Shown here one piece after another: positions 1 through 64,000 of a stretch of 64,000 nt of DNA (its first letter is position 1; each line of letters begins with the position of its first letter). Both the position numbers and the translations under genes were made by a program. The stretch comes from Lepraria neglecta. Its lineage: Eukaryota > Ascomycota > Lecanoromycetes > Lecanorales > Stereocaulaceae. The notes beneath the pieces are model-generated. The model did no database searches. It was given only the letters and a program-made list of their open reading frames with translations, and was not told the DNA's origin. The stretch is taken from the NCBI GenBank assembly GCA_033220425.1, contig CM065648.1:3968001-4032000 (forward strand). The letters are read 5' to 3'.

Positions 1-888
1 CTCGACTGACTTGAGTTGAAAGCTGTGGAACAAGCGGTAGGAGGGGTAGAAGGATATTAAGCAAAGATCTTGAAGAATTTCGAGCTTGGAAAGATTTTAT
101 CGGTCGAGTTCGAGAACAGAATCCTATAGGAAGGATTGCAAGACACCAATAAATCGGTCTCGGACCATGTGGAGACAGCCTTACGAAGACGACGAAGCTT
201 TGCCACCAACTCGAAGCAATACGAGCTGACCGAGATTCTTACTTTATACCGAAAAACGGGGCTATGCTGGCGCGTACAAGCCTGGAACGGCGAAGCTCAA
301 ACAATAATGGAAACACAGTCAGAACAAAGAGCACAAGCAAGCGTCAGAGATGCGAAACGCTGAAGAAGGACTTCTCTCTGGAGGAGCCGCCCCAGCATTG
401 GCGGCGAATGATTCCCAGCTGAGGCCAGAGCCCCACGGCTTCAGTATGATCAGATCCCTCGTCGTGGATGCCCTAAAGGACAATGGACTTGATTGATATG
501 GAGTAAGGTCGAACTTTGTGCATGTACCGGTGTCATTAATGCGATAGGTATGTTATAAAAGTTTGTTAACCGGGCGGTTGAGGACGCCTAGTTGTGGGGG
601 GGCCGGCAAACCTGCCAAAATCAGCTACGTATTTACTTCTCAAGGCTACCACATATTGAATCCGTTCTTTCTGCGTTTGTGGAGTCTCTGTAGACTACAG
701 CATCATGTATATTCTGGAATTATTGCTTTATTCCGAGCGAGGATGCTTGATCATAGTAATATCGGCCTTGAGGCTCTCCTAGATAGGCCTGAACCTACGC
801 AATGGGAGCTATTCATTACCTCGACCGTTCAAGTACATGGCCAGATCACTCTACGGTCTACAGCAACAACGACACGTCCTCAACCGTA
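1..888. other. No clear gene; possible 3' end of an outside gene
   Basis: No complete gene is visible. A plus-strand frame ending with a TGA near 496 reads as a plausible short C-terminus (about 60 residues, Ala/Asp rich) but has a stop upstream and no recognisable family. It could be the last exon of a gene that starts outside the window, or chance. The other open frames here are short and look non-coding. Confidence 0.3.
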
Positions 889-1640
889 GATATAGTGGCA
901 TCAAAGTAGTCTGCATCTTAGACACCACAACACTCGCCCCAAAGTTCCTTGTGGAGATATCATAATCCACGCAGGCGACCTGACTCAAGGCGATACCATT
1001 GAGGAGATGTCCAAAGCATTGAGCTGGCTCAGGACTCTCCCCCACCCCCGCAAAGCCATAACTGCAGGCAATCATGATATGTGTCTCGAGTCTGAAGATA
1101 AAGTCAAGCTAGACTGGACAGGCATCACCTACCTGCAAGACAGCGCAACTGATATCTGTTTTCCGGACGGAAACTCGCGATGGATGTATGGTAGTCCATG
1201 GACTCCAACTCCTGGCACATGGGACCTTCCAGTATACCAGGCATGAAAATCCGCGGACTGTTCGCCTCGACATGAAATATGACATCCTTGTCACACACGT
1301 GCCGCCCCATTTCCATCTCGACGTTGCTGGCTATGGGGATGACAATCTGCTAGGGGAGCTGTGGAGGACGAGGCCGAGATTGCATATTTTTGGACATGTT
1401 CATGCCGGGTATGGTAGGGAGCTGCTGGTGTGTGATCGGCTTCAGATGCTTTATGAGAGGATCTGTTGAGGATTGGTCGCTGGGTTAAGGGCTGCATTTG
1501 ATTTGATGGAGATGTTTGCGCTGTTCATTGGGTTCATGGTGAGACCGAGGGCTGAGAGCGGGACGGTGCTTGTCAATGCGGCCATCGTAGAAGGGTTGAA
1601 GGATACGGAGAGGAGGGAGCCGATTGTTGTATATTTCTGA
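889..1640 (+). pseudogene. Broken MPPED-type metallophosphoesterase
   Basis: The conceptual product follows the MPPED1/UPF0046 branch of calcineurin-like phosphoesterases. In order there is an N-terminal strand (IKVVCI), the metal motif GDIIIHAGDLTQG, the GNHD motif (ITAGNHD), GSPWTPTPGTW, the LTHVPP-like motif (DILVTHVPP) and the GHVHAGYG histidine motif. A typical family ending follows, with VNAAIVEGL and RREPIVVYF before the stop at 1638-1640. The reading is broken three times: a one-base shift near 922-930 (between the first strand and the VPCGD stretch), a second near 1222 (after GTW), and an in-frame TGA at 1467-1469 with the same frame continuing to the normal C-terminus. Family members are metal-dependent phosphodiesterases. 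With three lesions this copy is very probably inactive. No intron explains the shifts, because none of the breaks has GT-AG borders of usable length. Confidence 0.8.
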
Positions 1641-2095
1641 GCTTTGTCCTCGATACCCTGGTCCTCAGTGGAAATTGAGCATGCAATCGTAGGCATTATA
1701 TCTCATCTGGCTCATCGCAGCTGCTGAGTATTGACCGTCAGTCACATAAAACTTCCAATATATAAATAGCAAGAGGATAAAGCTAGCACAGGCAGAGACA
1801 GCGTGAAAGCGAGTACCGTAGAAAGCAGCACCGCGAAAGCCAGTACCGTAGAAGCCACAGGAGGGCGCAGTCATGGTTCACATCTAGCTAAAAACAAGTC
1901 GAGCGTTAAACATCATTCTAGAAGCTTCTGAGTCCTCGCCACCCACGAACGTGCCAATGCTAGCTCGTGCCATGCATGCTAGTGCCGCTAGCGAATTCTT
2001 ACCTAATCGCCGTGGTCGTCCTCCGGCTAGCCACGAGGTGAGTCTCTGGCAGACATGACAGATCTAATTACTGGTAGAGTCAGCAAATAGCAGAT
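1641..2095. other. Intergenic, no gene seen
   Basis: A short imperfect direct repeat is present at about 1802-1857, where a GCGAAAGC-CAGTACCGTAGAAG-like unit occurs about twice. Nothing else could be supported. Confidence 0.5.
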
Positions 2096-4032
2096 ATGAT
2101 TCCCATGGAATTAACCGGTAACGTGCGGAACCGCTTCGTCCAAGCTGCCGTTCTCCTCCGCATGCTCGATCCTGTTCGTGGGGAGCCTACGGTGCACGGT
2201 CTTGACGAAGACTCACACGAGATGAGGACGCCGAGAGAGCGTCTTCTGAAACGGAAGTTCCTTGACTCTTTCGCGCTCATTTGCGCCATTAAAAGGGACG
2301 GCGACAGTGTCTCGGCGGCATGCATGGAGGAAGGCGCGCCGCAAGGGACAGTTATTCGGGTTGCCAGCAATTCCGGAGTAGGTGAAAGGACCTTGAGTCA
2401 ACTCCGAGAGCTCGTAGCTGTGTTAAACAGCATCGGGAGCGGAGGTACGCTAGCCTATAGGTCCAGAACTGCACGTAATGTTCGTTAGGTTGACCTTGTT
2501 CTTCCCCAGCTCTCGAGACATTTGACGTGGAAGCCGAGATTCTCCTCAGGATCGTAAGGCTCGACATTATAAAGATACGTAACTACGTAAAGGATCTCCG
2601 TGCTGCCAAGAATGTCTTCGAGGAGCCTGTCTCTGCTGTTGAATCACGTATCACGAAAGTTTCCAATTCAGCACTTGGTCTACAGCAATTCCTGGAATGG
2701 TTTGGGCATATCCGCGCGATCAAGGATCTGCCTCCAGATCCAGAGCCTGAGGTTCTGCTTCGTTATGTGGAATTGGCCCAGAAAGCTAGAGGTTGCTATA
2801 TTGACTCTCTGAGGGCTGCATTTTCTACCAAATTTCAGCCATTGCCCCGATGGATTGGTACCATTTTCAAACTGGGACGGTATAGCATTGCCTCCAAAGC
2901 GCTGGTCCAACTCGCTTCTGAGATCCCTGCTCTCCTCAACCCCATGGTTGTTGAACCTGTAATCGCGCCTTCGAGGACGCCATTTACTATCCCCGAGGAT
3001 GAGGTACCTCTGACCTGCGTCTTACGTAGGGTAGTTGGACCTCGTACCGAGGAATACCTTCCTCGGCTTGCTAGGGTTTGGAATACGCCGGATGTAGAGA
3101 CTCATTTCCGAAAGGCATGCTCCCTGAATCTAGCTGTCCATGCCGAGATGCAGCTTGTCAATTTTTACGATCACAATCGGCATTGCAAGCCACGCTTTCG
3201 GTTCATTGGAGTGAGCAAGAAGTCCTGCTATCTCTGTCACATGTTCCTCGCAACTCATCCCGAGTCCTTTTGTATTTCATCCTGCCATCAAAAGTTATAT
3301 CTGCCGTGGATCCCTCCGCCAGCGACTGACCCTAGCATCTACCGGCGATACAAGTCCATTACGAACGAGCTGAGCAAGTTGATGGAGGCAGCAGCAAAAC
3401 ATGATCTAGAAAACCGGTTGGGTGGCGAACGCAGACCTGTCCCTGCGGATTCCACAGCAGGGGTTTCTCTTTCCGGTTTGACAGAAACGGCAGGGATGGG
3501 ATCTCAAGCTTTATTGCAATCGCAGCTAGACTCTATCATAGGATCCGATGTTACGAGGGAGGAGAGCGTGGCAATAGGGCGAAGTATTACGGGTGAAGGA
3601 GAGACTCCATCCGAATCATTATGTCACCCGATCGATGTAGTGAACCTCACGCCGCCGAACATGGTTATCGAACGAGTCACAATAGACCGAAAAGAAGCAG
3701 CTATAGCGACAGGACAACTCATCGAAAACAGCAACTCGATCTCAGTTCTGGCGATGGTCTTCCATTTTATACGCGCTGATGATATCAACAAGCAAAATAT
3801 TGTTAGCATAAGAGATATCTTTGATCCTTCCACGAATTTCCCGTCGTGGGTGAAGCTACTTGAGATCCTGAAGGATGATGATGAGTGTGGGGTTTCCTTT
3901 CAGGAGGGCCAACATTTTCTGATAGTCAACAATCGAGTTCGGGTGACTAATGAGCGACAGTTCCTCGCCTGTTTTCAGTACCTGCTTAATTCGAACGTAC
4001 TAAACTCCGAGGCACTCGTGTACAATACTTGA
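2096..4032 (+). CDS. OTT_1508-like fungal deaminase-fold protein
   Basis: Two exons (2096-2444 and 2510-4032) joined by a 65-nt GTACGC...CCCCAG intron give 623 residues. The central region carries the zinc-deaminase signature: HAEMQL around residues 327-332 (zinc His and proton-shuttle Glu), then KKSCYLC with cysteines near 356 and 359, followed by a PWIPP stretch. This order (HAE...CxxC) and the surrounding FIGVSKKSCYLC context match the fungal OTT_1508-like branch (Pfam PF14441, from memory) of the cytidine deaminase superfamily. Family members are predicted nucleic-acid or nucleotide deaminases of unknown substrate, often lineage-expanded in fungi. The N-terminal about 320 residues look helical. 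The C-terminal about 200 residues are partly low complexity (Ser/Thr/Glu rich) and then ordered. No signal peptide is evident, so a cytosolic or nuclear site is inferred. The gene is intact. It ends 38 bp from a convergent LINE fragment. Confidence 0.75.
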
Positions 4033-4069
4033 GTACCGCAACTCCATTATACTATCAACCATAGCAACA

Positions 4070-5275
4070 TTAAAGCGAAGACGCAACCTTGGCTTCGTTT
4101 TCTTTTGCAGACCAAATCTTCGCCAGCTCTAGCTCATTTACCGCTTGCGTTTTCCCCCACTGTACGTAGACAAGCCAAATATTCTGTCTCCAAAGCCATT
4201 TCTCGAACTCTTCGTCTCCTAATCGCTTCGGAACTTTCGTCTCATTCTGTCTCCATTGCTTCAACGTCACCGCCTCTGTCAGCTCTGTTGTTATCTCGTC
4301 GATATCTGCCGGGTTCGTTGGGGTTCTGGGCGGTGGTATTGCCTCTTTAATCGCGGTCAGTAGGGTCTCCTCATCTATCGCCTGCCATAGACGTCTTTCT
4401 TGTATGTGACGCTGAATCGTGGCGATTCCGAATACTGTTTGAATCGGGAGGTGGTCTGAGTCGTAGTCTAGCTGTTCATCTGCTAATCCGCAGCTGATGA
4501 CCCCGTCTGCGAGCAACATGGTTGCCAATATAAGATCTTTCGTTGTATAATGACCTCTTTCGTGCCGCGTTCGGGTTCCATGGGGAAGCAGAAGGTGGAG
4601 CTGACTTTCTTCTATTACTGAGAGCAGGTATTCTGATTCCTCGTGTGCGTCGCTTTGACTCGGGCCTCCCCAGAGAGGATGATGTAGGTTGAAATCCCCA
4701 AGGACGATGTGTTTACTCTGGCTCTGCTGCCTCAGGGTCTCCTGCAGGAGTGGTACAGTCCCATACGGGCACTGCGTCGTTGGTGATGGGTTATAAATAT
4801 TATGGATATGGATCGTTCGTCGGTCCTGTCGTTGCTGTTGAACTTTTAGGCTGAGAGTGCAGTAGTCTGGCGAGCGGTGTGTATAGCTCCACCGTCCTGA
4901 CAGTTTCCTGTTGATAAAGAAATAGACTCTCGTGGTCGGGTCCTCCATATATATGAGGCCAAATCGATCCTTGACTGGGTTGCAGGTGGTGTGTTGAAAG
5001 GGATTCCTCCATGGTTCCTGGATAGCGATAATGTCATAGCCCATGGCTCTCTCGTCCGCTAAAAGCGGACCCATGACTTGTTCTCTTGATTTGCGGACGT
5101 TGTACTGAAGTATGGATAACGGTGGCCGATTCATAGTTGCATTTCCTCGGTTTCATTGTCCTATGTGTCTTTTGGGGGGGGGGGTGTTCGGGATCCTCGT
5201 CCTCATACACCTGAACCTTGTTCCTCGGCGTCGCCCTCACTCGTCGGGCGTTCGGTCCTATTGCTGGGCAGGATT
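4070..5275 (-). mobile_element. Tad-like LINE fragment: ORF1 tail and endonuclease part of ORF2
   Basis: On the minus strand a 354-residue open frame (5134-4070) is an APE-type endonuclease of a non-LTR retrotransposon. It opens with LSILQYNVRKS, then has AIQEPW, GDFNLHHPLWGG, the GTRTRHERG...DLILAT stretch and SDHLPI, which are the conserved EN motifs of the fungal Tad clade. No reverse transcriptase follows: the frame stops 38 bp before the end of the neighbouring deaminase gene. Upstream on the same strand, about 5275-5135, another frame reads CPAIGPNARR...VYEDEDPE, which looks like the tail of ORF1 and contains a run of ten C. The element is therefore truncated at both sides, unusually lacking the 3' RT half rather than the 5' half. 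The endonuclease frame itself shows no internal stop. Confidence 0.8.
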
Positions 5276-5378
5276 CCTAAGGGCAACCAACAAGGGCGCT
5301 ATAAAAGCATTGTACCATACACGGACGAGGGAGCAAGTCTGTCTTTTTACTCGGTGTAGTATTCTATATCGCCTCAAG

Positions 5379-6435
5379 CTAATGCTCAATCCGACAATAA
5401 GACGAAGTAGCGCTACCTGATCGGACACAGTACAGGCAAAGGCCAATGCTGTCATTCAATTGGTCCAAGCTCCAATGACGGTTTCTCCTGTACTGTGGCG
5501 CAGCATGCTTGTACTCAAAGGTACATGCGACACTGGGTTCCTCGGGGATCGGATCAGGCATTTTTTCTGCTACCTCTATTGCTTTAGAGATGCAAAGCAA
5601 GCGCGTTGGCCAAAGGTCCTGTCTTTCTAGCAACTTTAAATAGGCATATGCGTATTTGCTTGACCATCCACACTTGTGAACACATATCCCCGTCCCGTCA
5701 TTTATTCCTGCTAATAGGATTTCTGCTAGTTTCAGCCTTGCAAAGCTTCTTTGTTCTTCTAGCAGACCTATACATTGGTCAGTCAGTCACGTATTCTAAA
5801 TACCCGAGTTGATCGTTGAGGTACTCACAGAATACGCTCCAGGCCATAGCAGACTCGACCTCTTCGCATGAAAGAGCAAGGTAGGGACCACCGTAATTGA
5901 GTATCATTGCTTTGGTAACCTCCTTAAACGCTGGTGCATTCTGGAATAAATACGCCGCGGCGGTGAGAAGCATTAGATCGCCAGCTTTGTTTTGACGAGG
6001 CTGAAGCCAATTTCCGCTAGCAAATTTCAGAGCATCAATACAATCATACTTGTCCGCCGTGACAGCAATCCCTAAAACGTCGCCTGCGGCAAGGGTTTGA
6101 GGCACCATGTTGTTCCGGTGGTGAATGATGGCACAGATGAGCTTCAGCGCCGCGCCATTCTCTTCGGGCAGCGGTAGCTCTACTGGCCCATCTCGACCGA
6201 ACAAACTATGGCCTTCCTTCCAGTCTGGCCCAAATATGGCGGAGAAGGGCCTCGAGGCTACCTTGAGAAACAGCGAATGAACACGAAGCTTCAGCTTTTC
6301 CGGCCCGACAACCAGAATAACGTCGCCATCTGCAACGATCTCGACAATCGTGCTTTGCTTGTTGTCCCTCAGTTCTGCCATGTTGGTTTCTATAATAATC
6401 CCGTCGCTGTTATCTTGGTGCTCGTCACATTCCAC
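5379..6435 (-). CDS. BTB/POZ domain protein
   Basis: Two exons (6435-5829 and 5767-5379) joined by a 61-nt GTGAGT...TATAG intron give 331 residues. The N-terminal half is a fungal-type BTB/POZ fold: VEIVADGDVILVVG, a KLRVHSLFLKVASRPF stretch, FGPDWKEG, a PEENGAALKLICAIIH segment, and helices with AVTADKYDCIDAL. The second exon contains ICVHKCGWSSKYAYAYLKLL and a Cys/His-containing end typical of this large fungal family. Such proteins are thought to mediate protein-protein contacts, sometimes as cullin-3 adaptors; no partner can be named here. The split codon TGT (Cys) at the junction restores the conserved VFCLLEEQR continuation, which supports the splice. A second BTB gene lies about 1.6 kb away on the same strand, but the two are not close copies. 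Confidence 0.8.
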
Positions 6436-6893
6436 CTACAGTTCGAAGTCTCGACGGATGGATGGATGGATGAATTTCTTACTACAGGAAGCCGCCCCTA
6501 GTGGGCCGCTTATGCAAGTTCGATATCATACATTAATAAGCTGCGTCAACCAATCAGAGTCTCCGAAATATCAATATCTCAGTACTCCAAATGCTGCGCG
6601 CGATTCCCAGTATCAAAATCAGTGACGTATGGTATAATAACTGAGTCTCGACGGACTCGGGAACCCCCCTTGGAGCAGCCCCGGGGGTTGTCTCCAACGC
6701 GGTGCCGGAATCGATCGATTCGGGCGATTTTCTCGCGGGGTGATGCGCCCAGGTGTTGCGACAGCGGCGCGACAGCAGTGTTAGGGTGCAGTAGTATACG
6801 CCCGTGGGGGTTTACCAAGGGTGGCTGCGAGACTAGCCAAGGGTAGCTACGAGACTAATTAGGGGGTTTCCAGCGCTATCTTTTACTAATTAA
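6436..6893. other. Intergenic, GC-rich stretch with a short tandem repeat
   Basis: No gene was recognised. A GGATGGATGGATG microsatellite-like run lies near 6458-6470 beside the BTB gene start. The part from about 6640 to 6800 is GC-rich compared with the AT-rich DNA around it. It ends with a two-copy 22-bp repeat reported separately. Confidence 0.4.
6815..6857. repeat. Two-copy 22-bp tandem repeat
   Basis: CCAAGGGTGGCTGCGAGACTA at 6815-6835 is followed after one base by CCAAGGGTAGCTACGAGACTA at 6837-6857. The copies differ only by two G-to-A changes. The repeat sits about 30 bp before the left target-site duplication of the MITE-like element. Confidence 0.75.
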
Positions 6894-7552
6894 AGGGGGC
6901 GGATACGCATAGACCCCCCTAGATCTCAACGAATAAGACCTCGCTGTCGTCCATACTACATAGCGACATCAACCTCACTGTCACTATCATATTTGCCGTA
7001 CTGGGTAGCCCCGCCGGCGTGGTGTTGCTGCCGTAGACTAACCAGCATGCGCATGCTTCTCCGCATCTTATTAGCGACAGCAGCACTATACAGAGACTAT
7101 AAAGGGCCAAGAAGGAGGGCTTATAGAGGGAAGATATAGTATGCTACGTCACCATAGCTGCAGACGTGTTAAATAGACGTTTTATTGCGATTCTATGAAA
7201 AATGGGATCGCACGAAACACAACGACCTTGTAAACACCAGATGCGCTCCAATTTTAGCTGTTAATACACCAAAGATCTGAGCGAGCTCGGTGCTATTCAG
7301 GTCCTCCGCTTTCGCCGTATTATATTTCCGCCAAAAAGTCGGTGGAGTGGGTAGAGAGGAAAGCTCGGGCGACGGCGAGGTCTCACGCCATCACCACCAA
7401 GCGCTACCATTCCAGAACTCACGGGCTCTCCAAACACCGTTAGAACCCGCAGAGAAATGAGTTTGAAGCCTATTGACCAAGGCGTTGTAGAATGGTAACC
7501 GTATTAGGGGGGGTCTATGTCCTGGGGGGAGGTCTATGCGTATCCGCCCCCT
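6894..7552. mobile_element. MITE-like DNA transposon with terminal inverted repeats
   Basis: Both ends carry the same terminal inverted repeat. The left end starts AGGGGGCGGATACGCATAGA and the right end is its reverse complement, identical for about 22 bp. The right end has a partly duplicated subterminal stretch (about 7505-7530) that again contains GGGGGGGTCTATG. The element is flanked by AATTAA on both sides (6888-6893 and 7553-7558), a candidate 6-bp target-site duplication, although palindromic TTAA or TA duplication cannot be excluded. The 659-bp interior has no long ORF. A short plus-strand reading near the right end (SLKPIDQGVVEW then stop) faintly resembles the DQGV motif of pogo/Fot1-type transposases, so the element may be a deletion derivative. 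It is non-autonomous. Confidence 0.75.
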
Positions 7553-7560
7553 AATTAAAA

Positions 7561-7685
7561 GTTGGCCCGGGGCGCCCTAAGCAGTAATTGGTGTGGCCCC
7601 GAGCGCACGTCGGACCGGTTTCTGGGTGAGGCGCCCGTGCGGCCCCGGGCGCACGTCGGGCGTCTGGGGCCACGTTCGGGCCAAC
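7561..7685. repeat. GC-rich 125-bp block with inverted ends
   Basis: The block begins GTTGGCCCG and ends CGGGCCAAC, a perfect 9-bp inverted repeat. It contains two direct copies of a unit like GGCCCCGRGCGCACGTCGG (about 7592-7612 and 7640-7660). It is far more GC-rich than the AT-rich sequence on either side and directly abuts the right flank of the MITE-like element. It may be a separate short element or a fragment of one; no coding potential is seen. Confidence 0.5.
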
Positions 7686-7689
7686 GTTC

Positions 7690-8001
7690 GATTTTGCCGA
7701 CGAGATAGAAATTAAGTAAAACCAGTAGACTCGCCAATTAAGTAAGGGATAATAATATAGTAAAGATATATTAGAGGAAGAGGTAAGAAAGAGTATTACG
7801 CCGATAATAAAAGCTTATATAACCTATAATCTGCCTAAGGTGATATGACGCATTTTTTCTAGGAGCGGGGAATTAGTACTTCAAAAGAAAATAGAACCCT
7901 GAGAGGGGGCCCGAGGTTAATCGGTTTCCAAAAGTAGGATAGATAATATTCCTAATCAAAACGGTACTCCAATTCCACAACTCGAACTTATAACACTACT
8001 T
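7690..8001. other. AT-rich intergenic stretch
   Basis: AT-rich sequence with many TATA and TAAG words and no ORF. It probably holds the 3' flank of the BTB gene on the minus strand. Confidence 0.4.
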
Positions 8002-8991
8002 CTATTCCCGGATTATACGCTTTCCTTTCTTGTCTTTTTTATTTAAAGATTTGGCAGACCCTCCAAACCTCCACGTATCATCCTTTTCAACAGCGACAGC
8101 ATCGGTAGGTGGCTCAGGCTCAGGATCGGTAGCTTCTATTCTTTGTTTTCGATCGTCGCGTGTGCTCGACGAATCGTGAACGTGATACTTATCAGCGTTA
8201 TTATCAAAGTCTGCCGCCTCCTCTTTGAGTCTGAGAGGTAGTCGTTTCATATTGATAAGGAGGACATCGGCCATGAACTCAGCGGGGAACAACAGGATGT
8301 CCTCGTCCAATGTTTCGGGCTTGACGTTGTAGGCGAAGATATCGGCCAGCAGCTTCCTGAGAGGCGAACGCTCCGGGGTATTTTGGTATACGTAGTGGAT
8401 GCCGCTAGCAGTAGCCGGAGGGAGATACTTCGCGACCGGTTTCTCAAGGCCTGGGATTACATCGTCCACTGGGAAGCCGAAAATGGATCGCTGGTTAGAC
8501 CCGAAAGGCGTTTGCGGTTTCGGGTATGTTTGGTAAATTGTATTTGGAGTTGGCAGAGAGACATTTTGCTCTGTGGCTCGGTCACGGATAGCATCGAGCG
8601 TAGCATTCTGAAGGGTTGAGATCCCAGCTTTCTCTGCGAAGCAAAACACTTTCACCAAGAGGAGGCTCGGGTTATCAGAGTCTTTAGGAAAGCTGAATTT
8701 CTCCGAATAGAGCCATTCTTCGAAGAACTTGAACTCATCAACGCCGTCTTCCTCCAAGTATATACTCCTAGTAGATGCTTCCTCGAAGGAGCCATGAAAT
8801 GCCCTTTCAAAGAAGGATGAGTGTTGACAAAGCCGGCCTTTATGGAAGTAAAATGGATATTTTTCTGGGCCGACATAGACAGTCACAATGGAGCGGTGAA
8901 GACCACTGCATGATGTTAGCTCTCTGCGGCCGCTTTGATTACGGCGGACGAACTGTAAGGATGTTTCCTCGCTTTTCAAGCTCGACGACAT
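8002..8991 (-). CDS. BTB/POZ domain protein
   Basis: A single open frame of 329 residues. Residues about 35-130 form a BTB/POZ domain: IVTVYVGPEKYPFYFHKGRL, SSFFERAFHGSFEEA, then YLEEDGVDEFKFFEEWLY and a VKVFCFAEKAGI helix, the usual order for fungal BTB proteins. The C-terminal third is acidic and then strongly basic (KKDKKGKR), possibly a nuclear signal. A C-terminal segment RSPLRKLLADIFAYNVK is common in these fungal BTB proteins. The role is probably as a protein-binding scaffold; the partner is unknown. No intron is needed. The start at 8991 is the first in-frame ATG before the domain. It is on the same strand as the BTB gene at 5379-6435 but clearly divergent from it. Confidence 0.75.
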   Translation of the reverse strand: MSSSLKSEETSLQFVRRNQSGRRELTSCSGLHRSIVTVYVGPEKYPFYFHKGRLCQHSSFFERAFHGSFEEASTRSIYLEEDGVDEFKFFEEWLYSEKFSFPKDSDNPSLLLVKVFCFAEKAGISTLQNATLDAIRDRATEQNVSLPTPNTIYQTYPKPQTPFGSNQRSIFGFPVDDVIPGLEKPVAKYLPPATASGIHYVYQNTPERSPLRKLLADIFAYNVKPETLDEDILLFPAEFMADVLLINMKRLPLRLKEEAADFDNNADKYHVHDSSSTRDDRKQRIEATDPEPEPPTDAVAVEKDDTWRFGGSAKSLNKKDKKGKRIIRE

Positions 8992-9142
8992 CTCCGCTGG
9001 AAGAATTTAAGCCAGCAGGGCCTGAGTAAGAATGCAATATAAGTCAGTCTAGGGTTGTATTTACTTGTGCCTTACCCCTAACCCGCTTACTATAGTATAG
9101 AGCGAGTGAGGAGACAAGGAAATAGAAGGATATTTGGATTAT

Positions 9143-9184
9143 AAGGGCAGGATGGTAAGGGTAGGATGGTAAGGGCAGGATGGT
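9143..9184. repeat. 14-bp tandem repeat, three copies
   Basis: The unit AAGGGCAGGATGGT occurs at 9143-9156, 9157-9170 (one C-to-T change) and 9171-9184. It lies upstream of the BTB gene that starts at 8991. Confidence 0.85.
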
Positions 9185-9336
9185 GCAGGCAGACGTCAGC
9201 CTTACCGAAGCGGGAATGATCTGTGACACCGAGTGGTGACCGGTTACTAAAGATGACGACTCTATGGGGAACAGCTTATGACTGGTCACACTGGTGCTCC
9301 TGGCAGACTGCAGCCAATCAACACTTGCCACCTGGC

Positions 9337-9360
9337 GACCGGTCTCAATTGAGACCAGTC
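9337..9360. repeat. Palindrome centred on AATT
   Basis: GGTCTCAATTGAGACC at 9341-9356 is a perfect 16-bp palindrome, extending to 24 bp (GAC...GTC) with one mismatched pair. GACTGGTCAC and GGTGACCGGT words occur within about 120 bp upstream. It could be a dimeric transcription-factor site between the two flanking genes, but this is only a suggestion. Confidence 0.5.
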
Positions 9361-9736
9361 ATTCCAGCAGACCCCGTATCGAACCGCTCGTGATGATTTC
9401 TGCAGTTACTGGCTCCCGACAAATCCACTTGCAGGACTCAGACGCCTTTCATTCTGAGTTGTCCATATACTATTGGAAAGGAGCATAAGACACTCATGCA
9501 AAGAGATCAGCGATGCCAGCTAGCAGCGATCCTGGTCTAGGCAATCATCAACCTAGTATACGCTTAACTTGAGCTTCTCGCAATCTTCCAGATCATATGG
9601 CTTTCGAAGAACCCTTCTAACGACGTTGATGACTGACGCTTGGTCTCATAGATCGCCTCGTGTCTTATAAAGCTTTGACTCCGTTCCCTTGGAGACGTAT
9701 TCTCTGATTGCTCCCATCCGACATTGCCTCTTCATC

Positions 9737-10231
9737 ATGGGCTTTGGTTGCGGGTTTGATATGGTTCCACGTCTTACCGAGTCAGATAGTGATAAAAATC
9801 GTTGGTTGGCCTTCATCGACGAAGTCAAGGAAGTGTATCATAAAGACCCTGTGTTCCAAGTGCAGCCTCGTGTCATTAACTTCCAAGTTGGGGAGCATCC
9901 GCAATTGCCCCTTGAGGGCCACAAATTCCTCCGCTTCAGCTCTCAGGTCAGCGGACCTAGAACAGCAGCTGCCGAGCCCTATATCCGTCGGATTTACCGT
10001 GTACCTCGAGACATTTTTGGCCCGCAGGTGCAATTTTGGCACGAACTTGACGATAATTATGGACATTATGAATGGGACGCCGTCAACGAGTCCATTGAAA
10101 GCTATATTGAGTCGGTCGGTCTGCCAATCTTCCGTACTGCTTTTTTTAACAGTCCAGCAGCCTCCAGGAATATTTACCACCTCAAATCCCTTGATCAATG
10201 GCCCCACGTCAACTATTCCCCCAACAGATAA
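9737..10231 (+). CDS. Conserved-looking fungal hypothetical protein
   Basis: An open frame of 164 residues when started at the ATG at 9737 (MGFGCGFDMVPRL); an upstream in-frame ATG at 9689 would add 16 residues that look less protein-like. The product is a small soluble protein with an even amino-acid mix and no signal peptide or membrane segment. Features include FIDEVKEVYHKDP, an IRRIYRVPRDIFGPQVQFWH stretch and a C-terminal acidic helix (WDAVNESIESYIESVG). I have a feeling of a family widespread in filamentous fungi that begins MGFGCGFD, but no function is known to me. It could be one exon of a longer gene; no good splice signals were needed. Confidence 0.55.
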   Translation: MGFGCGFDMVPRLTESDSDKNRWLAFIDEVKEVYHKDPVFQVQPRVINFQVGEHPQLPLEGHKFLRFSSQVSGPRTAAAEPYIRRIYRVPRDIFGPQVQFWHELDDNYGHYEWDAVNESIESYIESVGLPIFRTAFFNSPAASRNIYHLKSLDQWPHVNYSPNR

Positions 10232-11459
10232 TCCAGGGTTGGCACCCGAATCTCTGGAGTACGTGGCTCACTCCCATTCGCGAGCCGGAAGAAAGCCTGC
10301 AGAAATTAGTCACTACTAGTCACCATCTCTAACAAAGAAGGAAGAGGCGCTGATATGTTTAAGACTCATTCGAGCCGCATTATCAGACTGTAGAAAACTT
10401 TTCCTGCCTGCTTCTGTCCACCAACGGCACCGCTGCCACTAATGCCGAGTTCTAAATCGCCAGCCCAGGAAGCAGTCTCCGAGTAATCGACAGATCACAG
10501 CGACTGACCCCCGTCCTTGCGGTGACTTGAGGGAGACTGAAGTGCCCTGGAGTGATCGAGATTGGTGACCGAATCAGGACCGATTGGATCCAACTTGACC
10601 GCAGTCACGGCACCGCTGGGGGCTCTCTGCTAAAGGCTTCAGCGGATCTTCCAAATCTTGCTGCTTTCATCAGCCGTAGCCATGGACCAATCGAGCCATG
10701 CACGTATTGGCGTACTCTAGCCAAGTGCGACAGCTCGTCACTGCTCTAACATGATGCTTTTTCCGGAGCGACAGGTAGACAACGGTTCGTTTGGCCTCTG
10801 AAGGAGTCCAAGATGGAAACCGGATGGATGTTCGTCCAATTTCGAACTTTAAGTGGTGATGTATTTCCAGAGCCTCTTCCTTGGACTTACGTCACGTATG
10901 GGGTGTAGGTGAAAATATTGCGCGGCTCGGATTCGGCGAGTGCCATTGAGACCTCCATAGTGACCGTTTCCGTAGAGATATAAGACGAAGAGGAGGAAGT
11001 ACAGCCTAAAGATTGCCCAGGATGTACATGCGATGGTCGATAGCCTAAGCAGAAGCGTCAACTTGGATCTGGTGGAGGAACCGGGGATGGGCACTAACGA
11101 CATCTCTTCAGTAGGAATAAGGCGCCCATTGTCTTCGGTACCTTTGGGTATGAATGTCGGGGGAGTGCGTTTTTGTGCTCACGAGACGGTCCCAGAAGAG
11201 GAAGACTCGTAGACGACAATACAGCAAGGCGTAGTGGTGGTCAAGTCATGCTATTCGTGTAAAATGCAGGCGCGAGTGACCTGTCCCAAGCCCGGACTGG
11301 CAGATCCGTTCAATCGTGCTGTAGATAGTCGGCGCGAGCATAAGCAGGATTTGGCGTTCGGATTCTCTCTTTTGCGAGCAGTCCTAACTCTTTTCTGGTC
11401 TAGGCCCCGAGGCCCGGAGGAACGCCTGGGCTTTAACCCTCAAACCAGAGTCCTCGGAC
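10232..11459. other. Intergenic or decayed sequence
   Basis: Nothing firmly supported. A minus-strand frame at 10849-11103 (84 residues) contains a hydrophobic stretch (FRLYFLLFVLYLYG) and could be a small membrane protein or exon, but it has no recognisable family. Plus-strand frames at 10552-10749 and 11234-11503 look random. Confidence 0.3.
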
Positions 11460-12370
11460 AACCGTACCGTCGAACACGGTCAATAGCCTCCTTGACTTTC
11501 TGATCTCATGTCTTAAAGGGGTGGAGGTGGAACCTTGGACGGTATTCAAATTAACGCCGGGAGAACACAAGTCACTTGTGGTCGATGCTGGGGAGAAAGA
11601 GATCGCTGTATGACTACGTGTTGGGCAAGCTTCGGGAAGAGAACAGGTCCCTCCCACTTTTGCAAAGGCATAAGCACTGATCATGATCAATGTGGGCGCA
11701 AGGTTCGACTGGACTCCACTGTTCCGGAGATCTGGTCGCAGCTGGAAAATGTTGCCTGTGGGGACAAAGAAGTTGCAGCCATTGTTGATCTAGTCACATC
11801 AGAGGCAACCTCGGATGTCTATCTGTACGGACATGGTTCCATTAACAACAGATATCCCAAACTCGCGCCGATTCTCAATATCCCTCCATCGTTATCGAGA
11901 CGTCATATTCACAGCACCAGAAAGAGTTAACGAGGCTGGCTGATGAATACATATCCGGTTCCGACGGAAACATCGGCGTGGTACTGGGGCTCAATATTGA
12001 ATACGGCGTTGGGTCGAAGAAGGCGTCGCTTTCCATCTGGCGACCTCGATTAGTGCCGGATCCGGAGAAGAAAGAATCCGTTCTTCTGGAGACGTTTGGG
12101 TATTCAGGAAGCGGATGTAACGGCTTCCCTACCTACTCATCATCAATCGAATTATGCGCTCCTTCAATGTTGATCGTCTTTGCTTTGGGCAGCTGTTCCG
12201 TGCCCAGGACGGAACCCCCATTCCAGGGTAAGGACTATCACTCCAGCTCCGTGACTTTGCACCAGAGACTTGCTTCTCCAATGTACCTCAACAAACGCAG
12301 AGCATGGCTGTCGTTCGGATCACCAACCGGCAACTCTGTTCTTTCCTACACGATGCCGAGACTGGAGTAG
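11460..12370 (+). pseudogene. Decayed gene of a fungal PD-(D/E)XK-like hypothetical family
   Basis: Reading successive frames gives the landmarks of a widespread fungal hypothetical family, in the right order. First FLISCLKGVEVEPWTVFKL then LTPGEH (11480-11570), then YVLGKLREENRSL (about 11615-11655), SEATSDVYLYGHGS (about 11800-11840), YPSIVIETSYSQHQKEL (about 11875-11930), DGNIGVVLGLNIEYG, SKKASLSIWRPR (about 11960-12050), and a C-terminal LQLRDFAPE segment (about 12240-12270). The acidic plus VIE-T-SYSQ pattern followed by a vVxGldIeY strand resembles the Asp...Glu-x-(S/K) core of PD-(D/E)XK nuclease folds. That assignment is from remembered family patterns and is an inference. Several frame changes and stops interrupt it, and they do not coincide with clean introns. 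It is probably not functional. Confidence 0.6.
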
Positions 12371-13151
12371 GATAAACTGGGCTTAGACAGCTAAGGCGCC
12401 GTATTAGCTCACTTGTTGAAACGACGGCCACCTGTTGCATTGGGCGTGCAGCATCACACATCTTATTCCCAATCATGTTTCTGTCCTTTTTGGCATCGGA
12501 TCGATGACTAAATTAGGTTGGCCCCTAGGCCCGGCTTTTAATGTGCTGCACTGAGCCTCATCAAATCGTTCATGCGCACAATCTAAAGAACAGTAACTTA
12601 GTCATAACACATGACCTTACTGTCAACCGGCTCTTCTGCAGTAATCCGTGAAACTGGTATTATCAGCCCACCAAATGTCATCAGCTCAAGACCAACGACG
12701 AGTCTTCCAGGCGTACAAAGCAGTCTTCCAAGGACCAAACGCGAGGATAAGGAAAAGGAAAAGGATTCGTACCATTATGAAGTCAAAAGACGTTCCATAC
12801 ACGTCTCTATGCAAGGAACTCGGAGATGAAAAGGTCCTCAACGCCCTACTGATACTTTTACATGTTGAGTTTTGCATGGAACAGAGCCGAGGGCCGCACC
12901 GTGCCTGCCCAATCTCTTCAAGAAGGGGAAAAGCTCAGGCGGAATCAGTGGTATTATGTTATTTTATATTCTTATTCTTTAGTTTGAAAAGGTATAATGG
13001 TAGGGTGAAAAGCATTTCATTGCACTGTAATATGGACCTTATGATATAGCTTTAGTATCAAGTTATCCTATATAAAGAGATCAGAATTACGAAGCCGAGA
13101 AAGATCTGTAACTCCGGATCTGCGGACACGATCCCAGTACTGCCAGGTGCC
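12371..13151. other. No recognised gene
   Basis: A plus-strand frame at 12648-13049 (133 residues, basic middle, hydrophobic part near the C-terminus) is open but unlike any family I know. The downstream part is AT-rich. Confidence 0.3.
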
Positions 13152-13653
13152 TTATCCAGACTTATCCCAGCAACTATCCAATGCTTCAGGGCAGAAGGCT
13201 CCATCAGCAGCATTCGTACTCCAATCGTCATTCTCATTATAATCATAGTAGCCTACGTCATCGTCGTCTCCGCACATATCCCGCTCAAGGTCCTCCATTC
13301 GCCGCTCCTCCAAATCTTCAAGCATCTTGTCCAACGTCACGACACGCTTCTCAGTTCCCGATCCCCACGGTCCCAGCTTCTTCGTGGGCGACTGAGGCTC
13401 GTACCCTGGAGAATAGGCCTCGGCTACGCGGAGCGCCCATCGCCCTGGCGAGCTAATCACCCTCAATACGCCTCAAGTAGAGAGTATGTAAGTCTAGCAG
13501 ATGAATAACGTCGTTGACGCAGTTATGGGCCGTCTTAATATCTATCGGCCGGGCGGCGAAGATGTCAGCGGGCATAAGGCGCGTGGGCGTCCTAGAGTCT
13601 TCATGGTTTTCTCGGGATAACATTATGGCCTTTGCCCTGGAATGATAATCCAA
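13152..13653 (-). pseudogene. Two abutting ORFs, possibly one shifted hypothetical gene
   Basis: Two minus-strand frames (13653-13453 and 13466-13152) overlap by about 14 bp in different frames. The first ends HTLYLRRIEGD. The second reads SSPGRWALRVAEAYSPGYEP and continues through a charged LDKMLEDLEERRMEDLERD stretch to an acidic tail (CGDDDD). Both compositions look like real protein, and no intron of usable length fits the junction. They may be halves of one gene separated by a frameshift, or an exon pair with an undetected boundary. No family was recognised. Confidence 0.3.
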
Positions 13654-14127
13654 TGGAAACGATCGACGTGGCCACCGGTGGCCGGCCTATTCCTTGAAGT
13701 GCTGGGGGGCTTCCTTGCCGAGGGTATCATGCGATTAGGATAGTTGAGCAACAAAGATTGTCTCGAAAGGAATTTTCCTTAGGTGATGGCGGAAGACGGG
13801 CACCAATGTTATAATATAGTGGCTGGTATAGTGATCTTTCAAAGGCCTGGCAAGCGTCAAGTAGGGAGCTTAGATCTCTTCCCCATATCTCTTATGTCTC
13901 GAGGAAGGTTATCTTCAGAGTTCCCATCAATTCTAAGACTCGACCAACAGAGTATTCTCGACCTTCCGTCTCATATCGTCCATAGTATCTGCTTCCAAGG
14001 CCTTGCAACTCTCTCATTAAGATTTCACGGACACTTGTATAACTCGTTACGCGGATAGAATTCCAATTATTAATCTCAAGAAAGGCGGGTTCAGGGCAGT
14101 ATATAAGAATGTATATTCGAGATAGTC
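13654..14127. other. Intergenic
   Basis: A plus-strand frame at 13783-14058 (91 residues) is open but has no recognisable features; otherwise nothing was seen. Confidence 0.35.
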
Positions 14128-15066
14128 TTAATGCCTCTTTCGTTTCCGTAGGTGTTGACCACCTATAGCTCCTTGTGACTCGTCTCTATGAGCTATAGTG
14201 GTATTATACGGATTCCGTTGCTTCTTGGCCAGGGTTTGCCGTGTCGCCACTGCCTCTTTCTCTGTGCCATCCTGCCTGCTTTCTCTTTCTTGGGTTTGTT
14301 TCCTACCAGTATCTGGCTTATATGAGGAATCGGCACTATCTTCGGGGCCGCGGCGTACCGAGCAGACGTTAAAAGTCAACCGTGCCTGTCCGCTTGAATA
14401 CATTTCCACCAATGCACCCCTCCATGACCGTTCATTTGTAATCTCAAGCGCCTTCCCCCCATCCGGCTTATAGAGAATCCTCTCTGTAGCCTTATCGAAT
14501 TGGATGTCCTCTACCAACACGCTGATAAACCGGTCGAATTGAACATCATCGATCTCGATATCCGAAGGACCTCGATTTGAAGGCAGTACTAAATCCTGCG
14601 GCCGGCACATCGTCATTGTATTGTGGCCTTTTCTTCGAACGCAGACCGTAATATTACTGAAAACAGGTGGCGATAGAGCACTTTGTTGCTGCTTGGCTTG
14701 CTCCCCACTTGCTACCACTATCAGTGGCTCCTCCCTTGTAGTCTTTCGCCTCTTCCTGTTGTTATTGCACTTTTGAGCCCAATGAGTCAGACACTCTTCC
14801 CTCCACGCGCAGTCCACACCCTCGAAAACCTCCGGAAATTGCTTATATACGATGTCAAACGCGGGTTGCAGACTCTGCTTGGTGGTGATATTATTGATCT
14901 TGTCGCATATGGCACCGCATCTTCTGACCTCCGTATCCAGGGCCGCATATATTTCTTTGTAGAGTTTCTGGTCGATGTCGAGACCTGTACACATGCGCCG
15001 AACTGACCAGGACTTGACATTAAGCTCTCGCAATATCGCTTCTCTCGAGGGCTCCGAGGACTGCAT
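14128..15066 (-). CDS. Hypothetical protein with basic, probably nuclear-targeted segments
   Basis: A single open frame of 312 residues. The N-terminal 110 residues are helical with evenly spaced Cys (RRMCTGLD, RRCGAICDKINN, GVDCAWREECLTHW), without a recognisable zinc-finger spacing. A basic NNNRKRRKTTREE stretch near residue 103 and the terminal HLRKRKRH both look like nuclear localisation signals. The middle contains a region with DIEIDDVQFDRF and ITNERSWRGALVEMY, which could be a folded domain. The last 70 residues are charged and disordered (KQTQERESRQDGTEKE). I do not recognise the family. Length, composition and absence of internal stops favour a real gene, possibly lineage-restricted. 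Confidence 0.55.
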   Translation of the reverse strand: MQSSEPSREAILRELNVKSWSVRRMCTGLDIDQKLYKEIYAALDTEVRRCGAICDKINNITTKQSLQPAFDIVYKQFPEVFEGVDCAWREECLTHWAQKCNNNRKRRKTTREEPLIVVASGEQAKQQQSALSPPVFSNITVCVRRKGHNTMTMCRPQDLVLPSNRGPSDIEIDDVQFDRFISVLVEDIQFDKATERILYKPDGGKALEITNERSWRGALVEMYSSGQARLTFNVCSVRRGPEDSADSSYKPDTGRKQTQERESRQDGTEKEAVATRQTLAKKQRNPYNTTIAHRDESQGAIGGQHLRKRKRH

Positions 15067-15900
15067 AGCGTTCGTTCGACTTAGCTGTACCTTTTGTCAG
15101 CCTAAAGGTCAGCCTGATAGGGTTGTGGTTTTCTAACTTATGGTACTAGTGCCCAGATTATTTATTGTCCAAGATGGAACTTTAATGGGAACGGAGGATA
15201 TTGACGCGAGATCGTGTTTATTAGTTGGGCGGGATTGTTGGTTTAAAACGCTAAAAATATCTAAGGGGCCGAATGCCGACGAGCGCCAAGCATGTTCGAA
15301 ATCGTAAACGCTCAAATGGCGATGAGGAGCGTACACAAGTACCGCTAACCGCTAAAGTAGTGGCTTCAGGACAAGTTCGAGGAGGCAGGCTCGAACCTGA
15401 TCGTGAAATTCGTGTATGTTGGGTATACCATCGATGAGCGCCAGGATGTTGTTTATGGATTTCAAAAAAATCCCGGTTTCAAAGAGCTATACTTGGATGT
15501 CCTGGTACTTCCATCTCGTCTGTTCAGCAAGGGATACACTATAACCCGAGCAAAGGAAACTGATTCTGAAACCAGGCTATTAGCTTACGTAATAAAGAAC
15601 CGCTCACCTAGACGGTGAAAGAGATACGTAACGCTTTCTGATAAGAATAGCAATCCCCGCGTCGCGCGAGGATAAAGCGGCGCTCACCCTAGACCCGGTG
15701 GGGGGTGAGGCCGGGGCGGGAGGCCTTTTGCTATCTGCTACCTCCCTCGCCGTCATTACTTCCTCCAGCTACATCCTAATAACTAATACTTACTTGAACT
15801 GTTCCTGTAGAAGTTGCCAGCGGAATCTACAGTTGAATACTCGAAGATAATCCAACTGAAAGAGCCCCGCAGCATACCAAGGTACCAATAGCACTCCACC
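15067..15900. other. Intergenic upstream of PIL1
   Basis: A 71-residue plus-strand frame (15403-15618) was not recognised. A GC-rich stretch around 15655-15725 (CGTCGCGCGAGG, then runs of G) stands out from AT-rich surroundings. The last about 170 bp should contain the PIL1 promoter and 5' leader, with CT-rich and AACT-rich tracts but no clear TATA box. Confidence 0.4.
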
Positions 15901-17029
15901 ATGTAAGTCAACACTACCCAAGCCCGCCATGCGCCATGGCTTCTGCCTCACTCATGGTTTTCTGTGGTACTCACTGACCAAGCTTATGCTTCAATCAGGA
16001 ACCGCTCCCTCTCAGTCAGGTCCAAGAAGGACAATGCCTCCACCACAACCGGCGGCTCGAGCTCCGCACCCAAACACCGCTTCACCATGGCCAGCCTCCG
16101 CGGCGTAGCGCAACCAGAACTAAGCAAAAAGCTCTTCAAGATCATCAAAAGCGAGAACCACGCCATCGGTGCCTACGAATCCGCCAGCCGCGAACGCATC
16201 TCCATCACCTCCCAGCTCTCAGACTGGGGCGAAGCCACAGGTGACGAGTCCGTCTCCGACATCTCTGACAAGCTGGGCGTTCTTCTTTCCGAGCTAGGGG
16301 AGCAGGAAGATGTGTTTGCACAGAATTTGGAAGATTATCGTGGGGTGCTGAAGCAGATTCGGAATACGGAGAGCTCGGTGCAGCCGAGTCGGGATCATAA
16401 GGCTAAGATTGGGGACGAGATTGCGAAGCTGAAGTATAAGGAGCCGACGAGCCCGAAGATCGTGCAGCTTGAGCAGGAGCTTGTTAGAGCTGAGGCGCAG
16501 AATTTGGTTGCTGAAGCTCAACTGACCAATGTCGTACGACCTCCCGGCCATCCCCATCCAAAATCTCATGCACTAACAGCCTCTCCAGACCCGCCAAAAG
16601 CTCAAGGAAGCCTACGACATGCACTTTGCCGCCACAATCGAGCGCGCCGAAAAACAAATTATGCTCGCTCGCCACGGTCGCCGCCTCTTAAACCTCCTCG
16701 ACGACACCCCAGTGGTCCCAGGCGATACCCGTCCAGCTTTCGAGCACGGCTCTCAAGCCCGCCAGATATTGAATGATGCCGAGGAGGACCTCCGCGAATG
16801 GACGCCAAACCTCGAACCCATTCCGAGCTCGGCGACTGCTATGGGGGTGAATTTGATGCCTGCGCAGATTGGGACTGGGACCGTGGGGACGAGCTTTAGT
16901 GGGCATGAGGGGGAGCCGGCGGCAATTGAGGCAGGGAGTACTACGGGTGAGACCAGCTACACCCGTGATGTTAGTGGAAGCTCAACTATTGCGCAGCCTG
17001 AATCTACGAGCAGCTATCAGTTGCCTTAG
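15901..17029 (+). CDS. PIL1: Eisosome core component Pil1/Lsp1 (BAR-domain protein)
   Basis: Three exons: a 2-nt coding part (15901-15902), 15999-16533 and 16589-17029, giving 325 residues. The first intron (96 nt, GTAAGT...TCAG) splits the initiation codon as AT|G, restoring the N-terminus MNRSLSVRSKK that is typical of Pil1/Lsp1. The Pil1 domain covers about residues 25-240. Landmarks include FTMASLRGVAQPELSKKL, ENHAIGAYESASRERISI, LSDWGEATGDESVSDISDKL, QEDVFAQNLEDYRGVLKQIR and, across the second intron, LTNVTRQKLKEAYDMHFAA. The C-terminal about 80 residues are Ser/Thr/Gly rich. The protein assembles into scaffolds under furrow-like plasma-membrane invaginations (eisosomes) and is regulated by phosphorylation in yeast. 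In the unspliced RNA the ATG is followed directly by an in-frame TAA. Confidence 0.93.
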
Positions 17030-17531
17030 CAAAATGAGCCTATCAGCGCTTTGCCCCAAGTCTTCAAGACCTTGAGATGGACTCGGCTTAAGTCTGGTCT
17101 GCAGGCGTTGCTTCCGATATGATGTTGAGCGAGGAGCGAAATGGTGTTGAAGCTGTTGAGTCTTACAAGCAAGTCTTTTCACTATACCTCTACTAGCAAA
17201 TTGATCTGCTCGTTTCACACAGATACATGCGGCCATTCGGATTTCACAATTTTCTCCCCAATAACTTTGCTGATTCCCCCCTTTCCACTTCTCTTTGACA
17301 CAGAAGGAGGTGCTCAGTAAACAGATCTTGCATAAACCTCTGTCTGAAACGCGCCTGGAACTCTCAATAGAGCGAGTGACAGTTAATTCATTCGAGATCA
17401 CAGGCCTTAAGTAGAAGAAGCAATTTATACTGATTGCAAGCTATCATTTGGTCTATGGTATCTCTGCTGCATCGCCTCGTAGTTCACGTCTTCATTTAGA
17501 TACATAAGCTTCTAAGCCGCAAGACAGGCGG
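17030..17531. other. Convergent intergenic region, PIL1 and ADE17 3' ends
   Basis: The 3' flanks of two convergent genes; no additional gene or clear hairpin was noted. Confidence 0.5.
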
Positions 17532-20338
17532 TCAATGATGGAAGAGTCGGATCTGTTCCCGAATTAGCTTTCGTTGATTTGGCAAGTCATGATTGGTCAC
17601 TTACGCTCTGCTCCACCAACGTGATTCCCATTTGCTCACAAGTAGCAGCAACAGCGGCATCAGCTTGACTGCCCATGGGTGCAGCGATGTACTTGACGCC
17701 CGAGCGGCCTATTCTCGAGTCAGCATGGTCTCTCAATGACGTAGAGTGGGGTACAAGAAAGTCAAAGACTTACTTGTACGCAAAACATTGTCAATAAAAG
17801 GGAAGAACGCATCACTAGAGCAAGCGACCCCACTTAGCCGCTTCAGCCACTCTTCTTTCTCCTCCATGCTAAACACCTTCGGCACCTCTTCGAAGTTCTT
17901 CTCGAAATCCTCTTTCTCGATTTCTGTCAGGTGTGCTGCTTGACCGCTGCAGAGCATGTCAATGGCATTGCTTTTGTCTGCCCTCTTGGTACCCTTTTTC
18001 CATTTGAGATCCAGGGCCCGCTCGTGAAACCGCATCCACCAGTTGTCGGCTTTATCGCCTGCGAGGCGTGTGCAGTGGATGCGGGATTGTTGACCAGCGC
18101 CTAGGCCGATGACTTTCGACAAACCATCAGTTCACAAGCAGTTCGAGGACGCTCTCCGGGAAAGACGGCATACCTTGACCATTGAGAGCATAGCAGACGG
18201 AATTGCTTTGGGTGTATTTGAGCGCTATGGTGGCAACGGTGAGATCTCGCAATGCTGACTCTGGAAGTGGAGGAGCACCCTTTGGCGTGATGATGGAGCT
18301 GAAGGTTTCTTTGGTTGTGATTTGGACGTCGTTGCGATGCTGTTGAATGGATATGCCGTACACATTGCGGGTTTCGATGGGTGGGGGCTCGTAGGACTCG
18401 TCCATTTGTAGTATCTACAGAACATCAGTATGCGGATACCTAATTTCAAGCTCGAGATGACATCTCAGGGGGGATTTACCAGGTACTTTCCGCCTTTCTT
18501 CTTGGACAAGATCTCCAGCGCTTCCATTGAGTACGCCGGGGCCACAACTCTGGAGATTGTCAGCTTGTTTTGCATTGAAGCTTAGGACTCAGCCACCACA
18601 AACCCATCGGAGACTTCTCTCGATATTATCTTCGCGGTAGGCACATCTACTTCGTCGGACAACGCAATAATATCACCAAAGGAAGACATCCTATCGGCTC
18701 CTCGTGCCCTCGCATACGCCGTAGCAAGTCCGGATTCTTGTAGGCCGTCAATGTCGTTTACCATACAGACCTCCCGCTCCTTCTCTGTCATGGGGACGCC
18801 AATGGCAGCTCCAGCGGGTGAGACATGCTTGAAGCTTGCAGCAGCAGGCAATCCCAGGGCCTTCTTCAACTCTTTCACCAATGGCCAGGCATTTAGCGAA
18901 TCTAGTAAGTTGATGTACCCCGGCGACCCACAAAGTACTGTGAAAGGTAGCTTGCCGTCTTTGACAAATGCAGAAGCTGGCTTTTGATGTGGATTCGCTC
19001 CGTATCTGGCGATGGGTCAGGATTACTGGCTTTCAGACGAAGAAAGCTAGGGCGGTAGGAACATACCGCAATGAAAGTTGTTGAACACCGTCCGCTGCGA
19101 ACTTCTTGCGGAAGAAATCTGAGATTGCTTCATCATACTCCGCTGTATGGCTGAAAGCTTTCAAGGAGTATAGCTGCCTGGACTTTTCCGAGATGTCACC
19201 TGCTTCGAGCTCTTTCAAGAAATCGTGATAGTCCTCTGGATCTGATAGGATCGTGACTACAATGGTTTTTTAAATGAGAATTCGCTTTGGAAGATGAGGT
19301 TCGAGTGGTGAAAGCAGTCTAAGCGTGTCCACAGGACCCTCAGCAAATAGGCACTTGAGACTTCGGACTCACCGCGCGAGAAGTTCTTGGCAGCTGCTCT
19401 GAGCAGCGTGACCCCTCCTATATCGATATCTTCTACGGCTTCTGGTATGCTGTTGGGAAGTCTAATGTCAGTACTTTTCAAAACCATGATGAATTCAGAG
19501 ATGAGTATTGAGATATCTTTATCCATAGCATGTTCCATGCCAAGCCGCGAGAAAGGAGCGAATCAAGGGATACCTACGTGACGTTTATCTTTCCAACAGT
19601 CTCTTTAAATGGGTAGAGATTGCAGACGACCTACAGGGAATTCGAGGTCAGCAAGCTGTTTCCCGTCCTAAAAGTAAAGCATAGATACGTTCAAAGGTCA
19701 ATCAGCGATGCACGTACATAGTCCACCTTGCTTATGTTCTGATCCGCAAGATCTTTCTCGTCAGACTCTAAGTTCCGTGCTAGAATTCCAGCATGGACAG
19801 CAGGGCTGGATTCTGTCAGCATCAACCAGTCCGGAGAGGACGAAGGGGATATTACTGGAGTGTCTTAACACGACCGCTCAACTAAACATTCTCAGGGTTA
19901 GCATTGCTACATCAAGGTAAATGATATATCTGCAGAATAAGCTTGGAAACTAAACAGCTGCAAGAGAATCGGTTCATCTCAGACAGATGTAAATCAGCCT
20001 CGGGCTCTAGGGAAAGTAAAATAGCTCTCACCATCTCCGGTGCTTTCGTAATGGAAGAGATATCACTGTTCAGAGAACCTATCAGTCGCCAAACTTTTCA
20101 TATTCACAGCGGTGTACTGGCTTACTCGACTTCGAATCCGGCATTTCGTATGAGACTCGCGGTCCCACCAGAGGCAAGCAGGCGCACATTGTTCTTGATC
20201 AGACCTTTCGCCAGATCCAGTAAACCTTGTTTGTTGTATACTGACAAAATGGCTGTACCCAGTGAGTCGACGGTCTGATTAGACACAGATTTAATAACCT
20301 AGTCAGGACTCACCTGTCTTCTGATCTTCGGAAGCCAT
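17532..20338 (-). CDS. ADE17: Bifunctional AICAR transformylase / IMP cyclohydrolase
   Basis: This gene catalyses the last two steps of de novo IMP synthesis (PurH/ATIC). Fourteen exons could be placed, in transcript order: 20338-20314, 20252-20126, 20065-20032, 19881-19856, 19805-19718, 19630-19578, 19449-19373, 19256-19067, 19005-18604, 18549-18480, 18414-18174, 18112-17774, 17708-17605, 17552-17532. They sum to 599 codons (598 residues), close to yeast Ade16/17 (about 590). The N-terminal MGS-like cyclohydrolase domain has [49 protein letters not shown] and [16 protein letters not shown]. The transformylase part has [69 protein letters not shown] and the usual end RLFHH. Three coding exons near the 5' end are only 25, 34 and 26 nt. 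One donor is GTTTGT, otherwise the splice sites are standard. The 5' end faces the divergent MFS gene. Confidence 0.95.
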
Positions 20339-20812
20339 GGCGTTGAGTGGTATAGTGTTTGAGGAGGAGGTGTTTCTAAAATTATTTTCGTTTTGCGGAT
20401 GGAGGTCGTTATCGATAAGGCTTGAGTGACGTGAAATTCTTGGCACCCTTTAGCCTGACCAAGGCAAGCCTAACCGAAAAATTCTGCCAAGCAATCTTCA
20501 AACCAACGAGCCGACCCCTGTTCGTTTGGTTGTCGACTTTCCTGCCAATCCATGACGCACATACACAAATAACATTCATATCTTATCTCATTCGATTCCA
20601 AAAATATATATATTTTAAGAACATTTACGTGTTTCACTATCAATCCTTCCAACGCGAATCCTTCGAGCAGCTATACTCCATGCGGGTAGTGTATGTTACA
20701 ACTCAGCACTGCCCTGGCATTCGGCCCATGACTGCCTAAACCTTCATACTCTGGCCTCTCTCGAAGTCTGGGGATGGAGAAGCCTTCAATTTTTATTACC
20801 ATTTGAAGGGGC
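20339..20812. other. Divergent promoter region, ADE17 and MFS gene
   Basis: About 470 bp between two divergent start codons. It has AT-rich stretches (a run of TATATATATTTT near 20604-20615) and no ORF of interest. Shared regulation of the two genes is possible but not shown. Confidence 0.45.
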
Positions 20813-22598
20813 ATGACTTCCCCCACCCGCAACGAGGAGCGCGAGCCTCTTTTATCTCCATCCGCCGCTGATTTTCGTCAGTCTGCTGATGAGGAATGCC
20901 CTCTGTTATCTCATGATGAGGAACAGGCTTCGGAACCCGAACCCTCCAGCCGCTCTAAGACCTGGAGATGGCTCACTCGTGGGAGCGTTGGATTGAAAGA
21001 CTTTCTATTGGAAAATCCTATTCTTATTTGTACATTTTGCCTACAATTTTGTTTCTACTTCGCCAAACATATCATCGAGGTCCCTTCTATCAAACTATTC
21101 GAACAGGCCATTTGTAATCGATACTATGATCGCCCGGATGCATTGGCATTCGTATCTGGACAGCCTGTTGATGAGCATCTGTGCAAAATCCCGCCGATCC
21201 AAAATGAGTTGGCAAACTTGACTGGTCTGAAATTTACCTTTGATGCTCTACCTGGGCTTCTTACAGCCCTTTACTATGGATCAGTCGCCGACAGATTTGG
21301 CCGACGACTTGTGCTTGCGCTATGTTGCACTGGGACTTTGGGCAGCCTACTATGGATTTTACTTATCTGCTATAACTATAATACTTTTCCGGTCAGACTC
21401 GTATGGGCGTCCTCGATATTCCTCTGTGTGGGTGGCTCCCAGCGAGTGGCAAAGGGGATGAATTTCACCATCGTCGCCGACACCGTCGGCAAATCGCACC
21501 GGTGAGCAGACCCACCACATTAGTCCTTGTATGAGGCTGCTGACGTGGACTAGAACGAGATACATGTATCTCCTTGCCGGCATCCCACACATTACGACGC
21601 TGATGGCGCCTCCGCTTTCCGGCGTCCTTATGCGCTCGAGGATCTGGCTACCCTTTGCTGTCGCCATCGGCGCACTAACGTTAAGTCTCCTCATCGTCAT
21701 ACTTATGCCCGAATCCTTGGTACATCATTCCTCTCACCCGAAGAGTCCCCTTCTCGGTGCTGCCGACTCCAACTCGCCAGCTTTCTCAGACGAAGATGAA
21801 GATGAAGAAACATCTCCCGAACGGCCTCCACGTGGGATACACGATAGGCTCCCAGGCCCAAGCCCCGAGACGAAGGAATGGTGGAGAGATATCATAGTCC
21901 TCGTACAAATGCCTGGACTACCTTTCTGTTACATGCTCTTCTTCTTCAAGCCACTGGCTATGATCAGCAAGGCTTTTGTATATCAGTATGCTTCCTACAA
22001 CTTCAACTGGGGTTTGAGCCAGACGACTTGGCTCCGCTTTGCCCAAGCCGGAGGATCTTCGCTGGCAACGGTTGCTGTGCTACCGCTCTTGTCTTCGGTC
22101 TTGAATAGGAGAGGACTACGCGCTCAAATTCTCGATCTTAATGTTATCCGGATCTCTTTGCTGATAGCTGTGATTGGCTTCGTGCTGTTGCAGCTATCCT
22201 ATCATAGCTGGATGATACTTCTGGGTAGGTGGACGGCTCAGTTTTCTCTACGATTAAGCTGATACCGTCTCAGCATTGTTCATCTGTGGCCTCAGTGAAG
22301 GCGAAGAGCCCGCTTTGCAAGGTCTCACCACTTCCCTGATAGACCGCTCATACCACGCAAGACTATTCACATCAGTTGCGGTCGTTGAGATCATGGCAAA
22401 GCTAGTTGGTGGCCCAATGATGGGCAAGCTGTTCTCAATTGGCCAGAAGCATGGCCAGGGCTCTAAGGGCATTTGCTTCTCAGTCTCTGCAGTAAGTGGC
22501 ATTTCCGCCTTGCAAAAAAAGGGGATACTAAAATATTGTGCCAGGGAATCCTTTTCATCCTCATGATCACGGCCTGCGTGCAAAGGATAAAACATTGA
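20813..22598 (+). CDS. Major facilitator superfamily transporter
   Basis: Four exons (20813-21501, 21554-22224, 22274-22491, 22545-22598) give 543 residues. The cytosolic N-terminus is acidic and Ser rich (REPLLSPSAADF, CPLLSHDEE). The first half has TM1 (NPILICTFCLQFCFYF), a luminal loop with Cys, and the hallmark MFS loop-2/3 motif YYGSVADRFGRRLVLAL, followed by further TM segments. A long charged central loop (FSDEDEDEETSPERPP) separates the halves. The second half includes QMPGLPFCYMLFFFKPLAM, ISLLIAVIGFVLLQLSY and a C-terminal TM (GILFILMITACV). The arrangement fits the fungal peptide/adenylate-like or multidrug MFS groups seen next to housekeeping genes; the substrate cannot be told. 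It is probably in the plasma or vacuolar membrane. The last coding exon is only 54 nt. Confidence 0.88.
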
Positions 22599-22727
22599 CA
22601 ACAATACACGAGTTTTACGCATGGTCAAGCGTATGACTAGGTCAAATTTTCAATCACACTGATACATAAGCTATATATCTCATGTCACCCATAATATCAC
22701 GCAAATATCGCCAAACCAAACTCAGTC

Positions 22728-22988
22728 TCACATAGAAATCTCCTCTAACTTCCTAGTCACCCTCGTCACAAACGCCATCCCCACCACAATCCCATCTCCA
22801 TCCCTCTCCTCCTCCAACCCCGCCAAACAAGCCACCACAACATCCGCATATCTCCCCCCCATAACCCTCGGCACCCCTTCCCTCGCCAACCTCAAATACC
22901 TCGTCTTCAGCTCCTCCGGCCATTGCTTGGCTTGCCTGATTTGAATATCTTTAGCCTCGTGTCCCGTTTCGTGTCGATAATGATCCAA
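22728..22988 (-). pseudogene. C-terminal fragment of a fungal protein
   Basis: A short minus-strand frame (86 residues). Its second half, with RYADVVVACLAGLEEE, DGIVVGMAFV and the terminal KLEEISM, resembles the extreme C-terminus of large fungal proteins that end with a RYxNVVxxCLxCLD...GVxFIExVLxxLNEIS-type motif (remembered pattern, family name not certain). Nothing upstream on the minus strand continues it, so it looks like a 5'-truncated relic. It could also be a short unrelated gene. Confidence 0.35.
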
Positions 22989-23254
22989 TGGGTCTGAGCG
23001 TCAACCCACCATCTCTGCAGCCTTTTATTTGTTTTTGGAAGATTGCTTACTCTACCACGTCCGACACTACCATTATTCTTCAGCCTAATCCTGATGTCCA
23101 GAACAATGATTCAATTGGCTCGAGCGCTGTGGGGTCCAAATGCTGGTCACCGACCGCGTCCTTACCCTCACCCCACATACATGTTTCCTAATCTCCTTTG
23201 CCTTCGTCCTTAAGTTCACGCGTTGTGATGAAACAAAGCTTCAAAGAGTTAAAA

Positions 23255-24184
23255 ATGCATTTACAGTGATATATCTCATTCTTCGCGTCCTTCGCATCGT
23301 ATGCATCAGCTCTGGTCGCACTAGCTCTCATCACTCCAGCACCGGAACTCGCTAGGCGGCAATATGCTGAAAACATATGTGGTTACTATTCGCCCGATGG
23401 TTCAAGTATACTTCCTGAAAAGCACCCTCAACCATAAAAGCTGACATGGAAAAAAGTAAACACCATCTCATGCTCCATTGGCACACCCTGCCTCGTAGCC
23501 ACCACGCTTAGCCCTGCAGTCGGGTACTGTTCTGGTATCGACAACACACCCGTCACGACGATTTAAGCGTGTGGGAATTACCCCATAGGTGGATGTGGGC
23601 CTGGGGCATCTTGCTGGTAAGTTTCTCTCCATAAAGTCACCATGCTGGATGACAAGTAGACTGATGTCTCGTCAAAGCCCGTCTGAGGATCCAGTCGTCG
23701 GTGAATATCTCTTCAATGAAGGCAATACTGTGTTCCTCGGCTGTGGCCCAACCCCCTTCACGTACACAGCGTTCTCCTCCGCCGAAGCCGGGTTCTCCAC
23801 CCCGACAGGCGTCACCACCACACGACTCTCCGCATCACCAACCACGACTCCCGCGCCATCAGCCACGGGCGATTCCAGCTCCGGCTCCGGCTCAGGCACA
23901 AGCACCACAGCCATTGTGATCATCGCCGTTGGCGCCGTCGTGGCCCTAATCGGCGGTTGTGTATTTCTCTGGTTCCTTTACAAAGTCTGCAGGATCCGCC
24001 TTGCAAATGACAATCCACAATGGCAGGACCACACACATTCTCCCTCCCGTCGAATCCGACCAGAGCGTCTAAGAAGACCGGGCAGAGTAAGTGGTCAAAA
24101 ATTGCGACGATTATCAGTTCGGTCTTGGGCCTTGTGGGGCTGGCTGTTGCGATTTATTTTGGATTGAAGCCTAAGAATTCATGA
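23255..24184 (+). pseudogene. Decayed single-pass cell-surface protein gene
   Basis: A probable three-exon gene whose pieces fit together but which carries breaks. Exon A has a signal-peptide-like hydrophobic run (SFFASFASYASALVALALIT) followed by a secreted Cys-containing start (ENICGYYSPDGS), but its only nearby ATG (23255) is followed by an in-frame TGA. After an intron (GTATAC...AAAAAG) comes TISCSIGTPCLVATTLS...YCSGIDN, then an in-frame TAA before ACGNYPIGGCGPGASC. A second intron (GTAAGT...CAAAG) leads to VVGEYLFNEGNTVFLGCGPTPF, a Ser/Thr-rich stalk and a transmembrane segment (TAIVIIAVGAVVALIGGC). The layout (signal, Cys-rich ectodomain, ST stalk, one TM) is that of fungal wall-sensor-like proteins. 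In another frame, 24020-24184 encodes a second short TM-bearing ORF. Both stops could derive from C-to-T type changes. Confidence 0.5.
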
Positions 24185-24772
24185 TTGGGGATCTGAGATG
24201 TCTGGTGCTTGCGTAAACTATGCTGATGAAATCGCTAATTTGGAACGTGTGCTTCCAGAGGTGTGTTTCGTGTTTGCTGGTTTCGTTTTTGTATTAATCT
24301 GTGGAGTTTTGTTTGGGAAAATTATAATCGTTCGCGCGGCCCACAATACTCAGGGATGGGCCCCCCTTATAAGGTCGGGATCTCGATAATATATACTTCC
24401 ACATACAGTTGTAAAGAGATTGTCCCATCTCCAATTTTCATTTCGGAGATGAACAAGACGAGGTTGTGTCCTTTGCCACAGGTATGTATGCCGACGCCTG
24501 AAATGGCCGCCTCGGTTTCGACTCGAGCTGCATTTGTCGACTTGCATACATCTACCCCGCTTGACGCATCGAATAGGAGGTTCGACAGCCACTCAGGATC
24601 CAAAGGATCTACTACCTTGCATGACACTAGAAAACATCACCCTGAACCGTACAGTCGGGAATTGTCCCTCTATCATCACTTAACACCAAAGACCTCTCTA
24701 ATTTATCCCTCTTGTGCATCTCAAACACATATACCCACAAATTGGTCAACTTCATAACCCAAAACCTGCACC
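24185..24772. other. Intergenic, upstream of the exonuclease gene
   Basis: No convincing gene. Open frames here are short and overlap each other on both strands without recognisable motifs. The final 100 bp, with CCTCT- and AACC-rich tracts, probably holds the leader of the exonuclease gene. Confidence 0.4.
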
Positions 24773-26353
24773 ATGACCATCAGCATCATTGACTCCTCGA
24801 CCTCACTGGTATCTCTCCTCAACGATCTCGAAAACCAGCCAACAAACCCACCCTCCCTATATCTAGACATCGAAGGCGTCGCGCTCTCCCGCCACGGCTC
24901 CATATCCATTGTACAACTCTTCCATCTGCCCCAAAACCACGTCTTCCTAATCGACATCTTCGTCCTCCAGGAAGCAGCATTCAATACCCCTAACCAATCC
25001 GGCACGACCTTGCGCTCGATCCTCGAATCAGCACTAGTGCCGAAAGTGTTCTTCGATATCCGCAATGATGCTGATGCGTTGTATGCCCACTTTAACATTT
25101 CGCTGCAGGGTGTGCATGATATCCAGCTGTTGGAAGTAGCGACGAGGTCGTGGGATAAGGATCGTGTGATTGGGCTTAGGAATTGCATTAACTGTGATGC
25201 GCGGCTTACGGCTGAAGCACGACAGGGTTGGAATGCTACGAAAGAAAGGGGAAAGGCTTTGTTTTCTGTGGAGTATGGTGGATCGTATGAGGTCTTCAAT
25301 ATTCGGCCTATACTGCAGGATATCGTTGATTATTGCGCGCAGGATGTTGTGTATCTCCCCGTTCTTTGGAATGTGTACTCGCGCAAGATTGGTAAAAAGT
25401 GGCTTAAGCGAGTGCAGGAGGAGACGGGGAAGAGGGTTTTGATGTCGCAGGCGGAATCGTATGATCCTCATGGAAGGGACAAGGTCTTGAGTCCATGGGC
25501 GAATACCGCGAAAGATGGGAAGAAGAATTGTTCCGGAAAAACTGGAGTGAGGGAGATAGAGAAAAAGGGAATACTTGGAGTGAGAGACACGGAGAAAAGA
25601 GGAAAATTGAGTATTCCACAGGTAATTGCCGCGAAAGCCGCACATCGAAAAGCAGAGACGCAACTTGTTGGAAATTTGATCCGTCAATGTCCAGTAGGAG
25701 ACATCGAGCCACAGGCATCAAAGCAAATGGCAAACCTCATAGCGGCACAGGCGACTCCAACCGTTAATAACGTTATGCTTGAACGTCCATTTCCGCTGGT
25801 CGATCTACCAACAAGAAGCAAAGCCGCAACCCATGGAAAAGCGGTCACGAAGGTGGACGTTAAAACATCTCCTGCTGCGGTTGACTCCATGCGGATATGC
25901 ACAACATGCAACCGAATGATGCTCGAGACGCAGCAACAGGATCATTTGGCCGGCAAAGCGCACATCCCACGTTTGAAGCAGGTTCCAAGCACAGCTTCCA
26001 ACGCACCTCTCCAGCCCACCACAGCCAAAGAGGAGTCTCCCCAAGCAGCCACTATCACCACAACAAGAAGTCAGAAGGCGAAAGCTAAACCTGCAACCAA
26101 ACCCCAGCAAGGAAATCCCGGAAAAGGTGGATCCAAAAGCAAAAAGCGCAGAAGCGGAGCAGCTACAATATCCACGTACCCACTATCAGAAGCTCCTTAT
26201 TCATCCGATGGGGGATTTGTTGGGTTTGAGCAAAATTGGTCTGCCGCAAGTTCCGTATATGATGGATATTATTCTGGAGGGGGCGGTAATTATGGACTCT
26301 GCGACAAAGACTGTGGAGGGTGTGGACATTGCATGGGTGGCGTTGACATTTAA
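24773..26353 (+). CDS. DEDDy 3'-5' exonuclease with C-terminal zinc finger
   Basis: A single open frame of 526 residues. The first about 230 residues are an RNase D/Egl-type 3'-5' exonuclease domain. Motif I is YLDIEG (Asp32, Glu34), motif II is FFDIRNDADALYAHF (second catalytic Asp) and motif III is DYCAQDVVYL (Tyr-x3-Asp, the DEDDy signature). The family removes 3' nucleotides from RNA or DNA with two metal ions. The rest is fungal-specific: a Lys/Glu-rich linker, then CTTCNRMMLETQQQDHLAGK with a following His, a Cx2Cx12Hx5H U1-like zinc finger around residues 376-400. A basic region follows (KAKAKPATKPQQ, KSKKRRSG), and the end is Gly/Cys-rich (GLCDKDCGGCGHCMGG). This build suggests a nucleic-acid-binding tail for an RNA-processing exonuclease; the substrate is unknown. 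Codon-level shadow ORFs on the minus strand are not genes. Confidence 0.85.
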   Translation: MTISIIDSSTSLVSLLNDLENQPTNPPSLYLDIEGVALSRHGSISIVQLFHLPQNHVFLIDIFVLQEAAFNTPNQSGTTLRSILESALVPKVFFDIRNDADALYAHFNISLQGVHDIQLLEVATRSWDKDRVIGLRNCINCDARLTAEARQGWNATKERGKALFSVEYGGSYEVFNIRPILQDIVDYCAQDVVYLPVLWNVYSRKIGKKWLKRVQEETGKRVLMSQAESYDPHGRDKVLSPWANTAKDGKKNCSGKTGVREIEKKGILGVRDTEKRGKLSIPQVIAAKAAHRKAETQLVGNLIRQCPVGDIEPQASKQMANLIAAQATPTVNNVMLERPFPLVDLPTRSKAATHGKAVTKVDVKTSPAAVDSMRICTTCNRMMLETQQQDHLAGKAHIPRLKQVPSTASNAPLQPTTAKEESPQAATITTTRSQKAKAKPATKPQQGNPGKGGSKSKKRRSGAATISTYPLSEAPYSSDGGFVGFEQNWSAASSVYDGYYSGGGGNYGLCDKDCGGCGHCMGGVDI

Positions 26354-26657
26354 CGTTGCAAGCATACTTGGCGGCTTCGTCTTTTGGTGTGTCGGATAGC
26401 CGAAGAAATGCCGGTACAGATTGTTATCCACCCACCCCTTGGGAGGGGATTTACCGTGAGCGAGCATGCGCTAGGGAGGAGAAATTAGCTGGCTAGATGA
26501 TAAGACAGGGGCTGGGTTAATTTTGGTGGATGCAGTGCAGAAGTCCAACAGCACAAGTATAGCGATGTGCGCGATACCTCACGTGGGGGCTGTTAGCATT
26601 CCCTCTTCATTCACAATTATTCATGAACCAAAAACCACTCTCCCAGGAATGCCTGTT
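26354..26657. other. Short convergent intergenic region
   Basis: 3' flanks of the exonuclease and SDR genes; nothing else seen. Confidence 0.5.
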
Positions 26658-27465
26658 TCACCAGTCCAAAACCCCATTCTCATCAACACGCTTCTCCACA
26701 TCACCATCCCTCCTCCCCTCAACCGCATCAACAATAACCCGCGCTCCACCCTCGGGGTCCATTGCCCCTCTCTTTGCAGCAGCCTCAGCATTCCCACTCA
26801 AATTTGTAGCCGGCCATCCCGGATTCACAGCCCAGACTCTGATGCCCTTCTTTCCAAGCGATTTACTTTGCTGCACAAAAATCATATTCATCGCCGCCTT
26901 ATTAGCTCTATAAGCAACTACATCGACATTAAAGTCCCGGATATTGGGGTCGGCTGCGATTGTTAGGGAGCCAAACTCACTGCTTATATAAAGCAATCGT
27001 GGCGAAGAGGATTTGCGGAGGAGAGGGATGAAGGTGTCTGTCGTGGTAACGGCACCAATGAGATTCGTTTCCATTGCCTGGCGATATTGTTCGCGTACTG
27101 ATGGTATTTTGGGGGCGATGCCGGCATTGTTGATGAGGACGTCGAGGCGGCTATGGGTTTTCGAGATAGTGGAGAAGGCGGCGGAAAGGGAGGAGTTGGA
27201 TGTGACGTCCAGTTGGACGGTGGAGAGGTTTTCAGCTGGGCAGCCGGAGGTGATGAGGGAGGAGAGAGAGCCAGAGCCTTTGGTTTCGGAGTGGGAGCCG
27301 AGGATTATGTGGTTGTTGGTTTTGGAGGAGGCTGCGAGGATGCGGGCTGTGATGAAGCCGAGACCTTGGTTTGCTCCTGGGCATACGGTTAGTATTCGTG
27401 GGTGAGCGGTTGAGATACGGAATTGACTGACCTGTAATTAAGATGATAGAGTTTGGTGACGCCAC
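26658..27465 (-). CDS. Short-chain dehydrogenase/reductase, no ATG start
   Basis: Two exons (27465-27432 and 27376-26658) with a 55-nt GTCAGT...CCCAG intron give 250 residues. All classical SDR landmarks are present: the nucleotide-binding TGANQGLGF, the LDVTSNSS acidic turn, INNAG, the catalytic YISSEFGS Ser, and YRANK (Tyr-x3-Lys). The family uses NAD(P)H to reduce carbonyls; a carbonyl-reductase-like role is likely but the substrate is unknown. The expected start reads CACCGTGGCGTCACC, a strong fungal initiation context in which the ATG is replaced by GTG. The upstream frame reaches a TGA four codons earlier, and the next in-frame Met lies beyond the NNAG motif. Either translation starts at GTG, the start lies in an unseen upstream exon, or the allele is silenced. 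The C-terminus (MDPEGGARVIVDAVEG) is usual for the family. Confidence 0.85.
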
Positions 27466-28296
27466 GGTGTTCTTTCATTGGAGATGACTGGTACGGATTC
27501 TTTATTGGTCAAGCACCTCTGTCTGAGGTAGCAGTGGCGTGAAGAAAGCCTCATGTAAGACAGCACTCTGCTCTATGCTGGGCTGTTATAATCTTTATAT
27601 ACCGTATTCCCTTCCGAGATAGGACAAAGATCCGGATAACGACATCATTCGGACTTGCATCTAAACATCGTGATCGTCTGTTGTCTGTTGTCCATTCAAG
27701 GGGTTCGAGACCGAAAACTCGTGGAATAGGAGTCATGAGTTTGATAGCCAGTCGGCAATAGCTGTAAGGAAGGCCTTTCCCTCAGCTCTAGGTGAGTACC
27801 CGACTGCGGAAACGGAAGCTAGGATTTCGCGCGAGGGGCATGACATCTGTTGTTCCCAAGGTAAAGAGCCTCCACGAAAGCCATGCGTATTGGAGCTGTA
27901 TGGTGTTCAGCCTGGCCAAAGCAGAGTCGTGTTCTGGCGAGTCAAGGAGCCAGGAATTCGACCCGTATTTATGGCGTTGTGTGTTTAACTAATGAAGGCT
28001 TTCGATAGGATGGAATCGGAGGGTAATTTCTATCTTCTTGGCAAATCGCCAAGGGTATATAGAGCCGAGGGGCGCTTATTACTCAACACCTCTGTTTTTT
28101 TACTTCATTGGATTAATCTTTGCGTATATATATAATGAAATTCTTTGTTTAAAACGACCAATGTTGATTTTTTGCATTGTCTTAAACTCTAACGTGAAGC
28201 GAAGGTTTCCGACTAGAATCTGTTTCCTAGATCGTTAACTCTTCTGTATACTAACCCTGGCTCTCGTCGTCTTCGAACCAGCTTCGTATAGCAGGC
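27466..28296. other. Intergenic
   Basis: About 830 bp with only short, unconvincing frames. The right part is AT-rich (TATATATATAATG near 28124-28136) and ends in the promoter of the hexosaminidase gene. Confidence 0.45.
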
Positions 28297-30110
28297 ATGT
28301 TGCTCGCCAACTACATTGCATCTTTATTATGTGTTTTGAATACAGTTCTCGCAATATGGCCCCAGCCGGTTGAATTCGAGCATGGCTCAAAAGTACTCTG
28401 GCTGTCTCCTGGCTTCAAGGTGCATTACAAATTCGAAGAACCCGCTGGTATTCTAGGCACTCTACAGTCTCGTCTTATGTACGTCTGCTACGGACTCTGG
28501 GGAAGCAAAGCCGCTAATGAGTGACGCGTAGGCCATGGTGGTATGAACATACCACTTCTATTGTCGATCAATCTTCAAAAGACATATTAGATGCTGCGGT
28601 CGGTCGTATGCGAAATGATTTGATATCGACATCGGCAGACTCACCGTCGAAAGTCTTCGTGCCATGGAAGTTCCATCCTAAAGATGCGATTCCTGAGCCA
28701 GGTACTGTGAAATACGAGAACATCATCTACAGCATTACATTCTTATTTCGTAGACCTTACACGCTGCAACCACAGATTGAAGAATCTTACTCACTGGATA
28801 TCTCCTCAGAAGGACATGTGTTGATAAGCATTTATCACCCTCTAGGGGGTTTACAGGCACTCACTACGTTCCGCCAGTTATTCTATAAGCATTCCGATCC
28901 TAGTGAAGCTACATCCCCATACACACCCTATATCCCATTATCTATCAAAGACGTACCAGTATTCGAACACCGAGGTCTCAATCTCGACATCTCAAGAAAT
29001 ATCGTTACTCCCGCAGAAGTCATGCGGACTATCGAAGCTCTAGCCATGAACAAGTTCAATCGACTGCATCTCCACGCCTCAGACGCCCAGTCCTGGCCCC
29101 TCGAGATACCCGCTCTCCCAGAACTCGCAATCAAAGGCTCCTACCACAAAGACCAAACATGGAGCGTCGGAGACTTACACGAAGTCCAAACCTTCGGCGC
29201 TCTTCGTGGCATACAAGTCTACCTCGAAATCGACATGCCAGGCCACACCGCCTCCATCCACGCCGCCTACCCCGACCTCATCAAATCCTACAACCGGCAA
29301 CCCTGGCCAAACTACTCAGCCCAACCCTGCGCCGGCCAACTAATACTAAACAACAGCGCCGTCACCAACTTCGTCTCTACCCTTCTCGACGACCTCCTCC
29401 CCCGCACCGAGCCCTTCTCAGCTCTTTTCCATCTCGGCGGCGACGAAGTTGACGCAAATGCTTACGATATGTCGCCTTCGGAACTGGCACCATACCTCCA
29501 GGATTTTGTAGACCACGCCGTATCAAAGGTGCACTCGCATTTCCTTACTCCCATAGTCTGGGAAGAACATATTCTCGACTACAACCTCACCCTTCCAAAC
29601 GACACTGTCGTGCAAGCCTGGCGCGCACGCACTCCGAATGGCCGCTCAGCCGTTGCAGAAGTAGTGAAGCGGGGTTATAAAGCCCTTTTCGGAACTAACG
29701 AGTACTGGTACCTTGACTGTGGCTTTGGAGGCTGGCGGGATCCTGATCTCACGAATCCAGATAGTCCTGTCAAATCACCATATCTTGATTACTGCAGTCC
29801 GCTGAGTAATTGGAGGCATATCTATTCTTATGACCCATTAGCAGATATACCTGAGAGTCAGCAGCATTTGGTGCTGGGTGGGGAGGTGCATATGTGGGCT
29901 GAGCAGACTGATGGGATGAATTTGGATAGTAATCTCTGGCCAAGGGCGGCGGCGGCGGGGGAGATTTTGTGGAGAGGAAAGGGAGTGGTAAGTGAGGATG
30001 TTACAAGGAGGTTGGCGGAGATGAGGGAGTGGCTTGTTGCGAAGGGGGTGCGGGCGGGGCCGGTGCAGGTTACTTGGTGTTTGATGAATCCGGGGAATTG
30101 TAGGCAATGA
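28297..30110 (+). CDS. Secreted beta-N-acetylhexosaminidase (GH20)
   Basis: Two exons (28297-28478 and 28532-30110) joined by a 53-nt GTACGT...CGTAG intron give 586 residues. The N-terminus is a signal peptide (NYIASLLCVLNTVLA, cleavage near IWPQP). Residues about 22-150 form the GH20b-type N-terminal domain and propeptide region. The catalytic GH20 barrel follows with HRGLNLDISRN, NKFNRLHLHASDAQSWPLEI, VYLEIDMPGH, the catalytic pair in FHLGGDEVD (Asp365, Glu366), VVQAWRA, and the terminal GGEVHMWAEQTD and WPRAAAAGEILW blocks. The enzyme removes terminal GlcNAc or GalNAc from chitin oligomers and glycans by substrate-assisted catalysis and is usually secreted for chitin turnover. The length matches fungal NagA/Nag1 enzymes. 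No GPI signal is seen. Confidence 0.95.
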
Positions 30111-30594
30111 TGAATGACTCTCAGATCGCCTTTGACAAGAGATCTGATGCAATAGACTCCTTGATCAAGGGGCAGAAATTGTCACGGTTTCGAGAAGTAG
30201 GTCTCGGATCATCATCCTTACGACATCGCCAACAGACTTGAATGAGGACTGCGGGTTAACATGTAAACAAAATGTTTAAGACAAAGCAATAGGATCGGAA
30301 GGTCAAAGCACCTGTCTCCATCGTTGAAGCACTATTCCAAATCGAGGTTTTGCATGTCTGAATGTTGGAAGTCGCCCTTTGGTCGCTAAGAGAATTTGAG
30401 CAGGCTGCGTTCCTCTTCATGCTCCAATCTCGCCCGAAATTGGACCAATTATGCGACTTTCATCTCACGATCGAAGGCTTGCAGTGCGTCATGCAAGATT
30501 ATGCACAATTCAATATTGCAGCATGCAAGCTGAAAGTAATCACAGTCCAGTCATGCAAAGTTACTCCTCTGGCACCGACGCTCTGAGTGCCCTA
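30111..30594. other. Convergent intergenic region
   Basis: 3' flanks of the hexosaminidase and P450 genes. A frame at 30362-30586 has no recognisable features. Confidence 0.45.
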
Positions 30595-32292
30595 TTACCC
30601 ACTCTTCGCCTCCCAAAATCCCACCTGAACTCCAGTCGCTGGTGAAATAACAATCTCCGCTTTGAGCTTCTGTTTCCTCTCATCCCAATACTTGTCTATC
30701 CTTTCGAAGCGTTGCAGGATGCGTACGATGGTGTAGGACATCTCGGTCAAAGCGAATTGCTGGCCTATGCATATTCTTGGACCGCCATTGAACCTGACCC
30801 TGCATTAGCAAGCCTCATGAGTTGAATATCAAAGCTGAAACTCACGGTATGTACGTCCAGCTCTTCGGCGTCCACTTATCCCACCTCTCAGGACAGTAAG
30901 TCAAGACATGTGGAAAGCCGTCCGAAGCTGGCGGGAAGAGGTCTTCTCGTCGTTGCATGTAGAGCGCTGAGTATGCGATGGGAGTGTCTTTGAGTACACC
31001 AATCGGCTGGGTTCCATCTGGACCACCACCAGTAGGCAGTGTGGTATCATGCAGCGACATCCTGACCTATCATGAAATCAGCTTCCCTTCTGACAGTAGC
31101 AGACCACCAGATGGCATACATTAAACGGCACACTCGGATACAACCGCAACGTCTCATTCATCACATGCTGCAAATACGGCATGTTCTTCAAATCATCGTA
31201 CGTCGGTCGTTCAGTCGGACCCACTCTCTCCAGGATCTCTCTTCTCAACTTCTTCACGATCGCGGGATTCTTCGACAATTCCAGAAATGTGAATGAGAGC
31301 GAGCTAGCAGTCGTATCTCGTCCAGCAAGCAATACAGCAACGACCTGATCCCGAATGACCTTCCGGTCCCTGGTCCCTGTCGCAGCTAGAGCGTGAAGGA
31401 AAGACTGATTCGTCTTTTCTTTCAAATCTGCCAGATTGAGCCGGAGAGCTTGATCAATGAACGGCTCCACGAAAGAGTTAATAACGTTCAACCCAGCAAA
31501 CTAAACAAAACCCTCCAGTCAGCCTCCCCCTCCAGAGCAGCAAATTTGACTAGCACTTACAAACCTCCCCTTGGGCAACAACTTATGAAAAGGCCCCGAC
31601 CTAGAAACCTCATTCTGCCCCCTCTGCACCTCCGCGAACGCCTTCACAAACTCCGCATTTGGGTTATCTAAACTATCAACGCTTTTCCCAAGTAGGTAGT
31701 CTGTAGCCGAGTCTAACGTAAATCTATAGAACAGCGCGGAGATATCTACCTCCCATCCTTCCCCAGGAATAAGATGCATCAGTCTTTGTACGTGCGTTTC
31801 AAAAATTTCGAGGTCCGAGACGCGTGTTTTGACGAATTGTGGTCGCAGTAGTTGCCGACTCTGATGCCACATCTCCCCATCAGTAGTAAAAATACTGTCT
31901 CCCAAAAAGTGTTTCCAGTCCTCATGAAACGGTTCCCCCTTCCCATAATCCGCAAACTGCGTCGCCAGAATCGCCTTAATGTTCTCCGGATCCGCAGTGA
32001 ATAAGAACCTCTGCCTCGCTAAGGTGGTTTCAATGGTCTTGCTGTGCGCATTGGATGAGTGGTTGAAGAGCCAGTCCCAGAACTCGTAGTCGGTATCTGT
32101 GCGGGAGCCGCGGAGAGAGCGGATGAAGATGTCGATGCCGAAAGGGAGGTAGCCGCGGACGGTGGGGGCGTAGGTGCCTAGGCGGCGGATGGATTGGTTT
32201 TTGAGGGTGATTGTTAGGGCGAGGTAGAGGAGGGGGATGAGGATGAGGGAGTAGAGGAATAGATGTGGGTAGGCGAGGAGGAGGTCGAGCAT
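30595..32292 (-). CDS. Cytochrome P450, CYP52-like n-alkane/fatty-acid hydroxylase
   Basis: Four exons (32292-31561, 31500-31120, 31066-30846, 30793-30595) give 510 residues. An N-terminal membrane anchor ([18 protein letters not shown]) is followed by [10 protein letters not shown] and [20 protein letters not shown], then [16 protein letters not shown] (helix C WxxxR). The I-helix oxygen motif is [12 protein letters not shown], the K-helix ExxR is [12 protein letters not shown], and the haem-binding loop is [15 protein letters not shown] with the Cys ligand. AGRDTTA and the GKGEPFHxDW segment are typical of the CYP52/CYP539 group, which omega-hydroxylates alkanes and fatty acids in the endoplasmic reticulum. 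Subfamily assignment is by remembered motifs. All intron borders are GT-AG and keep frame. The neighbouring hexosaminidase is convergent and functionally unrelated. Confidence 0.93.
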
Positions 32293-32802
32293 TTTGGCGA
32301 TTCTTTTTTCCTTTCAATTAGGTAGGAAATACAACAGCAGCGCGTTATTGCTGGTTAGTACCATAGACTGCGAGTGAGTTTATGAGAGAATTATAAACAT
32401 TCATTCGGTCAGCCATTATTTACCCCGCTATGAACGCAGCTTCCTGGTTGGCGCTCAAGTACAAGTACAAGTACCTTAAGGTTAGCCTAGGTTAGCTGTT
32501 GCACGGCTCGGCTATATGCCTCAAAAGAGCCTTACCAAGCGAAGCGAGTGAACTAAAGTAGTCAGGTGTGAAAGAAGAAACGTGGCTGTCAAATATTATG
32601 TTATTTCATTAGCCTTCTTTGATGGCGATACTGTTAATGTTAGAGCCGTGAAGCCGTCTATTTTCCAATCCTCAGGTATCCCTATTCCTGTGCCGTTTTG
32701 AACACCCATAACACTCGCCGCGCTATGCCGTAGGAAAAAAATTCCATCCTTGCCGTCCCTGAGATTCATGCATTTTCGCTGTCGTAAAAAATTCAAGTCC
32801 AT
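32293..32802. other. Intergenic
   Basis: P450 upstream region plus the 3' flank of the Crh-like gene. A short direct repeat AAGTACAAGTACAAGTACC lies near 32458-32474; otherwise nothing. Confidence 0.45.
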
Positions 32803-34446
32803 TCACAAGAGAAGCATCCCAGCCAGGATGCAAGAAACGGTTCCCAGTATAAATTCAAACCCCTGAAACCTCGAAGAGGCTTGAGACTTCGGTGTGACTG
32901 TTTTGGTGACTACCGGAGAAGAAGATGCTGATGATTCAGCAGCTGCAACAGGAGAGCTTGCGGGGTTCTCGGCGAGAGCTGTGGGTGAAGCTGGAGATGC
33001 CAGGGCTGCACCGGTCGTGATGAGGAAGCCTTGGTTATCGTAATGCTTTACAGTGGTTGCAGCGCCCGGTGCTTGGGTGACGATGACAGGGAAGCCTTTT
33101 CCGTTAAACGATGTGACGACCTCAGATCCACCAGCCGCTGGAGAGTCCGGCTGCGAGTCCTCCGGCGATGAGGTAGGCGAAACGGGCGGGGATGTGACCT
33201 GGAATATAATTATTAGCATTATGAGCGCTTAAGGTGCGAATAAAACAGGGTGGCTCACTCACAGGTGCCGCGCTTGGCGGGACGACCTTGCCGGAGCTTG
33301 TCACACTCCATCCAGCTGGCAGACCAGGGTAGGTTGTCACTGTTGCTGTTGCACTTGTCTGGAGAGTCGTTGGTGTCCATCCTCCGGCATTTGGCTGGAC
33401 GACGGTTGACTCTTTGGCGCTATGGGTCCCTTGGAATGGCATGGGGCTGTTTGTTGTCCCGGTTGATGATGGGTCTACCGCAGGCTGCACGGCCGCTCCT
33501 TTGCCGCTTGAGTTGACTGTGCCGCCAACAGCAGTGATTGATTGCCAGGTACCATCGGTGCCTGAGTATGTGTACTGGCTTCCGGTCGAATAGTCACTGA
33601 CGGCAATGGATTGAACCTCCATTGTGTAGGGTCCTGCCGCATAGTTGGTGTAGACACCCGTGGTTCCGGTTGCCCATTCTGTATTTAAAGTCAGTCTTTT
33701 ATTGCTTGGAAGATGAGAGGCGCATGTCGTGACTTACGGACAGTGCCTACGGGATTTGAAGAGTCACCACCGCTCCATGATCCGACCTTGATCATCATAG
33801 GCGTTTGGGGGTATGGATATCCATTCGTAGCAGACGGAGTCAACGTGCGTACTGTGTTCCCATTGACCGACCAAACAATCTGATCTGCTGTCCAATCGAT
33901 CGCATATGTATGGAACCCATCGTGGTTGCCCGGTGCTGGAGATGTGGCTCCCCGGTTGTAGGTTGTTGTTTCTCCTTTGCCGAAGTAATTGGTCTGGACA
34001 TTGTTGTCATCGTATCCCAGCCATTCGAAGTCTATCTCATCGAGGTCGTCTGATTGTAGGATAGCGCTGCTGACGATTCCAACTCCAGGAGCAGCCTTCA
34101 CAACAAATTCGACGTGACCAAACATGATGTACCATTTCGAGGCAATCAGTGGGGAGTCGCCAGCTTGGGCTACTGTGAAGGAAGCGCCACTTGAGCCGTA
34201 GGTTGGGTTGCTCGTGGCTGTGAACGAGTCTGAGGCTCCAGATGTGAAGTCGATGTTTACTGCTTTACCGAGTGCTGTGTCTGGTGGGCAGCTACCTGTG
34301 AGAGAATTAGTATATCAAGTTGAAAATCTCTCGTCGAAGAACATACTACTTGTGAGAGGATTGCAATTGGTGTAGGTTTGAGCCGACGCCGGTGCTGCTA
34401 CGCATGTCGCTGCTATTATTGCAGGGAGGAAGGATTGCGATCGCAT
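32803..34446 (-). CDS. Crh-like GPI-anchored GH16 cell-wall transglycosylase
   Basis: Four exons (34446-34350, 34295-33738, 33678-33263, 33198-32803) give 488 residues. A signal peptide (SFLPAIIAATCVAAPASA) is followed by a short Cys-containing segment and the GH16 jelly roll. The catalytic motif DEIDFEWLG supplies the nucleophile and acid/base residues (ExDxE). VQTNYFGKG and FHTYAIDWTADQIVW are also typical of the Crh1/Crh2/Utr2 family, which links chitin to beta-glucan in the fungal wall. The C-terminal third is a Ser/Thr/Pro-rich stalk ending in a hydrophobic tail (FEFILGTVSCILAGMLLL), a likely GPI-attachment signal. A KGFPVIVTQAPGA / QGFLITTG motif pair in the stalk is common in fungal GPI proteins. 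The protein is expected at the outer plasma membrane and wall. Confidence 0.92.
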
Positions 34447-35493
34447 GGCTAGAAGGAGTTGGGAATGTGTGGATTCGGAGCGGGTGGACAGCGTCGCTCT
34501 GATTGAGCTCGGGTCCGTCGATCGAGTGCGGAACCTGCAAGTTTAAATTATAGTAATGGTTGTCGTGAAAGCAATGCTCTGGTCAATGATAGTGGCGTGA
34601 CGATGGTGTGATCGTGTGATATTAGTAGTAATTAATGGATATTGAGGCACAGAGGGAATATGAAATATGTGGAGCGGAGAATGGAGAATGAGAGTGGAGG
34701 TGACTTTCCTACTTGCTTGAATTTCTAGAATCCCAAAATTATTTTACCAACCACACTTTTACCAGCCACCACTTCGTATCGATCCTTTCCGTTAGCAGGT
34801 GACGCGTTCAGTATACGTAGTCCGGTAAGATGTCGAGCTAACACGATATGATTAGAGGAGACTGGACCGCTAGACAAAATTCTTCTCGTGTTCGGAGAAG
34901 ATTAATGGATGGCGGGGGTCAAAAGAGGGCTGGGATTGTTTACTAAATTGGCCCGGTGACTGCCGTAGTGCCGCCCGCCACCCGCCGGACATCGGCATTG
35001 TGGAAAGCTTGGTATCTTCAGCGCCGATCATGCCAAGCCAAACATTTTTGTTTCACGCGTGGAGAAAACCTTTCTCCACAGGAGTCAATGTGAACACACC
35101 AAGAACAATGCTCATCCATCCAGCACACAACTGCCTCAGAATATGAATCCTGAACGCCCTCTTCCGCAGAAGCTCTGTTCTTCCCACCCACGGTCGGCTT
35201 TGTTCAGCCACCAGCACCTCTAAGACTGTGCTCTCGCACGAGTTTCCCAGGGGCATGACAAAGCCTAGAGCCTACCACGGGCGTGGTATTAGACAAACAG
35301 ACATACGGCATAGCATCGGCAGGCAGAGGAGAAGGAAGCTATCAGGGGTCATACAACGAATTATGTACCTATAAAAGACTGCGAGGGTGAGACATCGAAG
35401 TCAGACTTATGGGCCCACTCGATCTGTGTTCTTTGTGCCCGCGTCCAACGCCTAAGCCTGAACTGACTGGTATACTAGACACACGTTATCGAT
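34447..35493. other. Intergenic, about 1 kb
   Basis: It includes the 5' region of the Crh-like gene. A 67-residue minus frame (35053-35256) is not convincing, and no repeat or RNA gene was seen. Confidence 0.45.
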
Positions 35494-38400
35494 CTATCCT
35501 GAATCGCTTTCCTCGCTGCTAGACTCCTTCGCCTTAGCCTTCTTCTTGGCCTTCTTCTCTTTCTCCTTCTTACGCTTCTTCTTGCTCTTCGCATCAGAAT
35601 CCTCGCTCGAGGACGAAATCGAGCTTTCGTACTTCTTTGGTGGCTTTGATGATGGCCCAGGAAATAGCGCTGGTCTGGACCTCATGTCCCGAAGATCATC
35701 ATCCCGTTGTCCGTCCCTCCTGGCTCTATCCGCATCCGTACCATGGATTCTGGACAGATAATAATCGAAGCCTTCCGAGGCCCTGGCGACTACTTCGAAA
35801 TGCTCTGTAGTTAGAATAGGCTTTGCTTGGTGCTTATCCTTTGCATCGAATTCTGCCAGGGCTATAGCAGTCTGGAACGCGTTCTTTATCTGCCGTCCGT
35901 TCCATGTCGCTCTGTTGGATTTTGTGAGGTCTTTGTAGTGTTGCTTGGCATAGCTCTCGATTGTCTTGCGGTTAAACTCAAGATGTTGCTTGTTGGCTAC
36001 TAGTCGGTTCAAGTTCATTTTCCAGATCTGCATAGTAGATTCTTTGTCGAGGGGCGGATAGTACAGGCTGACATGGATCCGGGACTTGAACGCTTCGTCA
36101 AAGTGGCCCACCTTGTTGGTTGTGAGGAAAAGAATACCACCTGTGAGTGTCCGAGTCAGCCTTTCTCCTGAGGGAGAGTGTGTCGAGCGACGAGAGACGT
36201 TGATTGTGTGTGTGGCAAAGTAAAGGTACACCCAAGTCTCTTTCACGACTCAAACAGTGCTGACTCGAAGAGGGTCACTTCACACGGGGCACTTACTATA
36301 GTACTCCAAAACGCGCAAGAAAACCGATACGACGCTGTTGCGTCTCATGTCCTCTTTATCCCGGGCTTGGAGAAAGACATCGGCTTCATCCAGCAACAAT
36401 ACACATCCCCACCTATGTGCAAGACTGAAGTTCTGCTCAAGGTTGTGTTCGACTTCCTTAGCGGTCTCCCCAATATCGCCACAAGTGATGGGAAATAGCG
36501 GCCTCTGAGTGTAGTCTGCAACACACTCTGCCGTAGAGGTCTTGCCAACGCCTGGGGCTCCGTGCAGTAAGATGATGAGACCTTTGCCTTTGCCATGGAC
36601 CAAGTCAACCTGGTGCTCCGGCTCTTGTGGTGCAGTACCCGTCACGGTCGGCTTGTCCCGGGGACTGTGTACCTGCACAAGCCCCTCTACGAGTCTTGCG
36701 AAGCCGTCCGGCAGAATTAGATGCTCGAAGCCTTCGCTGTGGTGTTTCAGAGGATGAACATGATCTATGTCAAGGAAGTACCACTTTCGACTTCTCAGGA
36801 CGAATCCATAAACGCGATTTGGTAGCAGCATCATAAGATCTTCGGTCAACTCTTCGCTATCGTTGAATGTCCTTAGCAGCGACCCGAATGCTTTTATGAA
36901 TTCGACGGTCCGTTGCCGATCAATACGGTCTGAATAATTTCGGATTCAGTAAAAGTCTTCTAAAGAAGAAAAAAGGAATAGAACGAGACTTGTCTCACAA
37001 CTCAAACCGCCCTCCGGGTAAGGGGATGATGATTTGGAAAAGAATCTCTGTGCTTACGATCGTCGAACATAAAGCGTTCCTTGAAACAATCTGTACAGCC
37101 GGGAACGCCACATGCTTCAGTCACAATGCGAGCATCGTCCTCGATCCACGACTTCAGCCCAAATTTCGGAACATGCTCGGGATGTAGACGATATGCCAAA
37201 TTCATGTCGACGATGACTTGGCTGTCAATCTAAAGTACCGGACCATATTAGTTCAACATCCAAGGGCCACTCGCCTTTGCTGGAGAACGTAGCTGGAGAA
37301 CGTAGCTGGAGAACGTACCTGCTCCTGGGGCTCAACTACACTGAGGCCATTATACTCCCGATGTGCTGGGTTTCCGATATATGATAGCTCGCGAAATTTC
37401 ATGCCTCTTTCGAGCATCTCGGATTTGAGCTTTTTCAATCATTACGGAACCGGACAGGGTACAAGGGCAAATCCGTGATGTTCTTCTCTCCCTCATAGGA
37501 CACGATTCTTATACGTGACTCAACTGGACCGAATTTCGTGCCATCAAAATCGAAATAGAATAAGTCGACATTGAGGTAGCTCATGGTTTCTTCTTTGTAC
37601 ACCGACTCCACTTGCTGATGAGCTCCCTCGGACCGCAGCCTCAACTTCTTCACTGGCCTCCTGCTTGAGAAAAGATCACATACCGGGAGAATGGAGACCC
37701 TGTAGAACTTTGGCGTCGTCGGGTTCGACTCGTTATTTTCAACAACAAGGTCACCTGCCATGAACAGATGCCAAAGGTCATGAAACGCAATGACACCTGC
37801 CTTAGAAGATCTCAATCTTCGGTGCCGGGCAAATATTTCGCGCATGTCGTCTTTCATGAAAGCCACCATAGCACGAAGATGGATGATTGCTTCCTTCTGG
37901 CTTAGCAAGTCTTCGGATATCTCATGCTTACATTCTTCGCCATCTATGTCAACAGAAGAGGTATTATGCTCAGGAAAGGCCTGCCGCGGGTCACCGGATC
38001 CGAGTTTGGTATCTTCAAGACTAATCGAGCCCTTGCACTGTTCACCCAGCGTACAATTCGTGGTCTCTTTGAAGATGGCCTCCATTTCTGCGAGGTAATC
38101 TTGGATTGCTTCCTCATAGAAAAGGAGAATCTTGAATGGCCGGTGAATGATGTAACAAGACGAGTTTGGGAAAGTCTGTTCGCTAATGAGTTGAAGGGTA
38201 CTGATAATATGAGGCGATCTGATCCGGATCCGTTCAATGTTCCTAACTGCATTTTTGACCACATTCTCAGGCGCCTTCGAGGCAGACTCCGCCGTAGGTT
38301 GAGTCATGGAGGCCTTGCGACGGATGTTGGTGTGTGGCTTCTCGAAGAGCACCTCCAATATGCTGGTTGCCTTGGTAGCGGGGCCCACATACTCTTGCCA

Positions 38401-38820
38401 TGTCACCCATTGTGGCTCGATACTGAGGGCGGACAGCTCAGATGACTCGTCTCCCTTTTCTGAAAAATCCAAAGGCCTAGGGAAGTCAAGGGCTTGGAGC
38501 CGGTTCTCGAGGAGGTTCAAACGTTCCTCTAGACTGTCCACATAGGTTTGGGTAGAGTTCTTGGCACGATCTTCTTCCTCAGACGGCAGAGAGTGTCCGT
38601 CCTTCAGTGCAGATATAGGAGAAGGCAGCATTTCTTCGCCAGAAAGTGTTTTGGCGTCTTTGGAAAAGCGAACGAAGGAACTCTTACGATGCTTCGGTCC
38701 TTCAAATGGGTCGTTTATGTCAATGGGAGACGATATCGAGGTACGGGGCGTGGAGAGGCGTGTTGTGTTTTGCGTGTGCTCGATCTCTTCATCGGGGCTA
38801 GATGAGCTAGTGGAAGGCAT
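35494..38820 (-). pseudogene. AAA+ ATPase of a fungal DUF7025-like family, one frameshift
   Basis: Four exons: 38820-37319, 37229-37058, 36929-36297 and 36140-35494. The product is a large fungal AAA protein. It has a disordered Ser-rich start, a coiled coil (SLEERLNLLENRLQAL), and a roughly 350-residue N-terminal region. That region includes SPHIISTLQLISEQTFP, AFHDLWHLFMAGDLVV and YFDFDGTKFGP, which I associate with DUF7025. The AAA core follows with Walker A HGAPGVGKTSTAE, Walker B VLLLDEADVFL, sensor LFLTTNKVGHFDEAF and RIHVSL. The tail is Lys/Glu-rich (KSKKKRKKEKEKK). The frame breaks once: after YPVRFRND a TGA (37435-37437) ends the first frame, while the expected continuation LKKLKSEMLERGMKF reads one frame over. 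No intron fits, so the gene is either recently broken or carries a one-base assembly error. Exons 2-4 keep frame exactly (484 codons). Confidence 0.75.
37280..37318. repeat. 13-bp tandem repeat at an intron donor
   Basis: The unit CTGGAGAACGTAG occurs three times in perfect tandem (the last ends AC). It lies at the start of intron 1 of the AAA ATPase gene and includes its donor site. Confidence 0.85.
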
Positions 38821-40063
38821 GATGTCTGTGTTGTAGAATTATCAAGGGTCTAATGGCAAGTGTCTTCAAGGATCTGCGAAGTTCTGCTCCGGGTTGCTAG
38901 AGAAGTCTAGGACGCATGAGACCAACTGGGATGATTGGCGTTTAAGAAGCACAATCTCACTGCCTTGCAAGATCAAGTAAAACACATAAAAACGAGAGGC
39001 GTTGCATCCCTGGTGCTCCTGCATAAAGGCGCACTGCAGCCTCGTAAAATCAAGCTGAGATGACCTTAGAAACTACGTCCGGGGCCCTAGACCTGAATTG
39101 ATGTAGCCCTCATGGGAGGTACGATCTGCCTCGCGATTGGTGATGGCGCGTGCCGAAGGTGGCGGACTGACATCCGGAGTAGCATTTGATGGACATGAAC
39201 CTTTGTTCGCACCTGCTTACTAGACTTTATCCATTCTAGGCGCGCAGCCACTGCAGAAAATTAATTAATCGGCGATGCTGTATTACGAAAGTGGGAAAGT
39301 CAGATGATTCCAGTTTTGAAGAGCACATTATTGGTCGAGCTTTCCCTTACTGGACCAGTCCGCGCACTTTCTCTCAGCCCCGGGGCCCATATCTGTTCAC
39401 AAAAACAAGGATTTAGGTATTCAGGAATGCCGCTTTACCTAAAGGGTGGGCCCTTACAAATCCAGATCGTGATCGCGGAGGCTCAAAAATGAAGCTTACG
39501 AGGTGGGGGTCCATTGAGCCTTACGTCCTAGGCTCTAGCTTGACCTGGATTTCCTCCCAATTGTGACTGCGAAACATCAGAACATAGCCTCAAAATGCCT
39601 TGATTACATCAACCTACCTACGGACTCGTTAATCTAATCCTTCTATCCATCGTTGATCATAGGCTCACGGATGCACGGCTATATTATGGGCCATTGCAGC
39701 CAACATCAGGCTACGCCTCAGCTCTAGGCAACTATCACGGCTGAGGATACATTGCATTCTGAGCATATCGGGATCCATTGAATCCCACTAGTTTTAGACA
39801 AGTAATGCACTATAAAGTGTCCCTTTCATGCAGGCGAAGGCGTGACTCATGCGGGAATGATTCGTCTCAGATAAGACCGCTTGCCGACGTGTGGCTTGCA
39901 AACGAGGCAAAACAAGGCTATTGATGCGTTCATCAACCGACCTCTCGATCGCGATCGATTGCTGCTGAAAGTTATAGGATACCTAGGGATTGTGTTGATC
40001 CCGACTGCATCGAGGAATACGGTCAGAACTAACTACGTCGAAAAATACTGATTTTGCGCAAAC
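38821..40063. other. Intergenic, about 1.2 kb, divergent
   Basis: Upstream regions of two divergent genes. One 62-residue frame (39304-39492) is unconvincing. No repeat or RNA gene was recognised. Confidence 0.45.
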
Positions 40064-42223
40064 ATGGCTTCGCCAACGACACCTACAATGGAGACCAAGT
40101 CAAAAAAGATTTCAATCCTTCCTGGACGTTCTTTTAGCGGACGGCTTGTGAATAAATCCTTGGATTATACTGAAAATTATGTGGACGAAGGACTCCACAA
40201 AGGCCTGTCAGGTGCTGGAATTGGCTACAACTCCGAAATCGAAGAGTATTCAGCCGAACCCGAGGATGTTGAGGATATCAAAGGACCCGAGGTCACCGAG
40301 GATAACAGAGCGTTGCTCGATTGTCGGCAGGCTTTCTTGAGAGAATTGCAACAGTATGTAGAGGGTGCAGATCCTAGATACAGGACCCGAGTCAATCTGA
40401 TGGATAAACACACTTGGAGTGATGTGATGGCAGAAGTGGAAATTGCTCGCGATGAATACAAGGGCGTGGGCAAAAATGGTATCATGAAGAGTATACGTAA
40501 TGGGTGGGGGAACTTCAGTACCGCCGCGCCGGCAATCGAAGCTTGGCTCCAGTTGCTCCCGAACAATACCCTCTATGGCTCGGTGCTATGTGGCGGTCTC
40601 ACCATTATAATGGAGGTACGTCAAAATGGCCATAGTATAAAGTTACTAAAACTGAACAAATCCAGGCAGTTGTCCGCCTCGGACAGCTTCGCGAGGAGAC
40701 TTTCGAAGCGATCGACCAGATTCCTCTTCGAATACAGAGAGCACAATTCTTTGTGCGAACATATGATGGTGCCAATATGGAAGAGCAAGCTGCAAAGCTC
40801 TATCAAGCCATCATAGATGCTCTTCAACATATCCTGAAATGGTACAAAGGAAAAGCTGGCAGTTGAGTTTCCCGTAGCCTCAAAAGTTGGCGCTAGCCCT
40901 GGATACTGACCTTGATCAGTGAAGTTCTTTGGAGCTTTTGCCAAAGGCCCTGCGTACGCTACCGTCTTGAAAACAAAGATGAAGGACGTTGAGGACGCTT
41001 CTCAAAGCATCCACTACGAAGCGGGACTTAGCCAGCACACGAGACTGAGTGAGATCAGGAATATTTCATGGCTAAGTACTACCTCACTTGCCAGTGTCGA
41101 ACGAGATCATCTGATATAGCTGACAATTATATCTAGCTAAGCGACAGCTGAATAACGTAGAAAAGCGCACAGAGGAGTTAAAGGAGCTGCAGTTGGAAGC
41201 TCGTAACCATCTATATGCCTTCTTTAGGGATACCGAGGCGTGGAAGGAGGCTGGCCAGAGTATGTAACCATACGCTTGTCTCGTTCGACCTTGTGCTGAT
41301 TCTACTAGACTGGAAGAACTCGCAGCAAGAGGAGAAATCAAAGAGAGCAAGCCGGGCTCGATCGAGGTTGGGCGAAAAAGGCAAGCTATTCCGCATCAAC
41401 GGATTCCATTACTTCTGAATAACTAAAATACCCTACAGAGAGGAGCTTAGTCGTCAGAGAATCGCTACTTTCCATCCTGTCTCATGACAGCGATACTTTA
41501 GCACGCGATGTGGAAGACCCTCTCTGCCAGCTCACGACGTTGCCACTAGTTGACCAAGATAGAGCGGCGGCAATCATTGGACACTCTGATGTGGATATGT
41601 GGCTAACTGAGCGGGGACACGGAGCTATCCTTGTCCATGGCAACTGCAGACGCCACGATGGTATCTGTCCTACTTCTGTCGTGTCTGCTCTGCTTGTCAG
41701 CACTTTTTCCAAGATGCCTACTTTCGTCACGCTCTACTGGTTCTGTGGCTCACATATCAGCGGACCGAATGGCAATGCTTTGGGAATGATGAAGAGTCTA
41801 ATCTGCCAGCTCCTCAACCTTTCCGACTTCGACTTCGTACTTGAGAAGGAACGCAAATTTGACGGAAGGGACCTTGGAAAGCTTTTGAGCCTGTTTAAGA
41901 AACTTCTCCAGCAACTACCTAACAAAACTGCCGTCGTCTGCGTCATCGACGGTATCTCGTACTACGAAGACCAGAGCAAATGCGAAGACACCTGCGAGAG
42001 TGTCAGCAAGATTCTCAAGTTAATGAAAGCAGATGGTCCAATTTTGAAGTTGCTCATCACCAGCCCAACCAGGACAGTTCGTATCAATCAGAATTCTAGT
42101 ATCGTAAAACGTCTTGTGGTCATCGACATACCGGCACATATCAATGGGCCAAAACAGGGGTTCAATCACCGCATAGCAGTCTCGTCTACGGAGGAAAAGG
42201 TGCGGGACTTGTGTGAAAGTTAA
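40064..42223 (+). CDS. DUF7708-type fungal signalling-like protein
   Basis: Six exons (40064-40615, 40666-40861, 40920-41048, 41137-41259, 41309-41380, 41439-42223) give 618 residues. The fifth intron (41381-41438) uses a GC donor (AAAAAG|GCAAGC) with an ACTAA branch site and CTACAG acceptor. No GT donor with a standard CTACAG acceptor keeps the frame there. The N-terminal third (RVNLMDKHTWSDVMAEVEIA, TAAPAIEAWLQLLPNNTLYG, VLCGGLTIIME) resembles the fungal DUF7708 region that often precedes NACHT or ankyrin modules in STAND-like proteins. The middle is helical (RTEELKELQLEARNHL). The C-terminal half has GHGAILVHGNCRRHDG, where a P-loop would be expected but GxxxxGK is absent, then FVTLYWFCGSHI and VCVIDGISYYED, which resemble a degenerate NTPase core. 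Its role is unknown; a nonself-recognition or scaffold role is only an inference. Confidence 0.7.
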
Positions 42224-43484
42224 GGAAAAGGGATGGAAAGTCTCTTTAATGTATAACAGGTTGCCTTAGGACGTCAGTGCAGTATTTCTAAAACGACTAG
42301 CCCTTCGCGAATGGTCTCCAATATATGAATCAAGACTCCCCTTTCCTTGGCCAAGAAAATGCTAGAAGGCGATTCTAGAAACATGCAGCGTGCCGTTTCT
42401 TTGTCTAGATTGGCGATATATGGGACCCATGGGCCACCTCTTTAGCTAGCCATCCTTCCTAGCCTGCTATTAATTGCTACTCAAGCGGAGTAGATCTCCA
42501 CCAGGTCTCATTGAAAAGCTCGCTCAACGAACTGGGAACAATTACAGGCTGCCACAGGTCAACACAACAGCTAGGTTAGCGGGATGAAGCCTCTGACTCC
42601 GGTGAAACAGTACTGTGGGCAGGTGTATGGTCTACTACCTAGATAATCGTTTGGGCGCCGACAGTCCGAGCCTTAGACTCGAAACTCTTTTTTGTGCCTA
42701 TTTGTGACTCCTACAGCGCATGAGATTACCACCATCTCTGATGCTGTACGGACTATGGATGAATACCGAGTGGGACGAGGTCGCAAGCCATAGGAAAAGC
42801 TGGTGTGGACGGTGCCAAATTTATGGTAAGATCTGTTTGTGACACACAAGATAAGCTCGCCACCCAAGGATCGCTACTATGGAATTGAAAGTCTCGTGCG
42901 CCCCATGACCAGATCTCGGCCCTTCAGGAGAACGTCACTCCGTGTTCTGGTATTTTAAATTCGGTGGCTTCATCCACAGGCACCGCGTATGAGTCGTTAT
43001 CTGCAGTACTCAGCAGCTACACAGAGTAAACGCCACAAGTTTTGGAGTTTGAGCAACTACTGAAGAGGGTCAGCTGCTCCAAAACTCGAAACCCAAGATA
43101 ATGGTCCTTCTCACAAGACCAATAGTGGTGGGAAGCGCTGATTGTATAAGTAATACTGCCCAATGAAGGGGGATTTCAGACTCCGGCCGAGGACATGGTC
43201 ACGGTACCGGAGACTATCAGGTCTGTGTAAGTTGTGTGAGGTGGGACAGGCTACCGTAGGTACATAACGGTATCTCATTGTTGCGTCCTTCCATCCTTCC
43301 ATCATTCAACCACCATCATCTCAAAACTGCATTTTGCCTGCTCTTCTCCGACGGAGACGAGATACAACATATCTGGCTCGACTGAAAAGCGCTGGTGGCC
43401 AGCTCATCCAAAAGCACTCCCCTTTCTCTGCTCTAAGTACGATGATCAATTAGCGTACGCAAGAGCAACCTATTATTCGAACTC
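42224..43484. other. Intergenic, about 1.3 kb
   Basis: No convincing gene on either strand; frames at 42673-42867 and 43111-43305 are short. The last 150 bp should hold the RBR gene leader. Confidence 0.45.
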
Positions 43485-45185
43485 ATGGATAGGCGTCATC
43501 GTCCTTTTCGTGATCCCTACCGCGGTCAACCTGACAGAGACGACGGGTACGAGTATTATAATATTTACGACAGACAGGGCGGGATCCCAGGATCAGCGCG
43601 CCAGCCACCACCAAGAGCATTCGGTCCTCTGCCATCACGACGCCCTCAAGCATCACGGCCAGGTCTTCCACCACCACTGTTTGATGATAGACCACCACCT
43701 TCGAATGCTAGGGCCCTTCGAGAAGCCAACCCGACTCTATCTGGTGGCTCTGGAGCTGGACGTCGTACAGCAGACCCCTTGCCTAGGGCTGAGAGCTCTG
43801 GCGTTCAAGCCGGCCCATCTCGAACAGCGACGCACAGAGACCGTAATGAACGTGGCACTACTGGTCATCGTCAAACTGACCATCCTCGAACACAACCATC
43901 TAATGCCAAAAAACCGGGCGCAGGCTCGTCTCAGGTTCCGGGAAACAGGCCTGTGGAACCTCGTCGAGAATCGCGTAATGAGAGGACCCCGGTGGTGGCC
44001 CCATCTCGAGCTGAGGGAAAAAAGCCTGCAAAACCTCGCCAAGAACCAAATAACGACAGGGATCCTGACATGGGCCCGTATGGAGCCAGAAGAACACAAC
44101 CTGTTGACGACGACCGCGTGCGTGAAGACGTCGCGATAGCTCAGAGATTCGCTCAGCAATATCAGCAGCAATATGAGCAAGAACAAGAAGAAGAAAATCT
44201 CAGACTGATACAGAGACTACAACTAGAGGACCGGCCTCGTGAACGTCATGGGCCGGGACCATCTGGGTGGAGAGCATATGATGAAATACCCAGAGTATCA
44301 AAGGAACTTGGAAACACAAAGGGAAAGAGAAAGGCTAGGACTGAGCCTGAACCTGAGCTTAAGCCCAAGCCCAAGCCCACGCCCAAACGAGATTGTATCA
44401 TTTGCATGGACTCGTTCGATACCTCTGAACTGCTCTCTCCCTGCGAGATGAGCAGGCAACACTATTATTGCAACGATTGCTTGACACGTAAGTTCTTGCA
44501 ATGTCTCACTCACTGTGAGCTTGAAGTTGACTATGCTTCTTAAAAAAACAGGAGGATTGAAGAATATCAAAATACCTCTTGTCTGCTGCAACCCCACCCG
44601 ATCGATAAACATCGATTTGGTCGCTAGAGATTTAGACCCGGCTGTGGTGAAGGATTACAGAAACATAATCCTCGAGTATAACTCAAAGGATAAGTTTTAC
44701 TGCGGCGATAAGGAATGCTCCGCGTTCATACCGCCTGGCAAGGTTGACCGGAACGACGAAGGTGTTTGCGACAAATGTGGGAAGCGTACTTGTCGGAAAT
44801 GCAGAGCCATAGCACATCCAGGTAAGCATGCCATTTACTCTCTTTCCATAATACCAATGACAATGCTGACTCCGAGATCTTGCTAGGTAAGCGCTGCAAG
44901 AAAGATCTTGAAGCAGAAAAAGTCAAGAAACTGGCCCAGGAACGGGGCTGGAAACAATGCCCCGACTGCAAAGAGATGATTGCAAGACTAGAGGGATGTT
45001 GGCACATGAAAGTTGGTCATTCGATTCCCAAATCATGTTATATGAGGAATGCTGACCCGGAAGTCGTATAGTGCCCGAGCTGTGGTGCAGATTTCTGCTT
45101 CCGGTGCGGCAAAAAAGACTGCGATACGCAGCTCTGTTTGCCGCCTGCAGAGCGTTACGCAATGCCCGACCCCTTTGATATCTAA
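43485..45185 (+). CDS. RBR E3 ubiquitin ligase 1 (proximal IBR-RING2 isoform)
   Basis: Four exons (43485-44487, 44552-44821, 44887-45011, 45072-45185) give 503 residues. RBR ligases transfer ubiquitin through a thioester on a RING2 cysteine. The first about 215 residues are disordered and rich in Arg, Pro and Gln, then a Glu/Gln-rich helix (IAQRFAQQYQQQYEQEQEEE). RING1 is CIICMDSFDTSE...CEMSRQHYYCNDCL, the IBR has FYCGDKECSAFIPP and CDKCGKRTCRKCRAIAHPG, and RING2 has CPDCKEMIARLEGCWHMKC, with the predicted catalytic Cys in the GC pair, then CGADFCFRCGKKDC. The intron after HMK falls right behind the catalytic Cys. Directly downstream lies a second copy of the last two domains in the same splice phase, so this gene may have two alternative 3' ends. 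Target proteins are unknown; the site is probably cytosolic. Confidence 0.88.
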
Positions 45186-45269
45186 GGTAACTGTGAAGAA
45201 GTCTTCTTATTGTTATGCAGGGGCTGATTTGATTTGAGAAGGGACATGCTGACTCCAAACCCTCGATAG

Positions 45270-45837
45270 GTAAGCGCTGCAAGAAAGACACTGAAGCAGA
45301 AAAAGTAAAGGAACTGGGAAAGGACAATGGTTGGAGACAATGCCCCGGCTGTCGAACTATGATCTCAAGAGACAGTGGCTGCGGTCAGCTACCCTTTGGA
45401 GTCCTTCTTCACTCTTTGACAGCCCCATTTGAGTCAATCGACATATTTCAAGGGCTGGAAAAGCTTTCCGGCTCCTGGGAAATGTCTAGAAGCTCAAGGT
45501 CTGTATTCAAAAAATAATGCTGACCTCGACATGTTGTAGATCATATTAAATGTCACGAATGTGGCAAAGACTTCTGTTACAACTGCGGCGGGCATGACCC
45601 GGACTGTGGGCCAGTATGTGAAAAGGCCCCGAGCATTGGTTTCCACCACCGCCAACGGCATTCCCACAGCCCGATTATGCAACACCGCAATTTGGAAATC
45701 AACAGCCCAGATTTGCACCACAGCCAATGGGATTTCAACGGCCCGGGTTTGCACAACCACAATTTGGAGTTCAACAGCCCAGATTTGCACCACAGCCAAT
45801 GGGATTTCCACAACAAGGACAGTGGTGGCCGCACTGA
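45270..45837 (+). CDS. Duplicated distal IBR-RING2 exon set of RBR ligase 1
   Basis: Three exons (45270-45383, 45540-45613, 45670-45837) repeat the end of the preceding gene. The first begins with GTAAGCGCTGCAAGAAAGA, the same bases and phase as the proximal exon at 44887. It encodes KRCKKDTEAEKVKELGKDNG and CPGCRTMISRDSGC, then DHIKCHECGKDFCYNCGGHD, so the catalytic GC and the zinc ligands are kept. A 56-nt GTATGT...CCACAG intron leads to a 55-residue Pro/Gln tail with two near-copies of QPRFAPQPMGF. It has no start codon or RING1 of its own. Joined to exons 1-2 of the preceding gene (phase 1 to phase 1) it would give 542 residues. It could instead be a dead duplicate. Other open frames over the repeat tail are by-products of its periodicity. 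Confidence 0.65.
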
Positions 45838-48416
45838 TATGCGTGATTTGCCGGAACATACTTTCATAGCGATTGCTGAGAATATTGTCTAGACGAACGG
45901 ATGAAGAATTTAGGCTTGATGAGTAGGTAGTTCATGCGAATCCTTTACGTGAGCAAGACCTGCTTTGTAGCCAATGCGGAAGATCTTAGATTCAGATCCC
46001 AATCCAAACAAATTTGTCAAACGAGACTGCAAGCTTGCTTGAACATTTCGATGTTAGAAGATTACCTGCCACAACCAAGGCTTATTTTCTCATGATAAAC
46101 CGACCCACCTTATCATTCTTCTTCGCGCCTTTGCTTTTGGTGATTGTATCTCATGTTGATGATTTTGAAAGCTGGAATTGCGCCGAAAAGTTGGCAAGTT
46201 CGACGCTCCTTATTGCTGTCAAATCTCATGTTTCCGGCTCCTCGCCATTAGGAGAATGCCTTGGATTTTCAAATGACGAAGTTTCAGTATCCAATTTTCC
46301 CGCTCCTCACTGTTCAAACCCGGGATGTTTCAAACTCAGGGTATGGTTCAAAACGCCCTGAATTTTCGACTGGTGGAGTTTTGTTCTCCCAAAAACAAGC
46401 TTGCAAAGAGCCTCGTTCCAGCTCTTCTTGTCACGGCCAGTTATACCGGCCGGGACTCTCCATCCAGTCTGATCGAACACGCTCCAGGCCATTGTATGAA
46501 ATACTTGAGCTGCAGCTCGAATCTTATACCATTTTGCTATTGTTTCAGGGCTTCCTGTCTGAGCATGATGGAGGACCATCAGGAAGTAAGTTCCAAGGAG
46601 CAAAGTAAGGACCTGCTGGCAGCAGCAGCAGTCTCGGCAGCGTGGTCCAGCTGTGTCAAGAGGATAACATGAGTGAGAAGTGACAACGTACGCTGGCTTT
46701 GCAGTCTTCCGAGCGAATTGGTAATGTGGAATACGATCCTTGTATGCATCATTTCGATATTTCGCCTAGGTGGCGAGGTCGTGGTCTCTGTTTCGTTTGC
46801 CAACAGCAATGCTCCTTCGAATATAAAATGCCATCTTCATAGCAGCGTGCGTAGTTCCCGGGCACATCCTTAGTCCTCTTGTGTCCAGGTGCTTTACACA
46901 AATCAGAGAAAGTCCACTGCCCTTACTTGAGGATCTTGCTGGTAGCGGTAAGGCAATTTTTTGAGGATGTCATTGAGATTCTTCTTAGCGAATTTATCGT
47001 CTTGGGTGTTTTGAAAGAACTTTGCAGTGCACCGCTGGTCCAGTTCTGGGTGTTTTAATGCCAGTAGAATGCCTTGCATAGTTATCCTTAGAATGCTCTC
47101 CGAGCTCTTGACCGTCGGTGGAGAAATGTCGAAGTTCAGTGTAGCGGATTTATCGACCATTGTCCAGGGTTTCCGTGTTGGCGTATCACTAATGAAGAGT
47201 GTCAAAGCCAGGACCCACCCACCACATGGGGGATCGGACTCTAAGTCGTTGAAAAGTAATCTATATATATAACGTCTGGGAGCAGAGTTCGCGACAAAAT
47301 ATATGTCTTGAGAGCAGGAGAAAGGCCACAGAAGGACATATGAAGCTGTTCCAGAGCAGATTCGATGCCAAACGATACATCTCAGGAGCAGAGAATAGAC
47401 GGTTTGGGAAGTAACAGTCCTGTAGAATGATTGCACGTTGACTCGGAATAGACCTCAGGCAGTCCTTTTAAGATGGAATAAGATCTACGTTTCTGGACCT
47501 TTTGGCAAAAAATGGGCCGAATCCTGACCTTGTGGATGGCATATTAAGCCACGATAGTTTCTCTATGCGCTCCAACAGATCCTGCTTTGGTCCAAAATCC
47601 TGGTTCATTGCTCTTCGTTTTGTGATAGGATGGAGGTCAGCGGAGCTTAAGTTTGATAAAAATCCGAGGTGATACCCCTCAACTGTGATGATATCAACAC
47701 AATGTTTTGTCATGTTTAGCTAAGATTTATGGTGATTGCTCCGCGCAAGGTACTGCCTAGTGGACTGTCCCAAGTCAACTTGGTCAGTCTTCTCGTCCGG
47801 CCTTGGGCGAATATGTCGTGTCGATGGGTTAGCAAATCACGTTGTCATGCTGTGCTTTGAGTCACAGAGAGATTAATGTAATTTGAATCCACAACGGCGT
47901 ACTCCAGGTTGACTTTCTCTTCAGTGACGGCAGTCTGCCCGGAACGCAGGGATGATTCCCGGGACTAGAGCCTCGCTAGACCTCATTTGGGAGCCATTTT
48001 CAGGGGTCAGAGTCCAAGTGTCAGCGAGACGTCAAAAAGTCAATTGCAATGACGATCGACTATGACTGACTTTGGAGATCATACACCAGACATATGCCCT
48101 GACAAAACCATTATCGAGACTCAATCCATCCCCAGGAAGCTGATTTGCTGCCACTATGATGTTCTGGACCCTGAGAGTGGGGGTCCTGCTGCCTCCCGCG
48201 TCATGGAAGGGTCCAGGCATTTGTGTTAACGGTATTAAGCAAAGTGCCAAGTTGACCTCTGACTCCGAAACGCAACGAGGCTACGGTGATGTTGTTCTCC
48301 ATGACGACCAAACGGGCAATCTCAAAGCCTAAGTACCTCTTGGGCGCTGAGTGCAGCAAGGACTGTGTGGCGGAAATCCTTGTCCCCCACACCCATGCTC
48401 ATGGGAATTGTTTGAC
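45838..48416. other. 2.6-kb stretch without a supported gene
   Basis: Several open frames exist, but none was recognised. The longest is a minus-strand frame at 46903-47436 (177 residues; its second half, including ESILRITMQGILLALKHPELD, looks protein-like) with another minus frame at 47468-47713. They might be exons of one decayed or lineage-specific gene. A minus frame at 46307-46603 (98 residues, containing a WYKIRAAAQVFHTMAWSVFD stretch) is also unplaced. The part 47740-48350 looks non-coding. Confidence 0.35.
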
Positions 48417-51161
48417 ATGGAAGACCTTCAGACCAAGGGCGTGCTCCTAGATTCGATCGAGACCCACCGCAACCACCTCCTCTCCGAAGAAGAGCAACGT
48501 ATCAGTTCCTTCAGAAAAGGCAAATTGCCAGCCACGGAGCAGGATGAGGAGCGGGAGGCCCAGCTTGAGAAGCAATTGAAAGATCTAGCAGACAACTATA
48601 AATCCATCAGCGAGAATGCGGCTACCAGGCGGCGGGACAGTGCCAGAGGGGCACATGTTGAGAGAATATCTTTGGTTTCCTGTCGGGATTGGCCATTGGG
48701 AGCGCAGTCGAATGTCATACAAGAGAGTCTTGAATCGTCATCTGAGGATGATGAGCCTCTATGGAATCCATTGACGAACTCTTATGCTCACAGAGAGACT
48801 GGCTTCGAACCTGGACCGTCCAATTCAAGGTATCAATCGTATACCCCGCAAAGCAGTGAAGATGACTATCATGACATTTTTGAGACTCTGGTAAGCTTCC
48901 GTCCCAGGGCCAATACTCCAGTGACTAAGACAGGATGCTAACTTCATACTTTAGACAGCAGATTCACCACCCTCGCAAGGGAGCCATACCTCATCAAGCA
49001 CTTCGCCCCACCCTATAAGGCCCACAGACACCGGACTCAGTGATCATGAAAGAGAAGGCCCCGCAGCTCCACCAGCGAGTACACGCCTGGGAAGGTTTTC
49101 ACTTAATAATTTCATGTCGTGGATGAGTCCAAGAGTGAAAGGAGCCGTTTGGAGAGGAAAGTCATCTGATACACCTCCAGACAAGCTGGGCCCAGCTCCA
49201 GCAAGGGAAGAACGAGAGCGTTCTAATGGTAGTAGTAAGTCGCAAATGCCACTATCACATGCGAGCCGCTTGAAGAAAAGTCCTACACACATGAGGAGGC
49301 CAAAACCCCATGATCAACTCGATGATACGTACTTCATGCATGGTGCCCTCTCTACAGGAACGCCGAAGACTTCATATGATGGATTCACGCCCGACACAAG
49401 ATCATCTAGCGACTCCAGCAAGTCAGCGGCCCTGCTTGAATCCAGAAGCATCGATCGCTCCTTGGTTGGATCGACTGGTACGGACTCGAGCCAGTCTAGC
49501 GACGAACCTGCAACGGATCCAAGTGCACAAAGTTCCCAGGCAAGGGCTTCCCGGGGAACTGCAAGCGAGAAGAGGGCGAACGATGATGTTGCCAACGACA
49601 TGAGCTTAGAAGAAGAATCATCTGCAAGCTCGAGTGATGATAGTCAAGAAAGCGCTAGGGAGGAAAATAATTTTGAGGCTTCGCGTCGTGAGGCTATACG
49701 TCTAGAGTCCTTATTCAGACAGCAGGAACAAGACCGTGAGCTGGCAGAGCGTCTAGCTCGCGATGAGGACTTGGCGACCTCACTTCAGGATCTTGAAATT
49801 CGCAATGACGAGTCTTCCACCTTGTTGGCCATCAACCTTGCAAATGGCTTCGTCCAGGATCAGGGTGCTTTTGCCCTTCATCAACTCGAGGAACAGGAAA
49901 TGGCACTTCAATTCCAGAATGCGGTCAGTATGCAAGAAATACAGCTGCAAGCGGATATGGAGTTCGCTATGCGACTACAGAACGAGTCGTCCATGCTGGA
50001 GAGTGATCGCAATCTTGCGCAGAGACTTCAGTCAGGGTCCAGCACACCAGACTCTAGCATGGCGATGGGTTTCGATGACACCTACCAATCTGTCGTTCCT
50101 GAGACTCCTTTCCCGCAACGAGCAGACGAAGGCTTCGAAAATCCGGTACGTACCCCTCACTCGGTCTTCAGCAATCCTTTCTCTTCTGCTTTCGCTTCTC
50201 GAACACAGCCCATGCATTCACAACCGCGCTCATCGCGTCAATCGGGAATGGTTGGGGCTAAGACTCAGCAGCGTAAAGGAAATCAGAGTAATCAACCAGG
50301 ACAAGCGTGGAGAGGACAAGGGTGGAAAAGACAGGAGTGGCAAGGACAGGAGTGGCAAGGACAAGAGCAGAATGATTCAGCAGATATCTCATTTCTTCAA
50401 AAAATCCAGCAAGAAGAAGACCAAAGATTTGTACGAGATCGGGCTGAGGCCCAAAGGATGCAAATCACATTGCAAGCTCAGGACAGGGTTGCACAGGACA
50501 AAATCAAGGCGGAACAAGCGGCGATCAAACGAGAAGAATTCGCTGAGTGCCTCATCTGCACTGATGATTTTGACAGAGCCGAAATGGTGCGGCCGTGCGG
50601 ACATTGGTATTGTCGAGGGTGTCTGACAGGTATGAACCCCTATCTTTGGGGACTAGACCGTGTGCTGATTCCATTCATGCAACAGGAGCGTTCCGTAATG
50701 CCTACAATTCGAAGCCGAGGAAGCCTTTCCGGTGTTGTAAACGTGATTTATCCGTTGATCTCGTGGCGCGGGAGCTTGGAGCAGCATTCGTACGGGACTA
50801 TAAAGCCTCCGAGCTGGAGAGATCCACGCCAAACCCACTATACTGCAGTAATAAGGACTGTGCAGGGTTCCTACCGCCTGCCGATATTCATGGAGATAAT
50901 GGCACTTGCAGCAAATGTAGGAGTCAGACCTGCCGCCACTGTCGCTCCAGAGCACATCCTGGGAAGTTGTGCAGTAAAGACAAGGATACCGAAAAGGTCA
51001 AGGCACTGGCCAGTAAGCAGGGCTGGAAACCTTGCCCGGGTTGTTCGCATATGATCATGAGGAACGAAGGCTGTCTCCATATGACGTGCTCGCAGTGTCG
51101 TACGGAGTTCTGCTATAATTGTGGCTCAAGGAGTTGTAAACAGACGTGTACGAGAAGGTGA
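48417..51161 (+). CDS. RBR E3 ubiquitin ligase 2, long N-terminal region
   Basis: Three exons (48417-48890, 48955-50629, 50686-51161) give 874 residues. The start MEDLQTKG was chosen because sequence before it in frame does not look coding. Residues 1-320 are disordered and Ser rich. From about 350 to 480 there are repeated charged helices with a D/E-x-x-L-A-x-R-L-Q pattern (DRELAERLARDEDLATSLQ, DMEFAMRLQNES, DRNLAQRLQSG), which resemble ubiquitin-interacting motifs. A QEWQGQEWQGQE repeat follows. The RBR module is at the C-terminus: RING1 CLICTDDFDRAE...CGHWYCRGCL, then IBR LYCSNKDCAGFLPP and CSKCRSQTCRHCRSRAHPG. RING2 is CPGCSHMIMRNEGCLHMTC with catalytic Cys, then CRTEFCYNCG. The end is Cys/Arg rich. 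It shares the phase-1 intron after RING1 with the two neighbouring ligases but has no intron in RING2. Confidence 0.9.
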
Positions 51162-51573
51162 GAGTAAGCTAGTCGCATGGCCATCACACTTGCATAATCA
51201 TTAACAAGATCACTTCTAAAACTCATATGCGCCTAATCGATAGAACTTTGGTAGTGTATCTGAACCTTGTGTGTGACCTGAATAAATTACTGTAGAGAAG
51301 AGGGACGTGTCATGTGACGCGGCCAAGAAACCCTCCGTATGAAACCTTCTGAAGAAAGCGACTTCCGGGCTATGCACCACCTACGAGGTCCAATTGGATC
51401 GTCTAGCCACTGTGAACACCAGCACTCTCAAGAGTAATACGCGCCGAACTTGCTACAGGCCAAATGTCGAAGGCCAGTTGCGGCTGACGCGTCAATAGCC
51501 CCTGCTCTCCTCGAACGAGCCCCAGACCCTCCCTCAACCGATGTGCTCCTCAACAGTGGTCAAGTCCAAATCC
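51162..51573. other. Convergent intergenic region between two RBR genes
   Basis: 3' flanks of ligases 2 and 3; nothing else was recognised. Confidence 0.5.
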
Positions 51574-52993
51574 TCATCTTTGACAACCGCCATGACACCT
51601 CGTATAGAGGGCCCCGCAACCATAGCAAAATTGGGTACCACACCGACACTGGGACATCACGGAGTTAGCATTCATCATCAACACCTATGCAGTAGAGACA
51701 TGTCTCATGACTCGAGAAATAGCATCGACTGTGAAATGGTTAAATAGAAAAGTGCCTTACTGTCATGTGCAAGCACCCACTAGATTTCTCGACCATGTTG
51801 GTACAACTTGGACATGCTCTCCAGCCTTGTGCTGTCGCTAGGGCCCTTGCTTGTTGTGTCCCAACGTCTGCTGGGCACTCGGTTCCTGGATGAGACCTGT
51901 TTCGACAATGTCGACACGTGGCCGTTCTACAATGAGAGCACTGCATAGTGTCTGGGCCACTCGCCTGTGAAGGAGGGATGAACCTAGTACAAGATCGATT
52001 GGAGCAATACACCGCGTTGGGAGTTGAGAGCTCGAGGACTAGGTCGCTATAGCGGTCACGGAAGTCGTCCTCGAAAAGACCTAGCACATCTTCTATTGGT
52101 ATGGCCGTCTGACAACATTGGAACGGCGTTCGAGACTCCAATCCAACCTGGAAGGCGCCTAGGAATAATAATCAGCTTGTGGTGTTCGCTGGCTGAATGG
52201 CTCTGGCTTTCTTACTTTGGAGATCTTCCCGACAATACCAGTGCCCACATGGCGCCTCAATCATGGCCCACATGTCACCGGATTCAAGACAAACGGTACA
52301 TTCTCTTTCGAGGTCTCTCCTCCTCCGTTCCGCCTCTTCTGCCTCCCTTCGCCTGCGCTCTTCTTCGGCAGCCAGCTGAGCTCGTCTAGCTGCTACGGCT
52401 TCTTCTCTTGCCCTTTGCTGTTCTTCCAAATCAATCCGTCGCTGTTCTGCCTCTGCAGCAAGCCTTGCTCGACGACTCGCCGTTCGTTCCTCTTGCACTC
52501 TGTAGTATGCTTTCGACTCTTCCCTTATGATTTGCTCCCGCTCTTCTCTGTCCTGCAGGAAGAGCTCTCGCCTGGTCGTCTCACGATGGCGGGATTGATC
52601 GACGTTTCCGTCATACCATGCATCCTGCTTCCTACGGGACGTCTGCGCCCTCTCCTGAAGCTGCTCGTCATAATAGTTGGTCCAGAAGCCAGCACGGTCA
52701 TCTTCTGGTAATTCCTGTGCTGCTAAATTACGGGCTAGCTCGAAGTCGCGGCTCAGTTGCTGGTCTGGCACACCAGCCTGATACAGCCGATCACGTCCAT
52801 GCGAATTGCTATTGCTTGTCGAGCTTAGAGGCGGATCTCTTCTTGTCGCCCCGACATGTGCCATGCTGCTGAGTCCAAAGGCGGCATTTCTGGCCGATCT
52901 GTGGGAAGCACTGCTGCTCTTTCGGGCCACACGCCTGCTCTCAGATTTGCGGCCAATAGAGCTGTATGGATCTCGCGGCGGCAACGTCGTCAT
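51574..52993 (-). CDS. RBR E3 ubiquitin ligase 3, coiled-coil type
   Basis: Three exons (52993-52216, 52158-51761, 51648-51574) give 416 residues. The N-terminal 90 residues are Ser/Arg rich, then FELARNLAAQELPEDDRAGF and a long Arg/Glu/Ala coiled coil (EEQQRAREEAVAARRAQL and EEERRRREAEEAERRRRD) running up to RING1. RING1 is CTVCLESGDMWAMIEAPCGH then WYCREDL, which keeps only part of the usual ligand set at its end. The IBR has VYCSNRSCTRFIPP and CSHCRTATCRHCRNRSHPG. RING2 is CPSCTNMVEKSSGCLHMT joined across an intron to CRCGTQFCYGCG, with catalytic Cys in GC. The introns after RING1 (phase 1) and after HMT match those of ligase 1. It is convergent to ligase 2 and probably an older duplicate. 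Its function is protein ubiquitylation; substrates are unknown. Confidence 0.88.
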
Positions 52994-53697
52994 CTTTGGC
53001 CCGACGCTCAGCTGGTTCCGCTCTTTTAGGTGGGCTTCCGGTTGGAATGAACGAGAGTTTATAGACGACAGGATAACGTCTACCCATTTCTCCGTACTAT
53101 TAACTTACTCCTAGACACAGGCCCTTCTTCTGAATTAGGCTATCAAGAGTCCATAATGGGCACTAAGAGACTTTCAGCAAGAGCCGGTGCATTTTGGACG
53201 ACGCTAAGTAGTGCGCGCCTTTCTTTCGATCGCCGATCTGACTACAAGGCTGAAACGCTAACGACCTCTTTCTCGCCAATATTAGGCATAACTACATGTC
53301 CGGTGAAGCGAAGCCTAGACAAATCTGAACTAGTAAGGTCAATCAAGATAAGATCAGCCCACAGCGGTGAAACCCTTATGATCATTCGCGCAAATCGTCA
53401 CATTATCATCTACCCCGCATTAACTTCGCGACTACAAGTCTTGGGCTTCCCCTTTTGACCAGTTCGAGTTAGTTTCATAACTTCCTTGATCGCTTCTAGC
53501 CTTTTCTTTAGGCAGCGCTCCAGGCAGGCTGACTCCAGCCTTGCGACGTCTCAATATTCACAAAGGGTTCACCGGTCATGAATGTAGCCTGACCCTGCCA
53601 ACTTTTACTTCAGAATGTGATACCTTCACGCGGAGAGCGATGCCTCGTTCAGAATTATATGCTTTATCAAGCATTCACTGGTCGAGACCTCACTCAA
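52994..53697. other. Divergent intergenic region
   Basis: About 700 bp between ligase 3 and the collagen-like protein gene. A 100-residue plus frame (53156-53458) has no recognisable feature. Confidence 0.45.
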
Positions 53698-56600
53698 ATG
53701 TCTAACGAGATCAGGATTATTGTGGATGGCGAGGACGGAACAATTCTGTCTCGAAACCCTGGGATCCGCTTCGTTGCAGAGAATGCCAATTGGGCATTAG
53801 CGGGGGTAAGCCTGCCTTTCTTTGCTTGGGCTTCGTACCAGAACTCAATTTAGTACCCTCTCCAATGCTATCTCTACATCCAATTGTGTCATACGTCTGC
53901 TATATAATATGCGCACACTTTTGAGCGAGCACTGATCCACTTTTGTCGTAGTATGATGGAAACAGGGATGGAAGCCATGGCCAAAATGCAACCCCAGCTA
54001 TTCGTGGGGGACCTGCCGGCTTCATGGCTGTTGAGCTTTGGGAATCGAATACTATACCCGAAGGAATTCATGCCCGAGTCCTCAGACATAACGCGAGGCA
54101 GCGACCACCGTCGTCAATTGAGGTGCCAGCAAAGAGAGACGTGATATTTTCCGCAATTGGAGGTGCTGGTGAGGCTGGCAATGTAGGCGGCGATGGCCAG
54201 TCCGGAATGGACGGTATTGACGGGAGACCTGCCACCCGTGAGATTGACGCGACGGTGAGGCCCTTTTTAATAATTCGTCCAATTCGCTCGAATACGATTG
54301 CTCTTTTACGGAGTACTTCTGCATATGCTGACGTAAGAATAGCCTGGTATAGAAGGAGGGAACGGTGGCGAGTAGGTAACCTTTCACTTTTATTGATCCG
54401 TTCCCATCGACGCCACCAGTGAGGCATTCTGCGGAACCATCTGAACAATAGCAGCGCAGGGCAAGGAACGCACGGAGGGAATGGCGGAGACGGTGGCATC
54501 ATTGAGATACACTTGGACGAAGACAATAGTCATCTTCTACTTGCAACAAATGGGGATGTCCAAGGAGGAGCTGGTGGAGCACCTGGGCGACATGGACAAC
54601 CAGGGCAAGGAGGCAAGAGTGGTAAGGGAGGAGCAGGTCACAAATGGCAAGTTTCGAGTAACGTTTATTGCCAGCGTTTGTTGTTAATTTATTGCTTTGG
54701 GTGTAGGTCAGAACTGGTTGGCTACAGATATGACTGCACATCGCGGTGCATAGGCCAGACAGATACGTCAACATCCACGTCCCTTGTCAGGGTCGGTAGC
54801 AGAGTTGGAAGTGGAGCGTGAGTGTCCGCCTGAAACTTTTATCGGGCCACAGCAATCTTACTTAACTAAAATTATATAGGATGGCGCTGGCGGCCCCGTT
54901 AAGTCGACAAATGGTTCAAGGCGGAAACCTGCAGACGATGATAGCGCAAGCAGCACTTCAATGGGGGGCTTTAAGACAACCGCGACAGAATCTTAACACA
55001 GGGAGATGCAAATGCTCAGGAGGACCTGCAAATGTATCTTGCGTCGGTTGCGAACCAATTCCAATCCGCACCAATTTTCAACGAGTAGCGGCGCTAGATG
55101 GCCGGGACGGTAGGCCAGGCACAAGTATAACGACTCCATTGTTTGCTGGAGTGACAGGCGAAGAAGGTACAGCCACAATTGTTGTCAGAATGCGAGACGG
55201 TAGGCAGCAACGGTATACCTCCAAATACAACTTGGAACTTGTCGATTTTGACATCGAGGACGAGAACGGAGATGGGATATTTGAACCTGGAGAATATATC
55301 TATATCCGACGCATCAGAGTGCGAAATAACGGTCAGTTGTGATTCCACGAATACTCATTGGCCTCTTTCGTTAAACAAAAACTCAGGAGGAATGCCGTCA
55401 CCCACTTGCCGTATCCCAATTACCGTGCGTCCTTCCCAATGGCTGGAACCTGTATCGAACGCCGAAGGCCAAGCCTTGATACCAAGTTCAATTGGGGCCG
55501 GTGAAGCTGTGACGCTGGATGACCCCATTAAAGTACTAATAAAACCCAATAGAAACCCTCCGCCAGTAGGCAGCCTTTTCTTGGAACAAGACACTTTGCT
55601 TGTCTCAGCACATATGCCATGGCTCAATCGACAGATGCCAAACTTTGACTATAGCCGCACTGTGACTATCCAGTACCCGGTGGAACTCAGAGGGTTTCAT
55701 TTCCTCAAGACCATGGCACAAGGCTCTACGAGCCGATTTGCATTTGAGGTATGTGATCTAGTCTTACATACTGAGTTCGTATACTGAAATTTCAATTAGC
55801 TTTACAATAAGAGCGCAAAAGCGTTGGGAACAGCGACACCCTCTGGAAGGATTGTTGAAGTCTGTAGCTCATTCCCTCCAGATTGTGGAACACTGCTCTC
55901 TCCTACAAATGAATGGGCAAACGAAGCTACTCAGGACGTAACCAACGCTGCTCCTACGACTGGAACATCTTTATCGCAGGCTATTCGGATTCGGAGCGAT
56001 GCAGACAGCTACCGCCATGTCGAGATTTGGATGGGGCTTTACCTAGATGATCTAACTCACGAGGATGGCGTCGAGGTGGTCGTAGAAACGCAATTGATCC
56101 AGCAGATCAATCTGCGTGTCCAGATCTCATCTCTTCACAACTATAATCCACAGTCAAGGTTTCTATTGGTGACAAACTCCGAAAGTACCGCGACTCGTGT
56201 GCAAGCCATACAGAACTTCATCAATGACAACCTGGAGATGCAGTTAGATCGATGGAACGTATCCCTCTATGGAGGACTTGAGCAACCAGCGGAAGAGGGA
56301 GAAGACTCTCCAAGGAACATCATATCAAGGTATCACGGAAAGTCTATCATCTTCCTTGGAGACCCGTTCAAATTCTTCGAAGCAGGACAACGCGACATTA
56401 CTGAGTTCTGCGACGTACAAACTCTGGCTCAAGCCAGCCTTCAAGGCACGTCCTATTATTTCCTTGGATCTTCCGGTCATCCAGCCCTCCAACGCTTGCT
56501 AGAAAGGCTAGTGTTCCCGATGCCTTACTCAGCAGCAAACGTGGTGCAATCCTTGCCCGACTCCGAAGATTTTGGCTCTAGGGAAGATCTGATCCAGTCG

Positions 56601-57749
56601 ATCACGGAGAGCAAGCTTATCGGCGAGCCCGAATTCCGTGTGTATACTGTCCCAGTCGAAGGCAGGTGGTACCGATTTGGAAAGGCCAATACTCGTTCCG
56701 AGGTAAAGAAGCTGGCTCGGTATTTACGCCAGCAACTTCCGCAAGAGAGGTTTCTAGTAGCACCAATGGCAGACAGTGTCGGTCGCGGACCTGACTCTAC
56801 CGGATTAGGACCAGTACAAGCCCAGACAAACCAACAAAAGCAGTCAAAGCGGAGTCTAGGGAAATTCGCCATACTGCATGGATGTCCCCACGAAGTCTCG
56901 GCCATTGCAACTGAACCGCGCTATGGCACCTCACACCTTCTCGACGCTTTCGAGAAATTCATGCTCGTAAGGACTCTATCAGCATCGACGCGTATTGAAA
57001 TCCTATGGACCAGACCCGACATCGGCACAGTCGGTGTCCAAGATGAGGATTCGACGAATGCTTTCAAAAATGTATTCCTCTCCCTACTCACAGATCTCAA
57101 TCTTGAGATACAGAATTTTCTTCACAAGGCGAGATGGCCAAACAAAGTCAAGTGTTCAAATAACCCTCAGGAGAGCAGGAGTTTCCTCCCCATACACCTT
57201 CCGGTACTCTTCAAATTGCTTGATCACCAGAACGCGAAGACTTCGACTCGACCCCCAGACCACATCATCGAGCTGCTCCAACAGGCAGAAGCATCTTGCC
57301 ACCCCCAGAAAAAACGCCACATCTCCCGCACCATCCTATTGCCCCTCCTCCAGCGCCGTACCCATCTCCGCAATCTCCTCCGCTCAACAATCAACGCCTT
57401 CCTCACCCACAAATCCTACACTAAAAAAGAAATCATCGCTTTCCACTCTGGAGCGTCATCCCTACACTCATACCTCCACAGCAATCAACGCAATACCGGA
57501 AAAGTGATCTTGAGACAGGTGAGCGAAGTTACGAGGAAATCACATCATCAGTATGAGAGGGGACATAGGACTGCGTCGACTGCGGTGCCTAGGACTATGT
57601 ATTGCTCCGAACAGCAGTGGCGGCATCGATGGCAGGGTATAGAGGATGCTGGGGTAAGGTTGGCTGAGGAGACGGCGAGGGCGAAGAAGGAGTTGGGGAG
57701 GATGATTTTGGATGTTCATGTTGGTGAGGGTGGGATTGAGTTGGAGTGA
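53698..57749 (+). CDS. Large fungal protein with collagen-like Gly repeats
   Basis: An eight-exon model (53698-53805, 53952-54254, 54343-54371, 54452-54646, 54707-54817, 54880-55331, 55387-55748, 55800-57749) gives 1169 residues and stays open throughout. The start MSNEIRIIVDGEDG fits. Exons 2-4 encode Gly-rich collagen-like stretches (GGAGEAGNVGGDGQSGMDG, GGNGGDSAGQGTHGGNGGDG, GGAGGAPGRHGQPGQGGKS). Then comes LDGRDGRPGTS and a beta-rich region LELVDFDIEDENGDGIFEPG with a further GGMPSP stretch, which I associate with fungal DUF7932-type proteins. The C-terminal 650 residues hold a predicted alpha/beta region (KSIIFLGDPFKFFE, RFLVAPMADSVG) and a basic helical end. The exon 4 to 5 junction needs a GC donor (ATG|GCAAGT), and exon 5 is the least certain part. 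There is no signal peptide, so an intracellular role is likely; function unknown. Confidence 0.7.
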
Positions 57750-60697
57750 TGATTGAGAAATTGGTCATAATGGGATGGTATTGAGGATGTGGTTTGACAT
57801 ATGGGGTGATTTTGGTATAATTGAAACTTGACTTCACTGTTGAAATCTACGCTTCTAGCTCTACACTGTTGATGAATGGTATATTCCCAACTCAGACTGT
57901 CAGTAAAAGACCAAATTTCTTTTGACTAGCCAAGTTTTCATCCCTCAAATATTGGCTTGCAAAAAGTCCTGTTCCAGTCTTTTATCCCTGGGCGTTGATT
58001 TCCTGATATACCTTAGGATTAGCCCTTCTATACCCATTTCCAGCATCTCACAATAAGATGAGAATAAAAAAGGTCTCAATGAAACCGTTCTGCACTTGAA
58101 CTGCTTGAGAAAGAATCAAAGTACACAACGCTATTCCAAACCAATGCTGTGCCAAACATAAAGCCTATCATGCGGGATCTAGCCATGAGCAGAGCGCTCG
58201 GCATTTATGCTGCTTAAGAAAGAGCCGAAGTCTTGTAACACTGTTCTAGAGCAATTCTTTGCCAAATATGACATGAGCACATCTGTTGTCTAATTAAACG
58301 AATGGTACAACGTCTGTACCGTCCATAAAAGCAACTTATGTCGCGATAAACAAATATGTTCTCCAGTTGAATGAAAGCAGAATCCTTATCGCAATTTTGC
58401 CAGTGCAATTCTGTATCCTCCTCACGCCTCAGCTCCTTGAGATAAAGCTCCGAAAGGACAAGGGAACTGCCGTTCATGCTGAATCGATCTCGATCCTGCT
58501 CCTTGAATATTCCTTTGCACCTATTCCCCGTCATTCCTCTATAGTTCGTCCTGAGTAGATATCAGAATGGTGTCATCGGGGAGCTGCAGTTCAAGTTTCA
58601 TATCCGATGGTATAGAGTGTATTCTGGCGAGTTGATAGTTGAGAGTATCGAGGTACGGTTCGCAGAAGGAGGGAGAGTAGGGAGGATGCAGATCTTGGAA
58701 GAGACGATGGCTTGCATTGAAATTAGAAATCTGCATACGATTTAGCACTCCAGCCTAAAATAGCGGTCATTTGTCGTAGGCTTTCATACCTAGGTGGACA
58801 GCCATTCTCATATTGCACCGTGTCACTCTAACCTCTCCGGGGTAAGAAACAAGGTATCGTCACCTCTAGGCAATGGGCTCCGATTCCACTCTCAAGCATA
58901 CCTAGCCTTGATTGCGTCTGCCATTCCATACCGGGGGAGCCATTGCGAGGTAAAATTCAATGCTAGTGTTTATCAAGTCCATTGCTTCATGTCTTGGCGA
59001 GCAGGAATAGTATAGTGTGGCTGTGTCTTCGCTCGCTCGATTATTGGGACTGGCAGTGTATCTTTGCGAAGACGATACTTGAGAATGAGCTGGGAGACAC
59101 TGAGGTCGTAAAAGCTAGGAGTATAGAAGCGCGATCTGTCTTTGTTTTGTAAGCAATCATCGCAACCTGATGATGACCACACTGACCTTCGGGGCGATAA
59201 AGACGCGTTCCCTCGTTGCATGCGCGCGCTACCTTCTCCGCACAGCATCATAAAGATAAGCTTTTATTTTAGTTTAAATATCACTGTCAGCGCGATATCA
59301 AAGTTGCCTAGTAATGGACACTTGCTGTGCGATGAAAGCAATATCGCACAGGCGCGCAGCAACGGAGAATCCAAACACAGCAAGGAGAAATGAGCTATCT
59401 GTAAATATCAAGTCAGCATCCCCCGCTTGATGCCAACGTTGCCTACTGATGAACACTCACTGGGCGAAAGTATCAGCAAAGCGAGGAAGTCCCCCCAGCT
59501 GGGACATTTTCTTCGTCCTCGGTCTCAGCCTCCGAGTCTGCTACCTCGATCTTCCTCTTCCATCCAGCCAGCGGGCGAAGAATGTTGGGAATAGTGACGG
59601 CTAAAAGAGGCGGCGTAAGGTTTGGCATTTGAGGGCTGACGGTGAGATTAACAGGGTCTTACGAAACATGACAAGATTTGGCTAGCATACTACTTAGCAA
59701 ATTGACATCGTATAGGCCGCTTCAGAGCTTACTAGGAGTGGAGGGGCAGTGGTGCTTTTTAGCTTGGTATGGTGATTGTTGGACCCTATATTAGCGGCTT
59801 GATCTGCGATACTATTTAATTTGAAGCTATGTAGAGCTTACTAGGGATAGCCGTCATTCCTTCGCACGAAGAAGGCAGCGTGTCTGTCCTTGGTACTTCT
59901 GTGGCATCGGTATGCATAAGATTGAAGATTTCGAGCTGACTACTCGAGACTAAATAGGCGATCTGCCTCTGCAACGATAATCTAGCGAAACGTAAGCATA
60001 TAGAGCAGACGGACACGATAGATACAGTACATACGACTGTTGTGCGCGACTTTGGGAAACCCCAACACACACGCTTCTCCCCTAGCCTCGTCGCTTGTAA
60101 ATGGTAAGGAGTTCGAAACATGAAGTTCAATAATAAAGACGAGTTTCGAATATGCCAAAGTTGTGGCACATTTTCAATTTCTTTTGTTATTCGCGAGCAG
60201 GGCCTTGTCTCTGATCGTATGGCAGATGAACGCTCCAAGGGCATAAAAGGGCCCAGAAAAACGACAGTAGTTACTTATAATCGTTCCCCTCCAAAACGGT
60301 CTCCTAGATACAAGTAGTATATGTCTGACACAGACTTAAAACATCGCCCCAATAATCTGCCTGGCGAAGTTTTAGGGTCAGCCCTTAGTTTTTCCCATGA
60401 CTCGCGTTAGGCACTGGATCGGCCCGACATAGCTCCCTGTCACCCCCAGAACCTTCCAATCTTTTCCTCACCCATTCCCCAGCATCTCACAGTAAGTGAA
60501 GGAGAGGTGTGGGGTGTTTGCCGCCTTATTCTGCCGCATTCTCCAGGCTTCCCATTCCTTTATATTCTTGTCGCTCCTTTACCTACCTTAATTCTTTGCA
60601 CGGCTGTTCGGCGTTCCAAAGCCGATAGAAGCTCCCTAGGCAATGCTTGTTTGAGAAAGGGCTGGAGAAGCAATAGCCAGAGGACTGCCGTGTGAGG
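57750..60697. other. 2.9-kb stretch without a supported gene
   Basis: Only short frames on both strands. Minus frames at 58214-58534 (106 residues), 58539-58748 and 58973-59251 might be exons of a small unrecognised gene, and a minus frame at 59816-60244 (142 residues) overlaps a plus frame (60120-60317) with a basic end. None has family features. The stretch from about 58020 to 58080 contains AAAAAA/AGATGAGAAT-type AT-rich DNA. Confidence 0.35.
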
Positions 60698-61616
60698 ATG
60701 GCTGAGAGTGCTGCACGGCGTCAGAATGCTGGGGGAAAGGCGCCTATTGCGACGCCAAAGTCTCCCCCGACTGCAGCGTCTGGAGCTAACATGTCGATGG
60801 AGGAGACGCTGAGTGGAGCTATTGGGTCTAGGTAAGCTTCGTACCACGTTTTCAACCCTTGGTTATGTCTGCCCTGGCACAACAGGTGCTGTAGCTTCTC
60901 CGTCGCGAGAACACGACTGCGCTATTCTCCATCTCCTGGCGCCCAATCGCTGACAAACCCCTCTCAACAGCATCCGCATCCAAACAACCAACCCCGCCAA
61001 CCCAACCCTCACCGGCACCCTCTTCACCGTCTGCCCCCTCTCCAATGTCCTCGCCCTCTCCACCTTAGGCGGCACCACAGGAAGCTTCCGCATCATCCCC
61101 CTCAACAACATCACATCCTTCACGCTAACTGCGCCGCCGTCAATCACCAACCCCCTCCCACCGATTCAACCCCTCAATATAAACGCGCTCCAAGCACGCG
61201 CCCGCGCCGCCCTCGAGAAGGCAAGAGAGCACGCGAAGAAAATCAACCCCCAGGCGAGCAAGGAGGCGCAGGAGCTTTTTGATGCTATTGCGAGAACGCT
61301 GCCGACGAGGTGGGAGAAGACTGATATTGTGGTTATGGATCAGGTTGTTGTGAAGGGGCCGGGATATAAGGTTGAGGATTGTAGGAGTGGGAGGGATACG
61401 CAGCCGCATATGTTGACTAGGGTTAAGAAGGTGGTGAGTCTACACCCTCTAATTTGAAAGCGGTTGGATTTGCAATTGTTTGCTAATACCAAGGGTGAGT
61501 TGTAGGTTGATAATGAGCGCAAGCGCCTTGCTCAAAAGGATACGAAGGGGCCAAAGCCTGTTATTCCGGCTGTGCCCGCTATCCCAGCTTTTAGTGGACA
61601 GAGGAAGGGTGGTTGA
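60698..61616 (+). CDS. LSM12: LSM12 homologue (Sm-like and AD domain protein)
   Basis: Three exons (60698-60831, 60971-61433, 61506-61616) give 235 residues. After a short disordered start (GKAPIATPKSPPTAASG) comes the Lsm12-type Sm-like fold: ETLSGAIGSSIRIQTTNPAN, TLTGTLFTVCPLSNVLAL and GSFRIIPLNNITSFTL. Then comes the helical anticodon-binding-like (AD) domain, with ALQARARAALEKAREHAKKI, ASKEAQELFDAIARTLPTRW and DIVVMDQVVVKGPGYKVEDC, typical of Lsm12 proteins. A Lys-rich tail (NERKRLAQKDTKGPKP) ends in FSGQRKGG. Lsm12 is linked to translation and RNA metabolism (Ataxin-2/Pbp1-associated in yeast and animals). The splice junctions AG|C and GTG|GTT keep the conserved reading. Confidence 0.88.
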
Positions 61617-62475
61617 ATGGTCCTGCAGACAGGCGGAAAAATTGGGGACAAGGAGGATCCAATATCAGGATATGGTGCTGGTACCAGGTGGGGTCATCAT
61701 GGACGAGAGGCCTGGGGAAATTGGCATTGTTGAAGATTTGTATGGAATAGTGGACATGTTACACATTGAAGTGCAGCCGTGTAGGAAGCCAAAGTACTTG
61801 ATACTGTCAATACCAGCCAAGTCCTGCTGCTATCAGGAAATTCCACAAGCAGTGGGCACATTAATCATTGAATTCTCAACAGGATACTAAAGGTGATTTG
61901 GAACTGCAGCTGTCTAGAGCTCCAAGGTATCTACACCCGCGCAATGCACCATTGTAAACCTACAAGCCCTCGCACTTAGCAAGAAAGTCTGGTCAGTAGC
62001 CCCTCGAATTTGCGTTATGCATCAAAGAATTGAAAAAAATTGTAACGAATATAAAATCAGTGAGTTGGGATTGAAAGCCTACGTGGGTCTCGAGCCCAAA
62101 GTTTCTAGCTGTTCACGGCTTGGTGGTTAGATATATGGAAGGTTACAACAATGAAATGGGAAATTATCCGGATTACTCCGATGCCCACAAGAAACAATCG
62201 TGGAATCGCCTGCAAATTTTACGGTGCCAATCCGCCCACCACGATGTGGCTTTCGGAATTTTACCAGGCAGAATGACGGCTTCTTATACAAGGTTTCCAC
62301 ATACAAAGTTGTGGAAGTCCATAATTTCGGTAAGTCTGAAACGGCGAGTTGTGTTATGACTGCAATAGTTGGGGCTACATTCCAGGATAATGTGCAGTTG
62401 CCATTAATTTTTTTCCACTGCGAGTTAGGGTATCTACAACATGACTCCGCGCTATGCAACATTCACATGGGTAAA
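61617..62475. other. Intergenic, convergent
   Basis: 3' flanks of LSM12 and UTP20. Plus and minus frames around 62120-62460 overlap each other and look like chance. No tRNA fold was found. Confidence 0.4.
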
Positions 62476-64000
62476 TTACCACCCTCTCCTCTGACTCCTC
62501 TGGTCCGCACCCCTCTCCTTGCGCTTCTCCTTCTTCTTCTCCCCCTTCCTCTTCTTGACCTTGTGGGCTCTCTCCGGCTCAGCAACAGCCTCAATGCGAC
62601 GTTTAACCCTCCGCCCTTCTCGTCGTGCCTTAACCCTTTCCCTTACTTGTGACAAAATATTAATATACTCCGTTGTTCCCAGCTTCTTTTGTAGTACGCT
62701 CATAAGCTCTTGGGCGTTTGATACGAGGGTTTTATGCCCTTCTGTGAACGAATTGTCGGTGCTGAAGGGTGCAGGTATGCTGGTGTCTGTGAGATTATGG
62801 ACCGGAACCATCAAAACGTGCAGATGTGGGGTTAATACCCCGATTTGCAGCATATTTGCCAGGGCGCCGAGTAAGGAAAGGGCGGCATGTAAGGGTACTA
62901 ACCCCGCTGCACGTGTTGTCAATGGGCCGCGGCGCAGAATACGAGAGGCCTGATACACGATATGACCCAGCGCTGGCTTGGTAGTAACGGGTATTACCCC
63001 TTCGACTTCATCTTCGTCCTGGGATTCGCCATCTTCAATGGCATCTGATCCGGGTTCTTGACCCTTCTGCGGCCAGTTCATGGAGGTTTGGGCCATTATT
63101 TTGGCTAGGAAGACGAGGTTGCGGACGCTTTGGGTTGCGAGATCTTCGCTGATGCCTTTGACGCGGAGTAAGTTTAGGGATGCTCGTGTGAGTTCTGTGA
63201 TTTCTTGTTCGTTGAGATAGAGGCCGTTGGAGCCTTTGAGTGGCAGTTCGATTTTTTCTTCATTGCCACTGGCGTTTTTCCGGGCAAAGTCAGCAAAGAA
63301 GGTCCCAAGTAGCTTTGCGGCAGATAGCTTTACCCACGCGTGAGGGAATGAGAGGCATTGCCGCACACTGGACCATAACGGTGCTGTACTCGGGGCGAAG
63401 GCGGGTCCTGGGAATATCTGACATATCCTGGAGAAGGTTTGGAGAGAGAAGTAGAGGAGCTCCCATTCCGCTTCGGCAGGGTTCTTGAGGTTGCTTTTGA
63501 GGATTTGGTCGAGTTTGAATTGGAGCGGGAGCAGCTCTTTCTCTGCTTTGACGCCATTCGTATCGAGATATATGCCGTACCCCTGAAGAGCTACTCTATT
63601 AATCACTGGCTTCGTGGTGCTGCTGAGCCAGCCGCGGAGCCGAGCTAGGAATGACTGTATACGGTCGGTATCTGCGCGCTCGAATGCTTTCTTCAATAAT
63701 GCACCGGCCATCTCACGACACTCTTGAGATTCATCGTTGACTATCTGCAGGACAAGAGGTACGAAGAAAGTCTCGACAATGTCTTGTATCAGACCTTCTC
63801 CGACTTTGTTGAAGAGCAGATGGATAGCTTCCATGACTGATTGACGGCCCTCTTGGTGCTTGTATTCGAGATTCTTAACTAGGAAGTCCAGCTGTTTTGA
63901 GAAGCGACCTTTGCTCTGTGGGTAGTCCATGATGGATTGAAAGTATGCACCTCGAGCCATGTCTCGTGCGCTTCGGGTCTGATTCGTCACCATGATGGTG
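62476..64000 (-). CDS. UTP20: UTP20, C-terminal part (runs off the window)
   Basis: A 505-residue open frame is readable from an internal Met at 63993. The frame stays open to the window edge, so the gene continues outside; Utp20 is normally about 2500 residues and this is its C-terminal fifth. Landmarks include TRSARDMARGAYFQSIMDYP, KQLDFLVKNLEYKHQEGRQS, VMEAIHLLFNKVGE, ECREMAGALLKKAFERAD and later HEAT-like helices (HAWVKLSAAKLLGTFFADFA). The lysine-rich end (KVKKRKGEKKKEKRKERG) is expected for this nucleolar protein. Utp20 is a scaffold of the U3 small-subunit processome needed for 18S rRNA maturation. The stop is at 62476-62478. No intron is seen in this part. Confidence 0.9.
   Translation of the reverse strand, partial: TIMVTNQTRSARDMARGAYFQSIMDYPQSKGRFSKQLDFLVKNLEYKHQEGRQSVMEAIHLLFNKVGEGLIQDIVETFFVPLVLQIVNDESQECREMAGALLKKAFERADTDRIQSFLARLRGWLSSTTKPVINRVALQGYGIYLDTNGVKAEKELLPLQFKLDQILKSNLKNPAEAEWELLYFSLQTFSRICQIFPGPAFAPSTAPLWSSVRQCLSFPHAWVKLSAAKLLGTFFADFARKNASGNEEKIELPLKGSNGLYLNEQEITELTRASLNLLRVKGISEDLATQSVRNLVFLAKIMAQTSMNWPQKGQEPGSDAIEDGESQDEDEVEGVIPVTTKPALGHIVYQASRILRRGPLTTRAAGLVPLHAALSLLGALANMLQIGVLTPHLHVLMVPVHNLTDTSIPAPFSTDNSFTEGHKTLVSNAQELMSVLQKKLGTTEYINILSQVRERVKARREGRRVKRRIEAVAEPERAHKVKKRKGEKKKEKRKERGADQRSQRRGW

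Follow-up and report, generated by a model that had tools for sequence, protein, structure and literature searches.

Two tandem, in-phase RING2 cassettes behind a single RING1-IBR half in a predicted RBR ubiquitin ligase gene of Lepraria neglecta

The window analysed here, the whole 64,000-nt stretch at positions 3,968,001 to 4,032,000 of Lepraria neglecta contig CM065648.1 (assembly GCA_033220425.1), contains a gene, here called gene A, in which one RING1-IBR half is followed by two consecutive RING2 cassettes, a proximal one (P) and a distal one (D), all on the forward strand. All splice sites and intron positions reported below were deduced from the sequence alone. Exon 1 (43485-44487), with its predicted start codon, encodes most of RING1 (CIICMDSF...CNDCL) after an N-terminal region of low complexity, and ends in phase 1 directly before GTAAGT. 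Intron 1 (44488-44551) is followed by exon 2 (44552-44821), which encodes the post-RING1 region and most of the IBR and ends in phase 1 with CCA G, such that the exon/intron junction at 44821 reads CCA G|GTAAGC. The next intron, I2 (44822-44886), is located at HPG|K, has AGGTAAGC at each end and carries ATGCTGAC at 44863-44870. It leads into the first exon of cassette P (44887-45011), which encodes the end of the IBR and RING2 as far as HMK, with a catalytic-type GC-W-H. A predicted phase 0 intron (45012-45071), after HMK and before a Cys, separates this exon from the last one (45072-45185), which contains the remainder of RING2 and a short tail terminated by TAA at 45183-45185. The cassette translates as GKRCKK...CPDC...GCWHMK|CPSCGADFCFRC...C...C.

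Gene A joined to P displays RING1, IBR and RING2 in the order that defines RBR E3 ligases, and its predicted RING2 has GC-W-H plus eight further Cys, corresponding to a catalytic Cys, the following His and eight zinc ligands, roles that we presume to be as in parkin. The Pfam IBR model matched the joined protein ending in P in two stretches with 49.0 bits (cut-off 24.3). RING1 scored weakly in Pfam (zf-C3HC4_2, 19.6 bits in the form ending in P and 19.7 bits in that ending in D, below the cut-off of 27), yet it aligns with RING1 of two neighbouring paralogues, B and C. A phmmer comparison of cassette P with PDB sequences gave no match at E 0.01. We take gene A to encode a putative RBR-type E3 ubiquitin ligase and to belong to a small RBR gene cluster. 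Just upstream of this cluster lies an NPHP3_N (NACHT-like) domain (PF24883, 41423-42220, forward strand), and elsewhere the window holds an OTT_1508-like deaminase domain (PF14441, 2494-4032, forward strand) and a domain of the endonuclease-reverse transcriptase type (PF14529, 4070-5149, reverse strand), as in LINE-like retroelements.

Like the first exon of cassette P, with which it shares homology, the opening exon of cassette D (45270-45383) encodes the end of the IBR and RING2, here as far as GC-(G). Its predicted RING2 intron (45384-45539; GTCAGC...ATGCTGAC...GTAG) lies in phase 1 inside GC-D-H, and the last exon, read straight, spans 45540-45892 (DHIKCHECGKDFCYNC...C...C, followed by a 90-residue tail and TAG at 45890-45892), giving GKRCKK...CPGC...GCDHIKCHECGKDFCYNC...C...C. 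In this straight reading, the RING2 of gene A joined to D has GC-D-H plus eight further Cys, a predicted full set of catalytic Cys, His and zinc ligands. The joined protein ending in D scored 50.8 bits with the Pfam IBR model, and each cassette alone exceeded the same cut-off of 24.3 (34.0 bits for P and 34.8 for D), in agreement with the initial annotation, made from the sequence of this stretch, that each set codes for the end of the IBR plus a complete RING2 with the GC pair. Beyond that annotation, both cassettes are interrupted by a predicted intron of their own, at differing positions (after HMK in P, inside GC-D-H in D). RING2 of D matched those of parkin and Ariadne-1 over GC-x-H (four PDB sequences, E 0.001 to 0.008), with GC-D-H where the matched sequences show GC-M-H or GC-N-H. 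No RING1 for D was found, nor any in-frame ATG between the preceding stop and its GKRCKK, as the initial annotation had also remarked; the 5' part is thus missing, as in a truncated pseudogene, and D was ruled out as an independent gene.

The tail of D can be read in more than one way. It contains 36-nt repeats (45640-45819, forward strand) that are Pro/Gln/Phe-rich in a frame shifted from that of RING2. The end at 45837 originally assigned to D sits in a different frame, accessible only through an extra weak intron; the straight reading ends at the TAG at 45890-45892. An optional tail intron, at its shortest 45614-45669 (56 nt), would produce a Pro-rich tail and remove the last RING2 Cys; no good branch point was seen for it. 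By codon use, the tail scored +1.4 in the frame of RING2, -1.7 in the Pro-rich one and -4.4 in the third, values that do not settle its frame, and the second RING2 exon of D scored -2.0 in its own frame versus +0.8 in another. Since the repeats make a sensible Pro-rich sequence only in the shifted frame, a frameshift may have occurred before them.

GTAAGCGCTGCAAGAAAGA follows directly on the first acceptor of either cassette (intron ends 44886 and 45269) and has two matches in the window when up to three mismatches are allowed, both of them exact (0.05 expected). This upholds the starting observation that two acceptors of the same phase follow exon 2 (CCA G) and open into the same sequence at 44887 and 45270. 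Around these acceptors P and D are identical at 85/106 nt, intron ends included (E 2e-24). An exact ATGCTGAC stands 14-15 nt from the intron end at 4/4 acceptors of the two cassettes, which are not four independent cases because the first acceptor of D was copied from that of P; ATGCTRAC occurs no more than 30 nt upstream in 15/3654 YAG sites on both strands of the window. The branch-point-like motif is enriched in the window (14 found versus 3.9 expected), in line with a branch-point consensus. The donors read GTAAGC (I2), GTTGGT (P) and GTCAGC (D), the last differing from the usual GTAAGT/GTATGT type. A further GTAACT directly after the P stop opens a candidate intron (45187-45269, forward strand; TAA G|GTAACT...ATGCTGAC...TAG) that would reach the D acceptor in phase, a match expected by chance alone in one case of three, and the frame through it would run ...PFDI stop GKRCKKDTEAEK.... 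P and D thus have the make-up of tandem-duplicated exons, being adjacent and homologous, of the same phase, and equipped with their own acceptors and branch points.

Searching the window with gene A, we found paralogues B and C nearby, two further RBR genes that served as outgroups. The RBR domain of B (50542-51161, forward strand) has one predicted intron (50630-50685) and lacks introns both at HPG|K and within RING2; that of C, followed to its stop (51574-52303, reverse strand), has predicted introns at 52215-52159 and 51760-51649 and none at HPG|K. A predicted phase 1 intron at the end of RING1, at the matching place, is common to A, B and C. The phase 0 RING2 intron position HMx|C is common to P and C, B having no intron there and that of D lying 11 nt upstream in phase 1. 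The HPG|K intron, I2, is found only in gene A among the three, and it is flanked by AGGTAAGC at 44820-44827 and 44885-44892 (four such octamers in the window versus 1.6 expected). Tandem duplication of an AGGT site is described in PMC3443670 as an origin of introns with repeated ends, and the AGGTAAGC copies at both ends of I2 are as would be expected of an intron born in this way. As P and D both carry the I2 acceptor and its branch-point stretch, they probably split after gene A had gained I2. Two features of C are recorded here in their own right. Its RING1 (52303-52216, reverse strand) reads HWYCRED versus HWYCRGC in B, one zinc-ligand Cys seemingly missing. In addition, AATGCTRACTCCGWGAT occurs at 44862-44878 and, on the reverse strand, at 51656-51672, the 3' ends of differently placed introns in A and C; it has two exact matches and four with up to three mismatches versus 0.51 expected, a chance figure that is flattering because the pattern was taken from these two copies.

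Homology between P and D begins at 44863 and 45246, that is, at the branch points, with 45246 located 60 nt past the P stop. A single partial tandem duplication that began within I2 and ended shortly beyond the stop would produce this layout. For closer comparison we used a codon alignment made by hand from the translations, with 61 columns, 58 of which have letters in P, D, B and C. P and D agree at 58/72 nt over codons 1-24 versus 62/105 over codons 25-61 (Fisher p 0.003), and the breakpoint in similarity was also seen by best-breakpoint permutation (p 0.001 by site, 0.036 by codon); given the greater likeness of the first part, gene conversion may have acted there. Over codons 25-61, D agrees with B at 59/105 nt, such that its RING2 is nearly as distant from P as from B, leaving room for an older origin.

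P and D differ at 57/177 nt, and D has changed no faster than P. Over the 58 codons, polarisation with B as the outgroup assigned 20 nucleotide differences to D only and 18 to P only, with 16 ambiguous, and polarisation with C assigned 17, 20 and 17, respectively; the corresponding amino-acid counts were 4, 3 and 14 with B, and 2, 3 and 16 with C. D retains 20/22 of the sites at which P, B and C all agree, including 10/10 Cys/His sites, six of them with a codon unlike that of P, and in its RING2 we found no stop, no frameshift, no zinc-site damage and no faster amino-acid change than in P. When neutral evolution was simulated from P, with 2000 runs for each of d 0.15, 0.18 and 0.20, all ten sites survived and no stop arose in 0.8, 0.3 and 0.4% of the runs, respectively; the share was 4.1% for d 0.10 and 20.6% for d 0.05. 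With D's half of the P-D divergence at about 0.16 uncorrected, decay throughout is unlikely and death late in its history is possible. The earlier remark that preserved zinc ligands and frame would be surprising in a dead copy is supported, for a copy dead from the start, by the ten kept sites, the symmetric rates and the 0.3-0.8% of neutral runs.

Rate estimates for this stretch varied with the method. For the P-D pair, the only one for which NG86 dS was obtained, NG86 gave dN 0.325 and dS 1.12 and YN00 gave 0.41 and 0.49, a disagreement due to the stretch being short and saturated. A four-taxon branch codon model, subject to the same shortness and saturation, yielded omega 0.71 for D (p 0.85 against 1) and 0.35 for P (p 0.33), with p 0.23 for D against a common value, and so rejected neutrality (omega 1) for neither cassette. 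The codon model alone thus gives no verdict on whether D has been dead since the duplication, a case that we judged unlikely from the rate symmetry and the kept sites. On these same two lines of evidence, and not on the codon model, D was probably not dead from birth, and constraint probably acted on it over much of its history.

Created by such a duplication, D would at no time have possessed its own RING1 or start, and service as an alternative 3' terminal cassette of gene A might best account for its preservation; we tentatively place this reading narrowly ahead of its nearest rival. According to this proposal, D would have arisen as a second in-phase catalytic 3' end downstream of P when a stretch reaching from I2, just upstream of the branch point, to just beyond the stop was duplicated in tandem. 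The usual transcript would join 44821 to 44887, as the nearer acceptor should win, and a minor transcript would join 44821 to 45270, retaining the same RING1/IBR half with a different RING2 and tail. The latter junction would require a 448-nt intron that bypasses the nearer, intact P acceptor. Base pairing in the RNA that could loop out P did not go beyond chance (500 shuffles, p 0.154; fold z -0.94), and pairing across P was unexceptional in that 20% of other window stretches pair equally well. Another route might be offered by the cassettes themselves, as P and D both begin with GTAAGC right after AG, and joining exon 2 to P would recreate the donor AG|GTAAGC. A second splicing step from the rebuilt donor to 45270, past the nearer acceptor, is therefore possible in principle; that such re-splicing acts as a switch, removing the whole of P, joining D and so swapping the catalytic RING2 behind an unchanged RING1/IBR half, we consider distinctly improbable.

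The proximity of A to B and C, paralogues that the initial annotation had not taken into account, indicates that tandem full copies are a local habit. The recent beheading of a tandem gene must therefore be taken seriously as an alternative, one that we rank close behind in probability and regard as quite possible. D would then be the 3' stump of a former full-length copy, A2, that was functional until its promoter, RING1 and start were recently deleted. The missing start codon, the possible frameshift ahead of the tail repeats and the near-equal distance of D from P and B over codons 25-61 all agree with such a history, and after a neutral change as small as d 0.05 the cassette would often still look intact. 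However, this account requires two events, with a deletion that starts no more than 60 nt from the P stop and ends in the intronic stretch of about 40 nt that precedes the branch point, and that is recent enough to have left no stop or zinc-site damage in RING2.

D might also serve only as the 3' UTR of the P transcript, either unspliced or spliced from the donor after the P TAA to the D acceptor, in which case any effect would be on mRNA stability and not on protein. The arrangement of TAA G|GTAACT, ATGCTGAC and the D acceptor is in keeping with this possibility, as is the situation in Schizophyllum commune, where, according to PMC5034255, exon skipping accounts for 1% of coding-region events, mutually exclusive exons are called in 171 genes, and both types fall mostly in UTRs. 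We nevertheless consider a purely untranslated role unlikely, as it leaves unexplained both the kept zinc sites and an amino-acid change no faster than that of P. Very unlikely, finally, is an assembly error in which two separate genomic copies were united through a collapsed repeat, since the copies are at most 80% alike, and 59% alike in codons 25-61, presumably too different to collapse easily.

Fungal precedents bear on how unusual the use of D as an alternative ending would be. In PMC5294800, mutually exclusive 3' UTRs, of the alternative-last-exon type, are among the event types validated by RT-PCR in Verticillium dahliae; together with the S. commune data, these results indicate that mutually exclusive and skipped exons exist in fungi and are uncommon in coding sequence. 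Among the titles and abstract openings of the matches listed for mutually exclusive or duplicated exons, fungal RBR proteins, RBR isoforms and intron gain, a scope outside which most subscription papers fall, we found no description of two RING2 cassettes in one gene. A search for loci related to the D form gave none in viral contigs and 0/52 confirmed pattern matches in genome contigs; by their descriptions, the two collections cover viruses, bacteria and archaea and no fungi.

If D is used, one gene would give rise to two ligases that have a common RING1/IBR half and differ in their catalytic domain, providing a natural domain swap with which to ask what RING2 itself contributes to linkage, substrate reach and autoinhibition. 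Such use would also give duplicated terminal exons a coding role in a fungus, for a class of events reported mainly in UTRs (PMC5034255). If D is instead a recent stump, three things would still be on record at this one locus: a partial duplication, the occurrence of AGGTAAGC at either end of an intron, and a shift in intron position.

Compared with known systems, gene A resembles Ariadne-1/HHARI and parkin in its RING1, IBR, RING2 order and in a RING2 built of CxxC, GC-x-H, CxxC and CxxC, but differs from them in placing two tandem RING2 cassettes behind one RING1-IBR. P and D resemble alternatively spliced tandem-duplicated exons in being neighbouring homologues that share a phase and follow one upstream exon, but differ in that each unit is predicted to consist of two exons and to form a terminal cassette ending in a stop of its own. 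Finally, as with truncated tandem duplicates in gene clusters, paralogues adjoin and D is devoid of its 5' part, yet, in contrast to such remnants, its RING2 shows no stop and no loss of zinc sites, and its splice signals are present.
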